From NCBI RefSeq assembly GCF_001311075.1, contig NZ_BBAD01000008.1, positions 1-63,325 of the forward strand: a DNA stretch of 63,325 bases, read 5' to 3'. A program made the position numbers and the translations under genes. Shown one piece after another: positions 1-63,325 of this stretch. The DNA is from Secundilactobacillus similis DSM 23365 = JCM 2765. Its GTDB lineage: Bacteria; Bacillota; Bacilli; Lactobacillales; Lactobacillaceae. Each line of letters begins with the position of its first letter. The stretch's first letter is position 1. A model generated the notes under the pieces. That model made no database searches and had not been told where the DNA came from. It worked only from the letters and a program-made list of their open reading frames with translations.

Positions 1-8
1 GCGACAAT

Positions 9-43
9 AAAAAACAAGTTACCCAGAACGATAACTTGTTTTT
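9..43 (-). terminator. Terminator of the lipoprotein gene
   Basis: A 12-bp inverted repeat (positions 9-21 with 32-43) forms a hairpin. Read on the minus strand it ends in a T run, just after the stop codon of the lipoprotein gene. Confidence 0.75.
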
Positions 44-54
44 CGGTATAGTTT

Positions 55-798
55 TTATTGTAATGACAGCGTTAATGTACCGGGCGCCTTAGATAAAGCA
101 TCGCCGCTAGTCGAGTAACTACCAGAAAATGCAACGTTCAGTCGAGTAACTCGATAATCCGCTGGACCAGCCAATACCATGGCGGTAAAAGTCTTAGTTT
201 GGTGAGCACCAATACTTTGACCCGCACTAGCATCACTTAGGCCACTGGCGCTGGTGACGGTGCCCTTGTTGTTGATGGTGATTTGCTTGATCCCATCGAT
301 TTTAACGGTTTGACCACGTGAATTGGTGACGTTAAAGGTCAATTGGACGGTGCGGTAAGGATTCGGAATCTGTTGAATATTAAAGGCCTGAGCAGCCATT
401 GATTTTGCGGCGGCTGTTTTGGCGGTATTTTTAATCGTCTTAATTGTTGTAACCCGGTAGCGGAGGCCGGTGGTTGACGTCTGCTGTTTGTAGGTGTGTT
501 TTTGGACGAGTTGGAGCTTGGTGCCAACGCGGTCGTACGAAAATTCGCCTGGAAGCGATAGAACGCCGGACTTTTGATATTGCTGACTTTGACGATCAGT
601 TTTGGGGACACTGTATGGTTTCATGGTGGCTTGCTGGTTGGCAGCACTTTCCGGCGTTTTACGTGAAGTTGTACTTGAAGAACTAGTTGCCGTTGAATTG
701 GCTGATTTTGAGGACTTAGAGCCGGTTGAAGAACCACAACCGGTCAGGATAACCCCGATAAGCAAAAGACTGACTAGGGCTGTTTTTGGACGTTTCAT
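55..798 (-). CDS. Secreted lipoprotein, DUF4352/DUF5067-like
   Basis: A 247-residue protein with a hydrophobic signal peptide (residues 7-20) ending in the lipobox LTGC, so Cys21 should be lipidated and the protein anchored outside the membrane. A Ser/Thr-rich linker follows (about residues 22-55). The C-terminal 120 residues look beta-rich, in the style of the immunoglobulin-like DUF4352/DUF5067 domains common in lactobacilli; this domain call is by resemblance only. The reading frame is intact. No substrate or partner can be inferred. A related secreted protein type occurs at 32187-32956. Confidence 0.8.
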   Translation of the reverse strand: MKRPKTALVSLLLIGVILTGCGSSTGSKSSKSANSTATSSSSTTSRKTPESAANQQATMKPYSVPKTDRQSQQYQKSGVLSLPGEFSYDRVGTKLQLVQKHTYKQQTSTTGLRYRVTTIKTIKNTAKTAAAKSMAAQAFNIQQIPNPYRTVQLTFNVTNSRGQTVKIDGIKQITINNKGTVTSASGLSDASAGQSIGAHQTKTFTAMVLAGPADYRVTRLNVAFSGSYSTSGDALSKAPGTLTLSLQ

Positions 799-828
799 GG
801 TAGACCTCCTAAAAGATAATGTTACGAA

Positions 829-1098
829 TTACTTAAAGAGTAACCAACGCTGGGACTGGCGAAATCCAAATAACCGGTCGTGTTGCGCAGTTTGCACCGT
901 GAGTTGAGCATCAGCTTCAGTAACGAGCGTTCGAAACTGGTTGATTGTTAACGGGGTGCCGTCGATTTCAACAGCTAAAATAAGCCGTGAATCGGTTGGA
1001 ATAACGGCCGTGATCGGCGTTGGCGGCTTGGCTTCCATGCCAAATTGAAGTTGGGGGTCAAGTGGTGCTAAAAGGGTCAATAATTCACCCAGCTGCAT
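829..1098 (-). CDS. Hypothetical 89-residue protein
   Basis: I do not recognise this protein. It has no signal peptide or membrane segment and contains no Cys. It lies directly upstream of the lipoprotein gene on the same strand (30 nt apart), so the two may be co-transcribed. An AAAGGAGG ribosome binding site sits 6 nt before the ATG, which supports a real gene. Confidence 0.6.
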   Translation of the reverse strand: MQLGELLTLLAPLDPQLQFGMEAKPPTPITAVIPTDSRLILAVEIDGTPLTINQFRTLVTEADAQLTVQTAQHDRLFGFRQSQRWLLFK

Positions 1099-1346
1099 GG
1101 TGAAGCCTCCTTTAACTAAAAGCTAGTTAAATTATACCGCAGATTAAGTGAGGCGCCTACCAAATTGAAAAGTGTGAAGGTAACCCCCAGCTTGATTGAA
1201 AGCCGTGACAAACAGAAGATAATGAGACAGCAAGGCAATGACTATTGTTCCGGTTCTAAATTACTGGTATGATGGTTTTTGCTTGTTTTTTTGATCAACA
1301 GTTAGTTAGATTGCCGAAAGCTCACCATCATGATTCGGTGATATTA

Positions 1347-1422
1347 TGCTACAATATTAAGGTTAGCATTGACGGTTTTTGAAGCATCATCAGCGCAATC
1401 AAGGGTCACGAGGGCCCTTGAT
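1347..1422 (+). promoter_or_regulatory. rnz promoter and leader hairpin
   Basis: The 343-bp space 1099-1441 contains an extended -10 promoter (TG at 1347, TACAAT at 1350-1355) without a good -35 box. An 8-bp hairpin follows in the leader (1398-1405 with 1415-1422). I see nothing else in this space. Confidence 0.5.
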
Positions 1423-1441
1423 TTAGAAAAGGACGACGAAC

Positions 1442-2379
1442 ATGCAAATTGAATTTTTAGGAACTGGTGCTGGGTCACCAGGAAGTTTAGAAACGTTAGT
1501 AGCCTGGCTTTGAAGCTGCTTGAGGAGCGCAATTCAATCTGGCTATTTGATGCCGGTGAAGGCACGCAACACCAAATTTTAAGAACAACGATCAAACCAC
1601 GTAAAATCGATAAAATTTTCATTACCCACTTACACGGTGACCATATTTTTGGCTTACCAGGCTTGCTGAGTAGCCGTTCAAATCAGGGTGGTAGCGGTAA
1701 ATTGACCATTTATGGTCCCAAGGGCATTCGTAACTTTGTGTTAACGAGTTTGAAGGTTTCCGAAACCAAGCTATCCTACTTTATTGAATTCGTTGAATTA
1801 AGTGATGGCGGTGAAATCTATCACGATGACAAGTTTACGGTCTATGCGGAGCACCTCGATCATAAAATCGAATGTTTTGGCTACCGGGTGGTTGAACATG
1901 ACCATCAAGGCGAACTGATGGTGGATCAATTACGGGCGGATAATATTCCATCTGGACCACTCTACGGGCAACTTAAGGCCGGCAAGACGGTGACTTTACC
2001 AGACGGTCGGACGGTTAACGGCAAAGACTACATTGGTCACGCACAAAAGGGTCGGACCGTCACAATTTTAGGCGATACCCGGAAAACAGCGAACAGCTAC
2101 AAGTTAGCTAACCATGCCGACGTGTTGGTTCATGAAAGTACTTTTGCACGGGATGAATCAACTTTAGCGCGAAACTACTACCATTCTACTAATTTACAAG
2201 CGGCTCACATTGCCAAAGATTCAGGTGTCGGGCGGTTGCTGTTAAACCATATTTCCGCTCGATATAATGGAAAATTGGCGCATGATTTAGAATTACAAGC
2301 CCAAACGGTGTTCGAAAACACCAAGGTTGTGAAAGATTTTGATTTGATCGATATTCCGTTTGATAAAGAACGGGAATAA
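1442..2379 (+). CDS. rnz: Ribonuclease Z (tRNA 3'-processing)
   Basis: This metallo-beta-lactamase-fold endonuclease cuts the 3' trailer from tRNA precursors that lack an encoded CCA. The zinc motif HLHGDH is present in [13 protein letters not shown], and further metal ligands lie in the C-terminal part. The true start is the ATG at 1442, after an AAAGGA site. The first 14 codons are separated from the rest by an apparent 1-nt deletion at about 1483-1485: restoring one A gives GSPGKFRN and a 312-residue protein, the usual length. It is followed by lapA and recJ. The tRNA-Ser in this window lacks an encoded CCA, which fits the need for this enzyme. Confidence 0.93.
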
Positions 2380-2398
2380 TCCTGGAGGAGGGGTTCGA

Positions 2399-2734
2399 TT
2401 GAAACGGCAAGGAAGTGTGATCATCGGTATCTTACTGGTGATTTTGATTGCAATTTTTTCAGTGATGAACACAACGGCTGTCCCGATTCACTTTGGGTTT
2501 ACAGTCGTGACTTGGCCATTGGTGTTGATTCTTTTAGTCGCAGTGTTTCTTGGTGCCCTGTTGATGTTCTTATTTGCAACGTTAACGTCGGTTCAAGCTA
2601 AGCGCGATGCGAAGAAGCAGGCCGCTGAATTAGCAAGTCTGCAGGCCGAAAATGCTCGGTTGAAGCAACAACTCACACCAATTGACGCCGAAGTAACACC
2701 CGTTGACAGCGATGATAAGGAGGCCCAACCGTGA
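2399..2734 (+). CDS. LapA-domain (DUF1049) membrane protein
   Basis: A protein of about 111 residues with two membrane segments (roughly residues 6-26 and 38-60) and a cytoplasmic coiled-coil tail rich in Lys, Ala and Glu. This is the layout of the LapA/DUF1049 family, whose role in Gram-positives is unclear. I chose the TTG at 2399 because GGAGGAGG lies 8 nt upstream; an upstream in-frame ATG falls inside rnz. The last 4 nt overlap the recJ start, so the two are translationally coupled. Confidence 0.8.
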   Translation: MKRQGSVIIGILLVILIAIFSVMNTTAVPIHFGFTVVTWPLVLILLVAVFLGALLMFLFATLTSVQAKRDAKKQAAELASLQAENARLKQQLTPIDAEVTPVDSDDKEAQP

Positions 2735-5059
2735 TTAGCGCACATTATGATTGGCAAATCAAACGGGTTGATGAACCCGGTGAAGCAGCGAAAACGTTAG
2801 CGTCTGAATTATCGCTTGATCCGATGGTTACCCAAATTCTGGTTAATCGAGGATACGACACGGCGGAAACCATCACGCAGTTTTTAAAACCGGACTTATC
2901 ACAACTCCATGATCCCTTCAGTATGCATGATATGCAAAAAGGAATCGACCGAATTCAAGAGGCCATCATTGCTGGTGATCAAATTACGATCTATGGTGAT
3001 TACGATGCCGATGGTGTCACGAGTACGGCGATTTTGTATGATACATTGAACCAAATTGGTGCCGATGTTAACTACTTTATTCCCAACCGGTTTTTGGACG
3101 GTTATGGGCCTAACGTAGACGCATTTGAACGGTTGATCAAGGCTGGTACAAAACTGATCGTGACTTGTGATAATGGCGTTTCCGGCCATGATGCCATTCA
3201 ACGAGCGAATGAGCTTGGTGTGGATGTGGTCGTCACCGATCACCATGAGTTGCCAGAAACGTTGCCTGACGCCTATGCGGTGATCCATCCGCGTCATCCG
3301 GAAGGTGATTATGCGTTCGGTGGCCTCTCAGGTGCTGGGGTGGCGTTTAAGGTTGCTGGTGCAATTTTGGAAGAAGTGCCACAAGAATTGTTGGATTTAG
3401 CGGCAATTGGAACAGTTGCCGATTTAGTCCCGTTAGTTGACGAAAATCGGGTCTTGGTGACTGCTGGTCTTCAGATGCTGAAACAAACGGACCGTTTCGG
3501 CTTGATTTCCCTAATCAAAGGAGCCGGCATCGATCCAGAACAATTGGATGAACAATCGATTGGCTTTGGCATTGCCCCGCGCTTGAACGCGTTAGGCCGC
3601 TTAGATGACGCGGCGCCGGCAGTTGAACTTTTGACGACCGGAGATGACCAACGGGCTGAACAATTGGCTGAATTGACCGAAAAGCAAAACAAGTATCGCC
3701 AAAAATTAGTTGCCGATATTAGTGATGTTGCGTTAGCACAGGCTCAAGATGAACAGCATCGTGACCACCCTGCGTTGATTATTACCGGAACGGGTTGGCA
3801 CGAAGGGGTTTTAGGAATCGTTGCCAGCAAGGTGGTTGAAGCTACGGGTAAACCAACTGTTGTACTGGATGTTAAAACTGACCATGGCACAGCGAAGGGG
3901 TCTGGTCGAAGCGTTGAGGGCTTTAACTTATTTGAAGCCTTTGATGCACACCGTGACCTGTTGGTGAACTTCGGTGGGCATGCGGCTGCGGTTGGGATGA
4001 CCGCTAAAGCGGACCAACTGACAGAATTGCAGGCGGCCTTTGATCAAGCAGCCCAAGATCAACACTTAACGGATCAGCCGAAGGTTCAGTTACCGATTGC
4101 AACGCAATTAACAGCCGGTCAAGTGACGATGCCGCTTTACGAACAACTGCGCCAATTGGCACCATTTGGGACGGATAATCCGGTACCGTTATTTGCCTTT
4201 AAACCTGAACAAGTCCAAAACGTCAAGGCAATCGGGGCGGATGGTAAACACCTGAAGTTTCAATTAGCGGATGCTGGTCAAACGTTAAACGCCATTGATT
4301 TTGGACAGGGAGCGCTGGCACCGACACTGCAGAGCGCTGCGGATCAGGTCCAACTGGTTGTCAAATCGACGTTAACGTTTGGCAGGGCCGAACATCGCTT
4401 CAATTAATGGTCAAAGATATTGCCATTTCGGGCATCGTAGTTGAAGATCAGCGGACGCAATCCCTCAGACGATCGATGTTTGCTGATTCAGAGGGGACGT
4501 ATGTTTTCTTCAATGAACGGCTGTATAAGCAACTTCAACCCCAGTTGCCACCAACGGCAACGAGCTGGTTGTTAAGCGATGCGGAGCGGTTAACGAAGCA
4601 ACATGCCACAACGTTATACTTGGTTGATTGTCCCGCAACGTTAACGGATTTACAGACTGCGCTGACTGCGATTTCGGCAGATCAAATCGTGGTGTACTTC
4701 TATCTGAAAGAAAGTCACTACCTGTTAGGGATGCCAGATCGAGCAGAGTATGCTAAACTGTTTAAGTTCGTGCAAACGCACCAAAACGTCGATGTGGCGC
4801 ATCGATTGGGTGAACTCGCCACGTATTTGCGGCTAAAAACACCACAATTGGTCCTCATGCTGCAGATTTTTACAGAGTTACAGTTTGTGACCATTGAACA
4901 CGGGGTGATGAATCCCGTTGCGTCACCTGCCATCATGCGATTGAGAGCGCACCAAGTTACGAACAGCGACAAACTCAAATTGAAACTGAGAAACAATTGC
5001 TGTATAGTGAAACAGCGGATTTGAAACAGTTGATCTCGAGTTACCTCGAGGATGAATAA
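2731..5059 (+). CDS. recJ: Single-stranded-DNA exonuclease RecJ
   Basis: RecJ degrades single-stranded DNA 5' to 3' in recombination and base-excision or mismatch repair. The DHH-family metal motifs are visible: [19 protein letters not shown] and the late GGHAAAVGM of the DHHA1 domain, followed by an OB region. The start is GTG at 2731 after AAGGAGG. Two apparent 1-nt deletions, at about 4378-4383 and 4943-4946, split the gene. Restoring them gives 776 residues, ending in LEDE. The third section is needed for the full C-terminal domain, so the breaks are more likely sequence errors than decay. Confidence 0.92.
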
Positions 5060-5073
5060 AGGAGCTACTAATA

Positions 5074-5592
5074 ATGACACTTGATTTAAGAGACTACATT
5101 GCAACCGTGCCGAATTATCCAGAACCCGGCGTGATGTTCCGGGATATTTCCCCATTGATGGCAAATGGTGAGGCCTATCGTTACGCAACAGATTTGCTGG
5201 TGGACTATGCCCGTAGCAAGGACGTTGAAATGATCGTTGGACCAGAAGCGCGTGGGTTTATCGTGGGCTGTCCAGTAGCCTATGAATTAGGCGTTGGGTT
5301 TGCGCCTGCTCGTAAAGAGGGTAAGTTGCCTCGTGAAACGGTTAAAGCAACTTACGAGCTAGAATATGGTGAATCAGCACTATACCTGCATAAGGATGCG
5401 ATTAAGCCAGGCCAACGCGTGTTGGTAACGGATGACCTGTTAGCAACCGGTGGGACTATTAGCGCAACCATTAAGTTAGTCGAAGCCCTTGGCGGTGTCG
5501 TTGTCGGAACGGCCTTCATGATTGAATTGAAGGACTTGAACGGGCGCGACAAGATTAAAGGGTACGATATTTTTAGTTTGATGGAATATTAA
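5074..5592 (+). CDS. apt: Adenine phosphoribosyltransferase
   Basis: Intact 172-residue purine-salvage enzyme that makes AMP from adenine and PRPP. The PRPP-binding motif is [12 protein letters not shown] at about residues 117-128, and the N-terminal [11 protein letters not shown] is typical of the family. It starts 14 nt after recJ, with AAAGGAG upstream, and so ends the rnz-lapA-recJ-apt run. Confidence 0.95.
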
Positions 5593-5615
5593 ACGACCGA
5601 ATTTAATTAGAGCCT

Positions 5616-5679
5616 AAAATATAAAGGAACTACCTCACAGAGTCGAAACCGAATCTAAGAGGTAGTTCCTTTATATTTT
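5616..5679 (+). terminator. Strong terminator after apt
   Basis: A perfect 21-bp inverted repeat (5616-5636 with 5659-5679) with a 22-nt loop, A-rich on the left arm and T-rich on the right, so it could work on both strands. The rest of 5593-5900 holds only the tRNA promoter. Confidence 0.85.
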
Positions 5680-5859
5680 GACGCATCGATACATGAGACG
5701 GTCGAGCTGAAATTTTGCTTGGAGGTAAGCTAGATAATCGGCCTGAAATAATTAATTGAGCTGGAGTTAAGTACTCAGATTGATAATTGATAATTTGTTT
5801 TTTTAACGTTTATATGACCATTACGGTATTGATTTGATGAAGGTTTTCAGTAATACTAC

Positions 5860-5887
5860 TTGTAATTTTGCATAGTTTTGGTATAAT
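5860..5887 (+). promoter_or_regulatory. Promoter of tRNA-Ser
   Basis: TTGTAA (5860-5865), 16-bp spacer, TATAAT (5882-5887), ending 13 bp before the tRNA. Confidence 0.7.
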
Positions 5888-5900
5888 TATCTATTGTTAT

Positions 5901-5988
5901 GGAGAGTTGGCAGAGTGGTAATGCACCGGACTCGAAATCCGGCGAACCGGCTAATACCGGCGCGCAGGTTCAAATCCTGTACTCTCCT
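5901..5988 (+). tRNA. tRNA-Ser (anticodon CGA)
   Basis: A class II tRNA of about 88 nt. The acceptor stem pairs 5901-5907 with 5981-5987. The anticodon stem CCGGA/TCCGG flanks a loop with CGA, there is a long variable arm with a GCC-type stem, and the T arm contains GGTTCAAATCC. CCA is not encoded. The base after the acceptor stem (discriminator position) is T, whereas bacterial tRNA-Ser usually has G. The last 13 nt are the attachment core used by the integrated element, and the gene stays complete. Confidence 0.93.
5976..5988 (+). repeat. attL core (13-bp direct repeat)
   Basis: CCTGTACTCTCCT, the 3' end of tRNA-Ser, recurs exactly at 14856-14868. The adjacent integrase gene fits a site-specific insertion here. 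Confidence 0.85.
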
Positions 5989-6002
5989 CTATATTCAATA
6001 TT

Positions 6003-6060
6003 AAGAACGCTCTAATCGTTGACCTGAATGGGTTTTGAACGATTAGGCGTTCTTTTTTAT
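6003..6060 (+). terminator. Terminator between tRNA-Ser and int
   Basis: A hairpin of about 17 bp (6003-6020 with 6038-6054) with one bulged T, followed by TTTTTT on the plus strand. It belongs to the element and gives the interrupted tRNA gene a replacement terminator. It could also end int transcription from the other side. Confidence 0.75.
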
Positions 6061-6087
6061 TGACTGATCTTGAAATTGCTCTTGATA

Positions 6088-7247
6088 TTATTCACGCATG
6101 ACCTTTGCAAACACGTTTGGTACTTCCGTTTCCATCTTCTCAGTCACGTGTGAATAAAGGTCTAGTGTAATTTGAATTGAGGCATGACCCAAACGCTCGG
6201 AAATAACTTTTGGCGCAACGCCAGCCTCTAGTAGTAATGTTGCATGTGTGTGTCTAAAACCATGAACAGTTATTTCACGTAGATTATTTTTTTTAACATT
6301 TTGCAACATCCAAGTTCGCGGCTTTGATAGTTGAATGAAACTATTATTTTGGTTGGCAAAGACAAGTTGATTTTTGTTACTCAATGTATTAAAACCTAAT
6401 TTCAACATTTCTTGTCGTTGTAATGATCGCCATTGATCCAGATATTTCATTGTTTCTAAATCAAGGCTGATTGTCCGCTTTGAATGTCTTGTCTTCGGAT
6501 AATCAAGGTAGAGTCGTCTGTCTTTACCACGAGCCAAATTCTGTTTGATATGAATGCATTGATTTTCAAAGTCAACATTGCACCATTCAAGTGCTAAAAT
6601 TTCACCGCGCGACAACCCGAAGCCGACAAAAGTTGAAAAAACATAAAAATATGAAATGGTTGCTGCTCATAACACAGCTTTAAAAATTCTTTTAATTCAT
6701 CTCGCGAATAATAGTTTTTGCGTTCAACTTTATCTATTTTTTCGACCTTACGAGGAATACTAATTTTTTCTGCTGGGTTAGAATCAACAATACCTAAAGT
6801 AATGGCATATTCAAAAATACGCGCAATATCTATTTTTAAGTCACGAAACTTTACATATGTTTTTGCCTTACGATTAATAAATTTCTGAACATCTGCAACC
6901 GTAATACTGCTCATTGATTTATGCCCAAATTCTGGTAATACGTGAACTTTAAACTGTTCGACTGTTTTTACAAAGGTACTTTCTTTAACAGTATATTCGT
7001 AATTCTCTTTCCATAAGTCAAAAACTTCTTGAAAGAGATCACCATTACTCTGTTGTTGGCAAGCAAGTTCTCCATTCTGATATTGCACTTTAACACGTTC
7101 CATTGCTGCTTTTGCCTCACGCCTAGTGGCAAAGTTACGTCGCATAGCCGTGTCTTGTTTACCAGTAACTGAATTGATGCCTAAATAAGTTTTGAACATC
7201 CAACGTTTGGTACCGTCCTTTTTAGAATATTGCTTAATTGTTGCCAT
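6088..7247 (-). CDS. int: Tyrosine site-specific integrase
   Basis: This recombinase catalyses insertion and excision at the tRNA-Ser site. It has an N-terminal arm-type DNA-binding domain (residues 1-60), a SAM-like core-binding domain (about 75-175) and a catalytic domain. The first catalytic Arg lies in LSRGEILALEW, then HGFRHTHATLLLEAG supplies the H-x-x-R box, and the nucleophile is the Tyr of LDLYSHVTEKM. A 1-nt deletion at about 6615-6617 (a CCC run on the plus strand) breaks the frame just before the first catalytic Arg. Restored length is 386 residues, normal for phage and ICE integrases. It points towards the tRNA, as usual for elements in tRNA genes. Confidence 0.9.
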
Positions 7248-7304
7248 TTATCTTTCCTCCTATGTTGTTGGGGTGCATAGGAAAAATTAATACAGCTGTT
7301 GAAA

Positions 7305-7820
7305 CTATTTACCATTTTTGTTTATATAATCGATTTTTTCAGCGGCTTCCGTTATTTTATCAAGTGGTAAACGGTCAAATAGTGCTGGTTCCATGACGAC
7401 CTTGCCACTAGCATCAACGTTAGGAACACCGTCTTCGTCCACACTAGGATGTGGCGTAAAGAAGTTTGCAATATATTGTGCTTCGCTTGCTACCTTACTA
7501 ATTTCTTCGACTGGGTACGAATCCATAATTTTTGATAGTTCAAACAGTGTTCTAATTCTCTCATCGTATGCATCAATTCGATCCAATATTGCGGGAGTAT
7601 CTGCTAGTGCTACCTCTTTTGGTGTACCAAATAATTGCATTGGTGTTGCGTGAAAAACATTAGCAAATTTCTCAAGCGTTTCAAATGTTGGATATCGTGT
7701 CCCACGCTCAATATTTGAAATGCTCTGTTTTTGTACACCAATTTTTTCGGCCAATTCAGTTTGTGACATATTAAATTCCTTACGCAAACGTGCAATGTTC
7801 GATCCAAAGTTTTCAATCAT
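7305..7820 (-). CDS. XRE-family (CI-like) repressor
   Basis: A 171-residue protein with an N-terminal Cro/CI helix-turn-helix (about residues 10-62, with MSQTELAEKIGVQKQSIS as the recognition region) and a C-terminal part I do not recognise. It lacks the Ser/Lys self-cleavage residues of LexA-type repressors and an obvious metallopeptidase motif. It is divergent from the excisionase and rep genes and probably keeps the element silent by binding the region between them. A GAGGTGAAATAG ribosome site precedes the ATG. Confidence 0.85.
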   Translation of the reverse strand: MIENFGSNIARLRKEFNMSQTELAEKIGVQKQSISNIERGTRYPTFETLEKFANVFHATPMQLFGTPKEVALADTPAILDRIDAYDERIRTLFELSKIMDSYPVEEISKVASEAQYIANFFTPHPSVDEDGVPNVDASGKVVMEPALFDRLPLDKITEAAEKIDYINKNGK

Positions 7821-7864
7821 ACTATTTCACCTCAACTTAGTATTAGGCATCATCCTATGACATC

Positions 7865-8034
7865 ATCATAATTGATGTATTACTGAAAGTCAACTTTTGT
7901 AATACTATAAGCAGTCAAATAATACATAAAGATATTAATTGACAACAATTTTATTGATGATATACTATAGCTGAGATCATTATAGTTTACAAAATGTAAC
8001 TATTAGTTCTCATAGTAAACTATTTAGGAGGTGA
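7865..8034. promoter_or_regulatory. Divergent promoters and operator of the element
   Basis: The leftward repressor promoter on the minus strand has TTGACT (plus 7888-7893), a 17-bp spacer and TATGAT (plus 7865-7870). The rightward promoter has TTGACA (7939-7944), a 16-bp spacer and TATACT (7961-7966). Downstream of the latter an inverted repeat ATAGTTTAC (7982-7990) and GTAAACTAT (8015-8023), with a third related half-site at 7996-8003, is a likely repressor operator. AGGAGGTGA at 8026-8034 is the ribosome site of the next gene. Confidence 0.65.
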
Positions 8035-8038
8035 TATT

Positions 8039-8314
8039 GTGGGTATCATGGAGGAAACAATGGCTCGTTGGCAAGCTGAAACCAATGAACGTGTATTTTT
8101 GATGATTAAAGAAGCTGTTGACAGCGCAGGAAATAGCAACGATGTTGTGAAACAAAAATATTGTGCAAGTCATTTTGGTATCAGTGTTAACACGCTTAAA
8201 GAATGGGTAGCACATGGTTGCCCAGAGATTAGGCTTGAAAGCGGCATGGTCTTTTACAGCAAAAAAGCTGTCCATGATTGGTTATTAACCTATCAAAGCA
8301 AAAGTAGCCCTTAG
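8039..8314 (+). CDS. Excisionase-like HTH protein
   Basis: A 91-residue protein with a predicted helix-turn-helix (CASHFGISVNTLKEWVAHG, about residues 42-60) followed by a beta wing and SKKAVHDWL, the pattern of small excisionases and HTH_17-type proteins. The start is GTG at 8039, 4-5 nt after a full AGGAGGTGA site. Position beside the operator and before rep suggests that it directs Int towards excision and is controlled by the XRE repressor. Confidence 0.65.
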   Translation: MGIMEETMARWQAETNERVFLMIKEAVDSAGNSNDVVKQKYCASHFGISVNTLKEWVAHGCPEIRLESGMVFYSKKAVHDWLLTYQSKSSP

Positions 8315-8378
8315 GCGTCACTGCCAGCGGCATAAGTGACGCCTAAAGGGCATAACGGGTGCCTTACTAATAGCACCC
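8308..8378 (+). promoter_or_regulatory. Putative nick site / origin (dso or oriT)
   Basis: There are two hairpins between the excisionase and rep genes. The first is a 14-15-bp stem (8308-8322 with 8335-8350, one unpaired A). The second has stem GGGTGC (8357-8362) and GCACCC (8373-8378) around a loop CTTACTAATA. The second loop plus stem reads ACTAATAGC, matching the CT/AATAGC nick sequence in the pT181-family double-strand origin hairpin, and the gene just downstream encodes a Rep_trans initiator. The first stem could instead be a terminator. Confidence 0.6.
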
Positions 8379-8486
8379 TAAAACAATACAAATATTAGTG
8401 GCAAAAACATGAAATACCTCTTTCAATGACTGATCTATCAAGCAGTAGGTATTTTGTAAAAATTTGCAATTTTAGGAGGTGATCTA

Positions 8487-9620
8487 TTGATACAACCAAA
8501 ACCCATCTCAAATAATGTTTTAGGAAAAGTTGATTGGTTTCAAATTGTGATTCAGGGGTTAGCTTGGACAACAGTTTATACTGACCTTCTTCAGATTAGT
8601 TTAGACTGTGTGACTGTGGAAGATGCTACTTTAAAGCATGAGGATTATGACGTTATGTATACTTGCGGACCCATTCGCTACTATACTTACGAAAATCAAA
8701 GTAAACAGCTTGAACGAGGAACATTAGTGATGAGTGGTCAGGCCTGTACGATGTATGAATGGGCTAATCTTGCCGAGAATTCCCAACGGAATGTTTTCCA
8801 AGAATTAGCATTGCGTATCATTGACTTAGCGAGTTCTTCCTCAATAAGCTTTGATGTCAAACGACTTGACCTAGCACTTGATGATTACAATGAAAAAACA
8901 TTCTTCGATATTGATCTAATCATTGGCAAAGTCAGTCGTAAACAATTCTTATCCAAAGGGCGTACAAATACAGTTTATGATAGTGAGTTTGATAAAAGAA
9001 CCCGCTCAAAAACACAAGTAATCGGAGCACGTGGTTCTGAATGTATGTTTCGTATTTACGAAAAAGGCAAAGAACTAGCTATGGGTTTAAGCGGTGTTGA
9101 GCGTGAAGTGATGTTGAAACAGGCCCCACAAATAAGACTAGAAGCTGAAACACGAAAAGATACTGCGAATGACCTTTTTATAACGATTGCCTATCTTACT
9201 AAAAAAGAAACACTAACAAATTTAATTCGAGGCTTTGTTAGTACAGAACTTAATTTTTATAGTGATACCACTTATCGGGTAATTAGTCGCTGGTGGAGCG
9301 ATTATTTAAAACCAAGCTATATTCCCAATGTTCATCGACGTTATGAAAAATCAATTTTTGAAGATACACTCCATTGGTTTGAGGTTCAAGGACCGTATGC
9401 TGTTACTCAAGCTCTTTTTTTCTTATCAAATAATGGAATTGAAATCTTAGCTAACAATGCTATTGAGTTGCCACCGCCGCTATTAGGACAACGCGATGAT
9501 TATTGTTGGAATCAAGATTTAGCTAATAAATTAATTGATTTTGTGACGAAAGAAAAGCGAATGGACTTAATACCATTGATTCATCAGAGAACAAAAAAGC
9601 CGTCCACTCCGTATAAGTGA
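8487..9620 (+). CDS. rep: Rep_trans-family replication initiator / MobT-like relaxase
   Basis: A 377-residue protein of the pT181-type initiator family (Rep_trans), which also includes the MobT relaxases of Gram-positive ICEs and IMEs. Visible family features are the N-terminal VDWFQIVIQG, the acidic FDVKRLDLALDDY (about residues 122-134, metal-binding region) and FRIYEKGKE, where Tyr191 is the likely nicking residue, followed by RLEAETRKDTA. It lacks the N-terminal HTH of many MobT proteins. The start is TTG at 8487, after AGGAGGTGAT. The protein should nick the hairpin upstream of its own gene for replication or mobilisation of the excised circle. Confidence 0.8.
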   Translation: MIQPKPISNNVLGKVDWFQIVIQGLAWTTVYTDLLQISLDCVTVEDATLKHEDYDVMYTCGPIRYYTYENQSKQLERGTLVMSGQACTMYEWANLAENSQRNVFQELALRIIDLASSSSISFDVKRLDLALDDYNEKTFFDIDLIIGKVSRKQFLSKGRTNTVYDSEFDKRTRSKTQVIGARGSECMFRIYEKGKELAMGLSGVEREVMLKQAPQIRLEAETRKDTANDLFITIAYLTKKETLTNLIRGFVSTELNFYSDTTYRVISRWWSDYLKPSYIPNVHRRYEKSIFEDTLHWFEVQGPYAVTQALFFLSNNGIEILANNAIELPPPLLGQRDDYCWNQDLANKLIDFVTKEKRMDLIPLIHQRTKKPSTPYK

Positions 9621-9684
9621 ACGACCTAATCAAAAACTAATTTATAGATATAGTATAACAAATTAGAAAGCAGAGGAAAATAAA

Positions 9685-10067
9685 ATGGCTAAAATGCTTA
9701 ATTTACGTGATTTTGATTTTTCAAATATTGGCTCAACATTTGAACTCGACGAAGTTACACCAAAATTTGAAACTGAAGAACGCTTGATAGTCAAGGGAAA
9801 CCCATTCTGGCACAAGACGGTCGTCCTAGAAAATTTAACACTGATCTTATTGTTGGTTATAAGTATTCAGTAACTATTCTTGATGGTCGATTCCGAAAAA
9901 AATCAACTCAAATTACTGTTAATGATCTAAATTGTCCAATTACAAACGAAGAAATTATGAAGCAAGATCGAGTCAAATGTAAGTTTACCGATTTACAACC
10001 ATCAATGGCTGCTAATCCAATGTATTACAAAGCCGATGCGATTGAACTTCTAACGACTACAAAATAG
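9685..10067 (+). CDS. Conserved-looking small element protein, frame broken
   Basis: I do not recognise this protein. A 1-nt deletion in the run at about 9800-9803 separates residues 1-39 from the rest; restored it has 127 residues and ends in ELLTTTK. The C-terminal part is rich in beta-type segments (YKYSVTILDGRF, DRVKCKFTDLQP), suggestive of a small beta-barrel, perhaps of the DUF961/OB kind found next to relaxases, but this is only resemblance. It lies 64 nt after rep with its own GAGGAAAA site and possibly a TATAAC -10 box just upstream. Confidence 0.6.
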
Positions 10068-10149
10068 AACATTTCAGATTCAATTTGAAACCAGCAGTAC
10101 TTAATCATAGAGTTGATCTCCTGCTGGTTTTATTTTTTTAAAAATATGC

Positions 10150-10201
10150 TTGACGCTTACATAGATGATGGTCTATATTATAAACATAGATGCGCATCTA
10201 T
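10150..10201 (+). promoter_or_regulatory. ars promoter with ArsR operator 1
   Basis: TTGACG (10150-10155) and TATATT (10174-10179) form the promoter. A perfect 16-bp palindrome ATAGATGCGCATCTAT (10186-10201) lies just after the -10 box, with an extra ATAGATG half-site at 10161-10167 in the spacer. Bound ArsR would block transcription. Confidence 0.75.
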
Positions 10202-10220
10202 ATTTATAAAGGAGTATACA

Positions 10221-10574
10221 ATGGACTATCAAAATTACGTACAAATACTAAAGGCAATGGCTGATCCTAATCGGTTAAAAATCATAGATTTACTTTCTTG
10301 TGGGTCTTTATGTGCATGTGATATTTTAGAGCATTTCAACTTCTCACAACCAACTTTATCTCATCACATGAAAGTATTACAAAATGCTGGTATCGTATCA
10401 GCACGCAAGGACGGTAAGTGGCAACATTATACCCTTAACGACGACTTTATAACGTCTTTTAAAAAAGACACCGATCTGCTATTAACTAGTGATGAACACT
10501 GTATTTGTCATTCGGATGCTGATTGTCCAAATTGTTCTTCAGGAAAGGTTGCCATTACAAATGAAAAAAATTGA
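10221..10574 (+). CDS. arsR: Arsenic-responsive repressor ArsR
   Basis: A 117-residue winged-helix repressor of the ArsR/SmtB family. The metal site is in the CxC motif of SLCACDILEHF in helix alpha3, and the recognition helix is in SQPTLSHHMKVL. The C-terminus carries extra cysteines (HCICHS, DCPNC) that may add As(III)/Sb(III) ligands. The start ATG at 10221 follows AAAGGAG. An upstream in-frame extension would run through the operator and is rejected. The gene overlaps arsD by 14 nt. Confidence 0.93.
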   Translation: MDYQNYVQILKAMADPNRLKIIDLLSCGSLCACDILEHFNFSQPTLSHHMKVLQNAGIVSARKDGKWQHYTLNDDFITSFKKDTDLLLTSDEHCICHSDADCPNCSSGKVAITNEKN

Positions 10575-10920
10575 ATTATTTGAACCAGCAATGTGTTGTT
10601 CAACAGGTGTTTGCGGTCCCAGCGTTAATCAGGACTTATTGACAATCACATCAGCATTCGAAGCAATGCAAGGTGTTACGAACGTTGAAGCAAATCGTTA
10701 CAATTTGAGTAATAACCCCGATATTTTTAGTGGACGACCTGAAATTTTGTCGGCTATTAAAGATGATGCTGACTCAGTACTACCTATTACAGTCGTTGAC
10801 GGCGAAATCGTTAAAACTGGCACATATCCAACAATCGATGAACTATCCGAATACACTGGCTTGGTTTTCGTTCCTGCTGAACAAAAGAATAGTTGTTGTG
10901 GCGGTAGTGGCTGCTGCTAA
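10561..10920 (+). CDS. arsD: Arsenic metallochaperone ArsD
   Basis: A 119-residue protein that passes As(III) or Sb(III) to ArsA. The three conserved cysteines of the family are seen in MCCSTGVCG (Cys12, Cys13, Cys18). The C-terminus ends in two vicinal pairs (SCCGGSGCC), a feature of some longer ArsD proteins. The start overlaps the end of arsR, so translation is coupled. The mid-region FSGRPEILSAI and VDGEIVKTGTYPT match the thioredoxin-like fold of ArsD. Confidence 0.92.
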   Translation: MKKIELFEPAMCCSTGVCGPSVNQDLLTITSAFEAMQGVTNVEANRYNLSNNPDIFSGRPEILSAIKDDADSVLPITVVDGEIVKTGTYPTIDELSEYTGLVFVPAEQKNSCCGGSGCC

Positions 10921-10968
10921 TTCCTACTTGATGTAAGAGATGGCACAGCCGTTTCTTTTGTACTATAT

Positions 10969-10984
10969 ATAGATGACTATCTAT
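10969..10984 (+). promoter_or_regulatory. ArsR operator 2, before arsA
   Basis: ATAGATGACTATCTAT has the same arms as operator 1 (ATAGAT/ATCTAT) with a different centre. It lies 17 nt before arsA, next to its AAGGAG ribosome site, and suggests separate ArsR control of arsA. Confidence 0.65.
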
Positions 10985-11000
10985 CTAAGGAGAAAATAAT

Positions 11001-12730
11001 ATGCAAACTTATCAACCTCAATCAACAAAATTAACTCATTATTTATTCTTTACAGGAAAAGGCGGTGTTGGTAAAACAACAACTGCTAGTGCGACAGCAA
11101 TTAATCTAGCTGATTCTGGTAAACGAGTAATGTTGGCTTCTACCGATCCAGCCAGTAATTTGCAAGATGTATTTGATACAGAGTTAACCAATAAACCTAA
11201 AGAGATTGCGAATGTTCCCGGATTGTTTGTTGCGAACTTTGACCCCGTAACTGCTGCCGCCGAATATCGTGAAAGTGTCATTGGACCTTATCGCGGAATC
11301 TTACCAGAAACTGCCATCAACAATATGGCCGAACAACTTTCTGGTTCATGTACAGTTGAAATTGCTTCATTTAATGAATTTGCTAATTTTTTAACTGATC
11401 CAGAGTTTGATCAAAAATTTGATTATATTATTTTTGATACTGCTCCAACTGGACATGCTTTGAGAATGCTTCAACTGCCATCAGCTTGGAATAATTATTT
11501 AGATGAAAATGATCGTGGCGCTTCTTGTCTCGGACAACTTGCCGGAATGGATGACAAAAAGGCAATGTATGAGAAAGCCGTCGTTACCTTAAATGATCCC
11601 GAATTGACGACATTAATGTTAGTGACCCGCCCACAGAAAGCATCCTTATTAGAAGCAGATCGCGCTGCACAAGAACTTGCCGCTATTGGCATTAAGAACC
11701 AACAACTCATTATTAATGGCACATTAAAAGATCCGACTGATTTACCATCACAGACAATCTTTACACAGCAACAAAATGACCTTGCACAAATGCCGGCTTC
11801 ATTGAAAGAACTTGCCCAGTTTGAAGTGCCTTTACGCGCTTATAATGTTACTGGTCTGGATAAATTACGTTTAGTCCTACAATCTGAACAACCAAAATTA
11901 ACTCCTCAGCCAAGTATCAAAAACGACTATCCTAATTTAGATGTCATCGTTAATGATCTAGTAAAATCTAATAAAAAAATCATCTTCACCATGGGCAAAG
12001 GTGGCGTTGGTAAAACAACAGTTGCTGTTCAAATCGCCAAAAAATTAGTAGCCCAACATAAGACTGTTCATTTGGCTACTACAGATCCAGCAGATCACTT
12101 AAATCTTTTTGAGACTGATGACCCTGATATTACGGTCAGTCATATTGATGAACAACAAGTTTTAAAGGATTATCAGGATGAAGTTTTAGCAAGTGCACAG
12201 AAAACCATGAAATCTGATGATGTTGATTATATTGCTGAAGATTTACGTTCACCATGCACTCAAGAAATTGCAGTGTTTCGTGCCTTTGCCAATATTGTTG
12301 CTCAAGATGATAGTGATGTGGTCGTAATTGATACCGCTCCAACTGGTCATACACTGTTATTACTTGATTCTACACAAAGCTACGCTCAAGAAGTACAGCG
12401 AACTTCTGGTGAAGTTCCACAAGCAATCATTGATTTATTACCTCGGTTACAAGATCCAAGCCAAACCGAAATTGTGATGGTAACCTTGCCAGAAACGACC
12501 CCCGTTTATGAATCAATGCGCCTAAATGATGATCTTGATCGGGCACAGATGGCACACACATGGTGGTTGGTTAACCAGAGTATGCTTGCAACCAATACTA
12601 CCAACCTTGTTTACAAGCCAGAGCACAGAATGAAGTTGAATGGATTGAAAAAGTAAAAAAACTTTCAAATAATCATTTTGCGGTTGAACAATGGCAGCCT
12701 GATTTTGAAAAGGTATTACTAACAATTTAA
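11001..12730 (+). CDS. arsA: Arsenite-stimulated ATPase ArsA
   Basis: The ATPase subunit that drives As(III)/Sb(III) efflux through ArsB. Two homologous halves each have a deviant Walker A (GKGGVGKTT at about residues 17-25 and again at about 333-341) and a DTAPTGHT/A signal box (DTAPTGHALRML and DTAPTGHTLLLL). Metal-site cysteines lie in GSCTVEIASF and SPCTQEIAVF. A 1-nt deletion at about 12610-12612 (TTT run) removes the last 40 or so residues from the frame. Restored length is 576 residues, ending in the stop at 12728. It receives metal from ArsD. Confidence 0.93.
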
Positions 12731-12774
12731 TAAGCTAAAAGTATTAAATATCAAAATATATGTGGTTATTCTTT

Positions 12775-12803
12775 AATCAAGGCAGAAATGCCTTGATTTT
12801 TGA
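12775..12803 (+). terminator. Hairpin between arsA and arsB
   Basis: A perfect 10-bp stem (12775-12784 with 12789-12798) with a GAAA loop, followed by TTTTTG. It should reduce read-through from arsA into arsB, unless it works as an attenuator or mRNA-processing point. Confidence 0.75.
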
Positions 12804-12818
12804 TAGTTTGGAGGAGCT

Positions 12819-14114
12819 ATGCAAGTCTTTTTTGCAATATTTATTTTTTTATTGACCTTGGTCTTCGTTATTTGGCAACCAAAAGGATTATCAATCGGCT
12901 GGACTGCCATTGGCGGTGCGGTCTTAGCATTGGTATTTAGAGTCGTAACATTTAAAGATGTTGGCACAGTAACCGGCATTGTTTGGAATGCAACACTATC
13001 ATTTGTCGCAATCATCTTAATCTCTTTAATTCTTGATCAAATTGGCTTTTTTGAATGGGCAGCGTTGCATATGGCTCGGCTTGCAAAAGGTAATGGCATT
13101 CGGATGTTTGTTCTTATTGCGGTTCTTGGCGCAATTGTGGCAGCTTTATTTGCTAATGATGGTGCCGCGCTCATTTTAACACCGATTGTTCTTGCAATGG
13201 TTCGGGCACTACACTTTGATGAGAAACGAGTTTTTCCTTTTATCATTGCTAGTGGTTTTATCGCAGATGCAACCTCATTGCCTTTAGTCGTAAGTAATTT
13301 GGTTAATATTGTTTCAGCAGATTTCTTCGGCATTACATTCTCTGAATATGCCTTAAGAATGTGGTTACCTGATTTATTCTCGCTGATCGCAAGTATCGTT
13401 ATTTTATATCTTTATTTCCGTAAAGCATTGCCCAAGCATTACGATATCTCACAAGTTGCTAAACCAAGCACGGCAATTAAAGATCAACGATTATTTAAAT
13501 TCTCATGGTTTGTATTGGCAGCACTATTACTCGGTTATTTCAGTAGTGGCTTTTTAAATATCCCTGTATCATTTATCGCACTTTCAATCGCCGTAATATT
13601 CCTATTAGTAGCTCGTAAAAGCTCACAAATTGATACTAAAGCGGTTATCAAAGGCGCACCATGGAATATTGTTTTCTTCTCAATTGGTATGTACGTTGTA
13701 GTATATGGTCTTCAGAACGTTGGTTTAACCTCATTGCTTGCTGGAATAATTGGCAAGTTGGCAACTGGTAGTCGTTTTGCCGCAACAATGGGAATGGGTT
13801 ATCTAGCAGCATTTCTTTCCTCTGCAATGAACAATATGCCAACTGTTATGATTAATGCCTTATCAATCAAAGCGGCAGATGTATCAGGATTGATGCACCA
13901 AACTTTAGTTTATGCCAATGTAATTGGGTCTGACTTGGGTCCAAAGATTACACCAATTGGTTCTTTAGCAACGCTCGTGTGGTTACACGTCTTGGCACAG
14001 AAGAATGTTAAAATTGCCTGGGGAACATACTTTAAAATCGGTATTACAATTACAATTCCTGTCCTCTTTGTAACCTTATGTGGACTTTGGCTATCGCTAG
14101 GTTTATTTGGGTAA
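12819..14114 (+). CDS. arsB: Arsenite efflux membrane protein ArsB
   Basis: A 431-residue carrier with about 11-12 membrane segments that exports As(OH)3 and Sb(OH)3, alone with proton antiport or as the channel for ArsA. Family hallmarks are [12 protein letters not shown] near the N-terminus, [18 protein letters not shown] and [17 protein letters not shown], and the late [16 protein letters not shown]. Length is typical of ArsB (about 430) and unlike Acr3. It starts 16 nt after the arsA-side hairpin with GGAGGAG. The frame is intact. Confidence 0.95.
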
Positions 14115-14221
14115 CGAATCGGATAGATAATTACAATTAGTCAGTTAGAACTGGACAGTGTTATTCTGTTCTTACTAATCTAATTTCATTCTTAAGATCT
14201 TGAGTAATGGAGGAATTAAAT

Positions 14222-14641
14222 ATGCCACAAATATATTTTCTTTGTACTGGGAATTCATGCCGTAGTCAAATGGCAGAAGGATTTGCGAAAAAAATCCTAG
14301 GTCCAAATTGGCGTGTTGCTAGTGCTGGAATCGAAACTCATGGACTAAATCCAAATGCAGTTAAAGTGATGGCTGAGAAAAATATCGATATCTCGCACAA
14401 TCAATCAAAGTTGATTAATTCAAGCTATTTAAATTCCAGTGATTTGGTCATTACACTATGTGGCGATGCACGTGATCGTTGTCCAGTTACTCCGCCAAGT
14501 GTAAAAAAAGAGCATTGGCCTTTACAAGATCCTGCCCAAGCTCAAGGATCTGATCAAGAAATTCTTGATGTTTTTCGTCAAGTTAGAGACGAGATTGAAC
14601 AACGTGTCTTGGATTTAAATCAGAGGATCAACAATAAGTAA
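14222..14641 (+). CDS. arsC: Arsenate reductase ArsC (thioredoxin-type)
   Basis: A 139-residue low-molecular-weight-phosphatase-fold enzyme that reduces As(V) to As(III), the form exported by ArsB. The P-loop [10 protein letters not shown] supplies the nucleophilic Cys near residue 8, and the redox pair lies in [12 protein letters not shown] (about Cys80 and Cys87), which defines the thioredoxin-coupled class. I chose the ATG at 14222 because GGAGG lies just before it; an in-frame ATG at 14207 contains that ribosome site. It is the last gene of the element. The 100-bp gap after arsB shows no clear promoter. Confidence 0.92.
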
Positions 14642-14679
14642 CTATACTTTGATCTTGTTGGCAGACTATTCATAAAAAA

Positions 14680-14716
14680 CGACTCACCAAATATTTTGGT
14701 AAGTCGCTTTATTTTT
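14680..14716 (+). terminator. Terminator of the ars genes
   Basis: An imperfect hairpin of about 11 bp (14680-14690 with 14696-14706, one mismatch) followed by CTTTATTTTT. Confidence 0.7.
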
Positions 14717-14768
14717 GAAATGCACCCCAAGCACTCTTGAAATTGATCTTGAAATCAGAAATGTTTTA

Positions 14769-14833
14769 TTAAATCATGACACATAATACAACTATAAAGC
14801 ACTCGAATGAATACTAATTAAATCATATGACAC
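14769..14833. repeat. Candidate integrase arm-binding repeats
   Basis: TTAAATCATGACAC (14769-14782) and TTAAATCATATGACAC (14818-14833) are near-identical direct repeats 36 bp apart, just inside the right end of the element. Their position suits arm-type Int or Xis sites; no binding data are available. Confidence 0.4.
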
Positions 14834-14855
14834 CTTATAGTAGTAATTGATTTAG

Positions 14856-14868
14856 CCTGTACTCTCCT
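14856..14868 (+). repeat. attR core (13-bp direct repeat)
   Basis: An exact second copy of the tRNA-Ser 3' end CCTGTACTCTCCT, marking the right end of the element. Confidence 0.85.
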
Positions 14869-14884
14869 TAAAAGTAGATGATGG

Positions 14885-14929
14885 AAGTCCTTAATGGTTA
14901 TTTTTAAATAATCACTAAGGACTTTTTGT
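14885..14929 (+). terminator. Original terminator of tRNA-Ser, displaced
   Basis: A 9-bp stem (14885-14893 with 14916-14924) with inner pairing, followed by a T run on the plus strand. It lies just after attR, so it was probably the terminator of the tRNA before the element inserted. Confidence 0.65.
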
Positions 14930-14949
14930 ATGCTGTTGTAAAAACGAAA

Positions 14950-15688
14950 TTATAGAGTCAGCAACATTTTGACACCAAAGTAAATAATGACAACGCCAAG
15001 GAAAATGCCTAAGCTGATCCAACTTTCGTAGACTGATTCTTGTGAGAACAAGTGGGGTGATAATGGAGCCGGCAATTGCACCAATCATTAACGTGATGCC
15101 AGCCGACCAAGCAATGCTAATGGCTAATAGATGGCTAATAAAACCCACCAAGGCCATCGCACAAAGGACGTAGGTCGTGGTACCAGCAGCTTCAAAAGTC
15201 GTCAGCCCCATCATGGAAAGCCCGGCAACGGTTGTTGCCCCGCCACTGAGGCCGCCTAAGCCAACCATCAAACCACTGAGAATTCCTAGTGAATAGGCAA
15301 GGCCTGGGCGTTGGTGAACTGGTTTGCTGAGTTGCCGTTTAGGGATCAGGTTTTTTCGTAATACAATGATTCCCATGACGGTTAATAGCACGCCGATAAC
15401 GATCGTATAGCTTTTTTCTGGAATATACTTCCCTAAAAAAGTGCCAACGATGATGCTTGGAATAGCTGCAATAATCAGCTGATTACCAATTTTAAAGTGC
15501 ACATTTCGGATGTGAATTTGAGTGAGCGTGCCAAAAAATAGGGCAGGTAAGGCGACGAATAACGAAGTTGAAACTGCAACACCGGTGGGTAATTGTCCGC
15601 TTAAAACGCCGAGGTATAACGATGCGCCACCGCCGCCAATCAAACTGACAAAGATACCAATTAATAACCCTAGTAAAATATTAATCAA
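14950..15688 (-). CDS. TauE/SafE-family (DUF81) membrane exporter
   Basis: A protein with about eight membrane segments of the sulfite/organic-anion exporter family. GGGGASLYLGVLSG near the N-terminus and GLMVGLGGLSGGATTVAGL in the middle are the two homologous Gly-rich repeats of the family. Two 1-nt deletions, at about 15037-15041 and 15011-15014, shift the last 30 residues. Restored, the C-terminus reads through a final membrane segment (GIFLGVVIIYFGVKMLL) for 246 residues in total. It is divergent from the TetR-type gene at 15763, with a palindrome between them, so that regulator probably controls it. The substrate is unknown. Confidence 0.85.
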
Positions 15689-15721
15689 ATGAGCGCCTCC
15701 TAAGTGATACTCGTGTATAAT

Positions 15722-15741
15722 AAACGGAGAAGTGTCCGTTT
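15722..15741. promoter_or_regulatory. Candidate TetR operator
   Basis: Inverted repeat AAACGGA (15722-15728) and TCCGTTT (15735-15741) with a 6-bp centre, between the divergent exporter and regulator genes. Confidence 0.6.
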
Positions 15742-15762
15742 GTCAACTGAGAGGAAAAAATA

Positions 15763-16331
15763 ATGCGAAAAGATGCCCAAGAAAATCAACAAGAAATTAT
15801 TAACTGCGCGAAGCAATTATTCGCCGAACAGGGGGTTGCTGCGGTTAGCATGAACCAGATTGCTAAAACGTTAGGGATTGGTGCGGGAACCTTATATCGG
15901 CACTACGCAAATAAATCAATGCTGTGTATGGCGCTGGTCTATGATGATTTGACGACCTTTGTGGCAGATAGTCGTCAGTACTTAGATAATAATTCATCGG
16001 CACCGAAAGTACAGTTTCAGTTTGTTTTAGAAAGTTATCTGCATTTTCGTGAGCATAATCAAGACTTGTTGAAGAATGTGGATGCCGGTAGTGAAACGGC
16101 TAGTGAGAGTTACTTTTACTCAAGTGATAGTTATCAGGACGTTGTTGCGGTGTTCGTTCAGGTGTTACACGAGAATTTACCCCAGTTAACGCTGCAGCGT
16201 TGCCAATTCCGGCAGATATGCTGATAGCGATGCTGAAAAGTGACGCCTACGCCTATCAACGCCAAGTACGATTAAATGATCAAAAAAAGCTGGTCGAGGA
16301 AATAACGGCTTTATTCTTAGGAGAAGCATAG
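15763..16331 (+). CDS. TetR-family transcriptional regulator
   Basis: The N-terminal helix-turn-helix is typical (LFAEQGVAAVSMNQIAKTL, then GIGAGTLYRHYANKS, about residues 19-52). The C-terminal ligand domain is variable and gives no ligand clue. A 1-nt deletion at about 16195-16205 breaks the last third. Restored length is 189 residues, ending FLGEA. It likely represses the divergent TauE-type exporter and itself via the palindrome at 15722-15741. Confidence 0.85.
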
Positions 16332-16840
16332 TCTCAGCTCAACGGTTATGATTTTAACTAGAGTTATCCCAATTTGGAAATTGGACCGCTCTAATTATGT
16401 CTAATTGAGGGAAAGCACAAAATAGTCGCATAAATGTATAAATTTATCGAACAAATCAAAAAACTTCTCTGAAAGCGCTTTACAAAATTTGTTAGGCGAT
16501 ATAGAATACAGCATACACTTCCTTTCAAAGTGTAACATTTCACAACTACTTAAGGGGATTATCTCAATCGGGGGATAAGCTCTTTTTTATTTGTTTGAAA
16601 AATCAACTAAATGCCGTATTACCAGCGTGTTACAAATGCAATCAAATTGTTGCAGAGTTATAGTTCATAAAACTTGAAAGCTCAATTAATCACAATATTG
16701 AAAATGTACCAAGCTATATCTAATTATATAAGTTAGTTTATTAACGATAATAAAAATAATTTATAAATTTTAACTTCCAAAAATAAGCAATTGCTGAGAG
16801 TGCCGCTGTATATTTAATTGGGGCGACTGCGAGATACAAA
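16332..16840. other. Long gene-free space with a cre-like site
   Basis: I see no gene in this AT-rich stretch of 500 bp. TGAAAGCGCTTTAC at 16470-16483 matches 13 of 14 positions of the lactic-acid-bacterial cre consensus (WGWAARCGYTWWMA), so CcpA could bind, but no gene starts within 500 bp downstream on the plus strand. Around 16555-16590 two GGGGAT-type segments are followed by a T run and could form a weak terminator-like structure. It may be the remnant of a lost operon. Confidence 0.35.
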
Positions 16841-16869
16841 ACAGGCCACCTCGATTTGAGGTGGCCTGT
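16841..16869 (-). terminator. Terminator of the GNAT gene
   Basis: A perfect 12-bp inverted repeat (16841-16852 with 16858-16869) with a 5-nt loop and a T run on the minus-strand side. Confidence 0.85.
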
Positions 16870-16886
16870 TGTTGCTATCAATTGGA

Positions 16887-17444
16887 TTAACTTGCTTGTG
16901 GATGTGAATGTGTATGTTGACCAGCATGTGGCAACATTTCGTAAACGTAACTCACATCAGCAGGGTGGTAAACACCGTGAATCTCACCAACCTTAGTGAA
17001 GCCCATTTTGGCAATCAAGTGCTGCATGGGTTTGTTGTCGGCGTGAGTATCGATGCGGATGCTTTGAATCTCGGGGTGTTCGTCAATAACGTGGTGGATA
17101 ACGGCTTCAAACAGTTGGGTTGCGTAACCGTTACCGGCGTGGTTAGAGTGGATCGCCACTCGGTGAATGACAATGTAGGCATTCGAATCTAATAACCAAG
17201 TACCTGTCATTGTATCGTAGGAAGGATCGGGAGCGTTAACGACGGCGAGGGCGCCAACAGTCTCGGCATCATCAGAGTTTGCGAGGTAGGCGAAGCCATG
17301 GTCAATGTCATAGTTGATTTGATCTCGAGATGGATAATCGCCTTGCCATTGATCAACACCGGATTCGGCGAGTTGGTTACTGCCATCGCTTAAAATATCA
17401 ATAATGGTATCTAAATCAGCGTGGGTTGCTTGTTGTAATTTCAA
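16887..17444 (-). CDS. GNAT-family N-acetyltransferase
   Basis: A 185-residue acetyltransferase. The acetyl-CoA binding motif A lies in VAIHSNHAGNGYATQLFEAV (Q/RxxGxG/A type, here N-H-A-G-N-G-Y-A), and DNKPMQHLIAKMGFTKVGEI is the usual motif B. The C-terminus is a short His-rich tail (HTHSHP). I prefer the TTG at 17444 as start, because AAAGGAG lies 9 nt upstream of it; an upstream in-frame ATG precedes that site. The acceptor substrate is unknown. Confidence 0.8.
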   Translation of the reverse strand: MKLQQATHADLDTIIDILSDGSNQLAESGVDQWQGDYPSRDQINYDIDHGFAYLANSDDAETVGALAVVNAPDPSYDTMTGTWLLDSNAYIVIHRVAIHSNHAGNGYATQLFEAVIHHVIDEHPEIQSIRIDTHADNKPMQHLIAKMGFTKVGEIHGVYHPADVSYVYEMLPHAGQHTHSHPQAS

Positions 17445-17659
17445 AAAATTCAACTCCTTTAAAAAATTCACTTCACTAGGTTATCGTACTCACTGCGTAA
17501 TTACCAGCAGAAAGTGACGAAATCGTGAAAAACAGTAGAAACATTAGAGATCACTGAAATATTTTGTTACTAAATAGTGATGAATTGTGACCTGATTGTT
17601 ACACGTTGTTAATTCGCGTCCTGTACACTAGGCATAATTTGTAAAAGGGGGATGCGAGC

Positions 17660-18067
17660 GTGAAATTAATGCGGATGATTCAATTACTGGTAGTCGGATG
17701 GGTGTTATTGGGGTCTCTGACAAGTGAACGAGCAGTCTCAAGTCAAGCAGCAACCAGATTAACTTCCAGTTTGCAATCATCTCAGAATGCGACGCAAACG
17801 ACTCGACGTGTCACGGTTCGCCATCATCGAAAGCTACACGTGGTGTTAACGGCATATCAAGCAGATATGCAGCCGAGTCGGTATCATTTCCATTACGGTA
17901 TCTATCGGTCAGGGCAACTGGTTAAACGCGGCGTTGTGACGAACGGTCATACGGTGCAGTCATACCAGTTACGACCAGGCAAGTATTCATTACGCGTCTC
18001 ACATGGTAGCCATCAGGTCACGCTAACCGGTGGCATTTCCTCGTCTAATACGCCACACTTTGTTTAA
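17660..18067 (+). CDS. Small secreted protein of unknown function
   Basis: I do not recognise this protein. It has 135 residues, with a signal peptide (hydrophobic core about residues 6-20) and probable cleavage after the Ala of SSQAA. The mature part is basic and rich in His, Arg and Thr, with a C-terminal region of beta type (GIYRSGQLVKRGVVTNGH). The GTG at 17660 follows AGGGGGA. It has no terminator of its own before usp. Confidence 0.6.
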   Translation: MKLMRMIQLLVVGWVLLGSLTSERAVSSQAATRLTSSLQSSQNATQTTRRVTVRHHRKLHVVLTAYQADMQPSRYHFHYGIYRSGQLVKRGVVTNGHTVQSYQLRPGKYSLRVSHGSHQVTLTGGISSSNTPHFV

Positions 18068-18151
18068 AGGCATATTGGTTGCTCCCAATTTCAATTTACG
18101 GCATACTATAAATTAAGTAGAAGTCGCTAACGAGAGAAAGGAGCACACCGC

Positions 18152-18595
18152 ATGTATCAGCAAATTTTGGTGCCATTAGACGGCAGTGATAACGCGCAAT
18201 CTGCACTGCAAGAAGCCATTCAAATCAGCCGGTACTTTGGCTCAACGTTGACCTTAATGGCCGTCGTTGACCAAGGACGCGTTATTGTTGCCTCTGGGAG
18301 TATCCCGTACGATTTATCGGGCGAATTAACGAAACAAGCGCAACAGGTCTTAGAAGAGAGTAAACGGCAGGTGGAAGCTGCAGGGGTCATCGCAACGACC
18401 GTGGTAGAATCGGGTAGCCCTAAACACGAAATCGTTAAGTATGCCAATGAACACGATATTGAGTTGATCGTGATGGGTAAATCGGGGGCGGATGCCATTA
18501 ACCGGTTATTACTTGGTTCCACAACGGCTTACGTCGTGCGTAATGCTAAAGAACGGGTTCTCGTTGTTGATAGTGAGGATCCCACTGATCAATAA
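18152..18595 (+). CDS. Universal stress protein (UspA family)
   Basis: An intact 147-residue cytosolic protein of the ATP-binding Usp class: VPLDGSDNA at the N-terminus and the phosphate loop GKSGADAINRLLLGSTTAYV near residues 110-129, which fits G-2x-G-9x-G(S/T). Function in lactobacilli is generally stress-linked but unspecific. AAAGGAG precedes the ATG, and a -10-like TATAAA lies at about 18108. Confidence 0.9.
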   Translation: MYQQILVPLDGSDNAQSALQEAIQISRYFGSTLTLMAVVDQGRVIVASGSIPYDLSGELTKQAQQVLEESKRQVEAAGVIATTVVESGSPKHEIVKYANEHDIELIVMGKSGADAINRLLLGSTTAYVVRNAKERVLVVDSEDPTDQ

Positions 18596-18615
18596 TGTAA
18601 GTTCATAAATGAAGT

Positions 18616-18654
18616 AACCGCCACGCTGAGTAGTCAATAGCGTGGCGGTTTTTT
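18616..18654 (+). terminator. Terminator of usp
   Basis: A perfect 12-bp stem (18616-18627 with 18639-18650) followed by TTTT. Confidence 0.85.
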
Positions 18655-18665
18655 CAGGTTATTGA

Positions 18666-18830
18666 TTATTTAACGATGAAGTTTGATTTAAAAAAGTTGC
18701 CGCAAGATGGGCAGTGATTCATCCCGTAATAAATGGTCATGGGTCGGTGACACTGAGGACATGATCCTTGGATGCCGCGTTTGATTTTCTTAAACGTTGG
18801 TTGATAAGGTTCAGATGATTTTTCGGTCAT
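18666..18830 (-). CDS. Small zinc-ribbon protein
   Basis: A 54-residue protein with two CxxC knuckles (CPQC and CPSC, 17 residues apart), which should bind one zinc ion. The ATG at 18830 follows AAGGAGG; a longer upstream reading is not supported by a ribosome site. Function unknown. Genes of this kind are often missed. Confidence 0.65.
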   Translation of the reverse strand: MTEKSSEPYQPTFKKIKRGIQGSCPQCHRPMTIYYGMNHCPSCGNFFKSNFIVK

Positions 18831-19054
18831 AGTGAGGACCTCCTTACGGTTAGTATACGCCGAATTGGAGTTGTTGAAGATTATTTGGTAAAAATCGGTT
18901 AATTTTGTATAATGCAAAAAGTGATAGGATACGGTTAAAATGATTTAATGATGAACGATGTGCTAAATCGATAATGGTTCGATTTCCCAGCATTGATTGT
19001 TGATTAAGGTGTGATTATTTTGAATGCTAATTTGTCAATCAGATGATTTAAAAA

Positions 19055-19082
19055 ACAGCCAACTTTCTTGAAAGTTGGCTGT
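19055..19082 (-). terminator. Terminator of the muramidase gene
   Basis: A perfect 13-bp stem (19055-19067 with 19070-19082) with a 2-nt loop and a TTTTTT run on the minus strand. Nothing else is seen in 18831-19054. Confidence 0.85.
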
Positions 19083-19112
19083 ATTTAAGCTAAATGATTA
19101 GTGATGCTAAGC

Positions 19113-20241
19113 TTAAGCGTTCGGGTTCACGCCTGCGTGTAAGTAGCCGCGCCAGATCCAACCGGCATGTTTGCCATTGCCACTCACAATGTGGTAATAG
19201 ATGGCAGACGTTCCCTTTTTCTTATTGTAAAGTTTCTCGTGATAGTTGGTGTACCACGTGGTGTTTGGTAAATTGCTCATTGACGCGTAACGCGTACCAA
19301 GGTGCTTTGAGTACCGAGCACCCGAAGTGGTGTGGTAGCGTGACGGCCCATTTTAGCACGCCAGATCAGTTTAACTGAATCTGAACGCGCCTTAGAATAA
19401 GTGGACGTCGTTGTAGGTACCTTAACGATTGTTGTCGTTGGGGTTTCGGTCGAGCCCGCATCACTGCCACTCGCCTGCGAACTCGTTGATGGGGTTGAGG
19501 CATTTGAAGATGGCGTTGATGTTGCTGTGCTAGCACCGTTTAAGTAAAAATCGTTGTTCAGTTGCTCACATCAAGATCCTGTGATTCGCCGGAGAACCGG
19601 TAGTCACTGGCCCATTGCCACGCATTGGCACTTGGATAGCATCGCCACTTGGATTAGATGGCCATTGTGCCAGCCATCCTTTATTAGAAGCGTTGGTATC
19701 GATGTAACGACCAATCCAACTGGCCATCGTGTAGAGGTCAGTCTTTTGGTAACCAGCCGCAGCTAACGTTTCATCGAAAGCGGCCAAGTTTTGGTTGTTG
19801 GTTGCTTTGGATAGATTTTGAAAGTTGCTGGCCTCAAAGTCGACCACCATCACCATGTTTTTGGCATCAGTGACAGATTGAACAGCCTTGATAAAGGTTT
19901 GGGCTTCGGCTTGCGCTTCAGCGGTCGTTGTGAACCGTGCGAAATGGTAATAGTTGACGGCGAGACCAGCATTTTGAGCGTACTGAACTTGTTTCGCAAG
20001 AATGCCGTTGGTGTACGTTGTACCTTCGGAGGCTTTAATTGCGACGCTTTGACGCCAGCATCCGCCATCGTTTGATAATCGCTACTACTCAGGTTGGCTT
20101 GCCAACTAGATAGATCAACCATATCAGTCTTGGTTGACTACTTGAAGGTGTTAACGAAGCTTGTGCGCCATTGCTGGTGCTTAAAAAAACGGCCCCAACG
20201 GTAAGGGCGCCTAATAATAAGGGCTTTGAAATTTTCATCAT
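19113..20241 (-). CDS. Secreted GH25 muramidase (lysozyme), frame broken five times
   Basis: An N-acetylmuramidase that cuts peptidoglycan. It has a signal peptide (MMKISKPLLLGALTVGAVF, residues 1-19 and on), a GH25 domain with the catalytic acidic residues in MVDLSSWQ and VVDFEAS, a Ser/Thr/Pro linker, and a C-terminal basic wall-binding region ending WRGYLHAGVNPNA. Five 1-nt deletions, near 20128-20132, 20041-20046, 19640-19646, 19560-19566 and 19328-19335, fragment it. Restored it has 377 residues, with no other stop or gap. The start at 20241 follows GGGGAG. Clean sequence between breaks argues for read errors, but this gene is hit more densely than any other, so real decay remains possible. 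Confidence 0.8.
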
Positions 20242-20424
20242 GATCTGCTCCCCAATAATCATAGTTAATGGATAAACGAAATGACCAGTTGAGACTAGGC
20301 GGGTCATTTCAACATCAAAATACTGGTGTAAGTGTAACACAGTCGTGGTTACGGCAGTGTAACGATGCGCTGACAAATGTGACGAAAACATCACAATTTG
20401 ATGACGATGAAAAGCTGATTTATC

Positions 20425-20447
20425 AAGATTGTGTATATTACAATCTT
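20425..20447. promoter_or_regulatory. Palindrome upstream of the muramidase gene
   Basis: AAGATTGT (20425-20432) and ACAATCTT (20440-20447) form a perfect inverted repeat with a 7-bp AT centre, about 185 bp upstream of the muramidase start. It may be an operator. Apart from the terminator at 20526-20558, nothing else is seen in 20242-20576. Confidence 0.35.
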
Positions 20448-20525
20448 AAGAAAAGTTTACGATTTGGAATGATGGGTTCGCGTCTTGCAAATCAAAGTCG
20501 GGGGGGGAACGGCATCACCGACACA

Positions 20526-20558
20526 AAAAAGCCAACACTATGACAAGATAGCGTTGGC
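20526..20558 (-). terminator. Terminator of the HPr-like gene
   Basis: A 10-bp stem (20531-20540 with 20549-20558, one mismatch) followed on the minus strand by TTTTTT. Confidence 0.8.
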
Positions 20559-20576
20559 TTCAATGGTCAAATGAGT

Positions 20577-20843
20577 TTACAATGTCGTAACAAACTTACC
20601 AGCAACGAGGGCATCGACAACCGTTTGCAAGTCGTCTGGTGTGCCGTCAACGCTAATTTGAACAGTCGCATCAGCGGGAACGCCGAGACTCATCACACCC
20701 AAACTGCTATTGGCAATGGTCGTCGTGCCCTGATACTTCAACATGATTTTGGTTTTAAACTTCGATAATTCGTTGGTCAATTGGTTAACGGTATCACCCG
20801 TAAATCCGTTTGGAGACACTACTTTAACAGTCGTACTTTTCAC
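20577..20843 (-). CDS. HPr-like protein lacking His15 (Crh-like)
   Basis: An 88-residue protein of the HPr/PtsH fold, seen in the late segments LGVMSLGVPADATVQISVDG. Counting from the GTG at 20843, the residue at 15 is Thr and the usual HARP box reads TGDT, so PEP-dependent transfer through EI is impossible. Ser46 (NSSLGVMSLG) is kept exactly in place, as in Bacillus Crh, where HPr kinase phosphorylates it. A role as CcpA corepressor or regulatory partner is therefore possible. The GTG start is chosen because GAGGTG lies 6 nt upstream. It is not in a ptsHI operon. Confidence 0.75.
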   Translation of the reverse strand: MKSTTVKVVSPNGFTGDTVNQLTNELSKFKTKIMLKYQGTTTIANSSLGVMSLGVPADATVQISVDGTPDDLQTVVDALVAGKFVTTL

Positions 20844-20941
20844 AATGAACACCTCATCATTCTCATTTTCTCAGCCATTAGGCAGTTTCAATGCATGTGC
20901 CAAATGATTAGTAAACCTACGATAATTCTATTATACGCCCA

Positions 20942-21151
20942 TTAGTGAATTAGTGGGGCAATTGTACTGGATTCAATCGCAATTCCAAGCCAGATGCTGC
21001 CAATCAAGGTCAGCAAGAGGCCGATTGTAATCATGCTGCGCCGAGCGATAATCCCGTTTTGAGTCTCCGAAACACCGGTCAGGATAAATCCGGCCAAAAT
21101 GATCAGTGACGCGAGCGGGATACTTAAGCTACTTAAAAAAATGGGTGACAC
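20942..21151 (-). CDS. Small two-helix membrane protein
   Basis: I do not recognise this protein. It has 69 residues with two predicted membrane helices (about residues 5-26 and 43-62) joined by a short basic loop (IARRS). The GTG at 21151 is 9 nt after AAGGAG, and another GTG lies 6 nt further upstream. It is divergent from mvaS. Confidence 0.5.
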   Translation of the reverse strand: MSPIFLSSLSIPLASLIILAGFILTGVSETQNGIIARRSMITIGLLLTLIGSIWLGIAIESSTIAPLIH

Positions 21152-21326
21152 TAGCACCAGCTCCTTAGGTGATGATTACGTTCATCATAGCATTTTTCAA
21201 ACCAGTTGTGGGGTTCAAACTGACTTCTGGCAGTTATTGCGTTTGCAAAAGGCAACCATCTCGCCAAAGTGAGGTGAAATAGCTTATAATAGACCCATGA
21301 CTTTATAGCTAAATGAGGGATAACTG

Positions 21327-22487
21327 ATGAAAATTGGTATTGATCGGCTGGCCTTTTCATCGCCAGCAATGTACGTAGATTTAACGGATCTAGCTCACGC
21401 CCGTGATGAAGATCCGAATAAGTATCTGATTGGCATCGGGCAAAGCCAACAGGCAGTTGTTCCGATCACTCAGGACGTGGTGACCATGGCAGCGGAGGCT
21501 GCTAGCCAAATTATTGATGACAGCAATCGCGACCAAATTGCGATGATCCTGTTTGGGACTGAGTCCGGGATCGACCATTCTAAATCGGCTGCGATTTACC
21601 TGAAACGATTGCTGGGGTTACCGGATCAGTTACGCGCAATCGAACTCAAACAAGCCTGCTACGGGGCAACGGCAGGGCTCCAGATGGCTAAAGATTATGT
21701 CACGCTCCATCCAGAAAAACAAGTTTTAGTGATTGGTGCCGATATCGCGCGTTACGGCATCAAAACCCCTGGTGAAGTGACTCAGGGTGGTGGTGCGGTT
21801 GCTATGTTGGTGAGCGCTGAACCACGCCTATTAGCCTTAGACGATGTCACCAGTTTTCGGTCTGAAGATATCATGGATTTCTGGCGGCCGTTATACCGAA
21901 CAGAAGCGCTGGTGGATGGTCGCTACTCCGAAAATATCTACATCGACTTCTTCAAAGCCGTGTTCGCAGACTATTGTCAACAGAGTCAACGAACGATTGC
22001 GGACTTCAAAGCACTGACCTTTCACTTACCATTTACTAAAATGGGGTTGAAGGCGTTGCGGGCGGTGTTACCGCAAGCCGATGAAGCGCAACAAACTGAG
22101 TTATTAACGCAATTCGAAGCGAGTCGGGTGTATAACCGGAAAGTTGGTAATCTGTATACGGGGTCGCTCTATTTAAGTCTGCGGTCACTTTTTGATAATA
22201 GCGACTTACAGGCCGGCGACCGAATTGGCTTATTCAGCTATGGTTCCGGTGCCGAGGGTGAATTCTTCAGCGGCACGCTGACACAGGCGTTGCCCGATGT
22301 GGCGTCCAAGGCACGAATCGAGACCGCGTTAACGCAACGCCAGCGGTTGAGTGTCGCAGAATATGAACAAATTTTTGCCGAAACATTGCCGGCCCACGAT
22401 ATTTTGTTAGATACAAGTCGTGATACGTCGCGATTTGTACTGACTGGAATTAAGCATGACCAGCGTCAGTATGTGGATCGTGGCTAG
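21327..22487 (+). CDS. mvaS: Hydroxymethylglutaryl-CoA synthase
   Basis: Intact 386-residue enzyme of the mevalonate pathway that condenses acetyl-CoA with acetoacetyl-CoA. The catalytic Cys111 lies in ELKQACYGAT and the general base Glu79 in FGTESGID, the same numbering as in the Gram-positive enzymes. The product feeds isopentenyl diphosphate and so the undecaprenyl carrier made by uppS further on. A TATAAT-type -10 box lies at about 21284-21289, and a GAGGG ribosome site precedes the ATG. Confidence 0.95.
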   Translation: MKIGIDRLAFSSPAMYVDLTDLAHARDEDPNKYLIGIGQSQQAVVPITQDVVTMAAEAASQIIDDSNRDQIAMILFGTESGIDHSKSAAIYLKRLLGLPDQLRAIELKQACYGATAGLQMAKDYVTLHPEKQVLVIGADIARYGIKTPGEVTQGGGAVAMLVSAEPRLLALDDVTSFRSEDIMDFWRPLYRTEALVDGRYSENIYIDFFKAVFADYCQQSQRTIADFKALTFHLPFTKMGLKALRAVLPQADEAQQTELLTQFEASRVYNRKVGNLYTGSLYLSLRSLFDNSDLQAGDRIGLFSYGSGAEGEFFSGTLTQALPDVASKARIETALTQRQRLSVAEYEQIFAETLPAHDILLDTSRDTSRFVLTGIKHDQRQYVDRG

Positions 22488-22515
22488 TTGCCGTTTTAGC
22501 AAATGAATCTGAAAA

Positions 22516-22557
22516 TAAAGTTCGTTATCGCTTAGTTAGGCGATTTCGGACTTTTTT
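22516..22557 (+). terminator. Terminator of mvaS
   Basis: An imperfect hairpin with arms at about 22517-22532 and 22538-22553, followed by TTTTTT. Confidence 0.65.
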
Positions 22558-22600
22558 AATTTGTATTAATCGGAGCTGATTTATTGTAAAACAAATAAAT

Positions 22601-22647
22601 AATATCGATATTCAGCAATTGATTATCGAAAAACGATATGATATAGT
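22601..22647 (+). promoter_or_regulatory. Promoter and operators of the DUF2975-HTH pair
   Basis: TTGATT (22619-22624), 17-bp spacer, TATAGT (22642-22647). The palindrome TATCG-N5-CGATA (22624-22638) fills the spacer and a second palindrome AATATCGATATT lies at 22601-22612. Both share ATCGAT-type arms, consistent with control by the HTH protein of the same operon. Confidence 0.55.
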
Positions 22648-22678
22648 TAGGCTATTAAAAGAGGAGGCGTAGGGGATT

Positions 22679-23251
22679 ATGCCGAAAATGTTAAAGTTTG
22701 GGGTTAATGTGTTATCGTTTTTGATGTATTTGGCGCTTTTTGGCTTAGTTTTGGGTTTGGTGGTGCCAATTGGGTTTTTGATCGATGGCTTTGGCAGTAA
22801 CGTTGCGAAAAGTATTGTAACAGATAGTGAATATTTAGTGGTTTTGCATCATACACACGTTTCAAGCAGCGCAATCGCTAATTTTCCAAGCGGCGTATAT
22901 GGCGTGTTAATGGCAGCTGGATCAGTGTTGAGTGTTATTGCTGGATTGATGATGGTTTGGGCAGGTCTTCAGCTATTGGGGAACCTTGTTAAAAAACAGT
23001 ATTTTGTTAGCGACAATGTGAAACAACTGAAACGAATCGTGATTGCCCAAATCATTGCGGTGTTTAGTGATGGTTTTGTTGCAACAGCTAACCAGTTGAT
23101 TAAAACGGACCTTTATCGAGTCAATAGTACGTATCCGGTTGATTGGAATGATCCGTTGCAGGATTTGGTCATGCTTGTTATTATCGGCTTAGTTTATTAT
23201 ATTTATCAACGAGCAGTGGCGCTGAAAGAAGAATCAGAATTGACCATCTAG
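22679..23251 (+). CDS. DUF2975 membrane protein
   Basis: A 190-residue protein with four predicted membrane segments (about residues 8-33, 75-103, 115-140 and 155-178). Size, layout and the downstream HTH gene fit the DUF2975 family (Bacillus YoaS-type). GAGGAGGCGTAGGGG precedes the ATG. Function is unknown; the partner below is probably its regulator. Confidence 0.75.
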   Translation: MPKMLKFGVNVLSFLMYLALFGLVLGLVVPIGFLIDGFGSNVAKSIVTDSEYLVVLHHTHVSSSAIANFPSGVYGVLMAAGSVLSVIAGLMMVWAGLQLLGNLVKKQYFVSDNVKQLKRIVIAQIIAVFSDGFVATANQLIKTDLYRVNSTYPVDWNDPLQDLVMLVIIGLVYYIYQRAVALKEESELTI

Positions 23252-23269
23252 AAGGAAAGTGATCGGGCG

Positions 23270-23500
23270 ATGATACAAGTTGAATTGAATGTAATGATGG
23301 CCAAACGGAATATGACGACGGGCCGACTTGCCAAATTAGTCGGGATTACGCCCGCCAATATTTCGATTTTAAAGAATGGCAAAGCAAAAGCCATTCGGTT
23401 TAGTACGTTAGCGAAAATTTGTGAAGTCCTTGATTGTCAACCGGGTGACTTGATCCGGTACGTTGCGGATGAGCCAGCTACTACGGATCAGGGTGATTAA
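23270..23500 (+). CDS. YozG-like HTH regulator
   Basis: A 76-residue Cro/CI-type helix-turn-helix protein (TTGRLAKLVGITPANISIL, about residues 17-35, and CEVLDCQPGDLIRY at the end of the domain). It has no other domain. It lies 18 nt after the DUF2975 gene, an association seen widely in Firmicutes, and probably autoregulates the pair. Confidence 0.85.
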   Translation: MIQVELNVMMAKRNMTTGRLAKLVGITPANISILKNGKAKAIRFSTLAKICEVLDCQPGDLIRYVADEPATTDQGD

Positions 23501-23525
23501 CCGTTGCTTTGTTTATGTGCCAAAG

Positions 23526-23565
23526 AGCCCCACAAACGTTGTTGATGACGTTTGTGGGGCTTTTG
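23526..23565 (+). terminator. Terminator of the DUF2975-HTH operon
   Basis: A perfect 14-bp stem (23526-23539 with 23548-23561) followed by TTT. Confidence 0.85.
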
Positions 23566-23574
23566 AAAGCAATA

Positions 23575-23599
23575 AAAAAGTCGCGAGTCACGACTTTTT
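23575..23599 (-). terminator. Terminator of lexA
   Basis: A 9-bp stem (23575-23583 with 23591-23599), with a T run on the minus strand. The stem includes part of the lexA stop codon. Confidence 0.75.
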
Positions 23600-24225
23600 A
23601 AGCGATATCATCCCGATAAAGACCAATCACCTTACCTAAATGGTAACTTGATTCAAGATAATGGGCGCCATGGTGTCATTTTCCGGTTGTAGCCGGTAGT
23701 AATGATCTTCCTTATAGAACCGTTTGCAAGTCGCTTCATTATCTTCGGTCATGGCAATAACGATTTCACCGTTCTCAGCAGTGTGCTGCTTTTTAACGAT
23801 GACCTTGTCACCAGTCAAAATGCCGGCATTGATCATACTTTCACCACGGATGGTCAGCATGAACAGCTCGTTAGCTTCTTCAACTAAACCATCGGGAACG
23901 GGGAAGTAGTCAACGGCTTCTTGAACCGCTAAAATAGGTTCGCCGGCGGTAACCGTCCCTAAAACCGGAATCTTAGTTGGCGTTGTAACGATGCCCAACG
24001 TTTCAGTACCAAGTGGTGTGACCTCTAGTGCGCGAGGCTTAGTGGGGTCCTTGATGAGGTACCCTTTTTTTGCCAATCGCGCAATATGGCCGTGAACGGT
24101 TGAGGTAGAACTAAGACCAACGCTTCGCCGATTTCCCGAACGGTTGGCGGATAGCCATGAGCCTGAGTCTGGTCATAGATATATTGCAAAATCGCAAGTT
24201 GTTTTGAATCTGATGCTTTTGTCAT
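23598..24225 (-). CDS. lexA: LexA repressor (SOS response)
   Basis: The SOS repressor, cleaved when RecA is activated. It has an N-terminal winged HTH ([19 protein letters not shown], after repair), the Ala-Gly cleavage site in TVTAGEPIL, catalytic Ser in GESMINAG and catalytic Lys in [12 protein letters not shown]. Two 1-nt deletions, at about 24117-24121 inside the HTH and about 23639-23642 near the C-terminus, break the frame. Restored length is 209 residues, ending YRDDIA. It is divergent from ynzC, with a LexA box between them. Confidence 0.92.
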
Positions 24226-24285
24226 GGATTCACCTCGACGATGGTTGATTTATAGCCCCATCATAGCATAGGTTGCTTAAAATTT

Positions 24286-24299
24286 CAAACACCTGTTCG
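24286..24299. promoter_or_regulatory. LexA (DinR) box
   Basis: CAAACACCTGTTCG matches the Gram-positive box CGAAC-N4-GTTCG in 9 of the 10 fixed positions. It lies 60 bp upstream of lexA and 66 bp upstream of ynzC, so autoregulation is expected. Confidence 0.7.
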
Positions 24300-24365
24300 G
24301 GTTGATTCGTTGTTCTTTTGGGTGTAATCTGCTAGAATGTGATTTGCAAATGAGGAGTGATAAAA

Positions 24366-24611
24366 ATGGCAGATGCTGAAATGCAAAAATTAATTAAACG
24401 AATTAACGAACTGGCCCATAAAGCTAAGGCTGAAGGCTTGTCTGAATTAGAAGAGATTGAACGTAAGGATTTACGCCACCGTTATTTGGAGAAATTCCGG
24501 GAGAGTTTCCGCAGTCAAATTGAAATGGTTCAGGTGTTCGACAAAGCAGGGAAAGAAATTACCCCTAAAAAGGTTCAAGATGTTCAACGGAAAAAGGGCT
24601 TGCGTGATTAG
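24366..24611 (+). CDS. ynzC: DUF896 protein YnzC
   Basis: An 81-residue, mainly helical cytoplasmic protein of the DUF896 family (INELAHKAKAEGLSELE and LRHRYLEKFRESFRSQIE). In Bacillus it belongs to the SOS-induced yneA-yneB-ynzC operon next to lexA; here yneA and yneB are absent but the position beside lexA is kept. The ATG at 24366 follows GAGGAGTGA. Confidence 0.88.
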   Translation: MADAEMQKLIKRINELAHKAKAEGLSELEEIERKDLRHRYLEKFRESFRSQIEMVQVFDKAGKEITPKKVQDVQRKKGLRD

Positions 24612-24705
24612 TCTTTTTGAATGATTCCGTCAGATTACCTTTTCATTTACCGTGGAATTGTGTAATATTGTTTAATGGAAGTTAGAAAAAAGGAGGCACA
24701 TCCGC

Positions 24706-24933
24706 TTGTCAACACCAATTTGGATCTTAATCGTGATTGTTGCGTTGCTGGCCGGTTTAGCGCTGGGCTTTTTTGGTGCCCGTCGGTACATGGAAAAGTA
24801 CATTCGTGAAAACCCACCAATTAACGAAGATCAATTACGCCTGATGATGATGCAGATGGGACAACGCCCATCTGAAAAGAAGCTTCATCAGATGATGAAC
24901 AGTATGCGGCAACAAACACCAGACAAAAAATAG
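24706..24933 (+). CDS. yneF: UPF0154 membrane protein YneF
   Basis: A 75-residue protein with one N-terminal membrane helix (about residues 5-25) and a conserved cytoplasmic tail ([19 protein letters not shown] and [16 protein letters not shown]). It is widespread in Firmicutes with no established role. The TTG start at 24706 follows AAAGGAGG. Confidence 0.88.
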
Positions 24934-24948
24934 TCGGTGTGCGGTGCG

Positions 24949-24980
24949 AGAGACGCTCGAGTAATCGGGGGTCTCTTTTT
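24949..24980 (+). terminator. Terminator of yneF
   Basis: A 6-bp stem (24949-24954 with 24971-24976) followed by TTTTT. Confidence 0.6.
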
Positions 24981-24986
24981 GTGCAG

Positions 24987-25120
24987 AGAGTGGAAAAGGG
25001 CGGTTAGAGAGCAGTGTGTAAGGGGGCTTCAGTAAAAGCGCCTTGGGCCTGGGCGGTTTTACTGAAGCCCCCTTACATGCAGCTCTCTGCCCTTCGGAAC
25101 TCGTTTAGGCTCGAGGACAG
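24987..25120 (+). repeat. Structured hairpin element, copy A
   Basis: First member of a three-copy family. Nested helices: H1 24996-25001 with 25089-25094 (plus 4 further pairs outside an internal loop); a left-side bulge GGTT (25002-25005); H2 25006-25012 with 25082-25088; internal loop AGTG/TGCA; and a 21-bp H3, 25017-25037 with 25057-25077. The shared tail CGTTTAGGCTCGAGGACAG lies at 25102-25120. No T run follows. The rest of 24934-25302 has only the yneF terminator and the region upstream of the ABC genes. Confidence 0.7.
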
Positions 25121-25302
25121 CAACGAGCATGAAATGATGCTGAATGGGAAGTCGTTTATATATTGAACGCTATTTCAGCAGAACTAGATCACTTCAAAGC
25201 TACCCAACACCTTTTATTAGACATCTTCACCAATTGTGTTAATATTGTAACGTTTCTGTGTTTTTGAACGGTTAAAAGCCACGATGGCAAGGGAGGGACA
25301 TC

Positions 25303-27070
25303 ATGAGCATTTTTAAGAAACTTGGCTGGTACTTTCGGGCTGAGTGGCGAACTTATTTATTCGGGCTACTGGGGCTGTTGCTAACAGCCCTGTTTGCCAT
25401 TATTCCGCCGCGAGTCATTGGGGTCGTTGTGGATTTGATCCACGATCAACGCTTAACGCGTCAGTCATTAATTTGGAATCTGGGTCTACTGTTGATTGCG
25501 GGTTTTGGTCAGTACGGCTCGCGATATATGTGGCGAACTGCAATTTGGGGTGCAGCTGCGAAACTAGAACAAACGTTACGACAACGCTTATTTGGCCATT
25601 ACATGCAATTAGATCAATCCTTTTATCAGCGGTACCGAACTGGGGATTTGATGGCTCGGGCAACTAATGACCTTCAGGCGATTCAACGGGTGGCCGGTGG
25701 CGGTATTTTACAATTTGCGGATTCCATTATTACGGGTGGGACGACGCTGATCGCGATGATGACGTTGATCAATTGGCGGTTAACGTTGATTGCTGTCCTG
25801 CCGTTTCCGTTGTTAGCGGTCATGGCGTTTTATCTAGGCCAAAAGATCAACGTGGCCTTCCGTGATTCTCAAGCGGCGTTTTCACGACTCAATAATAAAG
25901 CCCAAGAGAGTATTAGTGGGGTCAAGGTGATTAAGAGTCTGGGTCAGGAACAAGAAGACATTGACGACTTTGAAGCGCAGGTGGATGAAACGATTAACGT
26001 TAATCGCCGGGTCAATCGACTTGATGCGCTGTTTGATCCGATCACCACGTTGATTATTGCGTTGGCCTACATGGCGACGATCGTCTTAGGTGGCTCGTTA
26101 GTGATGCAGCACGTGATCACCATTGGCAACTTAGTGTCATTTACGACTTACCTTGCATGATGATTTGGCCGATTTTTGCGGTCGGAATGCTGTTTAACAC
26201 CATGGAACGTGGCAACGCTAGTTATGACCGGGTGATGCGGTTGATCAATGAAAAGTCACAGGTGATCGATCAACCCGATGGCGTGATGACCCGACCAAGT
26301 GGCACATTACGATTCGACATCACCGAGTTCCATTATCCAGATGACACGGCAATCGCGCTACACGACGTTGATTTTTCACTGGCAGCGGGCAAGACGCTTG
26401 GCATCGTTGGCCGGGTCGGTGCTGGCAAAACAACGATCATGCGGCTGTTGCTCCGCCAATTTGAACGGTATCAAGGGACGATTCAGTACGGTAAGACCGA
26501 CATTTTAGATTACCGGTTAGACGCGTATTTGCCGGCAGTGGGTACGTGCCTCAGGATGGCTTTTTATTCTCAGCGTCAGTTCGGGACAATATTACGTTTG
26601 CGAAACCTGATGCCACACAAGCTGAGGTTGAACAAGTTGTTGCGATGAGTGGATTAGCGGATCAAATTAGCCACTTTGAGTCAGGTTATGACACACTGGT
26701 TGGCGAAGAAGGGGTGTCGCTTTCTGGTGGTCAACGGCAACGGCTTGCGATTGCGCGGGCATTGTTGATCGACCCAGAATTGTTGATTTTAGATGACGCG
26801 TTATCTGCGGTCGATGCGGAAACTGAAAGTCGTATTTTGACCAACTTACACGCTGACCGACATCAGAAAACGACGATCATTGCAGCCCACCGGTTAAGTT
26901 CGGTGATGCAAGCGGACGAAATTCTTGTGCTGGATGCAGGTGGCATCGCTGAACGGGGGACGCATGATGAGTTAATGGCTCAAGATGGTTGGTACCGACA
27001 GATGTTTGATCGACAAGCACTGGAAACGAAGGTTCAACAAGGGAGGCGAGATGACGATGAAAACGACTGA
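25303..27070 (+). CDS. Heterodimeric ABC exporter, subunit 1
   Basis: A half-transporter with a six-helix exporter membrane domain (residues 1-310) and a C-terminal ATPase: Walker A GRVGAGKTT, signature LSGGQRQRLAIARA, Walker B LLILDDALSAVD and a downstream AAHRLSS switch His. The residue after Walker B is Asp instead of Glu, so one nucleotide site is degenerate, typical of the LmrC/YheI half of heterodimeric multidrug exporters. Two 1-nt deletions (about 26154-26156 and 26540-26543) break it. Restored length is 589 residues. It overlaps the next gene by 20 nt. Substrate unknown. Confidence 0.9.
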
Positions 27071-28849
27071 AAAACAATCAGTATGGGCGAAGAGTATGCC
27101 GATTAAGCAACAGATGCAGATCATCGGCCAATTGATTCGTTACGCCCGCCCGTATTGGAAATACTTTACGAGCGCAATTATTTTGGCGGCCCTGATTAGC
27201 GTCGTCAATATCTTGCTACCAATGATTATTCGAGTTTATATGGATAGTTACTTAAAGGTTGGTCGCGCGGACTTGCAGATCATGTGGTTCTTTGCAGGAC
27301 TCTACTTGTTTGCGATGGTGATCAAAGCGGTAATGCAGTTTAGTCAGGCCTATCTGTACAGCATGGGCGCCGAGTATATGCTGGAAAGTGTCCGGCGACA
27401 ACTTTTTCGAAAATTGCACCGCTTAGGCATGCGGTATTTTGACCAAGTGCCTGGTGGTTCGATCCTATCGCGGTTAACGAATGATACGATGTCGTTTACG
27501 ACGTTTTGGCAGTTATTTAGCAGTTTAGTCGTGGCGTTCTTCTCGGTGGTGTCGTCCGTGGTTGCGATGTTGTTATTGGACGTTAGAATCGCTGGCTGGT
27601 TGCTTCTCTTTCTACCCATTTTGGCGGTCGTAGTGTGGTACTACCAGCGTTACAGTTCCAAAATTTACCGGCACATGCGTGAACGTCTAAGTGAGTTAAA
27701 CGCCCGCTTGGCTGAGGCCATTACCGGAGTTAACGTAATCCAACAGTTTCGACAGGAAAAACGGATGAACGCAGCGTTTGAGGAAACGAACGGCAACTAT
27801 TTCACTGCTCGGAAGGCCATGATTCGGGTCAACGCCTTACTCTTGAGTCCGCTGATCAACTTACTCTACGCACTTGGCGTAGTTGTTGTGCTTGGTCTAC
27901 TTGGCATTCGCGGCATGGCAAGTTTTGTGCCGCTGGGATGGTGTATGCGTTTGTCACTTATCTGGACAACTTGTATAACCCAATGACTTCGATGATGGAT
28001 AACTTGAGTGACTTTCAAGATGGTATCGTGTCAGGATCGCGGGTAATGGCGCTGATGGCGGATGAAACTGCCGCACCACAGCAATCGCCAGTTGCGGGTC
28101 GAACGGTGACGGCTGGAAAAATTGAATTTCAACATGTGTCGTTTTCTTATGATGGTGAAACGCCAATCTTAAAAGATGTTTCGTTTGTGGCAAAGCCGGG
28201 ACAGACTGTAGCGCTAGTTGGTGAAACCGGGAGTGGTAAAACCTCCATCATCAACGTGCTGATGCGGTTTTATGAATTTCAGTCCGGTCGGGTTTTGATC
28301 GATGACCAAGATATTCGCACCTATTCAATGGCAGAATTGCGCCGAAAGTTCGGACTGGTATTGCAAGAACCCTTCCTGTTTTACGGCACGGTGGCGTCCA
28401 ACATTCGGATGTTTGATCAAAAAATCTCTGATCGACAAGTTCGAGCGGCGGCCAAATTCGTCAGTGCGGATAAGATGATCGAAGCACTGCCACGGGGGTA
28501 CGATTCCCGGGTCGTTGAGCGCGGGAGTGGTTACTCAAGCGGTCAACGCCAACTGATTTCATTTGCACGAACCGTAGTAACGGATCCTAAAGTACTTATT
28601 TTGGACGAGGCCACGGCTAATATTGATACGGAAACGGAACAAACGATTCAAACCAGTCTGGCAAAATTGCAGGCGGGCCGAACAACGATTGCGGTCGCGC
28701 ATCGCTTGTCAACGATTCAAAATGCGGACTTGATTTTGGTGCTATCACGCGGCCAAATTATTGAACGGGGCACTAACGATGAGTTAATGGCGCAACGGGG
28801 AACGTATTACGATATGATTCAGTTGCAGAATAGTGCGCATTTGGATTAA
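27051..28849 (+). CDS. Heterodimeric ABC exporter, subunit 2
   Basis: The partner half-transporter: membrane domain to about residue 330, then Walker A GETGSGKTS, signature YSSGQRQLISFART, Walker B VLILDEATANID with the catalytic Glu, and AHRLSTIQN. It corresponds to the LmrD/YheH half, which supplies the active ATP site. A 1-nt deletion at about 27935-27938 (GGG run) breaks the frame; restored length is 599 residues. GGGAGGCGAG before the ATG at 27051 supports this start, which overlaps subunit 1. Confidence 0.9.
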
Positions 28850-28857
28850 GGAGAGAG

Positions 28858-28993
28858 TGTGTGAAATCAGGCGCTTAGAAGGTGGAGTGTAAGGGACTTC
28901 CGGTTAAACGCTCCCGGGTTTTGGGTGCGTTTAACCGGAAGTCCCTTACATGCAACCTTCTGCCTGATTTCGCGCGTTTAGGCTAGATGACAG
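28858..28993 (+). repeat. Structured hairpin element, copy B
   Basis: Same plan as copy A with different stem sequences: H1 28864-28872 with 28962-28970, extended outward by mostly G.T wobble pairs; bulge GCTT (28873-28876); H2 28877-28883 with 28955-28961; internal loop GGAG/TGCA; and a 24-bp H3, 28888-28911 with 28927-28950. The tail CGCGCGTTTAGGCTAGATGA and CAG follow at 28971-28993. It starts 8 nt after the ABC operon stop codon and has no T run. Confidence 0.75.
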
Positions 28994-29070
28994 AAAAAAC
29001 ACATCTGGTTTGATCCTTCAAAATAACACCGCATATTGCATCGCGTACTGTTGTGCAAAGCGTAACCAAA

Positions 29071-29118
29071 AACAGGGCACCAGCTCATTGCAAACTTGCA
29101 ATGAGCTGGTGCCCTGTT
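29071..29118. terminator. Terminator after plsC (probably bidirectional)
   Basis: A perfect 23-bp inverted repeat (29071-29093 with 29096-29118) with a 2-nt loop, between the convergent ABC operon and plsC. Confidence 0.85.
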
Positions 29119-29138
29119 TAGTTGTATCAATTGATGAC

Positions 29139-29771
29139 TTAATGTTTCGCTTCATCAGGCGTATCCACATAATGGAACTCAGGATCAATCTCTTTGTCCA
29201 GTCGATCAAATCCAGCCTGCATCTGTTGTTCAATCTGCTTGAAGCCGGTTTCGTCAAGTTTGAGTTTGGGGTCAACGTAGAAGGGTTCGCCAAATGAAAC
29301 GGTAACGGGTTTCCGTGTGAAAAGCTGTTTGAACGTCAATGGGCCTTGGTAGACGGTGGGCACAATTGGCACCTTGGATAACTTGGCGATAACCGCAACG
29401 CCACCCTTTAAATCTTGCGAGTGACGAGTCCCAGATGGAAACATGATGAGGGACAAGTCGCTCTTTTTAAGCAGACGGACGGGCGTTTTGATTGCGGATG
29501 GGCCAGGATTATCCCGGTTAACTGGAAACGCATTTGCGTGTTTGAGAATGTATCTCAAAATGGGATTTTTAAAGAGTTCGATTTTAGCCATAAAACTAAA
29601 TTTTTTGGGACTGGCCGCCACTGCGTAGTAGATGGGGTCAAACCAGGTTCGGTGGGGGCCCACAAGGATGTAATTGCCTTCAGGTAGCCGGTCGGTATTC
29701 TCGTAATGGGCGTTGCCATTGACTAAGAATAAAATGATACGCACGACGACACGAATAAATGAATAAAACAT
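29139..29771 (-). CDS. plsC: 1-acyl-sn-glycerol-3-phosphate acyltransferase
   Basis: A 210-residue membrane-associated enzyme that adds the second acyl chain in phosphatidic acid synthesis. It has an N-terminal membrane helix (about residues 4-20), the catalytic H-x4-D motif in GPHRTWFDPIYY, and the substrate motif FPSGTRHSQDLKGG. The product is the substrate for CdsA encoded at 38.8 kb. The frame is intact. Confidence 0.9.
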   Translation of the reverse strand: MFYSFIRVVVRIILFLVNGNAHYENTDRLPEGNYILVGPHRTWFDPIYYAVAASPKKFSFMAKIELFKNPILRYILKHANAFPVNRDNPGPSAIKTPVRLLKKSDLSLIMFPSGTRHSQDLKGGVAVIAKLSKVPIVPTVYQGPLTFKQLFTRKPVTVSFGEPFYVDPKLKLDETGFKQIEQQMQAGFDRLDKEIDPEFHYVDTPDEAKH

Positions 29772-29862
29772 CTGATAACCTCTCTTAACTTAAAGATGTA
29801 TAATACTAATTGCATTTGAAACGTAGTCTGGTCGTTCGTGATAGCGAACTCTTGCCATTATA

Positions 29863-30654
29863 ATGATAAATGCACTAAACATCAATGAAATGGGTGATAA
29901 TTTGCCGACTCCCGAATTACAAGCTGGTGAACGGATCGACCAGTTGTACAGTCAAGATATTCAAATTATTCAAAGTAGTCAAGTTTTCTCGTTCTCACTG
30001 GACGCAGTATTACTGGCGCATTTTGCGAAGCCGCCAGTTAAGTCGACCGGTCGCATGGTAGATCTCTGTTCTGGTAATGGCGCAGTGGGCCTGTTTATGG
30101 CGCACCGAACCCGGGGAAAGATTGCGATGGTCGAATTACAATCACGGTTGGCGGACATGGCGCGGCGCTCAATCGCGTTGAATGGGTTAACCGACCAAAT
30201 TACGGTCTATCAACAAGATCTTGCCACCATTACGGAACAAATTGACAAGGATAGTGTCGATGTGGTGGTTTGCAACCCACCGTATTTTGCGGATGAACCC
30301 GATAGCCGTAAAAATCCCAACCCTTATTTGGCGATTGCCCGACACGAAATCAAGACAACGCTGGAAACGACGATTCAGGTGACGAGTGATTTGTTGAAAA
30401 TGAACGGTAAAGCTTACTTTGTCCACCGCCCAGACCGCTTCTTAGAATTGGCAACGCTGATGGGCGAACACCGGTTGGCCGTGAAACGAGTCCAATTTGT
30501 TTACCCTAAAGCTGGGCGAGATGCTAACATCGTGTTGGTTGAAGCAATTAAAGATGGCAAAGCAACGGGATTGAAAGTGCTACCATCACTGATGACGTAC
30601 GATGAAAACAGTGAGTATTCTGCGTCAGTAAAGAAGATGCTCTATGGTGAGTGA
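29863..30654 (+). CDS. tRNA1(Val)-type adenine methyltransferase (YabB family)
   Basis: An SAM-dependent methyltransferase of about 254-263 residues. Motif I is [15 protein letters not shown] (about residues 66-80) and the catalytic NPPY box is in [12 protein letters not shown], indicating N6-adenine methylation of RNA in the TrmN6/YabB group. The start is uncertain: ATG 29890 is as plausible as ATG 29863, and neither has a clear ribosome site. It overlaps the GIY-YIG gene by 11 nt, the same pairing as Bacillus yabB-yazA. Confidence 0.85.
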
Positions 30655-30931
30655 TTCAGAGGAAAAGTTTTACTTTTACGTGTTATTATGTGCGGATAAG
30701 ACGTTGTATGGTGGGTATTCAACCGATGTTTATCGCCGTTTCAAACAACACGAAGCGGGGCGGGGCGCCAAGTATACGCGGGTCAAGCAGCGTCACCCGT
30801 TAAAACTTGTGTATTATGAAACTTTTTCAACTAAGACAGCGGCACTGAAAGCAGAGTACGCGTTTAAACATCAGTCCCGTAAGCGTAAGCTCGCGTATTT
30901 GGCCGAACATGGTATCACGTTGGATTTATAG
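30644..30931 (+). CDS. GIY-YIG domain protein (YazA family)
   Basis: A 95-residue UPF0213 protein consisting of one GIY-YIG nuclease-like fold ([19 protein letters not shown] in the place of GIY-YIG, then [17 protein letters not shown]). The family sits beside the methyltransferase in many Firmicutes; its activity is not established. Translation is coupled to the upstream gene. Confidence 0.9.
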
Positions 30932-30981
30932 TGCGATTCGGTGAAAGTTGTGTTTTTCTGCACATTTTTTGTAATATTTGC

Positions 30982-31022
30982 TGGAAACGCTTATCAATGA
31001 GGTTAAAACGTGCTAGTATAAT
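30982..31022 (+). promoter_or_regulatory. ldhD promoter with possible cre site
   Basis: TATAAT at 31017-31022 is a good -10 box. TGGAAACGCTTATCA at 30982-30996, over the -35 region, resembles a cre site, but only 11 of 14 positions match the lactic-acid-bacterial consensus. Confidence 0.5.
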
Positions 31023-31051
31023 AACAGATTCGCGAAATGGAGGAAACAATT

Positions 31052-32048
31052 GTGAAAATTATTGCATATGGTATTCGTGACGATGAAAAGCCTTACCTAG
31101 ACCAATGGTCAGAGGAAAAGGGTATCGAAGTTAAGGCAGTTGCCGAATTATTAGACGAAACAACTGTTGATCAAGCTAAGGGGTATGATGGTGCTGTTGT
31201 ATACCAACAAAAGCCATACACTGCTGAAGTATTGGACAAGTTAGCTAGCTTCGGTATCAAGTCACTATCATTGCGTAACGTTGGTGTTGATAACATTGAT
31301 GCGGACGCTATCAAGCGTAACGGCATCAAAGTGACTAACGTACCTGCATATTCACCAAACGCTATCGCTGAATTAACGGCCACTCAATTGATGCGTCTTC
31401 TTCGTCGGACGAACACGTTCGATCGTAAGATTGCTAACGGTGACTTACGTTGGGCTCCGGATATCGCTGATGAATTAGACCAAATGACTGTTGGTGTGAT
31501 TGCTACTGGCCGGATCGGCCGTAAAGCCATCAACATCTACAAGGGCTTCGGTGCTAAGATCGTTGCTTACGATATCTTCCACAACCCAGAATTGGAAAAG
31601 GAAGGCATCTACGTTGATACCTTGGACGAATTATACGCCCAAGCTGACGTTATCTCATTGCACTCCCCAGCTACGAAGGAAAACGAACACATGCTTGATG
31701 ACGACGCTTCAGCAAGATGAAGGATGGCGTGTTCATCTTGAACCTGCTCGTGGTGCCTTGATTGACACTGACGCTTTGATCCGTGCTTTGGATTCAGGCA
31801 AGGTTGGCGGTGCTGCCCTTGACGTTTACGAAAACGAAGTTGGGATCTTCAACACGGACTTTGGTAGCTTCGATGCTATTCCAGACGAACGTTTGAAGAA
31901 CTTGATCAAGCGCGAAAACGTCTTGGTAACGCCACACATCGCGTTCTACACTAAGACTGCTGCCAAGAACATGACTCAATTTGCCTTGACCAGCAACGTT
32001 AACTTAATTGAAAAGGGTACTGACGAAAGCGAAGTTAAGTTCGATTAA
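31052..32048 (+). CDS. ldhD: D-lactate dehydrogenase
   Basis: Reduces pyruvate to D-lactate and regenerates NAD+. It belongs to the D-2-hydroxyacid dehydrogenase family. Catalytic residues are the Arg of NPARGALID, the Glu of DVYENEVG and the His of TPHIAFY. The nucleotide loop reads VIATGRIGR, so the first Gly of GxGxxG is Ala. Two 1-nt deletions, in the TTC at about 31706-31710 and the CC at 31743-31744, split the gene. Restored length is exactly the usual 332 residues. The start is GTG 31052, after GGAGG. It is transcribed alone, with its own promoter and terminator. Confidence 0.94.
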
Positions 32049-32073
32049 TTTCGGTCATTATCTATGAATGAAC

Positions 32074-32118
32074 AAAAGGTCATCAACGCTGTTAAATCAG
32101 CGTTGATGACCTTTTGTT
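32074..32118 (+). terminator. Terminator of ldhD
   Basis: A perfect 18-bp stem (32074-32091 with 32098-32115) with a 6-nt loop, followed by a T-rich end. Confidence 0.85.
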
Positions 32119-32186
32119 GTAGAATATACATCTAAGTTAGAAAGGCCCATCAACTTTCGATAGGGTTTGATGTTTGTTAGTTTGTA

Positions 32187-32956
32187 TTATTCGTATATAA
32201 GTGCACCTAAATTATTATAGTTTTCAGGTGAACTGAAGCTTAGCTCAATCGGCGCGGTATCGCTAACTAGTTCCCAGGTGGCGACTGTGGTGACGGTTTC
32301 ACCTGGATTAACGTATTCGGAATCATCCACGATTTGGGCTGCATCGTAATAGGCTGAATCATCAGCTACCCAACCTTCTGAGAGAGTTTTGGTGACTGAG
32401 CCACATTTTGCGTTGCGTCAATACATTCAATCAACAATAGGGATAGATCAACTTTTTCAGAAGTAGTATTGGTATAGCGGATAAAAACCAAAAAGTTATC
32501 GTCATTAAAATCGCTTGGTTCTATTGCAGTTTCTCCAAATGTGATTTTTCCTTGCTTAAGTACGAGTGTATCAGTAGAATCTGAAAAATATTCTTTTTTT
32601 CGCTTTGGTTGAATAGTTACTGTATCAGTAACGCGTGCAGTTACCGTTTTTGAAGCTTTTGCATAACCTTTTTTAGTTGCAGTTAGTTTAATTTTCCAAT
32701 TTTTCTTGATGCCTTTTAGTTTAAAAGTAAAGTGACTTGTTTTTATGGAGGAAGATTTTAAAATCTTTTTTCCGTGGTAGATTGTGATTTTTGACCCTGT
32801 TTTTGCAATCCCGGATAATTTTCCATCCTTAAGTACAACACTAGAAAGCGTCTGGTGTTTGAGCGAGTGTTTCTTGGCCAATGCTGTATTGTTTGTTACG
32901 GTAGTTCCCGCAAGGACACTTAATAAAGTGACGGACGTGAGAGCTATCTTATTCAT
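32187..32956 (-). CDS. Secreted protein with DUF5067-like C-terminal domain
   Basis: A 256-residue protein after repair of one 1-nt deletion at about 32395-32400. It has a signal peptide (MNKIALTSVTLLSVLAGTTV), then a small beta domain built around GKLSGIAKTGSKITIY (Ig/invasin-like, with KTVTARVTDTVTI), then a C-terminal domain with FLVFIRYTNTTSEKVDLS, which resembles DUF5067/DUF4352. There is no lipobox or LPxTG anchor, so it is probably released. The start at 32956 follows TAGGGTGG. Function is unknown. Confidence 0.7.
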
Positions 32957-33052
32957 ATAAATAACCACCCTAAAATATCAGCTTTTAATGTCATCAGTAT
33001 TTGGACAAATAATAAAATTAGTTAACTTTGTTAATTATTATGAGGCCAAAAT

Positions 33053-33090
33053 AAAAGCCACAAATACTGTTAGGGCGGTATTTGTAGCTT
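33053..33090 (-). terminator. Terminator of the HAD gene
   Basis: A stem of about 13 bp (33055-33067 with 33078-33090, one mismatch), with TTTTA on the minus strand. Confidence 0.7.
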
Positions 33091-33106
33091 AAAGTGTAGA
33101 AATTAT

Positions 33107-33816
33107 CTAATAAGTCGTCACCGACATCGCCTGCAACAACTCTGCAAGCTCCTCCGGCGTTTCGACCGTTTGATCCGGAATGTAGTCTTGGTTAGGCAAT
33201 TCTAACTGGCGGTGGTTAAACCAAAAGGCGTGCCAGCCAGCTTGTTTGGCGCCGACCATGTCAGTCAAAAAGTTGTCGCCAATGTAGACCACTTCGTTAG
33301 CCTGCAAGTTCAACATCCGGTTGAAATAGGTAAAAATGCGCGCATCAGGCTTCTTCAAACCGACTTCGTCTGAAATCACCATGTTGGCCCGTTTAAACCA
33401 GTGGTGTAAATCAAGTTGTAAGGCCTTTTCAGATTGACGTTCGGCCGGACCATTGGTAATGATACCAAGTTCGTAGTGGTCCTTAAGCAGTGATAAATGG
33501 TGCCGAATCTCTGAAAAAAGGTCAATGTGAGTCATTTCTTGTTGATAACGTTCCCAAAATGCCGTCCATACTGAAGGGGTCAAAGCAGGTAAAGCATGCT
33601 GTTTAAGCACCTGATTTAAGGCTCAGCGGCGTGGCTGATATTGGAAGTCTCAATATGCGTCACCTGATCCGTTAGCCGCTTGAACGTGTTGAATAAGTCC
33701 GCGACAACGTGGCTAGGTACCGTTGGCGCGTTCCATACGGAATCAAGCGCCTGCTGGAACGGTTGCTGTTGATCATATAGAGTATCGTCAAGATCAAAAA
33801 CGATGGCTTTGATCAT
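33107..33816 (-). CDS. HAD-family hydrolase (YjjG-like)
   Basis: A 236-residue haloacid-dehalogenase phosphatase. Motif I is the DLDDTLYD box near residue 8, motif II is in GIITNGPAERQ, motif III is the Lys of VGLKKPDARIF, and motif IV is YIGDNFLTDMVGA. The arrangement resembles pyrimidine nucleotidase YjjG-type enzymes, but the substrate is not fixed by the sequence. A 1-nt deletion at about 33618-33621 splits it in the cap domain. It is divergent from rpsB. Confidence 0.85.
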
Positions 33817-33905
33817 AGTTGGTTCCTCCTCGCAGTTCTGCGAAGAGTATTGTAACACAAATGTAACATTAATCACAACTTTTTTTGCAAATGCCCCTTG
33901 TTGAG

Positions 33906-34049
33906 TTGATAACCAGTTTAAAAACAGGTATACTATTTGACGGCATATCGCCACAATTCACACTCTGGGCAATACCAAGAGCAGTGCTCGCAAGAGTTCT
34001 CCTGGTAGTCGAACTCAGAGGAGGAAAAAACTTTTATGGAGGCTATTTC
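33906..34049 (+). promoter_or_regulatory. rpsB promoter and structured leader
   Basis: TTGATA (33906-33911), 17-bp spacer, TATACT (33929-33934). The leader of about 110 nt can fold: an outer CTCTG/CAGAG (33963-33967 with 34016-34020) and an inner 9-position stem TACCAAGAG with CTCCTGGTA, one mismatch. Such leaders are commonly bound by the ribosomal protein they encode. The rpsB ribosome site GGAGG lies after it. Confidence 0.55.
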
Positions 34050-34814
34050 ATGGCTGTTATTACAATGAAACAATTACTTGAAGCAGGTGTCCACTTCGGT
34101 CACCAAACTCGTCGTTGGAACCCAAAGATGAAGGAATACATCTTTACTGAACGTAACGGGATCTACATCATCGACTTACAAAAGACGGTTAAGTTGATTG
34201 ACAATGCTTACAACTTCGTTAAGGACGAAGCATCTAAGGGTGCCGTTGTTCTCTTCGTTGGGACTAAGAAGCAAGCACAAGATTCAATTGCTGAAGAAGC
34301 AACTCGTGCCGGTCAATACTTCGTTAACCACCGTTGGTTAGGTGGGACCTTGACTAACTGGAACACCATCCAAACTCGGATCAAGCGTTTGAAGGATCTG
34401 AAGAAGATGGCTGAAGACGGTACTTTTGATCGTTTGCCTAAGAAGGAAGTTTCATTACTTAAGAAGCAAACTGATAAGCTCGAACGTTTCTTAGGCGGTA
34501 TCGAAGATATGCCTAAGTTGCCTGACGTAATGTTTGTTGTTGACCCTCGCAAGGAACAAATCGCGGTTAAGGAAGCTCAAAAGTTGAACATCCCAATCGT
34601 AGCGATGGTTGATACCAACACTGATCCAGATGATATCGATGTTATCATCCCTTCTAACGATGACGCTATCCGTGCCGTTCGCTTGATCACAAGCAAGATG
34701 GCTGATGCCGTTATCGAAGGCCGTCAGGGTGAAGACGAAGCCGAACAAGCTGCTGCTGCTGCAAACGCAACTGCTGAAGGCGACGATGCTTCAAACGACA
34801 ACGCTGCTGAATAG
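34050..34814 (+). CDS. rpsB: 30S ribosomal protein S2
   Basis: Intact 254-residue protein of the small subunit. It starts with [20 protein letters not shown], the universal S2 N-terminus, and contains [12 protein letters not shown] and [16 protein letters not shown]. The C-terminal tail is acidic and Ala-rich, common in lactobacilli. The ATG at 34050 is preceded by GGAGG. It is followed by an attenuator-like hairpin and tsf. Confidence 0.97.
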
Positions 34815-34851
34815 TTAAAACACTTACCATAAGTTAAAGACCATCAGTGCT

Positions 34852-34907
34852 AGGCTGGCTTGAAAATGTGGACCCGCGAGGCCTGATATTTTTGGGCCAG
34901 CCTTTTG
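34852..34907 (+). terminator. Attenuator-type terminator between rpsB and tsf
   Basis: AGGCTGGC (34852-34859) pairs with GCCAGCCT (34896-34903) around a long loop with its own GGCC/GGCC pairing; TTTTG follows. It probably lowers tsf expression relative to rpsB. Confidence 0.65.
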
Positions 34908-34947
34908 CTTTGGTGATTGAAACAGCATAATTTAAGGAGGCCATACA

Positions 34948-35828
34948 ATGGCAAGCATTACTGCAAAATTAGTCAAAGAACTTCGTGATAAGACCAGCGT
35001 CGGTATGATGGACGCAAAGAAAGCCCTCGTCGCAACTGACGGTGACATGGAAAAAGCAGTCGACTTTTTACGTGAAAAGGGTATCGCTAAAGCTGAAAAG
35101 AAGAGCGGCAACGTCGCAGCTAACGGTTTAGCACAAATCGCCGTTAACGGTAACGTCGCAGCTATTACTGAAGTTAACTCTGAAACCGACTTCGTTGCAA
35201 CTAACGATCGTTTCAAGACGTTGGTTAACACGATCACTGATTTGATTGCAGCTAACAAGCCAGCTGATGTTGACGCTGCGCTTCAATTGAAGAACGATGC
35301 TGGTCAAAGCATCGCTGATTTGATCATCGAACAAACGCAAGTGACTTCAGAACACACGTCACTTCGTCGGTTCGCAGTTGTTGAAAAGGCAGACGGCGAT
35401 TCATTCGGTGCCTACTTACACAACGGTGGCCAAATTGCTGCCTTGGTTGTCTTAGAAGGTGCTGATGAAGCAACTGCTAAGAACGTTGCAATGCACGTTG
35501 CAGCCGTTAACCCAGAATTCGTTTCTCGTGATGATATTCCAGCAGAACGTTTGGATCACGAACGCGAAGTCTTGAAGAAGGAAGCCTTGAACGAAGGCAA
35601 GCCTGAAAAGATCGTTGAAAAGATGGTCGAAGGTCGTCTCCGGAAGTCTTGTCAGAAATTAGCTTGGCTGACCAAGAATTCGTTATGGACTCTGACCAAA
35701 CTGTCAGCCAATACGTTGCTTCAAAGGGTGGCAAGTTGAAGTGCTTTGTTCGCTACGAAGTTGGTGAAGGTATCGAAGTTGAAGTTAAAGACTTCCAAGA
35801 CGAAGTTAACAGTCAAATCAACGGTTAA
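34948..35828 (+). CDS. tsf: Elongation factor Ts
   Basis: The guanine nucleotide exchange factor for EF-Tu. The N-terminal UBA-like domain contains [20 protein letters not shown], the core has [15 protein letters not shown], the classic EF-Ts signature, and ALVVLEG. A 1-nt deletion at about 35645-35648 (a T lost in AAGTTC) breaks the frame after GRLRK. Restored length is 293 residues, ending NSQING. AAGGAGG precedes the ATG. Confidence 0.95.
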
Positions 35829-35841
35829 TCCGTCGCATTTT

Positions 35842-35873
35842 AAAAGATGTACGTTTTTGAGTACATCTTTTTT
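35842..35873 (+). terminator. Terminator of tsf
   Basis: An 11-bp stem (35842-35852 with 35861-35871) followed by TTTTTT. Confidence 0.85.
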
Positions 35874-35954
35874 ATGCAATCATTCCGATTAAGAACCCTG
35901 GCCAGTTTTGCACGAAAGATTCGGTTTCGGCCAACAATCCCGGGGTTCTTTTGG

Positions 35955-36907
<953 letters not shown>

Positions 36908-36909
36908 TC

Positions 36910-37467
36910 GTGGCAAATCCAATTATTACTGAAGCACAAACAAAGATGAAGAAGGCCGAACAAGCACTGAGTCGTGAATTCGGTACCATTCGGGCTGGCC
37001 GGGCCAACGCTAGCCTGTTAACTCGGGTGACGGTTGAATACTACGGCGTTGAAACGCCAATCAACCAAGTGGCAGCCATTACGGTGCCTGAACCACGGGT
37101 GATTTTGGTGACCCCGTTTGACAAGTCTGCCTTACAAGACGTTGAAAAGGGCATCCTTGAATCTGATTTAGGTATCACCCCAGCCAACGATGGTTCTGCC
37201 ATTCGGTTGGTTGTGCCACAATTAACTGAAGAACGTCGTAAGGAACTTGCTAAGCAGGTTCGTGGCGTTGCTGAAGGTGGCAAAGTGGCTGTTCGTAACG
37301 TCCGGCGTGAAGCCATGGACGCTTTGAAGAAGGGCCACAAGAATGGTGACTTTACGGATGATGACTTGCATGGTTTGGAAAAAGACGTGCAAAAAGTGAC
37401 CGACAAGGCCATCAAGGACATCGATCAGTTAACTGACGAAAAAGAACAAGAAATCATTGCAGGTTAA
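36910..37467 (+). CDS. frr: Ribosome recycling factor
   Basis: Intact 185-residue factor that splits the post-termination ribosome with EF-G. It has the family pattern [15 protein letters not shown] near residue 23, [11 protein letters not shown] and [14 protein letters not shown]. The start is GTG at 36910, coupled to pyrH. Confidence 0.97.
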
Positions 37468-37493
37468 TCTGTAAGTAAAGGAAGGTCTCAGGC

Positions 37494-37904
37494 ATGGCAA
37501 ACGATGATGAACAAGTAGAAATTACGCCCGGAACTCCCGAATTCGGTAAAATGGTGTTTAAGTTAACGAACGCCCCTACCGCTGAAAGTCTTCCCGTGTT
37601 GAACTATAACGGAAACGAACTTCAAGAAATCGAAGACGGTGTTTTTTCACAACCCGCATACGTGGATGACAACTTTAACCTCTTCTTCATTATTACGCAG
37701 CTAATTGGAGAAGACTGGATCGTTGCCTTTTCAAAGGCCACGATTGAAAATGAATCAGATATCACGGATCTAAGTGAACCAATTCCAACCGGTGAAGGGT
37801 TGAATATGCTTGGTGAAGTTAGCCCAGAAGACGCCAACAACTTACTTCAGTATTTTAATACGTTGGCTGATGCCAACCGGGGCGAGTGGCGCTTACTCGA
37901 GTAA
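37494..37904 (+). CDS. Acidic hypothetical protein after frr
   Basis: I do not recognise this 136-residue protein. It is acidic throughout, with no membrane segment or signal peptide, and contains an FFIITQLIGEDWIVAFSKA core. It lies 26 nt after frr with a GGAAGG site and is closed by a terminator, so it is co-transcribed with pyrH-frr. I recall unnamed genes at this place in related lactobacilli but cannot give a function. Confidence 0.7.
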   Translation: MANDDEQVEITPGTPEFGKMVFKLTNAPTAESLPVLNYNGNELQEIEDGVFSQPAYVDDNFNLFFIITQLIGEDWIVAFSKATIENESDITDLSEPIPTGEGLNMLGEVSPEDANNLLQYFNTLADANRGEWRLLE

Positions 37905-37934
37905 CCATTGAGATTCTGTTAAATATTAACGGTC

Positions 37935-37970
37935 AAACAGAGTTGGGGATAGTCGCCAACTCTGTTTTTT
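37935..37970 (+). terminator. Terminator of the pyrH-frr operon
   Basis: A 12-bp stem (37935-37946 with 37956-37967), with TTTTTT at its end. Confidence 0.85.
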
Positions 37971-38011
37971 GGTATGATGAAGTTTTGTAAAGTTAATTTG
38001 GAGGTGCCATC

Positions 38012-38790
38012 GTGTTTTCTTGGTTAAATAAAAAGGACCAGGCAGCTATTCCGGCCGACCTGGAACTAGATCCTGATCATATTCCCACGCACGTCGCGAT
38101 TATTATGGATGGTAACGGTCGTTGGGCGCAACAGCGGCATTTGCCCCGAGTTGCTGGGCATAAGCAGGGGATGGATACGGTTAAAGTCATCACCGCAGCT
38201 GCCAGCGACCTTGGCATTAAGGTGCTGACGTTGTATGCTTTTTCCACTGAAAATTGGAAACGGCCAAAAGATGAAGTAAACTACTTAATGAAGTTACCGG
38301 TCGATTTTTTTGATACGTTTGTGCCGGATTTGATTGCCCACAACGTTCGGGTGAACGTGATGGGTTACGTGGATCAATTACCTAAGTTTACACAGGAGCT
38401 GTAAACCGCGCAATTGAACAAACCAAGGATTGCACCGGCATGGTGTTGAACTTTGCGTTAAACTATGGTGGTCGGGCTGAAATTACGACGGCTGTCCAAT
38501 CAATTGTGGCCGATGCGACAGCGGGTAACTTAACGGCTGAAGATGTCGATGATGACCTGATTAGTTCACGGCTAATGACCGCACCACTCGGTGAGTATGC
38601 TGATCCGGAAGTTGTGATTCGAACGTCGGGTGAAAAGCGGCTCTCTAACTTCTTGCTGTGGCAGATTGCCTACAGTGAATTTATTTTCATGGGGCCACAC
38701 TGGCCTGAATTTACACCAGCGTTGCTGGCTGAAGCAGTTTATGAATACCAACACCGAAAACGGCGGTTTGGCGGGTTAACAAATAAGTAA
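38012..38790 (+). CDS. uppS: Undecaprenyl diphosphate synthase
   Basis: cis-Prenyltransferase that makes the C55 lipid carrier for peptidoglycan and teichoic acid. The motif [11 protein letters not shown] contains the Mg-binding Asp, and further family blocks are [13 protein letters not shown] and [18 protein letters not shown] 1-nt deletion at about 38396-38398 breaks it; restored length is 259 residues. The start is GTG at 38012, after GGAGGTG. The mevalonate product of mvaS feeds this step. Confidence 0.95.
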
Positions 38791-38813
38791 CTAGGGGAAA
38801 AGGAGTTCAAACT

Positions 38814-39611
38814 ATGAGACAACGGGTCATTACTGCAGTTGTTGCCCTCATCATTTTCATCCCAATCATCATTGCGGGTGGTATCTGGGTTGAATTGGCA
38901 GCGGCTGTATTAGGGTTAGTGGCGTTATCAGAGTTATTAGTCATGCGCAAAAAGTTAATTGTATCTTGGGAGGCCTTTTTATCGGGAATCGCAGTGCTGT
39001 TAGTGATTTTGCCAGATTATTGGCAAGCGTTGTTACCACGGCATCTTAGTTTTGCGTTCATCGTTTACATCGTCGTCATTTTACTGATGATCTACACGGT
39101 TTTCTCAAAGAACCGGTTTTCATTTGATGATGCCGCAGTGTTAACGTTGGGCGTGATGTACATCGGATTTGGGTTCCACTACTTTATCGTTGCCCGGGGT
39201 ACGGGTAGTCAAGGACTTGCATCATTGTTCTTTGCGCTATTGATTGTTTGGATCACTGATAGTGGCGCCTATATGATTGGCCGTAAATTAGGCCGGCATA
39301 AGTTGGCGCCCCATATTAGCCCCAACAAAACTTGGGAAGGTTCGATTGGCGGAACAGTGGTTGCAACGATCATTGTCGGCATTTACTGCTACTTCTTCCC
39401 TCAAGGGGACAAGTCATTGCTGACGACCGTACTATTCACGATTGTGTTATCAGTTATCGGTCAATTAGGCGATTTAGTTGAATCTGCCTTGAAACGGTAC
39501 TATGGTGTTAAAGATTCTGGTAAAATCTTACCTGGGCACGGTGGCATCTTAGATCGATTCGATAGTTTGTTATTGGTACTGCCAGCCTTGCACTTATTCG
39601 GGTTTATTTAA
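38814..39611 (+). CDS. cdsA: Phosphatidate cytidylyltransferase
   Basis: Intact 265-residue membrane enzyme that makes CDP-diacylglycerol, with about seven to eight membrane helices. The C-terminal signature is complete: SPNKTWEGSIGG, then GDLVESALKRYYGVKDSG and LPGHGGILDRFDS. It is 23 nt after uppS, the standard pair. Confidence 0.96.
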   Translation: MRQRVITAVVALIIFIPIIIAGGIWVELAAAVLGLVALSELLVMRKKLIVSWEAFLSGIAVLLVILPDYWQALLPRHLSFAFIVYIVVILLMIYTVFSKNRFSFDDAAVLTLGVMYIGFGFHYFIVARGTGSQGLASLFFALLIVWITDSGAYMIGRKLGRHKLAPHISPNKTWEGSIGGTVVATIIVGIYCYFFPQGDKSLLTTVLFTIVLSVIGQLGDLVESALKRYYGVKDSGKILPGHGGILDRFDSLLLVLPALHLFGFI

Positions 39612-39647
39612 CCAAGATTAGTTGTCAAATTGGTAATCGGGTAAGTT

Positions 39648-39703
39648 GACACCAATGTGTTGACTGTCGGTTGAGAGACTCTGTTGGCAGCCTTGTTGGT
39701 GTC
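39648..39703 (+). promoter_or_regulatory. Leader inverted repeat before rseP
   Basis: GACACCAA (39648-39655) pairs exactly with TTGGTGTC (39696-39703), with inner short pairings (GAGAG/CTCT). It sits in the 157-bp cdsA-rseP gap. No T run follows, so it is not a simple terminator. Confidence 0.35.
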
Positions 39704-39768
39704 GCTCTTGCGCAGATAATGTCCGTGTCGAGAGTCGCATAATTATAATTACGGAAGGATCGACGCTT

Positions 39769-41043
39769 GTGATAACGACCATTATTACCTTTATCATCGT
39801 GTTTGGCCTGATCGTGTTCATTCACGAATTTGGGCACTTTTACTTTGCGAAGCGGGCTGGGATCTTAGTCCGAGAATTTTCAATTGGAATGGGACCGAAG
39901 CTGTTTAACTATCGCACGTCCGAAACGACCTACACGTTGCGGTTGCTTCCCGTTGGGGGCTACGTCCGGATGGCCGGTGGGGATGATGACGAAGATGAGT
40001 TAAAACCGGGGACCCCGGTCAGCCTTTACATTGGTGAAGATAATCAGGTCACTCGGATCAATACCAGTCAAAAGACCACGTTATTTAACGGGGTACCCTT
40101 GTCTGTTACGGCAACTGACCTTGAGGATGAACTCTGGATTGAAGGGTATGAGAACGGGGATGAATCCGAGGTCAAACGGTACGCCGTTGCTCACAATGCA
40201 ACGGTGATCGAAAAGGACGGGACTGAAGTTCGAATTGCCCCGAAGGACGTTCAATTTCAATCGGCAAGTCTGGGCCATCGGTTGATGACGAACTTTGCCG
40301 GGCCGATGAATAACTTTATCTTGGCCATTGTTGTGTATACGGTGCTGACCTTCGTGATTGGTGGCGTGACCAACAATAGTAATCGGGTGGCTCCAATGAG
40401 CACCGATGTCACGGTTGCACGGGATGCCGGCCTTAAAAACGGCGATGTGATTACCGCCGTTGCTGGTAAAAAGGTTACCGATTGGGCAACCTTGTCGGGT
40501 CAAATTCAAAAACGCGCTAACCAAAAGACACAGGTGACGGTTGACCGCAATGGTAAAACCAAGCAGTTGACCTTAACGCCAAAGGCCAAAAAGGTTGAAA
40601 ATAAAACCGTGGGGGCCATCGGCATCACGCAGTATCGCGACCATTCGTTGCCAGCCATGCTGGTTTCAGGCTTCACGCAAACTTGGCAGATGACGGTTCG
40701 ATTACTCACAGCTATTTGGAGTATGGTTTCCGGTCACTTTAGTTTAAATGATTTGGGCGGGCCAGTTGCCATCTTTGCAACCACGTCAACGGCAACCTCG
40801 GAAGGGCTGGCTGGGGTCTTAAACTTCCTAGCCTTTCTGTCGCTAAACTTGGGAATTGTTAATTTATTACCAATTCCTGCGCTAGATGGTGGTAAAATAT
40901 TACTTAATGTGATTGAAGGTATTCGACGCAAGCCATTGTCAGAAAACGTTGAAACTGCCATTACCTTAGTTGGGGTCGTCTTTTTGGTAGTCTTAATGTT
41001 ACTAGTGACATGGAATGATATCGAACGATACTTTATAAAATAA
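39769..41043 (+). CDS. rseP: Site-2 membrane protease RseP
   Basis: Intact 424-residue intramembrane zinc protease that cuts anti-sigma factors and signal-peptide remnants. The zinc site is FIHEFGHFYFAKR (HExxH) near residue 18, a PDZ domain lies in the middle (GLKNGDVITAVAGKKV), and the third ligand is in LLPIPALDGGKI near residue 370. Four membrane helices are expected. The start is GTG 39769, after GGAAGGA. It is followed by proS, the usual order. Confidence 0.95.
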   Translation: MITTIITFIIVFGLIVFIHEFGHFYFAKRAGILVREFSIGMGPKLFNYRTSETTYTLRLLPVGGYVRMAGGDDDEDELKPGTPVSLYIGEDNQVTRINTSQKTTLFNGVPLSVTATDLEDELWIEGYENGDESEVKRYAVAHNATVIEKDGTEVRIAPKDVQFQSASLGHRLMTNFAGPMNNFILAIVVYTVLTFVIGGVTNNSNRVAPMSTDVTVARDAGLKNGDVITAVAGKKVTDWATLSGQIQKRANQKTQVTVDRNGKTKQLTLTPKAKKVENKTVGAIGITQYRDHSLPAMLVSGFTQTWQMTVRLLTAIWSMVSGHFSLNDLGGPVAIFATTSTATSEGLAGVLNFLAFLSLNLGIVNLLPIPALDGGKILLNVIEGIRRKPLSENVETAITLVGVVFLVVLMLLVTWNDIERYFIK

Positions 41044-41047
41044 GTAA

Positions 41048-42798
<1,751 letters not shown>

Positions 42799-42834
42799 GG
42801 TATCGTTACAATTTGATTGATAAGTAAGTTTGAG

Positions 42835-42879
42835 ATGGGTCCGAAAACAAAACAATTGTTTTGTCTCGGGCCCATTTTA
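42835..42879 (+). terminator. Terminator of proS
   Basis: A hairpin with a 10-bp outer stem (42835-42844 with 42866-42875, one G.T pair) and an inner AAACAAAAC/GTTTTGT stem, ending in TTTTAG. Confidence 0.75.
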
Positions 42880-42986
42880 GAGACTTTAGACGTTGCACGT
42901 TAACCGACAGCGATGCCGGTTAGTGCGTGACGGTCAGCGCAATTGAGTTTAATTGAGTCGACCAACAATGAAGGGGGCAACTTGGT

Positions 42987-45900
42987 GTGGCGTTAGATCA
43001 CCAGCAATTATTTGAAAAATTATTGACACAGTTGCAGCTGCCGGATGATACCGACCAGTCTGTGTTCCAAGGTGCTGAGCTTGAACAATTAACGGTTCAC
43101 GCCCAGTCTAAGCGGTGGCACTTTAAGTTTAAGTTGCCGGCAATTTTGCCATTTCAAACGTTTTTAACGTTTCAGGGTCAGCTGCACAACGCCTTTCAGG
43201 CCATTGCACAAGTTGATTTTGAAATTGAAACGGCACAACCAGCGTTAAGCAATCGCCTGATTGGTGACTATTGGAACTGGGTCGTGCAACATAGTGGTTT
43301 GAACTCACCATTGGTTCAAGAACTCTGTCGGGACCAAGTGCCGCGACTAGAGGACGACCGGGTTATTTTTATGGCTGAAAACGAGGTCGTCAAAAACTTT
43401 TTGGTGAACCAAGCACTGGGACCAATTGAAAACCAGTACACGACGTATGGTTTTCCGAAGTTTTCGATTCACACCATGGTTGATGAATCAGCCTCGCAAC
43501 AAAAAATCAATGAATTCAAGCAACAAAAAGCGCAACACGATGCTGAAATGGCCCAAAAAGCGGTTGCGGCGTTAAAAGTTGCCAACGAAAAACGTGAAAA
43601 ACAGGGTGGTAAAGCCATTCCGAATGGTCCAACCGTCATCGGTCGAAAGATTAAAGACGGCAATAATGTGATGCAGTTGATCGCCATTGAAGAAGAGGAA
43701 AAGTCCGTTATCGTTCAGGGGTACGTCTTTAGTAAAGAAATTCGGGACTTACGTTCTGGCCGAAAGCTGATGATTCTTGAAATCACCGACTATACCTCAT
43801 CAATCGTGGTTAAAAAGTTCTCTCGGGATGATGGCGATGAAGCGCAATTCGATGGATTGAACGAAGGCGATTGGATCAAGGTTCGTGGGAGTGTCCAAGA
43901 GGATAACTTTATGCGTGATCTTGTTTTAAACGCTTATGATATTAACCAAATCAAGGTTCAAACTCGTCAGGATACTGCGCCAGAGGGCGAGAAACGGGTT
44001 GAACTGCATTTACACACCTCAATGAGTACGATGGATGCCACTAATTCAATCACTGATTACGTGAAGCGGGCTAAAAAGTGGGGGCAAGATGCGATTGCCA
44101 TCACTGATCACGCTGGTGTTCAGGGTTTCCCTGAAGCGTTCGCTGCGGGTCAAAAAAACGACGTAAAGATCATCTATGGGGTTGAAGCCAACCTCGTTGA
44201 TGACGGTGTACCAATTGGGTATAACAGTGAGCATCGTCAATTAGAGGGTGCTACCTACGTGATCTTTGACGTTGAAACGACTGGGTTATCCGCAATCTAT
44301 GACCGGGTGATCGAACTTTCAGCGGTGAAGATGCAGGGGAAGGAAGTCATTGATCAATTTGAGGAATTCATTGATCCTGGCTTCCACCTATCAGATCAAA
44401 CGACTGAATTGACGAGTATTACGGATGATATGGTGCGCGGTTCGAAGTCCGAAAAGGAAGTCTTTGAACTTTTCCGGGAATTTTACGGTGACGCGATTAT
44501 CGTTGGGCATAACGTGACGTTTGATATTGGTTTCATGAACGCTGGTTATCGGCGTTATGACTTACCAGAAGTGTCAAACCCGATTATTGATACCTTGACG
44601 TTGGCCCGGTTCTTATACCCGACGTTGAAAGGTACCGGTTAAATACGTTGGCCAAAAAGTTCCACGTGGCTTTGGAACACCATCACCGGGCGGTCTATGA
44701 TGCGGAATCAACCGGCCATTTGAACTACATCTTCTTGAAGGATGCTGAGGAACGCTACCAGATTCAGTATCATGACCAGTTGAATGATCATATGAGTGAT
44801 AACGATGCTTATAAGCATGCCCGGCCATCTCACGCCATCATTTTGGCGCAGACGCAAGAAGGGTTGAAGAATCTGTTTAAGCTGGTGTCGATGTCCAACG
44901 TCAAGTATTTCTACCGGGTGCCACGGGTACCACGGAGCTTGTTGGAACAATACCGCGAAGGGTTGTTAATCGGCTCGGCTTGTGATTCCGGTGAAGTATT
45001 CACTGCGATGATGCAAAAGGGTTACGCTGAAGCACGACAAAAGGCCAAGTTCTTTGATTATTTGGAAGTGCAACCAACAGCGGCTTACAAGCCATTGATC
45101 GATAGCGGTTTGATTCAAAATAAGAAAAACCTGCAAGAAATCCTAGCAAATATGGTTAAGCTTGGCGACGATTTGGACAAACCAGTCGTCGTCACGGGTG
45201 ACACCCACTATCTGGATGAACACGATTCGATTTATCGTAAAATCTTGATTCATTCGCAAGGTGGGGCTAACCCGTTGAACCGTCAGGAATTGCCAGACGT
45301 GCATTTTAGAACCACCGATGAACTATTGGCTGATTATGACTTCTTAGGAGCTGAAACGGCTAAAAAATTAGTGGTCACCAATACACACCTGATTGCGGAT
45401 AAGATTGATGAGGTCCATCCGCTGAAGGATAAGCTGTACACGCCACGGATGGAAGGTGCCGAAGACGAAATCCGAGAACGGACGATCAACACCGCTCACG
45501 AGTGGTACGGTGATCCGCTACCAGAAATCGTGCAACACCGATTGGATCGAGAACTCAAAAGTATCATTGGGAATGGGTTCTCCGTGATCTACCTGATTGC
45601 GCAACGGTTAGTGCACAAGAGTAACAAAGACGGGTACTTGGTTGGATCCCGGGGGTCCGTTGGTTCTAGTTTAGTGGCAACGATGACCGGGATTACCGAA
45701 GTGAACCCGTTGCCACCACATTACCGGTGTCCAAACTGTCAGCACTCAGAGTTCTTTACGAAGGGTGAATATAGTTCTGGATTTGACCTTCCCGAAAAAA
45801 ACTGTCCAGAGTGTGGCACGTTGATGATTGGTGACGGTCATGATATTCCGTTCGAAACATTCTTGGGCTTTACCGGGAACAAGGTGCCCGATATTGATTT

Positions 45901-47315
45901 GAACTTCTCGGGGGACTACCAACCAATCGCCCACAACTACACCAAGGTGTTGTTCGGTGAAAAGAACGTGTACCGGGCCGGAACGATTGGTACCGTGGCG
46001 GATAAAACCGCGTACGGATACGTGAAGGCCTACGAACGGGATACGGAATCTAACTTCCGTAATGCCGAAATTGACCGGTTAGCTAAAGGCGCTACCGGTG
46101 TCAAACGGACCACTGGTCAACATCCGGCGGGGATCATTGTTGTGCCCGACTATATGGAGATCTACGACTTTACGCCGATCCAGTATCCGGCTGATGATCA
46201 AAATGCCGCTTGGCAAACGACCCACTTTGATTTCCACTCGATCCATGACAACATCTTGAAAATCGATATTCTGGGACATGATGATCCCACGATGATCCGG
46301 ATGCTCCAAGATTTGAGCGGGATCGATCCCCAGACGATTCCAATGGATGATCCAGCGTCATGGCGCTGTTTTCCGGTACGGAGTCGCTGAACGTGACGCC
46401 AGAACAGATTCAATCAAAAACGGGGACACTTGGTGTGCCTGAATTTGGGACGCGGTTTGTTCGAGGCATGTTAGAGGAAACCCATCCAAGTAACTATTCG
46501 GAACTGCTCCAAATTTCTGGCCTATCTCACGGGACTGACGTGTGGTTAGGTAATGCCGAAGAGCTGATCAAGAACGGGACTGCTACGATTGCCAACGTGA
46601 TTGGTTGTCGTGATAACATCATGACCGACTTGATCCACTGGGGCATGGATTCCGAAATTGCCTTCCAAATCATGGAACACGTGCGGAAGGGCCGTGGGAT
46701 TCCAGACGAGTGGCAGGATAAAATGAAGGAAGCCGAAGTGCCGGACTGGTACATTGATTCTTGTTTGAAGATCAAGTACATGTTCCCGCGGCCCATGCGG
46801 CAGCTTACATTTTGATGGCGCTGCGGGTCGCTTACTTCAAGGTTTACTTCCCAATGGTTTACTACGCCGCGTATTTCTCAGTTCGAGCTGAAGACTTTGA
46901 TGTCGTTGCCATGTCACGTGGTAAAGAATCGGTTAAGGCGAAGATGAAGGAAATCAACGACGAAGGGATGGACGCGTCAACCAAGGAAAAGAACCTGTTA
47001 ACGGTTTTGGAATTGGCGAACGAAATGCTGGAACGGGGCTTTAAGTTTAAGATGATCGACATTGAAAAATCAGCTGCCAACGAATGGCTGATCGATGGCG
47101 ATACGTTGATCGCACCGTTCAACTCAGCACCAGGATTAGGCTTGAACGTGGCCAAGCAAATCGTGGCTGCGCGTGAAGACAAGCCATTCCTGTCAAAAGA
47201 AGATTTGGCTAAACGTGGGAAAGTATCTAAGACATTGATCGAATTTATGACGGACAATGGGGTTCTTGAAGGGTTACCGGATGAGAATCAGTTGAGTTTG
47301 TTTGATATGATGTAG
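42987..47315 (+). CDS. polC: DNA polymerase III alpha subunit, PolC type
   Basis: The replicative polymerase of Gram-positives, with built-in 3'-5' proofreading. Domains in order: N-terminal domain, OB fold, PHP ([16 protein letters not shown]), DEDDh exonuclease inserted in PHP ([10 protein letters not shown] to HNVTFDIGF), zinc finger (CPNC and CPEC), then the polymerase with [12 protein letters not shown] and the late HhH region. Three 1-nt deletions (about 44633, 46352-46354 and 46786-46790) split it. Restored length is 1443 residues, as expected. The start is GTG 42987, after GGGGG. Breaks in an essential single-copy gene strongly suggest sequence errors. Confidence 0.96.
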
Positions 47316-47316
47316 A

Positions 47317-47446
47317 GTGTGAAAAAGCTCGTTTAGACCCCAGAGCATAAGCAAAGCACCCCTAAATTCCTGTTTTTTGGAATTTAGGGGTGCTTTGCTT
47401 ATGCGGCCGGGTCTGAGCTTTTTCGCACGTTTCGGCTAGAGGACAG
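47317..47446 (+). repeat. Structured hairpin element, copy C
   Basis: Third copy, beginning 2 nt after the polC stop. H1 is 47317-47330 with 47415-47428 (14 bp, one G.T pair); bulge GTTT (47331-47334); H2 47335-47340 with 47409-47414; internal loop CAGAG/CGGCC; and a 25-bp H3, 47346-47370 with 47379-47403, around a T-rich loop. The tail CGCACGTTTCGGCTAGAGGA and CAG ends at 47446. Confidence 0.75.
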
Positions 47447-47730
47447 TTTTAAATTAAAATAGCTCTTCGCACAATTTCGAGCGAGATAACCAATTTGATA
47501 CTTACTCAGGTAACGTAATTCCGTGGACTTTGTCCTTATATGGCCGGGACCTGCGTGTTTTCGCACGTTTCGGCTAGATAACAGTCGTGAATTAAAGCGG
47601 CTCTTCACACAATTTCGAGTGAAGCAACCAGTTTGATGCTTACCCAGGTAACGTAAGTCCGTGGACGGTTGCCCATATACGGCCGGAACCTGCGTGTTGC
47701 CACCGGCTTTGACTAACTAACAATCATGTG
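47405..47730 (+). repeat. 138-bp tandem repeat, about 2.3 copies
   Basis: Units begin with GGCCGG at 47405, 47542 and 47681, giving periods of 137 and 139 bp. Each full unit contains CGCACGTTTCGGCTAGA, then AATTTCGAG, CAGGTAACGTAA and CGTGGAC. The third unit is partial and degenerates after about 47730. The unit starts inside hairpin copy C, so the right half of that element was duplicated. Nothing else is seen in 47731-47930. Confidence 0.75.
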
Positions 47731-47934
47731 TGCTGATGTAGCAGCTAAGACTGGCGCCAATGTCACTAAGTCATACCGAAAAAATTCAGCCGATTGATTC
47801 AAAACACACAATAAGTCAAAAATAAATCAAAGAAAACATTAATGTTTGATAAAAAAATGAATGAAACGCCAAGTGAATTTTAGGTTAAAAGTCAGCCAAA
47901 TTGGCGTCAAAACCGCCTCAATTCCACGTGTGCC

Positions 47935-48014
47935 TTGCGTTTAGCCAAAAACTGTGATATGATAACCATTGTAGATATTTCGGAAGGGAGTGAGCAGTGA
48001 TGCTCACTCTTTTT
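47935..48014 (+). promoter_or_regulatory. rimP-nusA-infB promoter and leader attenuator
   Basis: TTGCGT (47935-47940), 17-bp spacer, TATGAT (47958-47963). About 20 nt after the likely start of transcription, a perfect 9-bp hairpin with a GTGA tetraloop (47988-47996 with 48001-48009) is followed by TTTTT, a complete intrinsic terminator inside the leader. Confidence 0.7.
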
Positions 48015-48043
48015 ATTGGAAAAATGGTATTGGAGGTAAAAGA

Positions 48044-48516
48044 TTGGATAACGTCGTAGACATTGTTACGGCTCTGGCAGCGCCGATTGTTGAGGGTCAC
48101 CAGTTTGAGTTGGTGGACGTTGAGTTCGTGCGCGAGGGTAAAAGTTGGTATTTGCGGCTCTATATCGACAAACCCGGTGGAATTACGATCGACGAATGTG
48201 CGTTGGTGAGTGACGAGTTGAGTGAAAAACTTGATTCAATCGATCCTGATCCAATTCCCCAGCCTACTTCTTGGAAGTGTCCTCACCTGGTGCTGAACGG
48301 CCGTTGAAAAAAGAATCCGATTATCAACGGGCATTGAACCACTACGTTCACGTCTCACTGTACCAAAAAGTGTCTGGCGAAAAGGCCTTTGAAGGCTTCT
48401 TAAGAGCGGTGGACACGGATGAGTTAGCCTTAGAAGTGAACCTGAAGGGCCGCATCAAGACCCTAACCATTCCAAGAAAAAACGTTGCCAAAGCAAGATT
48501 AGCAATTAAGTTTTAG
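48044..48516 (+). CDS. rimP: Ribosome maturation factor RimP
   Basis: A factor for 30S assembly, first gene of the nusA-infB operon. It has 157 residues after repair of a 1-nt deletion at about 48259-48262. Family segments are [22 protein letters not shown], with [16 protein letters not shown] in the middle. The start is TTG 48044, after GGAGG; a longer in-frame upstream start would include the attenuator and is rejected. Confidence 0.93.
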
Positions 48517-48539
48517 GCGCTAAAAGGAGACTACTAGTA

Positions 48540-49792
48540 ATGAGTAAAGAACTATTGAGTGCCCTGAGTACTCTCGAAACTGAGAAGGGCATCAAAAAAG
48601 AAATCGTGATCGACGCGTTAACGGCGGCCTTAACCTCTGCTTACAAGCGGAACTACGGTCAAGCTCAAAACGTTGATGTTGAATTTGATCAACGTAAGGG
48701 TGACGTTCACGTCTTCGCTGTTAAGAAGGTCGTGGATCAAGTGTATGATTCACGGTTGGAAGTTAGCTTAGATGACGCGTTAAACGTGAGTCGTGGTTAC
48801 GAACTTGGCGATGATATCAAGTTTGAAGTAACGCCAAAGAACTTTGGCCGAATTGCTGCTCAAACTGCCAAGCAAGTGATCATGCAACGGGTTCGGGAAG
48901 CTGAACGGTCCCTGATTTTTGATCAATACAGCCAGTATGAAAATGAAATCATTACTGGTGAAGTTGAACGTCAGGATAACCGGTTCGTTTACGTCAGCCT
49001 TGGGAATGTCGAAGCCGTTATGGCGCGTCAAGACCAGATGCCAAACGAAGTTTACCGGATGCACGATCACATCAAGGTTTACGTGACTCGAGTTGAGAAC
49101 GCTGCTAAGGGTCCACAGGTCTTTGTTAGCCGGACCGACTCTGGGTTATTGAAGCGTTTGTTTGAACAAGAAATTCCGGAAATCTACGATGGAACTGTCG
49201 AGATTATGTCAATTGCACGGGAAGCTGGCGATCGGGCGAAGGTTGCCGTTCGTTCTAACAACAGCGATGTTGATCCTGTCGGGACTAGTGTTGGTCCTCG
49301 TGGGCAACGGGTTCAAGCCATTGTGTCTGAACTTGGTGGCGAAAACATGGACATCGTTGAATGGACTGACGACGAAGCAGCCTTTATCGCTAATGCGTTG
49401 AATCCAGCCGAAGTCATTGATGTGATTTTCGATGAAAACAACGAACGGGCCTGCACGGTGATCGTGCCTGATTACCAATTATCATTAGCAATCGGTAAGC
49501 GGGGTCAAAACGCGCGGTTAGCTGCAAAATTGACGGGTTACAAGATCGATATTAAGTCCGAATCAGAAGCTGAAGCAACGCTTGGGCAACAAGCTGCACC
49601 AGCAGCCGATGATGCCACTGATGATGTGGCTGAAACGGTTGATGATGAAATCGTTGCCGATGACGCACCCGTAACGGATGACGCTGAAGTTGCTGCTGAT
49701 GAAGCTGCAAGCGATGCTGATGTCGAAGCAAGTGCCGATGATGAACCGAATCAGCTGATTTGACTGATGAGGACGATTCAACCGAAGCCTAA
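48540..49792 (+). CDS. nusA: Transcription termination/antitermination factor NusA
   Basis: Binds RNA polymerase and nascent RNA to control pausing and termination. It has an N-terminal polymerase-binding domain (residues 1-125), S1 (TGEVERQDNRFVYVSLG), then two KH domains (GTSVGPRGQRVQAIV and AIGKRGQNARLAAKLTG). The C-terminal tail is acidic. A 1-nt deletion at about 49746-49749 affects only the last 16 residues; restored length is 417. It is the second gene of the rimP operon. Confidence 0.95.
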
Positions 49793-49806
49793 GGAGGAAT
49801 TTGACG

Positions 49807-50108
49807 ATGAAAAAACGAAAGATTCCAATGCGCAAGGACATCGTAACTGGTGAAATGGCGCCAAAGAAGGAACTGGTTCGGATCGTTCGCGACAAGGAAG
49901 ACAACGTGTCGATTGATCCTACTGGTAAGAAGTCTGGCCGTGGCGCTACATCTCACTAAACGTTGAGACGGCCAAGCGTGCTCAGAAAGAAAAGACGTTC
50001 GACAAGGTGTTTGAAACCAAGGTTGACCCACAGTTTTACGAGGACTTGGTCGCCTACGTTGATCACCAACAAGCACGTCGTGAGTTGTTTAACAATGAAA
50101 ACGCCTAA
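49807..50108 (+). CDS. ylxR: YlxR (DUF448) RNA-binding protein
   Basis: A basic protein of 100 residues after repair of a 1-nt deletion at about 49943-49946. It begins KKRKIPMRKDIVTGEMAPKK, the DUF448 pattern, and continues RIVRDKEDNVSIDPTGKK. The usual Cys of the RxCV box is Asp here. In Bacillus and Clostridium relatives it affects RNase P and transcription; its role here is inferred. It overlaps ylxQ by 14 nt. Confidence 0.88.
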
Positions 50109-50412
50109 AGAAGCGTTTTTACAGCTACTCGGGTTAGCAAGACGCGCCAACCAATTAGAGACCGGTGAGAACCTCGTGCTCAAAGCAATTCGGAATCAAA
50201 AGGTGGCGGCGGTCATTCTGGCGAGTGACGCAGGTCAAGCAAGTGCCAAAAAGTTACGTGATAAGGCAGCGTTTTACCACGTTGACTTTATTGAATCATT
50301 TACCAAAAATGAACTGAGCCAAGCAACGGGAATGAACCGTTCTGCGTATGGTGTGAAAGATCCTGGGTTTGCTAGAAAGTTACTGGAGCTAGTCAATACC
50401 GAAGGAGAGTGA
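50095..50412 (+). CDS. ylxQ: L7Ae-family ribosomal-like protein YlxQ
   Basis: A 105-residue kink-turn RNA-binding protein of the L7Ae/L30e fold (LGLARRANQLETGENLVLKAI, VAAVILASDAGQASAKKL). The ATG at 50095 lies within the end of ylxR. It is the usual fourth member of this operon. Confidence 0.92.
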   Translation: MKTPKEAFLQLLGLARRANQLETGENLVLKAIRNQKVAAVILASDAGQASAKKLRDKAAFYHVDFIESFTKNELSQATGMNRSAYGVKDPGFARKLLELVNTEGE

Positions 50413-50416
50413 AGAT

Positions 50417-52848
50417 ATGGGCAAAAAGCGAATTTACGAATTGGCTAAAGAACTTAACGTGTCGAGTAAAACGATTATCGATAAGGCCAAGAAAAGGGGT
50501 TTGATGTGAAAAATCATATGTCATCATTAGGAAATAACGAAGAACGTCAATTACGCGAAGCATTTGGCAACAAAGGTGCTGGGAGCGCAAAGTCAACGGG
50601 ACGTTCACAATCGTCTAATAACAACCATTCAAGTAGTAACAGCCGTTCTCAAAGTAATGGCAGTAACCATTCAAGTAACGGTAATCGGTCACAGAGTAGT
50701 AACGGTGGCAACCGGTCACAAAACAGCCGGCCACAAGGCAACCACTCTCAAAACCACTCAACGAGTAACAACGGCAACCGCTCAAACAACGGTAACGGTC
50801 AAGCACGCTCAAACGGCGGGCAAAACCGGAGCCAATCATCAAACAACCACTCAAGCAGCAACGGGAGTAACAACAACCGGAGTCGTAGCAACGGCTCAAG
50901 CTCAAATGGGTCAGGTCGTTTCGGTGGTAGTTTGAATAATGGCGGCGGTCGTAACGGTGGTGGCCGTAACAACCGGAACAACAATAACCGGCGTCGGAAC
51001 AATAACAACAAGAAGTACAACAAGAAGAACGCGCGAATCAAGGAAACCAACAAGCCAAAGGGTGCACCAGAACGGAAGAACAAAGCGTTACCAGAAGTTT
51101 TGAACTACTCCGTTGGGATGAACGCCCAAGACTTAGGGAAAATCTTGCACCGCGAACCAGCCGAAATCGTCAAGAAGTTATTCATGCTTGGTGTGATGGT
51201 TAACCAAAACCAATCACTCGACAAGGATACGATTGAGATTTTGGCTTCTGAATACGGCATCGAAGCAGCCGAAAAGGTTGAAGTTGACGTTTCAGATATC
51301 GATAAATTTTTTGAAGAAGAAGCCAACAATACGGATCACCTTGAAGATCGACCACCAGTTGTGACGATCATGGGCCACGTTGACCATGGTAAGACGACGC
51401 TGTTGGACCACTTACGTCACTCACACATTACTGCGGGTGAAGCTGGTGGGATCACGCAAGCGATTGGGGCTTACCAATTGAAGCACGAAGGCAAGACCAT
51501 TACTTTCTTGGATACCCCAGGACACGCGGCCTTTACTGAAATGCGGGCGCGTGGTGCTGACATTACCGATATTACGATTTTGGTTGTCGCCGCTGATGAC
51601 GGTGTGATGCCACAAACTATTGAAGCCATTAACCATGCGAAGGCGGCGGAAACGCCAATCATCGTTGCGGTTAACAAGATCGATAAGCCAGGGGCTAACC
51701 CGAACCACGTTATGGAACAATTGACCGAATACGGTTTGATTCCTGAAGACTGGGGCGGCGACACCATCTTCGTTCAGATTTCGGCGAAGTTTGGTAAGAA
51801 CATCGATGAACTGCTCGACATGATCTTGCTTCAATCCGAAGTGTTGGAATTGAAGGCTAACCCACAACAAAACGCTGCTGGGTCAGTCATTGAAGCCAAG
51901 TTGGATCAAGGTAAGGGTTCCGTTGCAACCTTGTTAGTCCAACAAGGGACGATGCACGTTGGGGATCCAATCGTGGTTGGGAACACCTTCGGGAAAGTCC
52001 GGACCATGGAAAACGAACTTGGTAAAGAAATCAAGGTCGCAACCCCATCAACCCCAGTTGAAATTACTGGGTTAAGTGACGTGCCAGAAGCCGGTGATCG
52101 GTTCGTGGTCTTTGACGACGAAAAGACGGCGCGGGCAGCTGGTGAAGAACGGGCTAAGAACGCCTTGATGGAAGAACGGCGCTCAAAGAACACGGTTACG
52201 CTGGACAACCTCTTTGATACCATGAAAGAGGGCGAAATCAAGGAAGTTGAAGTCATTATCAAGGCTGACGTCCAAGGTTCCGTTGAAGCATTGGCTAACA
52301 GTTTGAACAAGATCGAAGTTGAAGGCGTTCGGGTGAACATCATCCATACTGCCGTTGGGGCCATTAACGAAAGTGATGTGACCTTGGCTGAAGCAAGTAA
52401 CGCCATCATCATCGGGTTTAACGTTCGCCCAACGCCACAAGCTAAGGCACAAGCCGAACAAGACCAAGTCGATATTCGGTTGCACCGGGTCATTTATAAC
52501 GCTATCGATGAAATCGAACACGCGATGAAGGGTAAGTTGGAACCAACTTACGAAGAAGAAGTGATCGGTCAAGTTGAAGTTCGTGAAATCTTCAAGGCCT
52601 CTAAAATCGGGACGATTGCCGGTGGGATGGTCATTGAAGGCCACGTTTCCAACGACAGTGACGTTCGTTTGATCCGCGATAGTGTCGTGATTTACGAAGG
52701 TAAGCTCGGTAGCTTGAAGCGGTTCAAGGATGACGTTAAGGACGTTAAACAGGGTCATGAACTTGGTTTAACGATTGAAAACTACAACGACATCAAGGTA
52801 GGCGACGTGATCGAAGCCTACGTCATGAAAGAAGTGCCAATCGAATAA
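50417..52848 (+). CDS. infB: Translation initiation factor IF-2
   Basis: The GTPase that brings initiator tRNA to the 30S subunit. The N-terminal IF2N domain begins at residue 1 ([18 protein letters not shown]), followed by a very Asn/Ser/Gly/Arg-rich linker (about residues 60-205), a second IF2N, the G domain ([26 protein letters not shown]) and the C-terminal domains. A 1-nt deletion at about 50493-50498 (GGGG read as a shorter run) cuts off the first 27 residues; restored length is 810. The start is ATG 50417, after AAGGAGAG. Confidence 0.95.
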
Positions 52849-52882
52849 GTCGGTTGGTCATTAAACTGAAGGTGGTGAAACC

Positions 52883-53242
52883 ATGGCACATTATCGTGTA
52901 GGACGACTGGAACAAGAGATTCAACGGGAAGTCAACGATATCTTATTGAAGCGGGTACGTGATCCTCGTGTTGAGGGCATCACGGTTACCGGGGTCACTG
53001 TCACTGGTGACCTTCAGCAGGCAACGATTTACTACAGTATCTTATCTGATCTCGCTTCGGATGGTGAAAAGGCCGAAGCTGGCTTAACTAAGGCAACTGG
53101 CCTGATTCGAAGTGAATTAGGGTCGCGTTTAAACATTTACAAGGCACCTGAACTATTCTTCGAACGAGACGAATCAGTTAAATACGGGAGTCACATTGAC
53201 GAGTTGTTGAACAAGTTACATCAACAAGAATCAGATCGTTAA
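52883..53242 (+). CDS. rbfA: Ribosome-binding factor A
   Basis: Intact 119-residue cold-shock and 30S maturation factor with a KH-like fold ([18 protein letters not shown], then [19 protein letters not shown]). It closes the rimP-to-rbfA operon, followed by a terminator. Confidence 0.96.
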
Positions 53243-53253
53243 TTAATCATCAG

Positions 53254-53291
53254 GGCTGAGGACAAGACGCAAGTTTTGACTCAGCCTTTTT
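53254..53291 (+). terminator. Terminator after rbfA
   Basis: GGCTGAG (53254-53260) pairs with CTCAGCC (53280-53286), with additional inner pairs; TTTTTG follows. Confidence 0.8.
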
Positions 53292-53349
53292 GTGTTCAAG
53301 CTATGATATACTTGAGCGTGAGACTTTAATCAGAATGGAGCGGTTAGTC

Positions 53350-54252
53350 ATGATGGATGGCATTATCCCACTATATAAAGAACGTGGACTTTCAAGTCAC
53401 GACTGTGTGAACCACTTGCGCAAACTATTGCACATGAAAAAAATTGGGCATTCGGGGACGCTGGATCCGACCGTTGACGGGGTCTTGCCGATCTGTGTTG
53501 GCAGCGCCACGAAAGTCGTTGATTATTTAATGACGCACCGGAAAGTGTATCGGGGAAGTGTGACGTTAGGCTACGCTACTGAAACGGAAGATCTGGAAGG
53601 TGCAGAAGTGGCCCGAAAAGCCATCGAAGAGCCGTTTACGGATGACCAGATCGATGCGGTGCTCCAGAGCATGGTTGGCGAATTAAAGCAGATTCCGCCA
53701 ATGTTTTCGGCTGTTAAGGTTAATGGCCGGAAGTTGTACCAGTATGCCTTGGCTGGCGAAGAAGTCGAGCGACCAGTCCGAGTTGTCCAAATCAACGAGT
53801 TTCGGCGGTTAGGGGCTAGTCGTTACGATGCAGCTAATCAAACCCAGACAGTTGATTTTGAAGTGAGTTGCTCAAAGGGGACTTACGTGCGGACCTTGGC
53901 AGTCGAAGTTGGGGAGCAACTCGGGGTACCTGCAGTGATGTCGTCGTTAACACGACACGAAAGCGGTGGTTTTACCCTTGAAGAGGCCTTTTCTCTGGAC
54001 CAAGTACGGGAAATGTTTGCTAACGATGATTTCAGCTTTTTGTATCCGCTTGACCGGGCATTACCGGATTATCCGCAGGTTGAATTGACCGATGAAGTTT
54101 GGGAAGTTGTCCAGCATGGCGTCTGGCTATTGCAAGACGAAGTGGGCTTGGATGCACCAATCATTGCGTTACGTTATCAGAATCAAACCAAGTGCCTGTA
54201 CAAGTTAGTTGATCATAAATACAAGCCACTCAAAATGTTTAGTACAAAGTAG
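53350..54252 (+). CDS. truB: tRNA pseudouridine(55) synthase
   Basis: Makes pseudouridine 55 in the T loop of tRNAs. It has 300 residues. The catalytic Asp lies in HSGTLDPTVDGVLP, and the family box KVYRGSVTLGYATETEDLEG is complete. The ATG at 53350 is preceded by GGAG, and a second ATG follows directly. It is 17 nt from ribF, the usual pair. Confidence 0.95.
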   Translation: MMDGIIPLYKERGLSSHDCVNHLRKLLHMKKIGHSGTLDPTVDGVLPICVGSATKVVDYLMTHRKVYRGSVTLGYATETEDLEGAEVARKAIEEPFTDDQIDAVLQSMVGELKQIPPMFSAVKVNGRKLYQYALAGEEVERPVRVVQINEFRRLGASRYDAANQTQTVDFEVSCSKGTYVRTLAVEVGEQLGVPAVMSSLTRHESGGFTLEEAFSLDQVREMFANDDFSFLYPLDRALPDYPQVELTDEVWEVVQHGVWLLQDEVGLDAPIIALRYQNQTKCLYKLVDHKYKPLKMFSTK

Positions 54253-54269
54253 AAAGTTGGGACGAGATT

Positions 54270-55235
54270 ATGCAAGTCATTCAGATTCACCATCCGATGG
54301 CGCCGGACCAACCCTTGGACCAACCAGTCGTGTTGGCCATGGGCTTCTTTGACGGCGTTCACCGGGGGCATCAAGCCGTGATTAACCGGGCGAGAGCCAT
54401 TGCGCAGGAACGTGGCATCGCGTTAGCTGTGTTAACGTACGACCACCATCCAGCGCTCGTATATCAACCGATGACGGCAACGAGTAACCGCTATTTAACG
54501 GTAAACACGCGTAAAATGGCGTTGTTTGAACAGTTAGGCGTTGAAATCGTCTATCAGGTTAGCTTTACTAGCCAGTTTGCGGCTTTAAAACCACAGGAAT
54601 TCGTTGACCAGTATTTGGTTAAATTCCATCCGGAAGTTGTTGTGGCTGGATTCGACCACACTTATGGACCAAAAGATGTTGCTACGATGGATCGGTTAGC
54701 AGAATTTGCCCAAGGCCGGTTTGAAATCGAAACCGTGGGTAAGGCTGAGGATCAAGATAAAAAGATCAGCTCGACTCGAATTCGTCGTAATTTGGACGAT
54801 GGTGACATTCAGACGGTCAATGAGTTATTAGGGTACCGGTACCGGACTAGTGGCACCGTGATGCATGGTGAGGCCCGTGGGCGGACATTAGGGTTCCCAA
54901 CGGCCAATGTGAGTCAGGAACCGCATTATTGGCTACCCGGCATCGGCGTGTACGTCACTCGGCTTAAAATTGGCGATGAGTGGCATTTAGCAATGACCTC
55001 GGTTGGCCACAACGTGACGTTTGGCGAAGGTCGTCCTGTGACCGTGGAAGCCAATCTACTCAATTTTCATGAAGCCATTTATGGTGAAGTTGTGGATGTT
55101 GAGTGGTTGTATAAGCTACGTGGCGAAGTTAAATTTGAATCGGTTGAGGACTTAATTGCGCAACTGAAACAGGATGCGGCGGCAACACAACAGTATTTTG
55201 ACGCCCATAAAAACGATAAATTAGCACTCGATTAA
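54270..55235 (+). CDS. ribF: Bifunctional riboflavin kinase / FAD synthetase
   Basis: Intact 321-residue enzyme making FMN and FAD. The N-terminal FAD synthetase domain has GFFDGVHRGHQ (HxGH-type nucleotidyltransferase box), followed by KISSTRIRRNLDDG. The C-terminal kinase domain starts near RTSGTVMHGEARGRTLGFPT. It is coupled to truB. Confidence 0.96.
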   Translation: MQVIQIHHPMAPDQPLDQPVVLAMGFFDGVHRGHQAVINRARAIAQERGIALAVLTYDHHPALVYQPMTATSNRYLTVNTRKMALFEQLGVEIVYQVSFTSQFAALKPQEFVDQYLVKFHPEVVVAGFDHTYGPKDVATMDRLAEFAQGRFEIETVGKAEDQDKKISSTRIRRNLDDGDIQTVNELLGYRYRTSGTVMHGEARGRTLGFPTANVSQEPHYWLPGIGVYVTRLKIGDEWHLAMTSVGHNVTFGEGRPVTVEANLLNFHEAIYGEVVDVEWLYKLRGEVKFESVEDLIAQLKQDAAATQQYFDAHKNDKLALD

Positions 55236-55264
55236 TTTAATTGCTAAAAATTGCGGCGGAATAC

Positions 55265-55331
55265 TTGACTTAAAAAACCGACTTTGATACATTATATATG
55301 TGTCTTAGCACTTAGATAACATGAGTGCTAA
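55265..55331 (+). promoter_or_regulatory. hrcA operon promoter with CIRCE operator
   Basis: TTGACT (55265-55270), 17-bp spacer, TACATT (55288-55293). The CIRCE element is TTAGCACTT (55305-55313), 9-nt spacer, GAGTGCTAA (55323-55331), one base off the consensus left arm. HrcA binding here represses the heat-shock operon. Confidence 0.9.
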
Positions 55332-55341
55332 AAAAGAGGTG

Positions 55342-56385
55342 ATGATCACGTTAACGGATAGACAGAAGATGATTTTAAAGGCGATTGTCCGCGACTACAC
55401 GAGTAGCGGGGTACCGGTGGGGTCTAAAGCCCTAGCTAGTCAACTCCCGATGCGCGTGAGTTCGGCGACCGTCCGGAATGAAATGGCGGCATTGGAAGAA
55501 CTCGGTTTGATTACCAAGACGCACTCTTCTTCTGGTCGGATCCCTTCAGTGAAGGGGTATCGTTACTATGTCGATCATTTGGTTCAACCAGATCCAATCA
55601 AGTCTAACGATATTGATTTAATCAAGTCATCGTTAGACGGCCAGTTCCTCAAAATTGATGAGATCATTGAAACGTCGGCGAAGATTTTATCCAACCTAAC
55701 TTCCTATACGGCCTTTACGTTGAAACCAGAACTAAAGGAAAGTCGCTTAAGCGGGTTTCGGTTAGTGCCACTGGGACAACGACAGGTGATGGCGGTGCTG
55801 GTGACGGATAACGGCGATGTTGAGTCACAGACCTTCAACATTACGCCGGATGTGACCGGCGAGCAGTTGGAGTCGGTGGTTCGACTCATTAATGATCAAC
55901 TGGTGGGCAAGCCACTGAACGAAGTGCTACAGGATCTTCAAACGAAGATTCCGTTACAGGTGGTTCAGTACCTTCAAAGTCCAGATGGCTTCTTGAAGAT
56001 TTTTGGCAACGTCCTTACCAAAGCCGCGCAGGAGCGTTTCTACGTTGGCGGACGGTTGAATCTATTGAACTTTTCGGATAGTAGCGACGTTGATGAACTC
56101 AAATCGCTGTATACGTTGATGGATCGAACGGATGACATGGCCAGTGTGCTGGGGCAGCCGTCGGATCACATTCAAGTGAAGATCGGCAATGAGATCACAA
56201 ACGACATCTTGAAGGATTACAGTTTAATTACTGCAACCTACGAGGTAGGTCCGCATGGTAAGGGTGTTATCGCCCTGCTTGGGCCGACCCGGATGCCGTA
56301 CTCACGAATGATCGGGTTAGTAGGGGCCTTTCGACAGGAACTTGCGAAGCGGTTAATTGATTATTATCGATATTTTGATCAGTAG
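55342..56385 (+). CDS. hrcA: Heat-inducible repressor HrcA
   Basis: Represses the hrcA-grpE-dnaK-dnaJ operon through CIRCE and needs GroE for activity. It has 347 residues from the ATG at 55342: a winged HTH (SGVPVGSKALASQLPMRVSS, SATVRNEMAALEELG) and a C-terminal dimerisation domain ending RLIDYYRYFDQ. An in-frame ATG at 55321 lies inside CIRCE and is rejected. GAGG is unusually close to the chosen start, so the exact start is not fully certain. Confidence 0.93.
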   Translation: MITLTDRQKMILKAIVRDYTSSGVPVGSKALASQLPMRVSSATVRNEMAALEELGLITKTHSSSGRIPSVKGYRYYVDHLVQPDPIKSNDIDLIKSSLDGQFLKIDEIIETSAKILSNLTSYTAFTLKPELKESRLSGFRLVPLGQRQVMAVLVTDNGDVESQTFNITPDVTGEQLESVVRLINDQLVGKPLNEVLQDLQTKIPLQVVQYLQSPDGFLKIFGNVLTKAAQERFYVGGRLNLLNFSDSSDVDELKSLYTLMDRTDDMASVLGQPSDHIQVKIGNEITNDILKDYSLITATYEVGPHGKGVIALLGPTRMPYSRMIGLVGAFRQELAKRLIDYYRYFDQ

Positions 56386-56401
56386 TAAAGGGGTGTTATG
56401 T

Positions 56402-57037
56402 ATGGCTCAAGACGAAGCAAACAAACAGTCGAAAGAAGCAGCAAAGGCCAGTGATTCAGCCGCAACTGAAGCTGAATCAACTGCAAAAGCTGATGCAACT
56501 CAAGCGGATCCTTCAGCACAAGCAACGGCGTCAGATTCGACGACCGATGCCACTAAACCGGCTGATGATGCGCTTCAAGCAGCGTTAACTCAAGTAGCTG
56601 ATTTGAAGCAACAGTTAGATAAAACTTCAGATCAGTACTTGCGAGCAGAAGCTGAGATCAAGAACATCCAGGCGCGTAACAAGAAGGATCAAGCGGCGTT
56701 ATCAAAGTATGATGGGCAACAATTAGCTCATGATATTTTGCCAGTCCTTGATAACCTTGAACGCGCAATGGCAATCTCCGTTGAAGGTGAACAGGGCGAA
56801 TCCCTCAAGAAGGGGATCGAGATGGTGCAACAGCATTTGACCGAAGCCCTCACCCGCAACGGTGTCAGTGAGATCAAGGCTGAAGGCGAGAAGTTCGATC
56901 CGAACTTCCACCAAGCTGTTCAAACTGTTCCGGCCGAAAACGATGACCAACAAGACCACGTTGCACAGGTCTTACAAAAGGGTTATCAGTTTAAGGATCG
57001 GGTATTGCGGCCAGCAATGGTCGTTGTTGCCCAGTAG
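56402..57037 (+). CDS. grpE: Nucleotide exchange factor GrpE
   Basis: Releases ADP from DnaK. It has 211 residues: an Ala/Ser/Thr/Asp-rich disordered N-terminus (to about residue 55), a long coiled coil (QVADLKQQLDKTSDQYLRAE), and the C-terminal beta domain ending QFKDRVLRPAMVVVAQ. The ATG at 56402 follows AAAGGGGTG. It is the second gene of the operon. Confidence 0.95.
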   Translation: MAQDEANKQSKEAAKASDSAATEAESTAKADATQADPSAQATASDSTTDATKPADDALQAALTQVADLKQQLDKTSDQYLRAEAEIKNIQARNKKDQAALSKYDGQQLAHDILPVLDNLERAMAISVEGEQGESLKKGIEMVQQHLTEALTRNGVSEIKAEGEKFDPNFHQAVQTVPAENDDQQDHVAQVLQKGYQFKDRVLRPAMVVVAQ

Positions 57038-57082
57038 CAACCAATCAAAAAAGCATAAATCTAAGAAGAAGGTAAATCATAC

Positions 57083-58963
57083 ATGGCAAGTAATAAGATT
57101 ATCGGTATTGACTTAGGGACGACGAACTCTGCAGTAGCTGTTCTTGAAGGTAGCGAACCTAAAATCATTCCAAACCCAGAAGGTGGTCGGACGACACCAT
57201 CTGTTGTCGCATTTAAAGATGGCAAACCATCAGTTGGTGAAGTTGCTAAGCGTCAAGCAATCACGAACCCGAACACGGTTTCTTCAATCAAGAGCCACAT
57301 GGGCGAAGCCGGTTACAAGGTTAACATTGAAGGCAAGGACTACACGCCACAACAAATCTCAGCAATGATCTTACAGTACATCAAAGGTTTCGCTGAAGAT
57401 TACATTGGCGATGAAGTCACCCAAGCGGTTATCACCGTACCAGCTTACTTTGATGACGCTCAACGTCAAGCGACTAAGGATGCCGGTAAGATTGCTGGTT
57501 TGGACGTTAAGCGGATCATCAACGAACCAACTGCTTCATCATTAGCATACGGCTTGGACAAGCAAGATTCTGACGAAAAGATCTTGGTTTATGACCTTGG
57601 TGGTGGGACCTTTGACGTTTCCGTTCTTGACTTAGGCGACGGTGTCTTCGAAGTGCTCTCAACCAACGGTGATACTCACCTTGGTGGGGATGACTTTGAT
57701 AAGACCATCATGAACTGGTTGATCGATCAATTTAAGTCAGCTAACGGCATCGACTTGTCAAAGGACAAGATGGCGATGCAACGGTTGAAGGAAGCTGCTG
57801 AAAAGGCCAAGAAGGACTTGTCAGGGGTTACCGAAGCCCAAATCAGCTTGCCATTTATCTCTGCTGGTGAAGCCGGTCCATTGCATTTGGAAGAAACGTT
57901 AACGCGTGCCAAGTTCAATGAATTGACTTCTGACTTAGTTGAACGTACTCGGATCCCAGTTGAAAACGCCTTGAAGGATGCCGGCTTATCAGCTAGCGAC
58001 TTAGACGTTGTCATCTTAAACGGTGGTTCAACTCGGATTCCAGCCGTTCAAGAAGCCGTTAAGAAGTGGACTGGTAAGGAACCAAGCCACTCAATCAACC
58101 CTGACGAAGCCGTTGCCTTAGGTGCCGCTGTTCAAGGTGGGGTCTTAACTGGTGATGTGAAGGACGTTGTGCTCTTGGACGTTACCCCATTGTCATTGGG
58201 TATCGAAACCATGGGTGGTGTCTTCACTAAGTTGATCGATCGTAACACGACGATTCCAACCAGCAAGTCACAAGTCTTCAGTACAGCTGCTGATAACCAA
58301 CCAGCCGTTGATATCCACGTCTTGCAAGGTGAACGGCCAATGGCTGCTGACAACAAGACCTTGGGTAACTTCCAATTAACTGACATTCCTGCCGCACCTC
58401 GTGGGGTTCCTCAAATCGAAGTGACCTTCGACATTGACCGGAACGGGATCGTTAACGTTTCCGCTAAGGACAAGGGGACTGGTAAGGAACAAAAGATTAC
58501 CATCGAAAACAAGGGCTTATCCGACGAAGAAATCGATAAGATGATGAAGGAAGCTCAAGCCAACGAAGAAGCCGATAAGGAACGTAAAGAAGCGGCCGAT
58601 TTGAAGAACGAAGTTGACCAATTGTTATTCACGGTTGATAAGACCTTGGACGAAGTTAAGGGCAAAGTTTCCGATGACGAAATCCAAAAGGCTAAGGATG
58701 CTCGTGATGCCTTGAAGAAGGCCCAAGAGGACAACAACGTTGAAGAAATGAAGACGAAGAAGGACGATTTGAATAAGATCGTTCAAGACCTTTCCGTTAA
58801 GCTCTATCAACAAGCGCAACAAGAACAAGCTGCTAACGGCGCTGACGGTGCCGCTGCTGGGGCCGATGGCCAAGCAACTGGCGACAGCAAAGATAGCAAG
58901 GATGACGGTCAAACCTTTGACGGTGATTTCTCAGAAGTAGACGACGATAAGGACAAGAAGTAA
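57083..58963 (+). CDS. dnaK: Chaperone DnaK (Hsp70)
   Basis: Intact 626-residue chaperone. ATPase domain signatures are [30 protein letters not shown] and [14 protein letters not shown]. The linker is [11 protein letters not shown], then the substrate domain and a helical lid with a Gly/Ala/Asp-rich acidic tail. Like other Gram-positive DnaK proteins it lacks the 24-residue insert of the E. coli ATPase domain. Despite its 1.9-kb length it has no frame break. Confidence 0.97.
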
Positions 58964-58992
58964 TCGTCCCTACGAATCAACGAACAGGAAGT

Positions 58993-59021
58993 CAAGGCTC
59001 AATCGTGGGCTTTGGCTTTTT
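58993..59021 (+). terminator. Weak terminator between dnaK and dnaJ
   Basis: CAAGGCTC (58993-59000) pairs with GGGCTTTG (59007-59014) using two G.T pairs; GCTTTTTG follows. It would partly uncouple dnaJ from dnaK. Confidence 0.55.
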
Positions 59022-59100
59022 GTTTCAGGAAATTTATGCTATCCTAATTAAGACTTGCAACGATTAAAATAAATGGCGTCAAGCGCAATGGAGGTTGAAT

Positions 59101-60255
59101 ATGGCTGGCAAGGATTATTATGAAGTGTTAGGGATCGCGAAGGACGCCTCCCAAGCCGACATCAAGAAGGCCTACCGGAAGTTATCAAAGAAGTATCACC
59201 CCGATATCAACAAAGCACCCGGGGCGGAAGCGAAGTTTAAGGAAGTTACGGAAGCTTATGAAGTCCTAAGTGACGAACAAAAGCGGTCAAACTACGACCA
59301 ATACGGTTCTGCCGATGGCCCAGCCGGCTTCGGTGGCGGCGGTGCCGGTGGTGGCTACAGTGACTTTGGTGGCGGCGGTGGCTTCGGCGGTGGTTTCGAA
59401 GACATCTTCAGTCAATTCTTTGGTGGCGGAGGCGGCGGTGGCCGTCAGAACCCAAACGCGCCACGGCCTGGACGTGATCTGCAATACCAGATGACGTTGA
59501 AGTTTGAAGAAGCAATCTTTGGGAAAAAGACCAAGATCAAGTATAACCGGGAAGCGCAATGTCACACCTGTCACGGTTCCGGTGCTAAACCGGGGACCAC
59601 GCCAGAAACTTGCCACAATTGTGGCGGTTCCGGTTACGTGATGAGTGAAACCAACACGCCACTTGGCCGGATGCGGAGCCAACAAGTTTGTCCCGTCTGC
59701 CAAGGTACTGGTAAGGAAATCAAGTCAAAGTGCCCAACCTGTGGTGGCTCTGGTCACGAAGAAGAACGGCACGAAGTTGAAGTCAACGTCCCAGCTGGGG
59801 TCGATGATGGTCAACAAATGCGTCTTCAAGGTCAAGGTGAAGCCGGCGCTAATGGCGGCTCATACGGCGATCTGTTCATCATCTTCAGTGTTCAACCAAG
59901 CAAGGTCTTCCAGCGAAATGGGGCCGATATATACTTGGATAAGGACATCAGCTTCGTTCAAGCTGCAATGGGTGATGAAATCAAAGTCCAAACCGTTCAC
60001 GGTGATGTGAAGCTGAAGGTGCCAGCTGGTACCCAAACTGGTTCCGTCTTCCGCTTGAAGGGTAAGGGTGCCCCAAGATTACGTGGTAACGGTAACGGTG
60101 ATCAACGGGTAACCGTCAACATTGTGACCCCTAAGAACCTCAATAAGGCCCAACGGACCGCATTAAAGGATTTTGCGGAAGCCAGTGGTGATAAGGTGGT
60201 TCAAGGGAGCAAGAGTAATTTTTTTGACAAGATGAAAGATGCGTTTGATAACTAG
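59101..60255 (+). CDS. dnaJ: Chaperone DnaJ (Hsp40)
   Basis: Intact 384-residue co-chaperone that stimulates DnaK. It has a J domain with the HPD motif ([12 protein letters not shown]), a Gly/Phe-rich segment (about residues 75-120) and four CxxCxGxG zinc repeats ([32 protein letters not shown]), then the C-terminal peptide-binding domains. The ATG at 59101 follows GGAGG. Confidence 0.97.
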
Positions 60256-60291
60256 ATTGTAATTGAACGGGTCACTGACTGCGTTTAAATG

Positions 60292-60336
60292 AATAGCGCC
60301 TAGATTCCTGATTGGGGAATTTAGGCGCTATTTTTG
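60292..60336 (+). terminator. Terminator of dnaJ
   Basis: A 17-position stem (60292-60308 with 60316-60332, one mismatch) followed by TTTTT. Confidence 0.85.
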
Positions 60337-60476
60337 GTACTGATTATTAATGACAGTCACGAAAAAATCAACGATTAATAAACCCATATTAACCACTTAA
60401 ATACGCTAATTAGCCGTACTTTTTTGAGAGTTGTAAGCGGATTTTTCGGAAAATCACTAAAATACTGACTTTTACT

Positions 60477-60505
60477 TTGCTTTTTGGGCAAACTTCGGTT
60501 ATACT
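60477..60505 (+). promoter_or_regulatory. Promoter of a short transcript
   Basis: TTGCTT (60477-60482), 17-bp spacer, TATACT (60500-60505), upstream of the candidate small RNA. Confidence 0.6.
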
Positions 60506-60511
60506 ATCTTC

Positions 60512-60580
60512 TGCTTAGAAGTGAACTTCTAATTTTTCAAATCTTTCCCCCAGATCATGACCAGGTCTGGGGGTTTTTGT
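60512..60580 (+). ncRNA. Candidate small RNA between dnaJ and lepA
   Basis: From the expected start near 60512, a transcript of about 70 nt would contain a small hairpin AGAAGT/ACTTCT (about 60517-60530), a U-rich single strand and an 8-bp terminator CCCCCAGA/TCTGGGGG (60547-60554 with 60566-60573) with TTTTT. It has no open reading frame of note. lepA has its own promoter further on, so this unit is not just the lepA leader. The rest of 60256-60688 has only terminators and promoters. Confidence 0.5.
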
Positions 60581-60622
60581 TTATCTTGCGTGATAGAAAT
60601 GCCGTTAAACCAGCGTAATCAA

Positions 60623-60651
60623 TTGTACATTGCTAGCTGGCTTGGTATAAT
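60623..60651 (+). promoter_or_regulatory. lepA promoter
   Basis: TTGTAC (60623-60628), 17-bp spacer, TATAAT (60646-60651), 37 bp before lepA. Confidence 0.75.
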
Positions 60652-60688
60652 GATAGGATATGAACTTCGTAGAAAGGCAGGGATTTAA

Positions 60689-62526
60689 ATGGATCTTGAA
60701 CAAATGAAAGAACACCAACGGTATATCCGGAACTTCTCGATTGTGGCTCACATTGATCACGGTAAGTCGACTTTAGCTGACCGCATTTTGGAACTGACGG
60801 ATACGGTGTCAAAGCGTGATATGCAAGATCAACTATTGGATAATATGGACCTGGAACGGGAACGTGGCATCACGATTAAGTTGAACGCCGTGGAATTGAC
60901 GTATGATGCCAAAGATGGGCACACTTACGAGTTTCACTTGATCGATACCCCAGGTCACGTGGACTTTTCTTATGAAGTGTCACGAAGCTTGGCAGCCTGT
61001 GAGGGCGCTGTGTTAGTCGTGGATGCTGCGCAAGGGGTTGAAGCTCAGACTTTGGCCAACGTTTACTTAGCACTTGATGATAACTTGGAAATCTTGCCAA
61101 TTATCAACAAAATCGATTTGCCATCCGCTGAACCAGAAAAAGTGCGCAAAGAAATTGAAGATGTGATCGGTATCGATGCGTCAGAAGCTGTCTTGGCCAG
61201 TGCTAAGCAAGGTATCGGCATCCAAGACTTGTTGGAACAAATCGTCCACCAAGTACCAGCGCCAGATGGCGACCTCGAAGCACCATTACGGGCATTGGTC
61301 TTTGATTCAATTTATGATGACTACCGTGGCGTTGTGTTAAGCGTCCGGGTATTTGAAGGCACCGTTAAACCGGGCGACAAGATTCGGCTGATGAACAGTG
61401 GCTCTGAGTATGAAGTCACTGAAGTTGGGGTGAACTCACCCGGCCCAATCAAGCGCGATATGCTGATGGCGGGTGAAGTTGGTTACATCACGGCCAGCAT
61501 CAAGGATATTACCGATACCCGAGTGGGTGATACGGTCACCAACGCTGCGCGGCCAGCTGAAAAGGCCCTCCCAGGTTACCGGGAAATGGCACCAATGGTT
61601 TACGCCGGGTTGTATCCAACTGATAACGCCAAATACCAAGATTTACGTGAAGCGTTGGAGAAGTTGAAATTAAATGATGCTGCTTTGGAATTTGAACCCG
61701 AATCTTCCCAAGCGTTAGGGTTTGGGTTCCGTTGTGGGTTCTTGGGCATGCTCCACATGGACGTGGTTCAGGAACGACTAGAACGCGAATTTAACCTTGA
61801 TCTGATTACCACCGCACCTTCCGTTACTTACCGGGCCAACTTGGTTGATGGCACCGTGAAGGAAGTTGAAAACCCATCTGAAATGCCAGAAGTCGCCTCA
61901 TTAAAGAGCATCGAAGAACCGTACGTTAAGGCGACGGTCATGGCGCCTAACGATTACGTTGGTGCCGTGATGGAACTGTACCAACGGCGGCGGGGTCAAT
62001 TCGTGACGATGGAGTATCTTGATGATTACCGGGTTAACGTCATCTATAAGATGCCATTATCCGAAATTATTTTTGACTTCTTCGATAAGTTAAAATCTAA
62101 CACTAAGGGATACGCCTCGTTGGATTACGAGTTGGATGATTACCAACAAAGTGATCTGGTTAAGATCGATATCCTGTTGAACGGTGACAAGGTCGATGCC
62201 TTGAGCTTTATCTCTCACCGTCAATTCGCCGAGAAGCGGGGCCGTGAGATTGCCGTGAAGCTTAAGGGCATCATCCCACGTCAAAACTTCGAAATTCCAA
62301 TCCAAGCCGCAATTGCGCTAAGGTGATCGCTCGGACCAACATCCGTGCTTACCGGAAGGACGTTACCGCTAAGATCCATACTGGTGATCCTGACCGTCGT
62401 GCGAAGTTGCTGGATAAGCAAAAGCGTGGGAAGGAACGGATGAAGTCGGTTGGGACGGTGGATGTCCCACAGGAGGCGTTTATGGCGGTTCTGCAAACTG
62501 ATGAGGATGATAACGGTGGTAAATAG
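60689..62526 (+). CDS. lepA: Elongation factor 4 (LepA)
   Basis: A translational GTPase that acts on the ribosome, linked to back-translocation and 30S assembly. The G domain has [32 protein letters not shown] and [11 protein letters not shown]-like domains II, III and V follow, plus the LepA-specific C-terminal domain ([17 protein letters not shown] after repair). A 1-nt deletion at about 62313-62316 cuts off the last 70 residues; restored length is 612. GAAAGG precedes the ATG. Confidence 0.96.
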
Positions 62527-62597
62527 GCGTTTGTGACGTAGTGTCTTTACTGTATCCTACGTAAAGTTTGGGTCGTAGGATAGAAATTACAGAATTG

Positions 62598-62679
62598 AAA
62601 AAACGGGAATCCTAATTATTTCTGAATTCGAGTGCAAGAGTTTTTGACCGAGTTCAAAATGGCGAGGATGCCCGTTTTT
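62598..62679 (+). terminator. Terminator of lepA
   Basis: An outer stem of about 14 bp (62598-62613 with 62665-62679, one mismatch) and an inner TGAATTCG/CGAGTTCA stem; TTTTTG follows. Nothing is seen in 62680-62804. Confidence 0.65.
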
Positions 62680-62804
62680 GTGTATATAAAATTTGGAGCT
62701 AGTACTTATATTAAAAATATGAGTTGCACACTCAAAGACGAGTTTTGTTGAGAGTCTGTGGTGGATAAACTTAGCTATTAATGGTACCAAGCATTGAAGT
62801 TAAA

Positions 62805-63226
62805 TTATTTTTTATACCAAATAGCAGTGAATCCCATATTTTTATAGTTAATCAAAGCTTTTCGGCCATGTTTGGTAGTTAATCGCCACCCTTGACTACT
62901 CTGATATCCGACCTTTGCATACGCATTGATTAAGTAATGTCCAGAACCGGGCATTCTAGCAAAGGCGAGATTTCGATATCCTGACCAATTACTTTTATAT
63001 AACTATATAACGTTGAGCCATTAAGTTTTATCGAATGGGTACTAAACGTCATAGTACTGGATTTACGAGTATATGTTCCACGCCAACTTCGAGGAACATA
63101 ATGATGTACAGGTTTTGAAAAAGTGTAAGCATATGATGTTGCCTGAGCACTGATGGGAGAAGTTACTATTCCGATGCCTAGCGTTAAAGTTGCAACACCC
63201 AAAAGTGCATATTTCTTTAGTTTCAT
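62805..63226 (-). CDS. Small secreted protein
   Basis: A 140-residue protein after repair of a 1-nt deletion at about 62993-62996 (A run in the coding strand). It has a signal peptide MKLKKYALLGVATLTLGIG with a likely cleavage after SAQA. The mature part is basic and aromatic, ending NMGFTAIWYKK; segments such as YVPRSWRGTY and GYQSSQGWRL resemble short wall-associated or bacteriocin-like proteins of lactobacilli, but I do not recognise a family. The ATG at 63226 follows AAAGGTGGG. Nothing more is seen in 63227-63325. Confidence 0.65.
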
Positions 63227-63325
63227 TAGTAATCCCACCTTTACATATTATTAATATTGGATAATTCATTTTGAGTCTATTTTAAAAACTTAACGAAACT
63301 CTTTATAGACAAAAGTGTGATGTCT

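What the first reader, a model, noticed from the sequence alone, without database searches (positions are those of the whole stretch)
24987..28993. Family of large structured intergenic hairpins with fully covarying stems (copies A and B; copy C at 47317-47446)
Three elements share one architecture: outer helix H1, a 4-nt left-side bulge of form GNTT, helix H2 that always opens AGA/TCT, a small internal loop, a 21-25-bp helix H3, and directly after H1 a near-identical tail (CGNRCGTTTMGGCTAGAKGA and CAG). The stem sequences differ completely between copies (H1 AAGGGC, AAATCAGGC, AAAAAGCTC) yet always pair, so structure is selected, not sequence. Outward extensions use G.T pairs that work only if the plus-strand RNA folds, so the RNA reads in the direction of the upstream gene. 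Copies B and C begin within 10 nt of a stop codon, and none is followed by a T run, so they are not ordinary terminators. I know no named family with this pattern.
Basis: partly seen in the sequence, partly recalled or inferred. Interest (0 to 1): 0.78.

Follow-up and report, generated by a model that had tools for sequence, protein, structure and literature searches.

The report
Lactic-acid-bacteria-wide dispersed hairpin repeat
The three hairpins belong to a large, apparently undescribed family of repeated DNA elements, found in many copies across lactic acid bacteria and some relatives, whose folded shape is kept while the stem letters change, and which looks like a small mobile hairpin rather than an ordinary gene-end signal.

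Summary
The tail alone occurs at 92 places in the host genome (Secundilactobacillus; reversed-pattern control 1). A covariance model from 25 copies matched all 150 candidates scored there, 128 of 251 Lactobacillaceae genomes, 12 genomes of other Lactobacillales families, 8 of them weakly, and 0 of 298 other genomes of the phylum. 34 of 43 pairs change on both sides; 0 of 500 shuffles reach this. Rfam has no match. G·U outnumbers A·C 87 to 19: the plus strand folds. Best reading: a non-autonomous BOX/REP-like dispersed hairpin that spreads within genomes (identical hairpins at two loci; occupied and empty plasmid sites, tandem gain and loss), in this genus often directly after stop codons. Features of REP, attC and terminators that were tested are not met. 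Against a pure 3'-UTR role, copies outside 3' UTRs are equally well paired. One plasmid copy has one arm rewritten from the other, so covariation is not only selection. Mobilising enzyme and function remain unknown.

The parts
24986..25129 (+). Copy A, type I: H0 24988-24991/25099-25102, H1 24996-25001/25089-25094, bulge GGTT 25002-25005, H2 25006-25012/25082-25088, H3 25014-25037/25057-25080, tail 25102-25120
   Evidence: model R1 137.7 bits; fold -88.3 kcal/mol for 24980-25135
24948..24980 (+). terminator-like hairpin and T run of the upstream gene, directly before copy A
   Evidence: sequence, positions
28857..29002 (+). Copy B: H0+H1 28855-28872/28962-28979, bulge GCTT 28873-28876, H2 28877-28883/28955-28961, H3 28887-28911/28927-28951, tail 28975-28993
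   Evidence: model R1 124.7 bits; fold -97.1 kcal/mol for 28850-29010
29073..29116 (.). separate hairpin downstream of copy B; T run on the minus strand (towards the convergent ORF ending at 29139), only TTT on the plus strand
   Evidence: sequence, positions
47315..47455 (+). Copy C, type II: H0+H1 47317-47330/47415-47428, bulge GTTT 47331-47334, H2 47335-47340/47409-47414, H3 47345-47370/47379-47404, tail 47428-47446; begins at the G of the TAG stop (47313-47315) of the upstream gene, read here as polC
   Evidence: model R1 124.8 bits; fold -81.7 kcal/mol for 47310-47460
47456..47719 (+). tandem degenerate 3'-half units after copy C (3' arm, tail at 47566-47584, about 60-nt spacer): one 5' arm followed by several 3' arms; end of the stretch judged by eye
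   Evidence: sequence; second tail match; self-matches of the stretch downstream of copy C

Best explanation
A non-autonomous dispersed hairpin repeat of the order Lactobacillales. The unit runs from AGAGTG through a hairpin of 43 modelled pairs to CACGTTT(MGGCT), often followed by a short tail and a further domain of about 60 nt that differs between three types. SHOWN: many copies per genome, covariation, plus-strand folding, recent copying within the genome, occupied and empty sites, tandem gain and loss. INFERRED: some enzyme or process recognises the folded plus strand (as RNA or as single-stranded DNA) through the conserved unpaired motifs (AGAG.G...CGTTT ends, GNTT bulge, H2/H3 internal loop) plus the near-invariant TAAG/CTTA pairs, and copies the unit to new intergenic sites; insertions survive where they break nothing, such as right after a stop codon or just after a terminator. 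Stems stay paired partly by selection on the folded strand and partly by arm-to-arm template switching. When transcribed, as in many 3' UTRs here, the hairpin probably affects mRNA 3' ends (stability or RNase III cleavage) as a side effect.
For: Copying: hairpins at C7:32913- and C72:10835+ identical in 43 of 43 pairs at different loci, with different tails. Occupied and empty sites: at the B site the model hits own, G251, G254 and G237 and none of the other 11 genomes; at the C site it hits own and G254, G251 keeps a first piece cut by other DNA, the other 12 have no hit. A plasmid 5'-leader site is occupied in 3 and empty in 3 of the 6 records fetched, at about 93-96% identity. Tandem gain and loss: 1 unit, 3 units or an internally deleted unit in L. 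paracasei plasmids with 98.3-99.5% identical flanks. Plus strand: G.U 87 against A.C 19, four wobble columns excluded. Pairing independent of 3'-UTR position: non-canonical cells 1.04% beside sense stops (36 copies), 1.0% beside divergent genes (21 copies). Arm rewriting: L324 against L326. Specificity: 0 of 298 other phylum genomes, 10 candidates scored each.
Against: No mobilising enzyme found: Y1 transposase is absent from 10 of 13 element-bearing genomes and RVT_1 from 10 of 13; no other enzyme was tested. In this genus the 5' end lies within 12 nt of a sense stop in 36 of 84 copies while the model's 3' end lies within 12 nt of an opposite-strand ORF end in only 2, which random insertion does not explain. 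At the cleanest empty site the flanks differ by several bases, so the exact insertion event is not reconstructed, and deletion in the empty records is not excluded. Identical hairpins with different tails could be gene conversion, not transposition. Only three sites (A, B, C) were compared across the genus, so turnover is rough.
Confidence: 0.5

Rival explanations
1. Host-serving 3'-UTR RNA element: a protein or RNase III-type enzyme recognises the hairpin after the stop codon and stabilises or processes the mRNA 3' end; copies spread by duplication and gene conversion because they are useful.
For: 36 of 84 copies start within 12 nt of a sense stop, 2 model ends lie that close to an opposite-strand ORF end; terminator-like hairpin within 220 nt downstream in 18 of 36 such copies, 3 of 21 other sense copies, 6 of 21 beside divergent genes, 2 of 78 shuffled controls; plus-strand folding; the B site is occupied in own, G251 and G254 although stem sequences differ.
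Against: Copies beside divergent genes are as well paired; in another genus only 2 of 38 arrays lie at a sense stop, and 118 arrays show no bias with replication; 5'-leader insertion in plasmids; 123 of 251 genomes of the family show no match.
Confidence: 0.27
2. Mutational artefact: replication template switching between the arms keeps the hairpins perfect; neither RNA nor mobility is needed.
For: L324 5' arm is the exact complement of its 3' arm, unlike L326; two-sided changes cluster at neighbouring pairs, 35 against 23.8 expected, 6 of 1000 simulations as high; the mechanism is described in PMC8794818 (outline and abstract seen).
Against: G.U exceeds A.C 87 to 19, which arm-copying does not predict; in none of 102 foldable own copies is the H2/H3 junction fully paired on its 5' side, 9 are nearly so; one-sided changes exceed two-sided ones in the closest copies, 28 to 11 over 17 related pairs; it does not explain dispersal or conserved unpaired motifs.
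Confidence: 0.08
3. REP/RAYT-type or other IS200/IS605 hairpin repeat.
For: Dispersed hairpins with conserved ends, one strand folded.
Against: Y1_Tnp (PF01797) in 3 of 13 element-bearing and 5 of 15 element-negative genomes; no GTAG head; the unit is about 120 nt, not 20-40.
Confidence: 0.04
4. Intrinsic transcription terminators of unusual length.
For: Strong hairpins at gene ends.
Against: No T run after the hairpin; many sit before a separate terminator-like hairpin (18 of 36 stop-adjacent copies) or directly after one (copy A).
Confidence: 0.03
5. Integron-like attC recombination sites.
For: Structure kept while sequence varies, located after stop codons, tandem arrays.
Against: GTT is followed by an invariant T, so GTTRRRY is not met, and the 5' side has AGAGTG, not RYYYAAC (core motifs recalled); upstream genes include what reads as polC.
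Confidence: 0.03

Closest known systems
BOX elements of Streptococcus pneumoniae (PMC3049150, passages seen)
   Same: small interspersed repeats, 125 BOX in one genome, modular with variable tandem inner units, outer modules form most of the fold, expressed in some cases
   Different: the paper reports terminal inverted repeats and target duplications, and near absence outside pneumococcus and S. mitis apart from relatives in S. suis; here no clear target duplication was seen, the family spans several Lactobacillales families, and stems share little sequence
REP/BIME with RAYT (PMC2817692, passages seen)
   Same: high-copy palindromes thought to act as folded single strands; that paper also notes that palindromes are preserved, suggesting complementary mutations
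   Different: GT(A/G)G head and Y1 transposase; 20-40 bp by the PMC3733652 abstract; these do not fit here
EFAR repeats of Enterococcus faecalis (recalled from an abstract; only a one-line mention seen in PMC3733652)
   Same: folded repeats, most of about 170 bp, in a member of the same order, inserted in stem-loops (recalled)
   Different: EFAR are recalled to delete most of the target stem-loop; at the one terminator compared here (L316 against L304) the target stays intact.
NEMIS/Correia elements and other MITEs (named in passages of PMC3049150 and PMC3733652)
   Same: short folded intergenic insertions, transcribed, possible RNase III targets
   Different: MITEs are described there with terminal inverted repeats and target duplications; not clearly seen here

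Membership tests
REP/RAYT system | cognate Y1 (RAYT) transposase in genomes rich in the repeat | tested here: not met
   PF01797 in 3 of 13 element-bearing, 5 of 15 element-negative genomes (negative means no match)
REP/RAYT system | GT(A/G)G head, 20-40 nt palindrome | tested here: not met
   base counts show A at -1 and a GAG.G start, no GTAG; modelled unit 142 positions with tail
MITE / BOX | target-site duplication | tested here: inconclusive
   no clear duplication at the multicopper oxidase site, 3 occupied and 3 empty records, but flanks differ by several bases
MITE / BOX | terminal inverted repeats shared between copies | tested here: inconclusive
   5' end AGAGTG and 3' end CACGTTTMGGCT are not inverted repeats beyond the hairpin foot GTG/CAC; by inspection only, no TIR program run
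BOX | boxA/boxB/boxC sequence homology | not tested
   box sequences not fetched; compared from text only
Integron attC | RYYYAAC and GTTRRRY core sites (recalled) | tested here: not met
   GTTT invariant in 25 of 25 rows, 5' end GAG.G
Intrinsic terminator | T run directly after the hairpin | tested here: not met
   3'-flank base counts over 84 copies show no T run
Any Rfam 15 family | match at the gathering score | tested here: not met
   window: only a tRNA; 8 loci at a relaxed threshold: over the elements only sub-threshold miRNA-type, RRE and similar matches; a near-threshold T-box lies outside the element
EFAR | sequence kinship and insertion into stem-loops with partial target deletion (recalled) | not testable with these tools
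   no EFAR sequence or full text held; model hits in other Lactobacillales families are unnamed

The most novel reading that the evidence does not exclude
An order-wide mobile element that is recognised only as a folded single strand: a long hairpin with a few conserved unpaired motifs and nearly free stem sequence, moved by a so far unknown mechanism, apparently neither Y1 transposase nor reverse transcriptase, to the edges of genes (after stop codons and terminators), with stems kept complementary partly by arm-to-arm rewriting. It would be a new transposition or copying mode for bacterial small repeats.
Probability: 0.3. Interest if true: 0.82.

Novelty: new variant of a known kind. Interest (0 to 1): 0.6.

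Why it matters
At least 150 copies of a large hairpin sit in one lactic acid bacterium, with similar numbers in relatives, and no Rfam family or paper found here describes them. They probably affect transcript 3' ends, assembly, RNA-seq interpretation and genome plasticity. They are also a natural test of an open question: how far covarying stems prove selection on RNA, given that one copy shows arm-to-arm rewriting while the wobble asymmetry indicates that a folded strand is nevertheless under selection.

Tried and rejected
Rfam at gathering and relaxed thresholds: no family. BLAST of Secundilactobacillus copies against plasmids (2 copies) and phages (1 copy): no match; copies from genus g12 found 14 and 25 plasmid records and, for the one tried, no phage. 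Long or autonomous versions carrying a gene: the type II 3' domain occurs at 14 places; 2 that lay near no tail match or listed model hit (C62:17336, C81:6005) were fetched, and each follows a hairpin with an extra insert of about 30 nt, no gene. Replication-strand bias: none in G248, 55 against 63 of 118 arrays, origin at base 1 and terminus at the middle assumed. Better pairing in 3'-UTR copies: no difference. Y1 transposase and RVT_1 as partners: not correlated (RVT_1 in 3 of 13 element-bearing and 4 of 15 negative genomes, one of those below the cut-off). Literature: the listings of searches show no paper describing this family in lactobacilli; subscription papers are mostly not held. Restriction to Lactobacillaceae, which I first concluded, was wrong: one search found it in 12 genomes of other Lactobacillales families (4 with E<=1e-14, and one of those, G652, is a near-identical copy also seen in three Lactobacillaceae genera).

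Rows dropped and limits: 5 of 30 first loci were left out of A1 (L006 internal deletion, L015 degenerate repeat, L018 partial, L021 contig end, L025 insert before the tail); A1 therefore favours full hairpins, and the model rewards pairing. The 92 tail places do not depend on structure. One search kept 85 of 123 distinct matches (tail within 5 mismatches); one copy (C95:9543) is counted twice, and also appears as a self-pair; one search uses 84, one search uses 83. Family, phylum and order searches scored only 10 to 13 candidates per genome with strict filters.
Full report
WHAT IS THERE. Copies A, B and C exist at the stated places and fold as described. The tail pattern CGTTTMGGCTAGAKGACAG with up to 3 mismatches occurs 52+40 times in the host genome, against 1+0 for the reversed pattern.

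STRUCTURE. An alignment of 25 full-length copies (25 of the first 30 loci) gives 43 pairs, 34 with changes on both sides. Cells paired 97.1% against 69.5% in shuffles, covariation score 0.779 against 0.229, 0 of 500 shuffles at least as high on all five measures; slid partners pair 36-48%. Anatomy: foot GTG/CAC, 3x3 loop, H1 7 bp, bulge GNTT, H2 7 bp, 3x3 loop (GGA/GCA in type I), H3 of about 20-27 bp nearly always beginning TAAG/CTTA, apical part, then CACGTTTMGGCT. Over 85 rows 93.6% of cells are Watson-Crick, 5.1% G.U, the rest other. Three 3' types follow the tail, sorted by eye.

SPREAD. Model R1 matched 150 of 150 scored candidates in the own genome, worst E 3.4e-19, of 1309 first-look candidates, so 150 is a lower bound. 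In the family 128 of 251 genomes match, own included, in 23 of 40 genera, with at most 12 candidates scored per genome; 83 of the 128 have a best E of 1e-14 or lower. The antisense strand of true copies reaches about 61 bits, so weaker hits could be bare hairpins. Copies from 19 genomes of 19 other genera, plus two Lentilactobacillus records, show the same architecture by eye in most cases; three of the 19 (L261, L262, L265) are one near-identical copy. In the phylum 0 of 298 others match; the listing shows two of the same order among the rows printed. In the order 24 of 246 match at E<=1e-8: own, 11 of the same family, 12 of other families, 4 of these 12 at E<=1e-14. Twenty stretches from these 12 show similar ends, bulge and TAAG/CTTA by eye in most cases, and 91.5% of cells pair against 55.6% in shuffles, on an alignment fitted to the model and holding one antisense row of 28; the measure 'further pair types' was reached by 12 of 500 shuffles, the other four by none.

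STRAND. With the four columns excluded in which G.U is common, G.U/U.G counts 87 and A.C/C.A 19 (p 1.4e-11; copies are related, so the p-value is nominal); the excluded columns hold 93 and 0. The plus strand is the one that folds. This fits RNA or one strand of single-stranded DNA; strand-biased mutation could add to it.

PLACE. Of 84 own copies the nearest left ORF is on the same strand in 57, opposite in 22, absent in 5; 36 start within 12 nt of the stop (29 TAG, 5 TAA, 2 TGA; TAG is 67 of 148 in held ORFs of 150 aa or more). The right neighbour is an opposite-strand ORF within 12 nt in 2. A terminator-like hairpin follows within 220 nt in 18 of 36 stop-adjacent copies, 3 of 21 other sense copies, 6 of 21 beside divergent genes, 2 of 78 shuffled controls. 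In L010/L011 two facing elements share one terminator-like hairpin. ORF calls are crude and the draft has frameshifts. In genus g12, 51 units form 38 arrays: left neighbour same strand 15, opposite 22, none 1; 2 within 12 nt of a sense stop; several directly after terminator T runs or beside Shine-Dalgarno-like sequences of divergent genes.

HISTORY. At the C site (after what reads as polC) the model hits own and G254; G251 keeps about the first 33 nt of an element, then other DNA that looks like an insertion sequence; the other 12 of 15 genomes have no hit. Own is type II, G254 type I at the same site. At the B site (after the ABC gene) the model hits own, G251, G254 and G237, the last about 32 nt further on; the other 11 have no hit, one of which (G088) may not be a true ortholog. 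Copy A has no model hit at its site in the G251, G254, G185, G162, G252 and G204 stretches. Hairpins at C7:32913- and C72:10835+ are identical in all 43 pairs while their tails differ: recent copying, by transposition or gene conversion. For copies 0-3 paired differences apart, two-sided to one-sided changes are 11 to 28; the ratio rises to about 5 with distance: stepwise compensation. Two-sided changes cluster, 35 against 23.8 expected, 6 of 1000 simulations as high.

PLASMIDS. Elements occur on Lacticaseibacillus, Pediococcus, Lactiplantibacillus and Latilactobacillus plasmids. After the PTS IID gene, L. paracasei plasmids with 98.3-99.5% identical flanks carry one unit (L324), three units joined as GCGTTT..AGAGCG, the last of them deleted inside (L326), or one internally deleted unit (L330, L331). 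The L324 5' arm is the exact complement of its 3' arm where L326 has loops: an arm rewritten from the other. Before a multicopper oxidase gene three fetched records carry the element (L328, L332, L336) and three do not (L333, L334, L337). P. acidilactici has full and internally deleted forms (L323, L335) (all).

MECHANISM. The best single reading is a dispersed, non-autonomous hairpin repeat that needs its plus strand folded. Against a purely host-serving 3'-UTR role: equal pairing beside divergent genes (1.0% against 1.04% non-canonical cells), the other genus and the 5'-leader insertion. Against purely mutational covariation: wobble asymmetry and kept internal loops: in 0 of 102 foldable own copies is the H2/H3 junction fully paired, in 9 nearly. 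Template switching as a source of compensatory changes is described in PMC8794818 (outline and abstract seen). The mobiliser is unknown: Y1_Tnp and RVT_1 each occur in 3 of 13 element-bearing genomes. The orientation bias at stop codons in this genus remains unexplained; transcription-coupled insertion or selection are both possible.

KNOWN RELATIVES. BOX, RUP and SPRITE (PMC3049150, passages), REP/RAYT (PMC2817692, passages) and EFAR (recalled; one mention in PMC3733652) are the nearest kinds; for REP the tested features are not met, for BOX and MITEs the tests are inconclusive or not run, EFAR could not be tested. I file it as a new family of small interspersed hairpin repeats, not as a member of any of these. 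The listings of paper searches show no description in lactobacilli.

Re-reading the calls changed these points: the hairpin after B is now given as mainly a minus-strand terminator, the B and C site counts rest on model hits, the weak hits outside the family are counted apart, and terminal inverted repeats are marked inconclusive.

Noticed in passing
window 25303-28849 and 42987-47315: Genes that are single long frames in most relatives (ABC transporter of about 601 aa, what reads as polC of about 1447 aa) are broken into several overlapping ORFs here, which points to sequencing errors in the draft rather than biology.
   Followed up: partly
L086, L088, L089, L091, L096, L112 and window 47456-47719: Full hairpin followed by tandem units of about 91 bp or more holding only the 3' arm and tail: one 5' arm with several competing 3' arms.
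   Followed up: partly
L261, L262, L265, L347: A nearly identical element with identical 45-nt upstream flank in four genomes of different genera, one of another family: recent horizontal transfer or contamination.
   Followed up: no
L189 (G251 downstream of polC): The element at this site is interrupted after about 33 nt by what looks like an insertion sequence.
   Followed up: no
L025 1808-2052 +: T-box leader just below the gathering score (92.4 against 93 bits).
   Followed up: no
L025, L278, L279: Type II variants with an extra segment of about 30 nt (GAYYCAGCR.. ..TTGG..) between hairpin foot and GTTTAG.
   Followed up: partly
L329 1635 onward against L338-L340: A relBE-like toxin-antitoxin module, 99% or more identical in many plasmids, begins right where the element ends, so the element edge is also a recombination edge.
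   Followed up: partly
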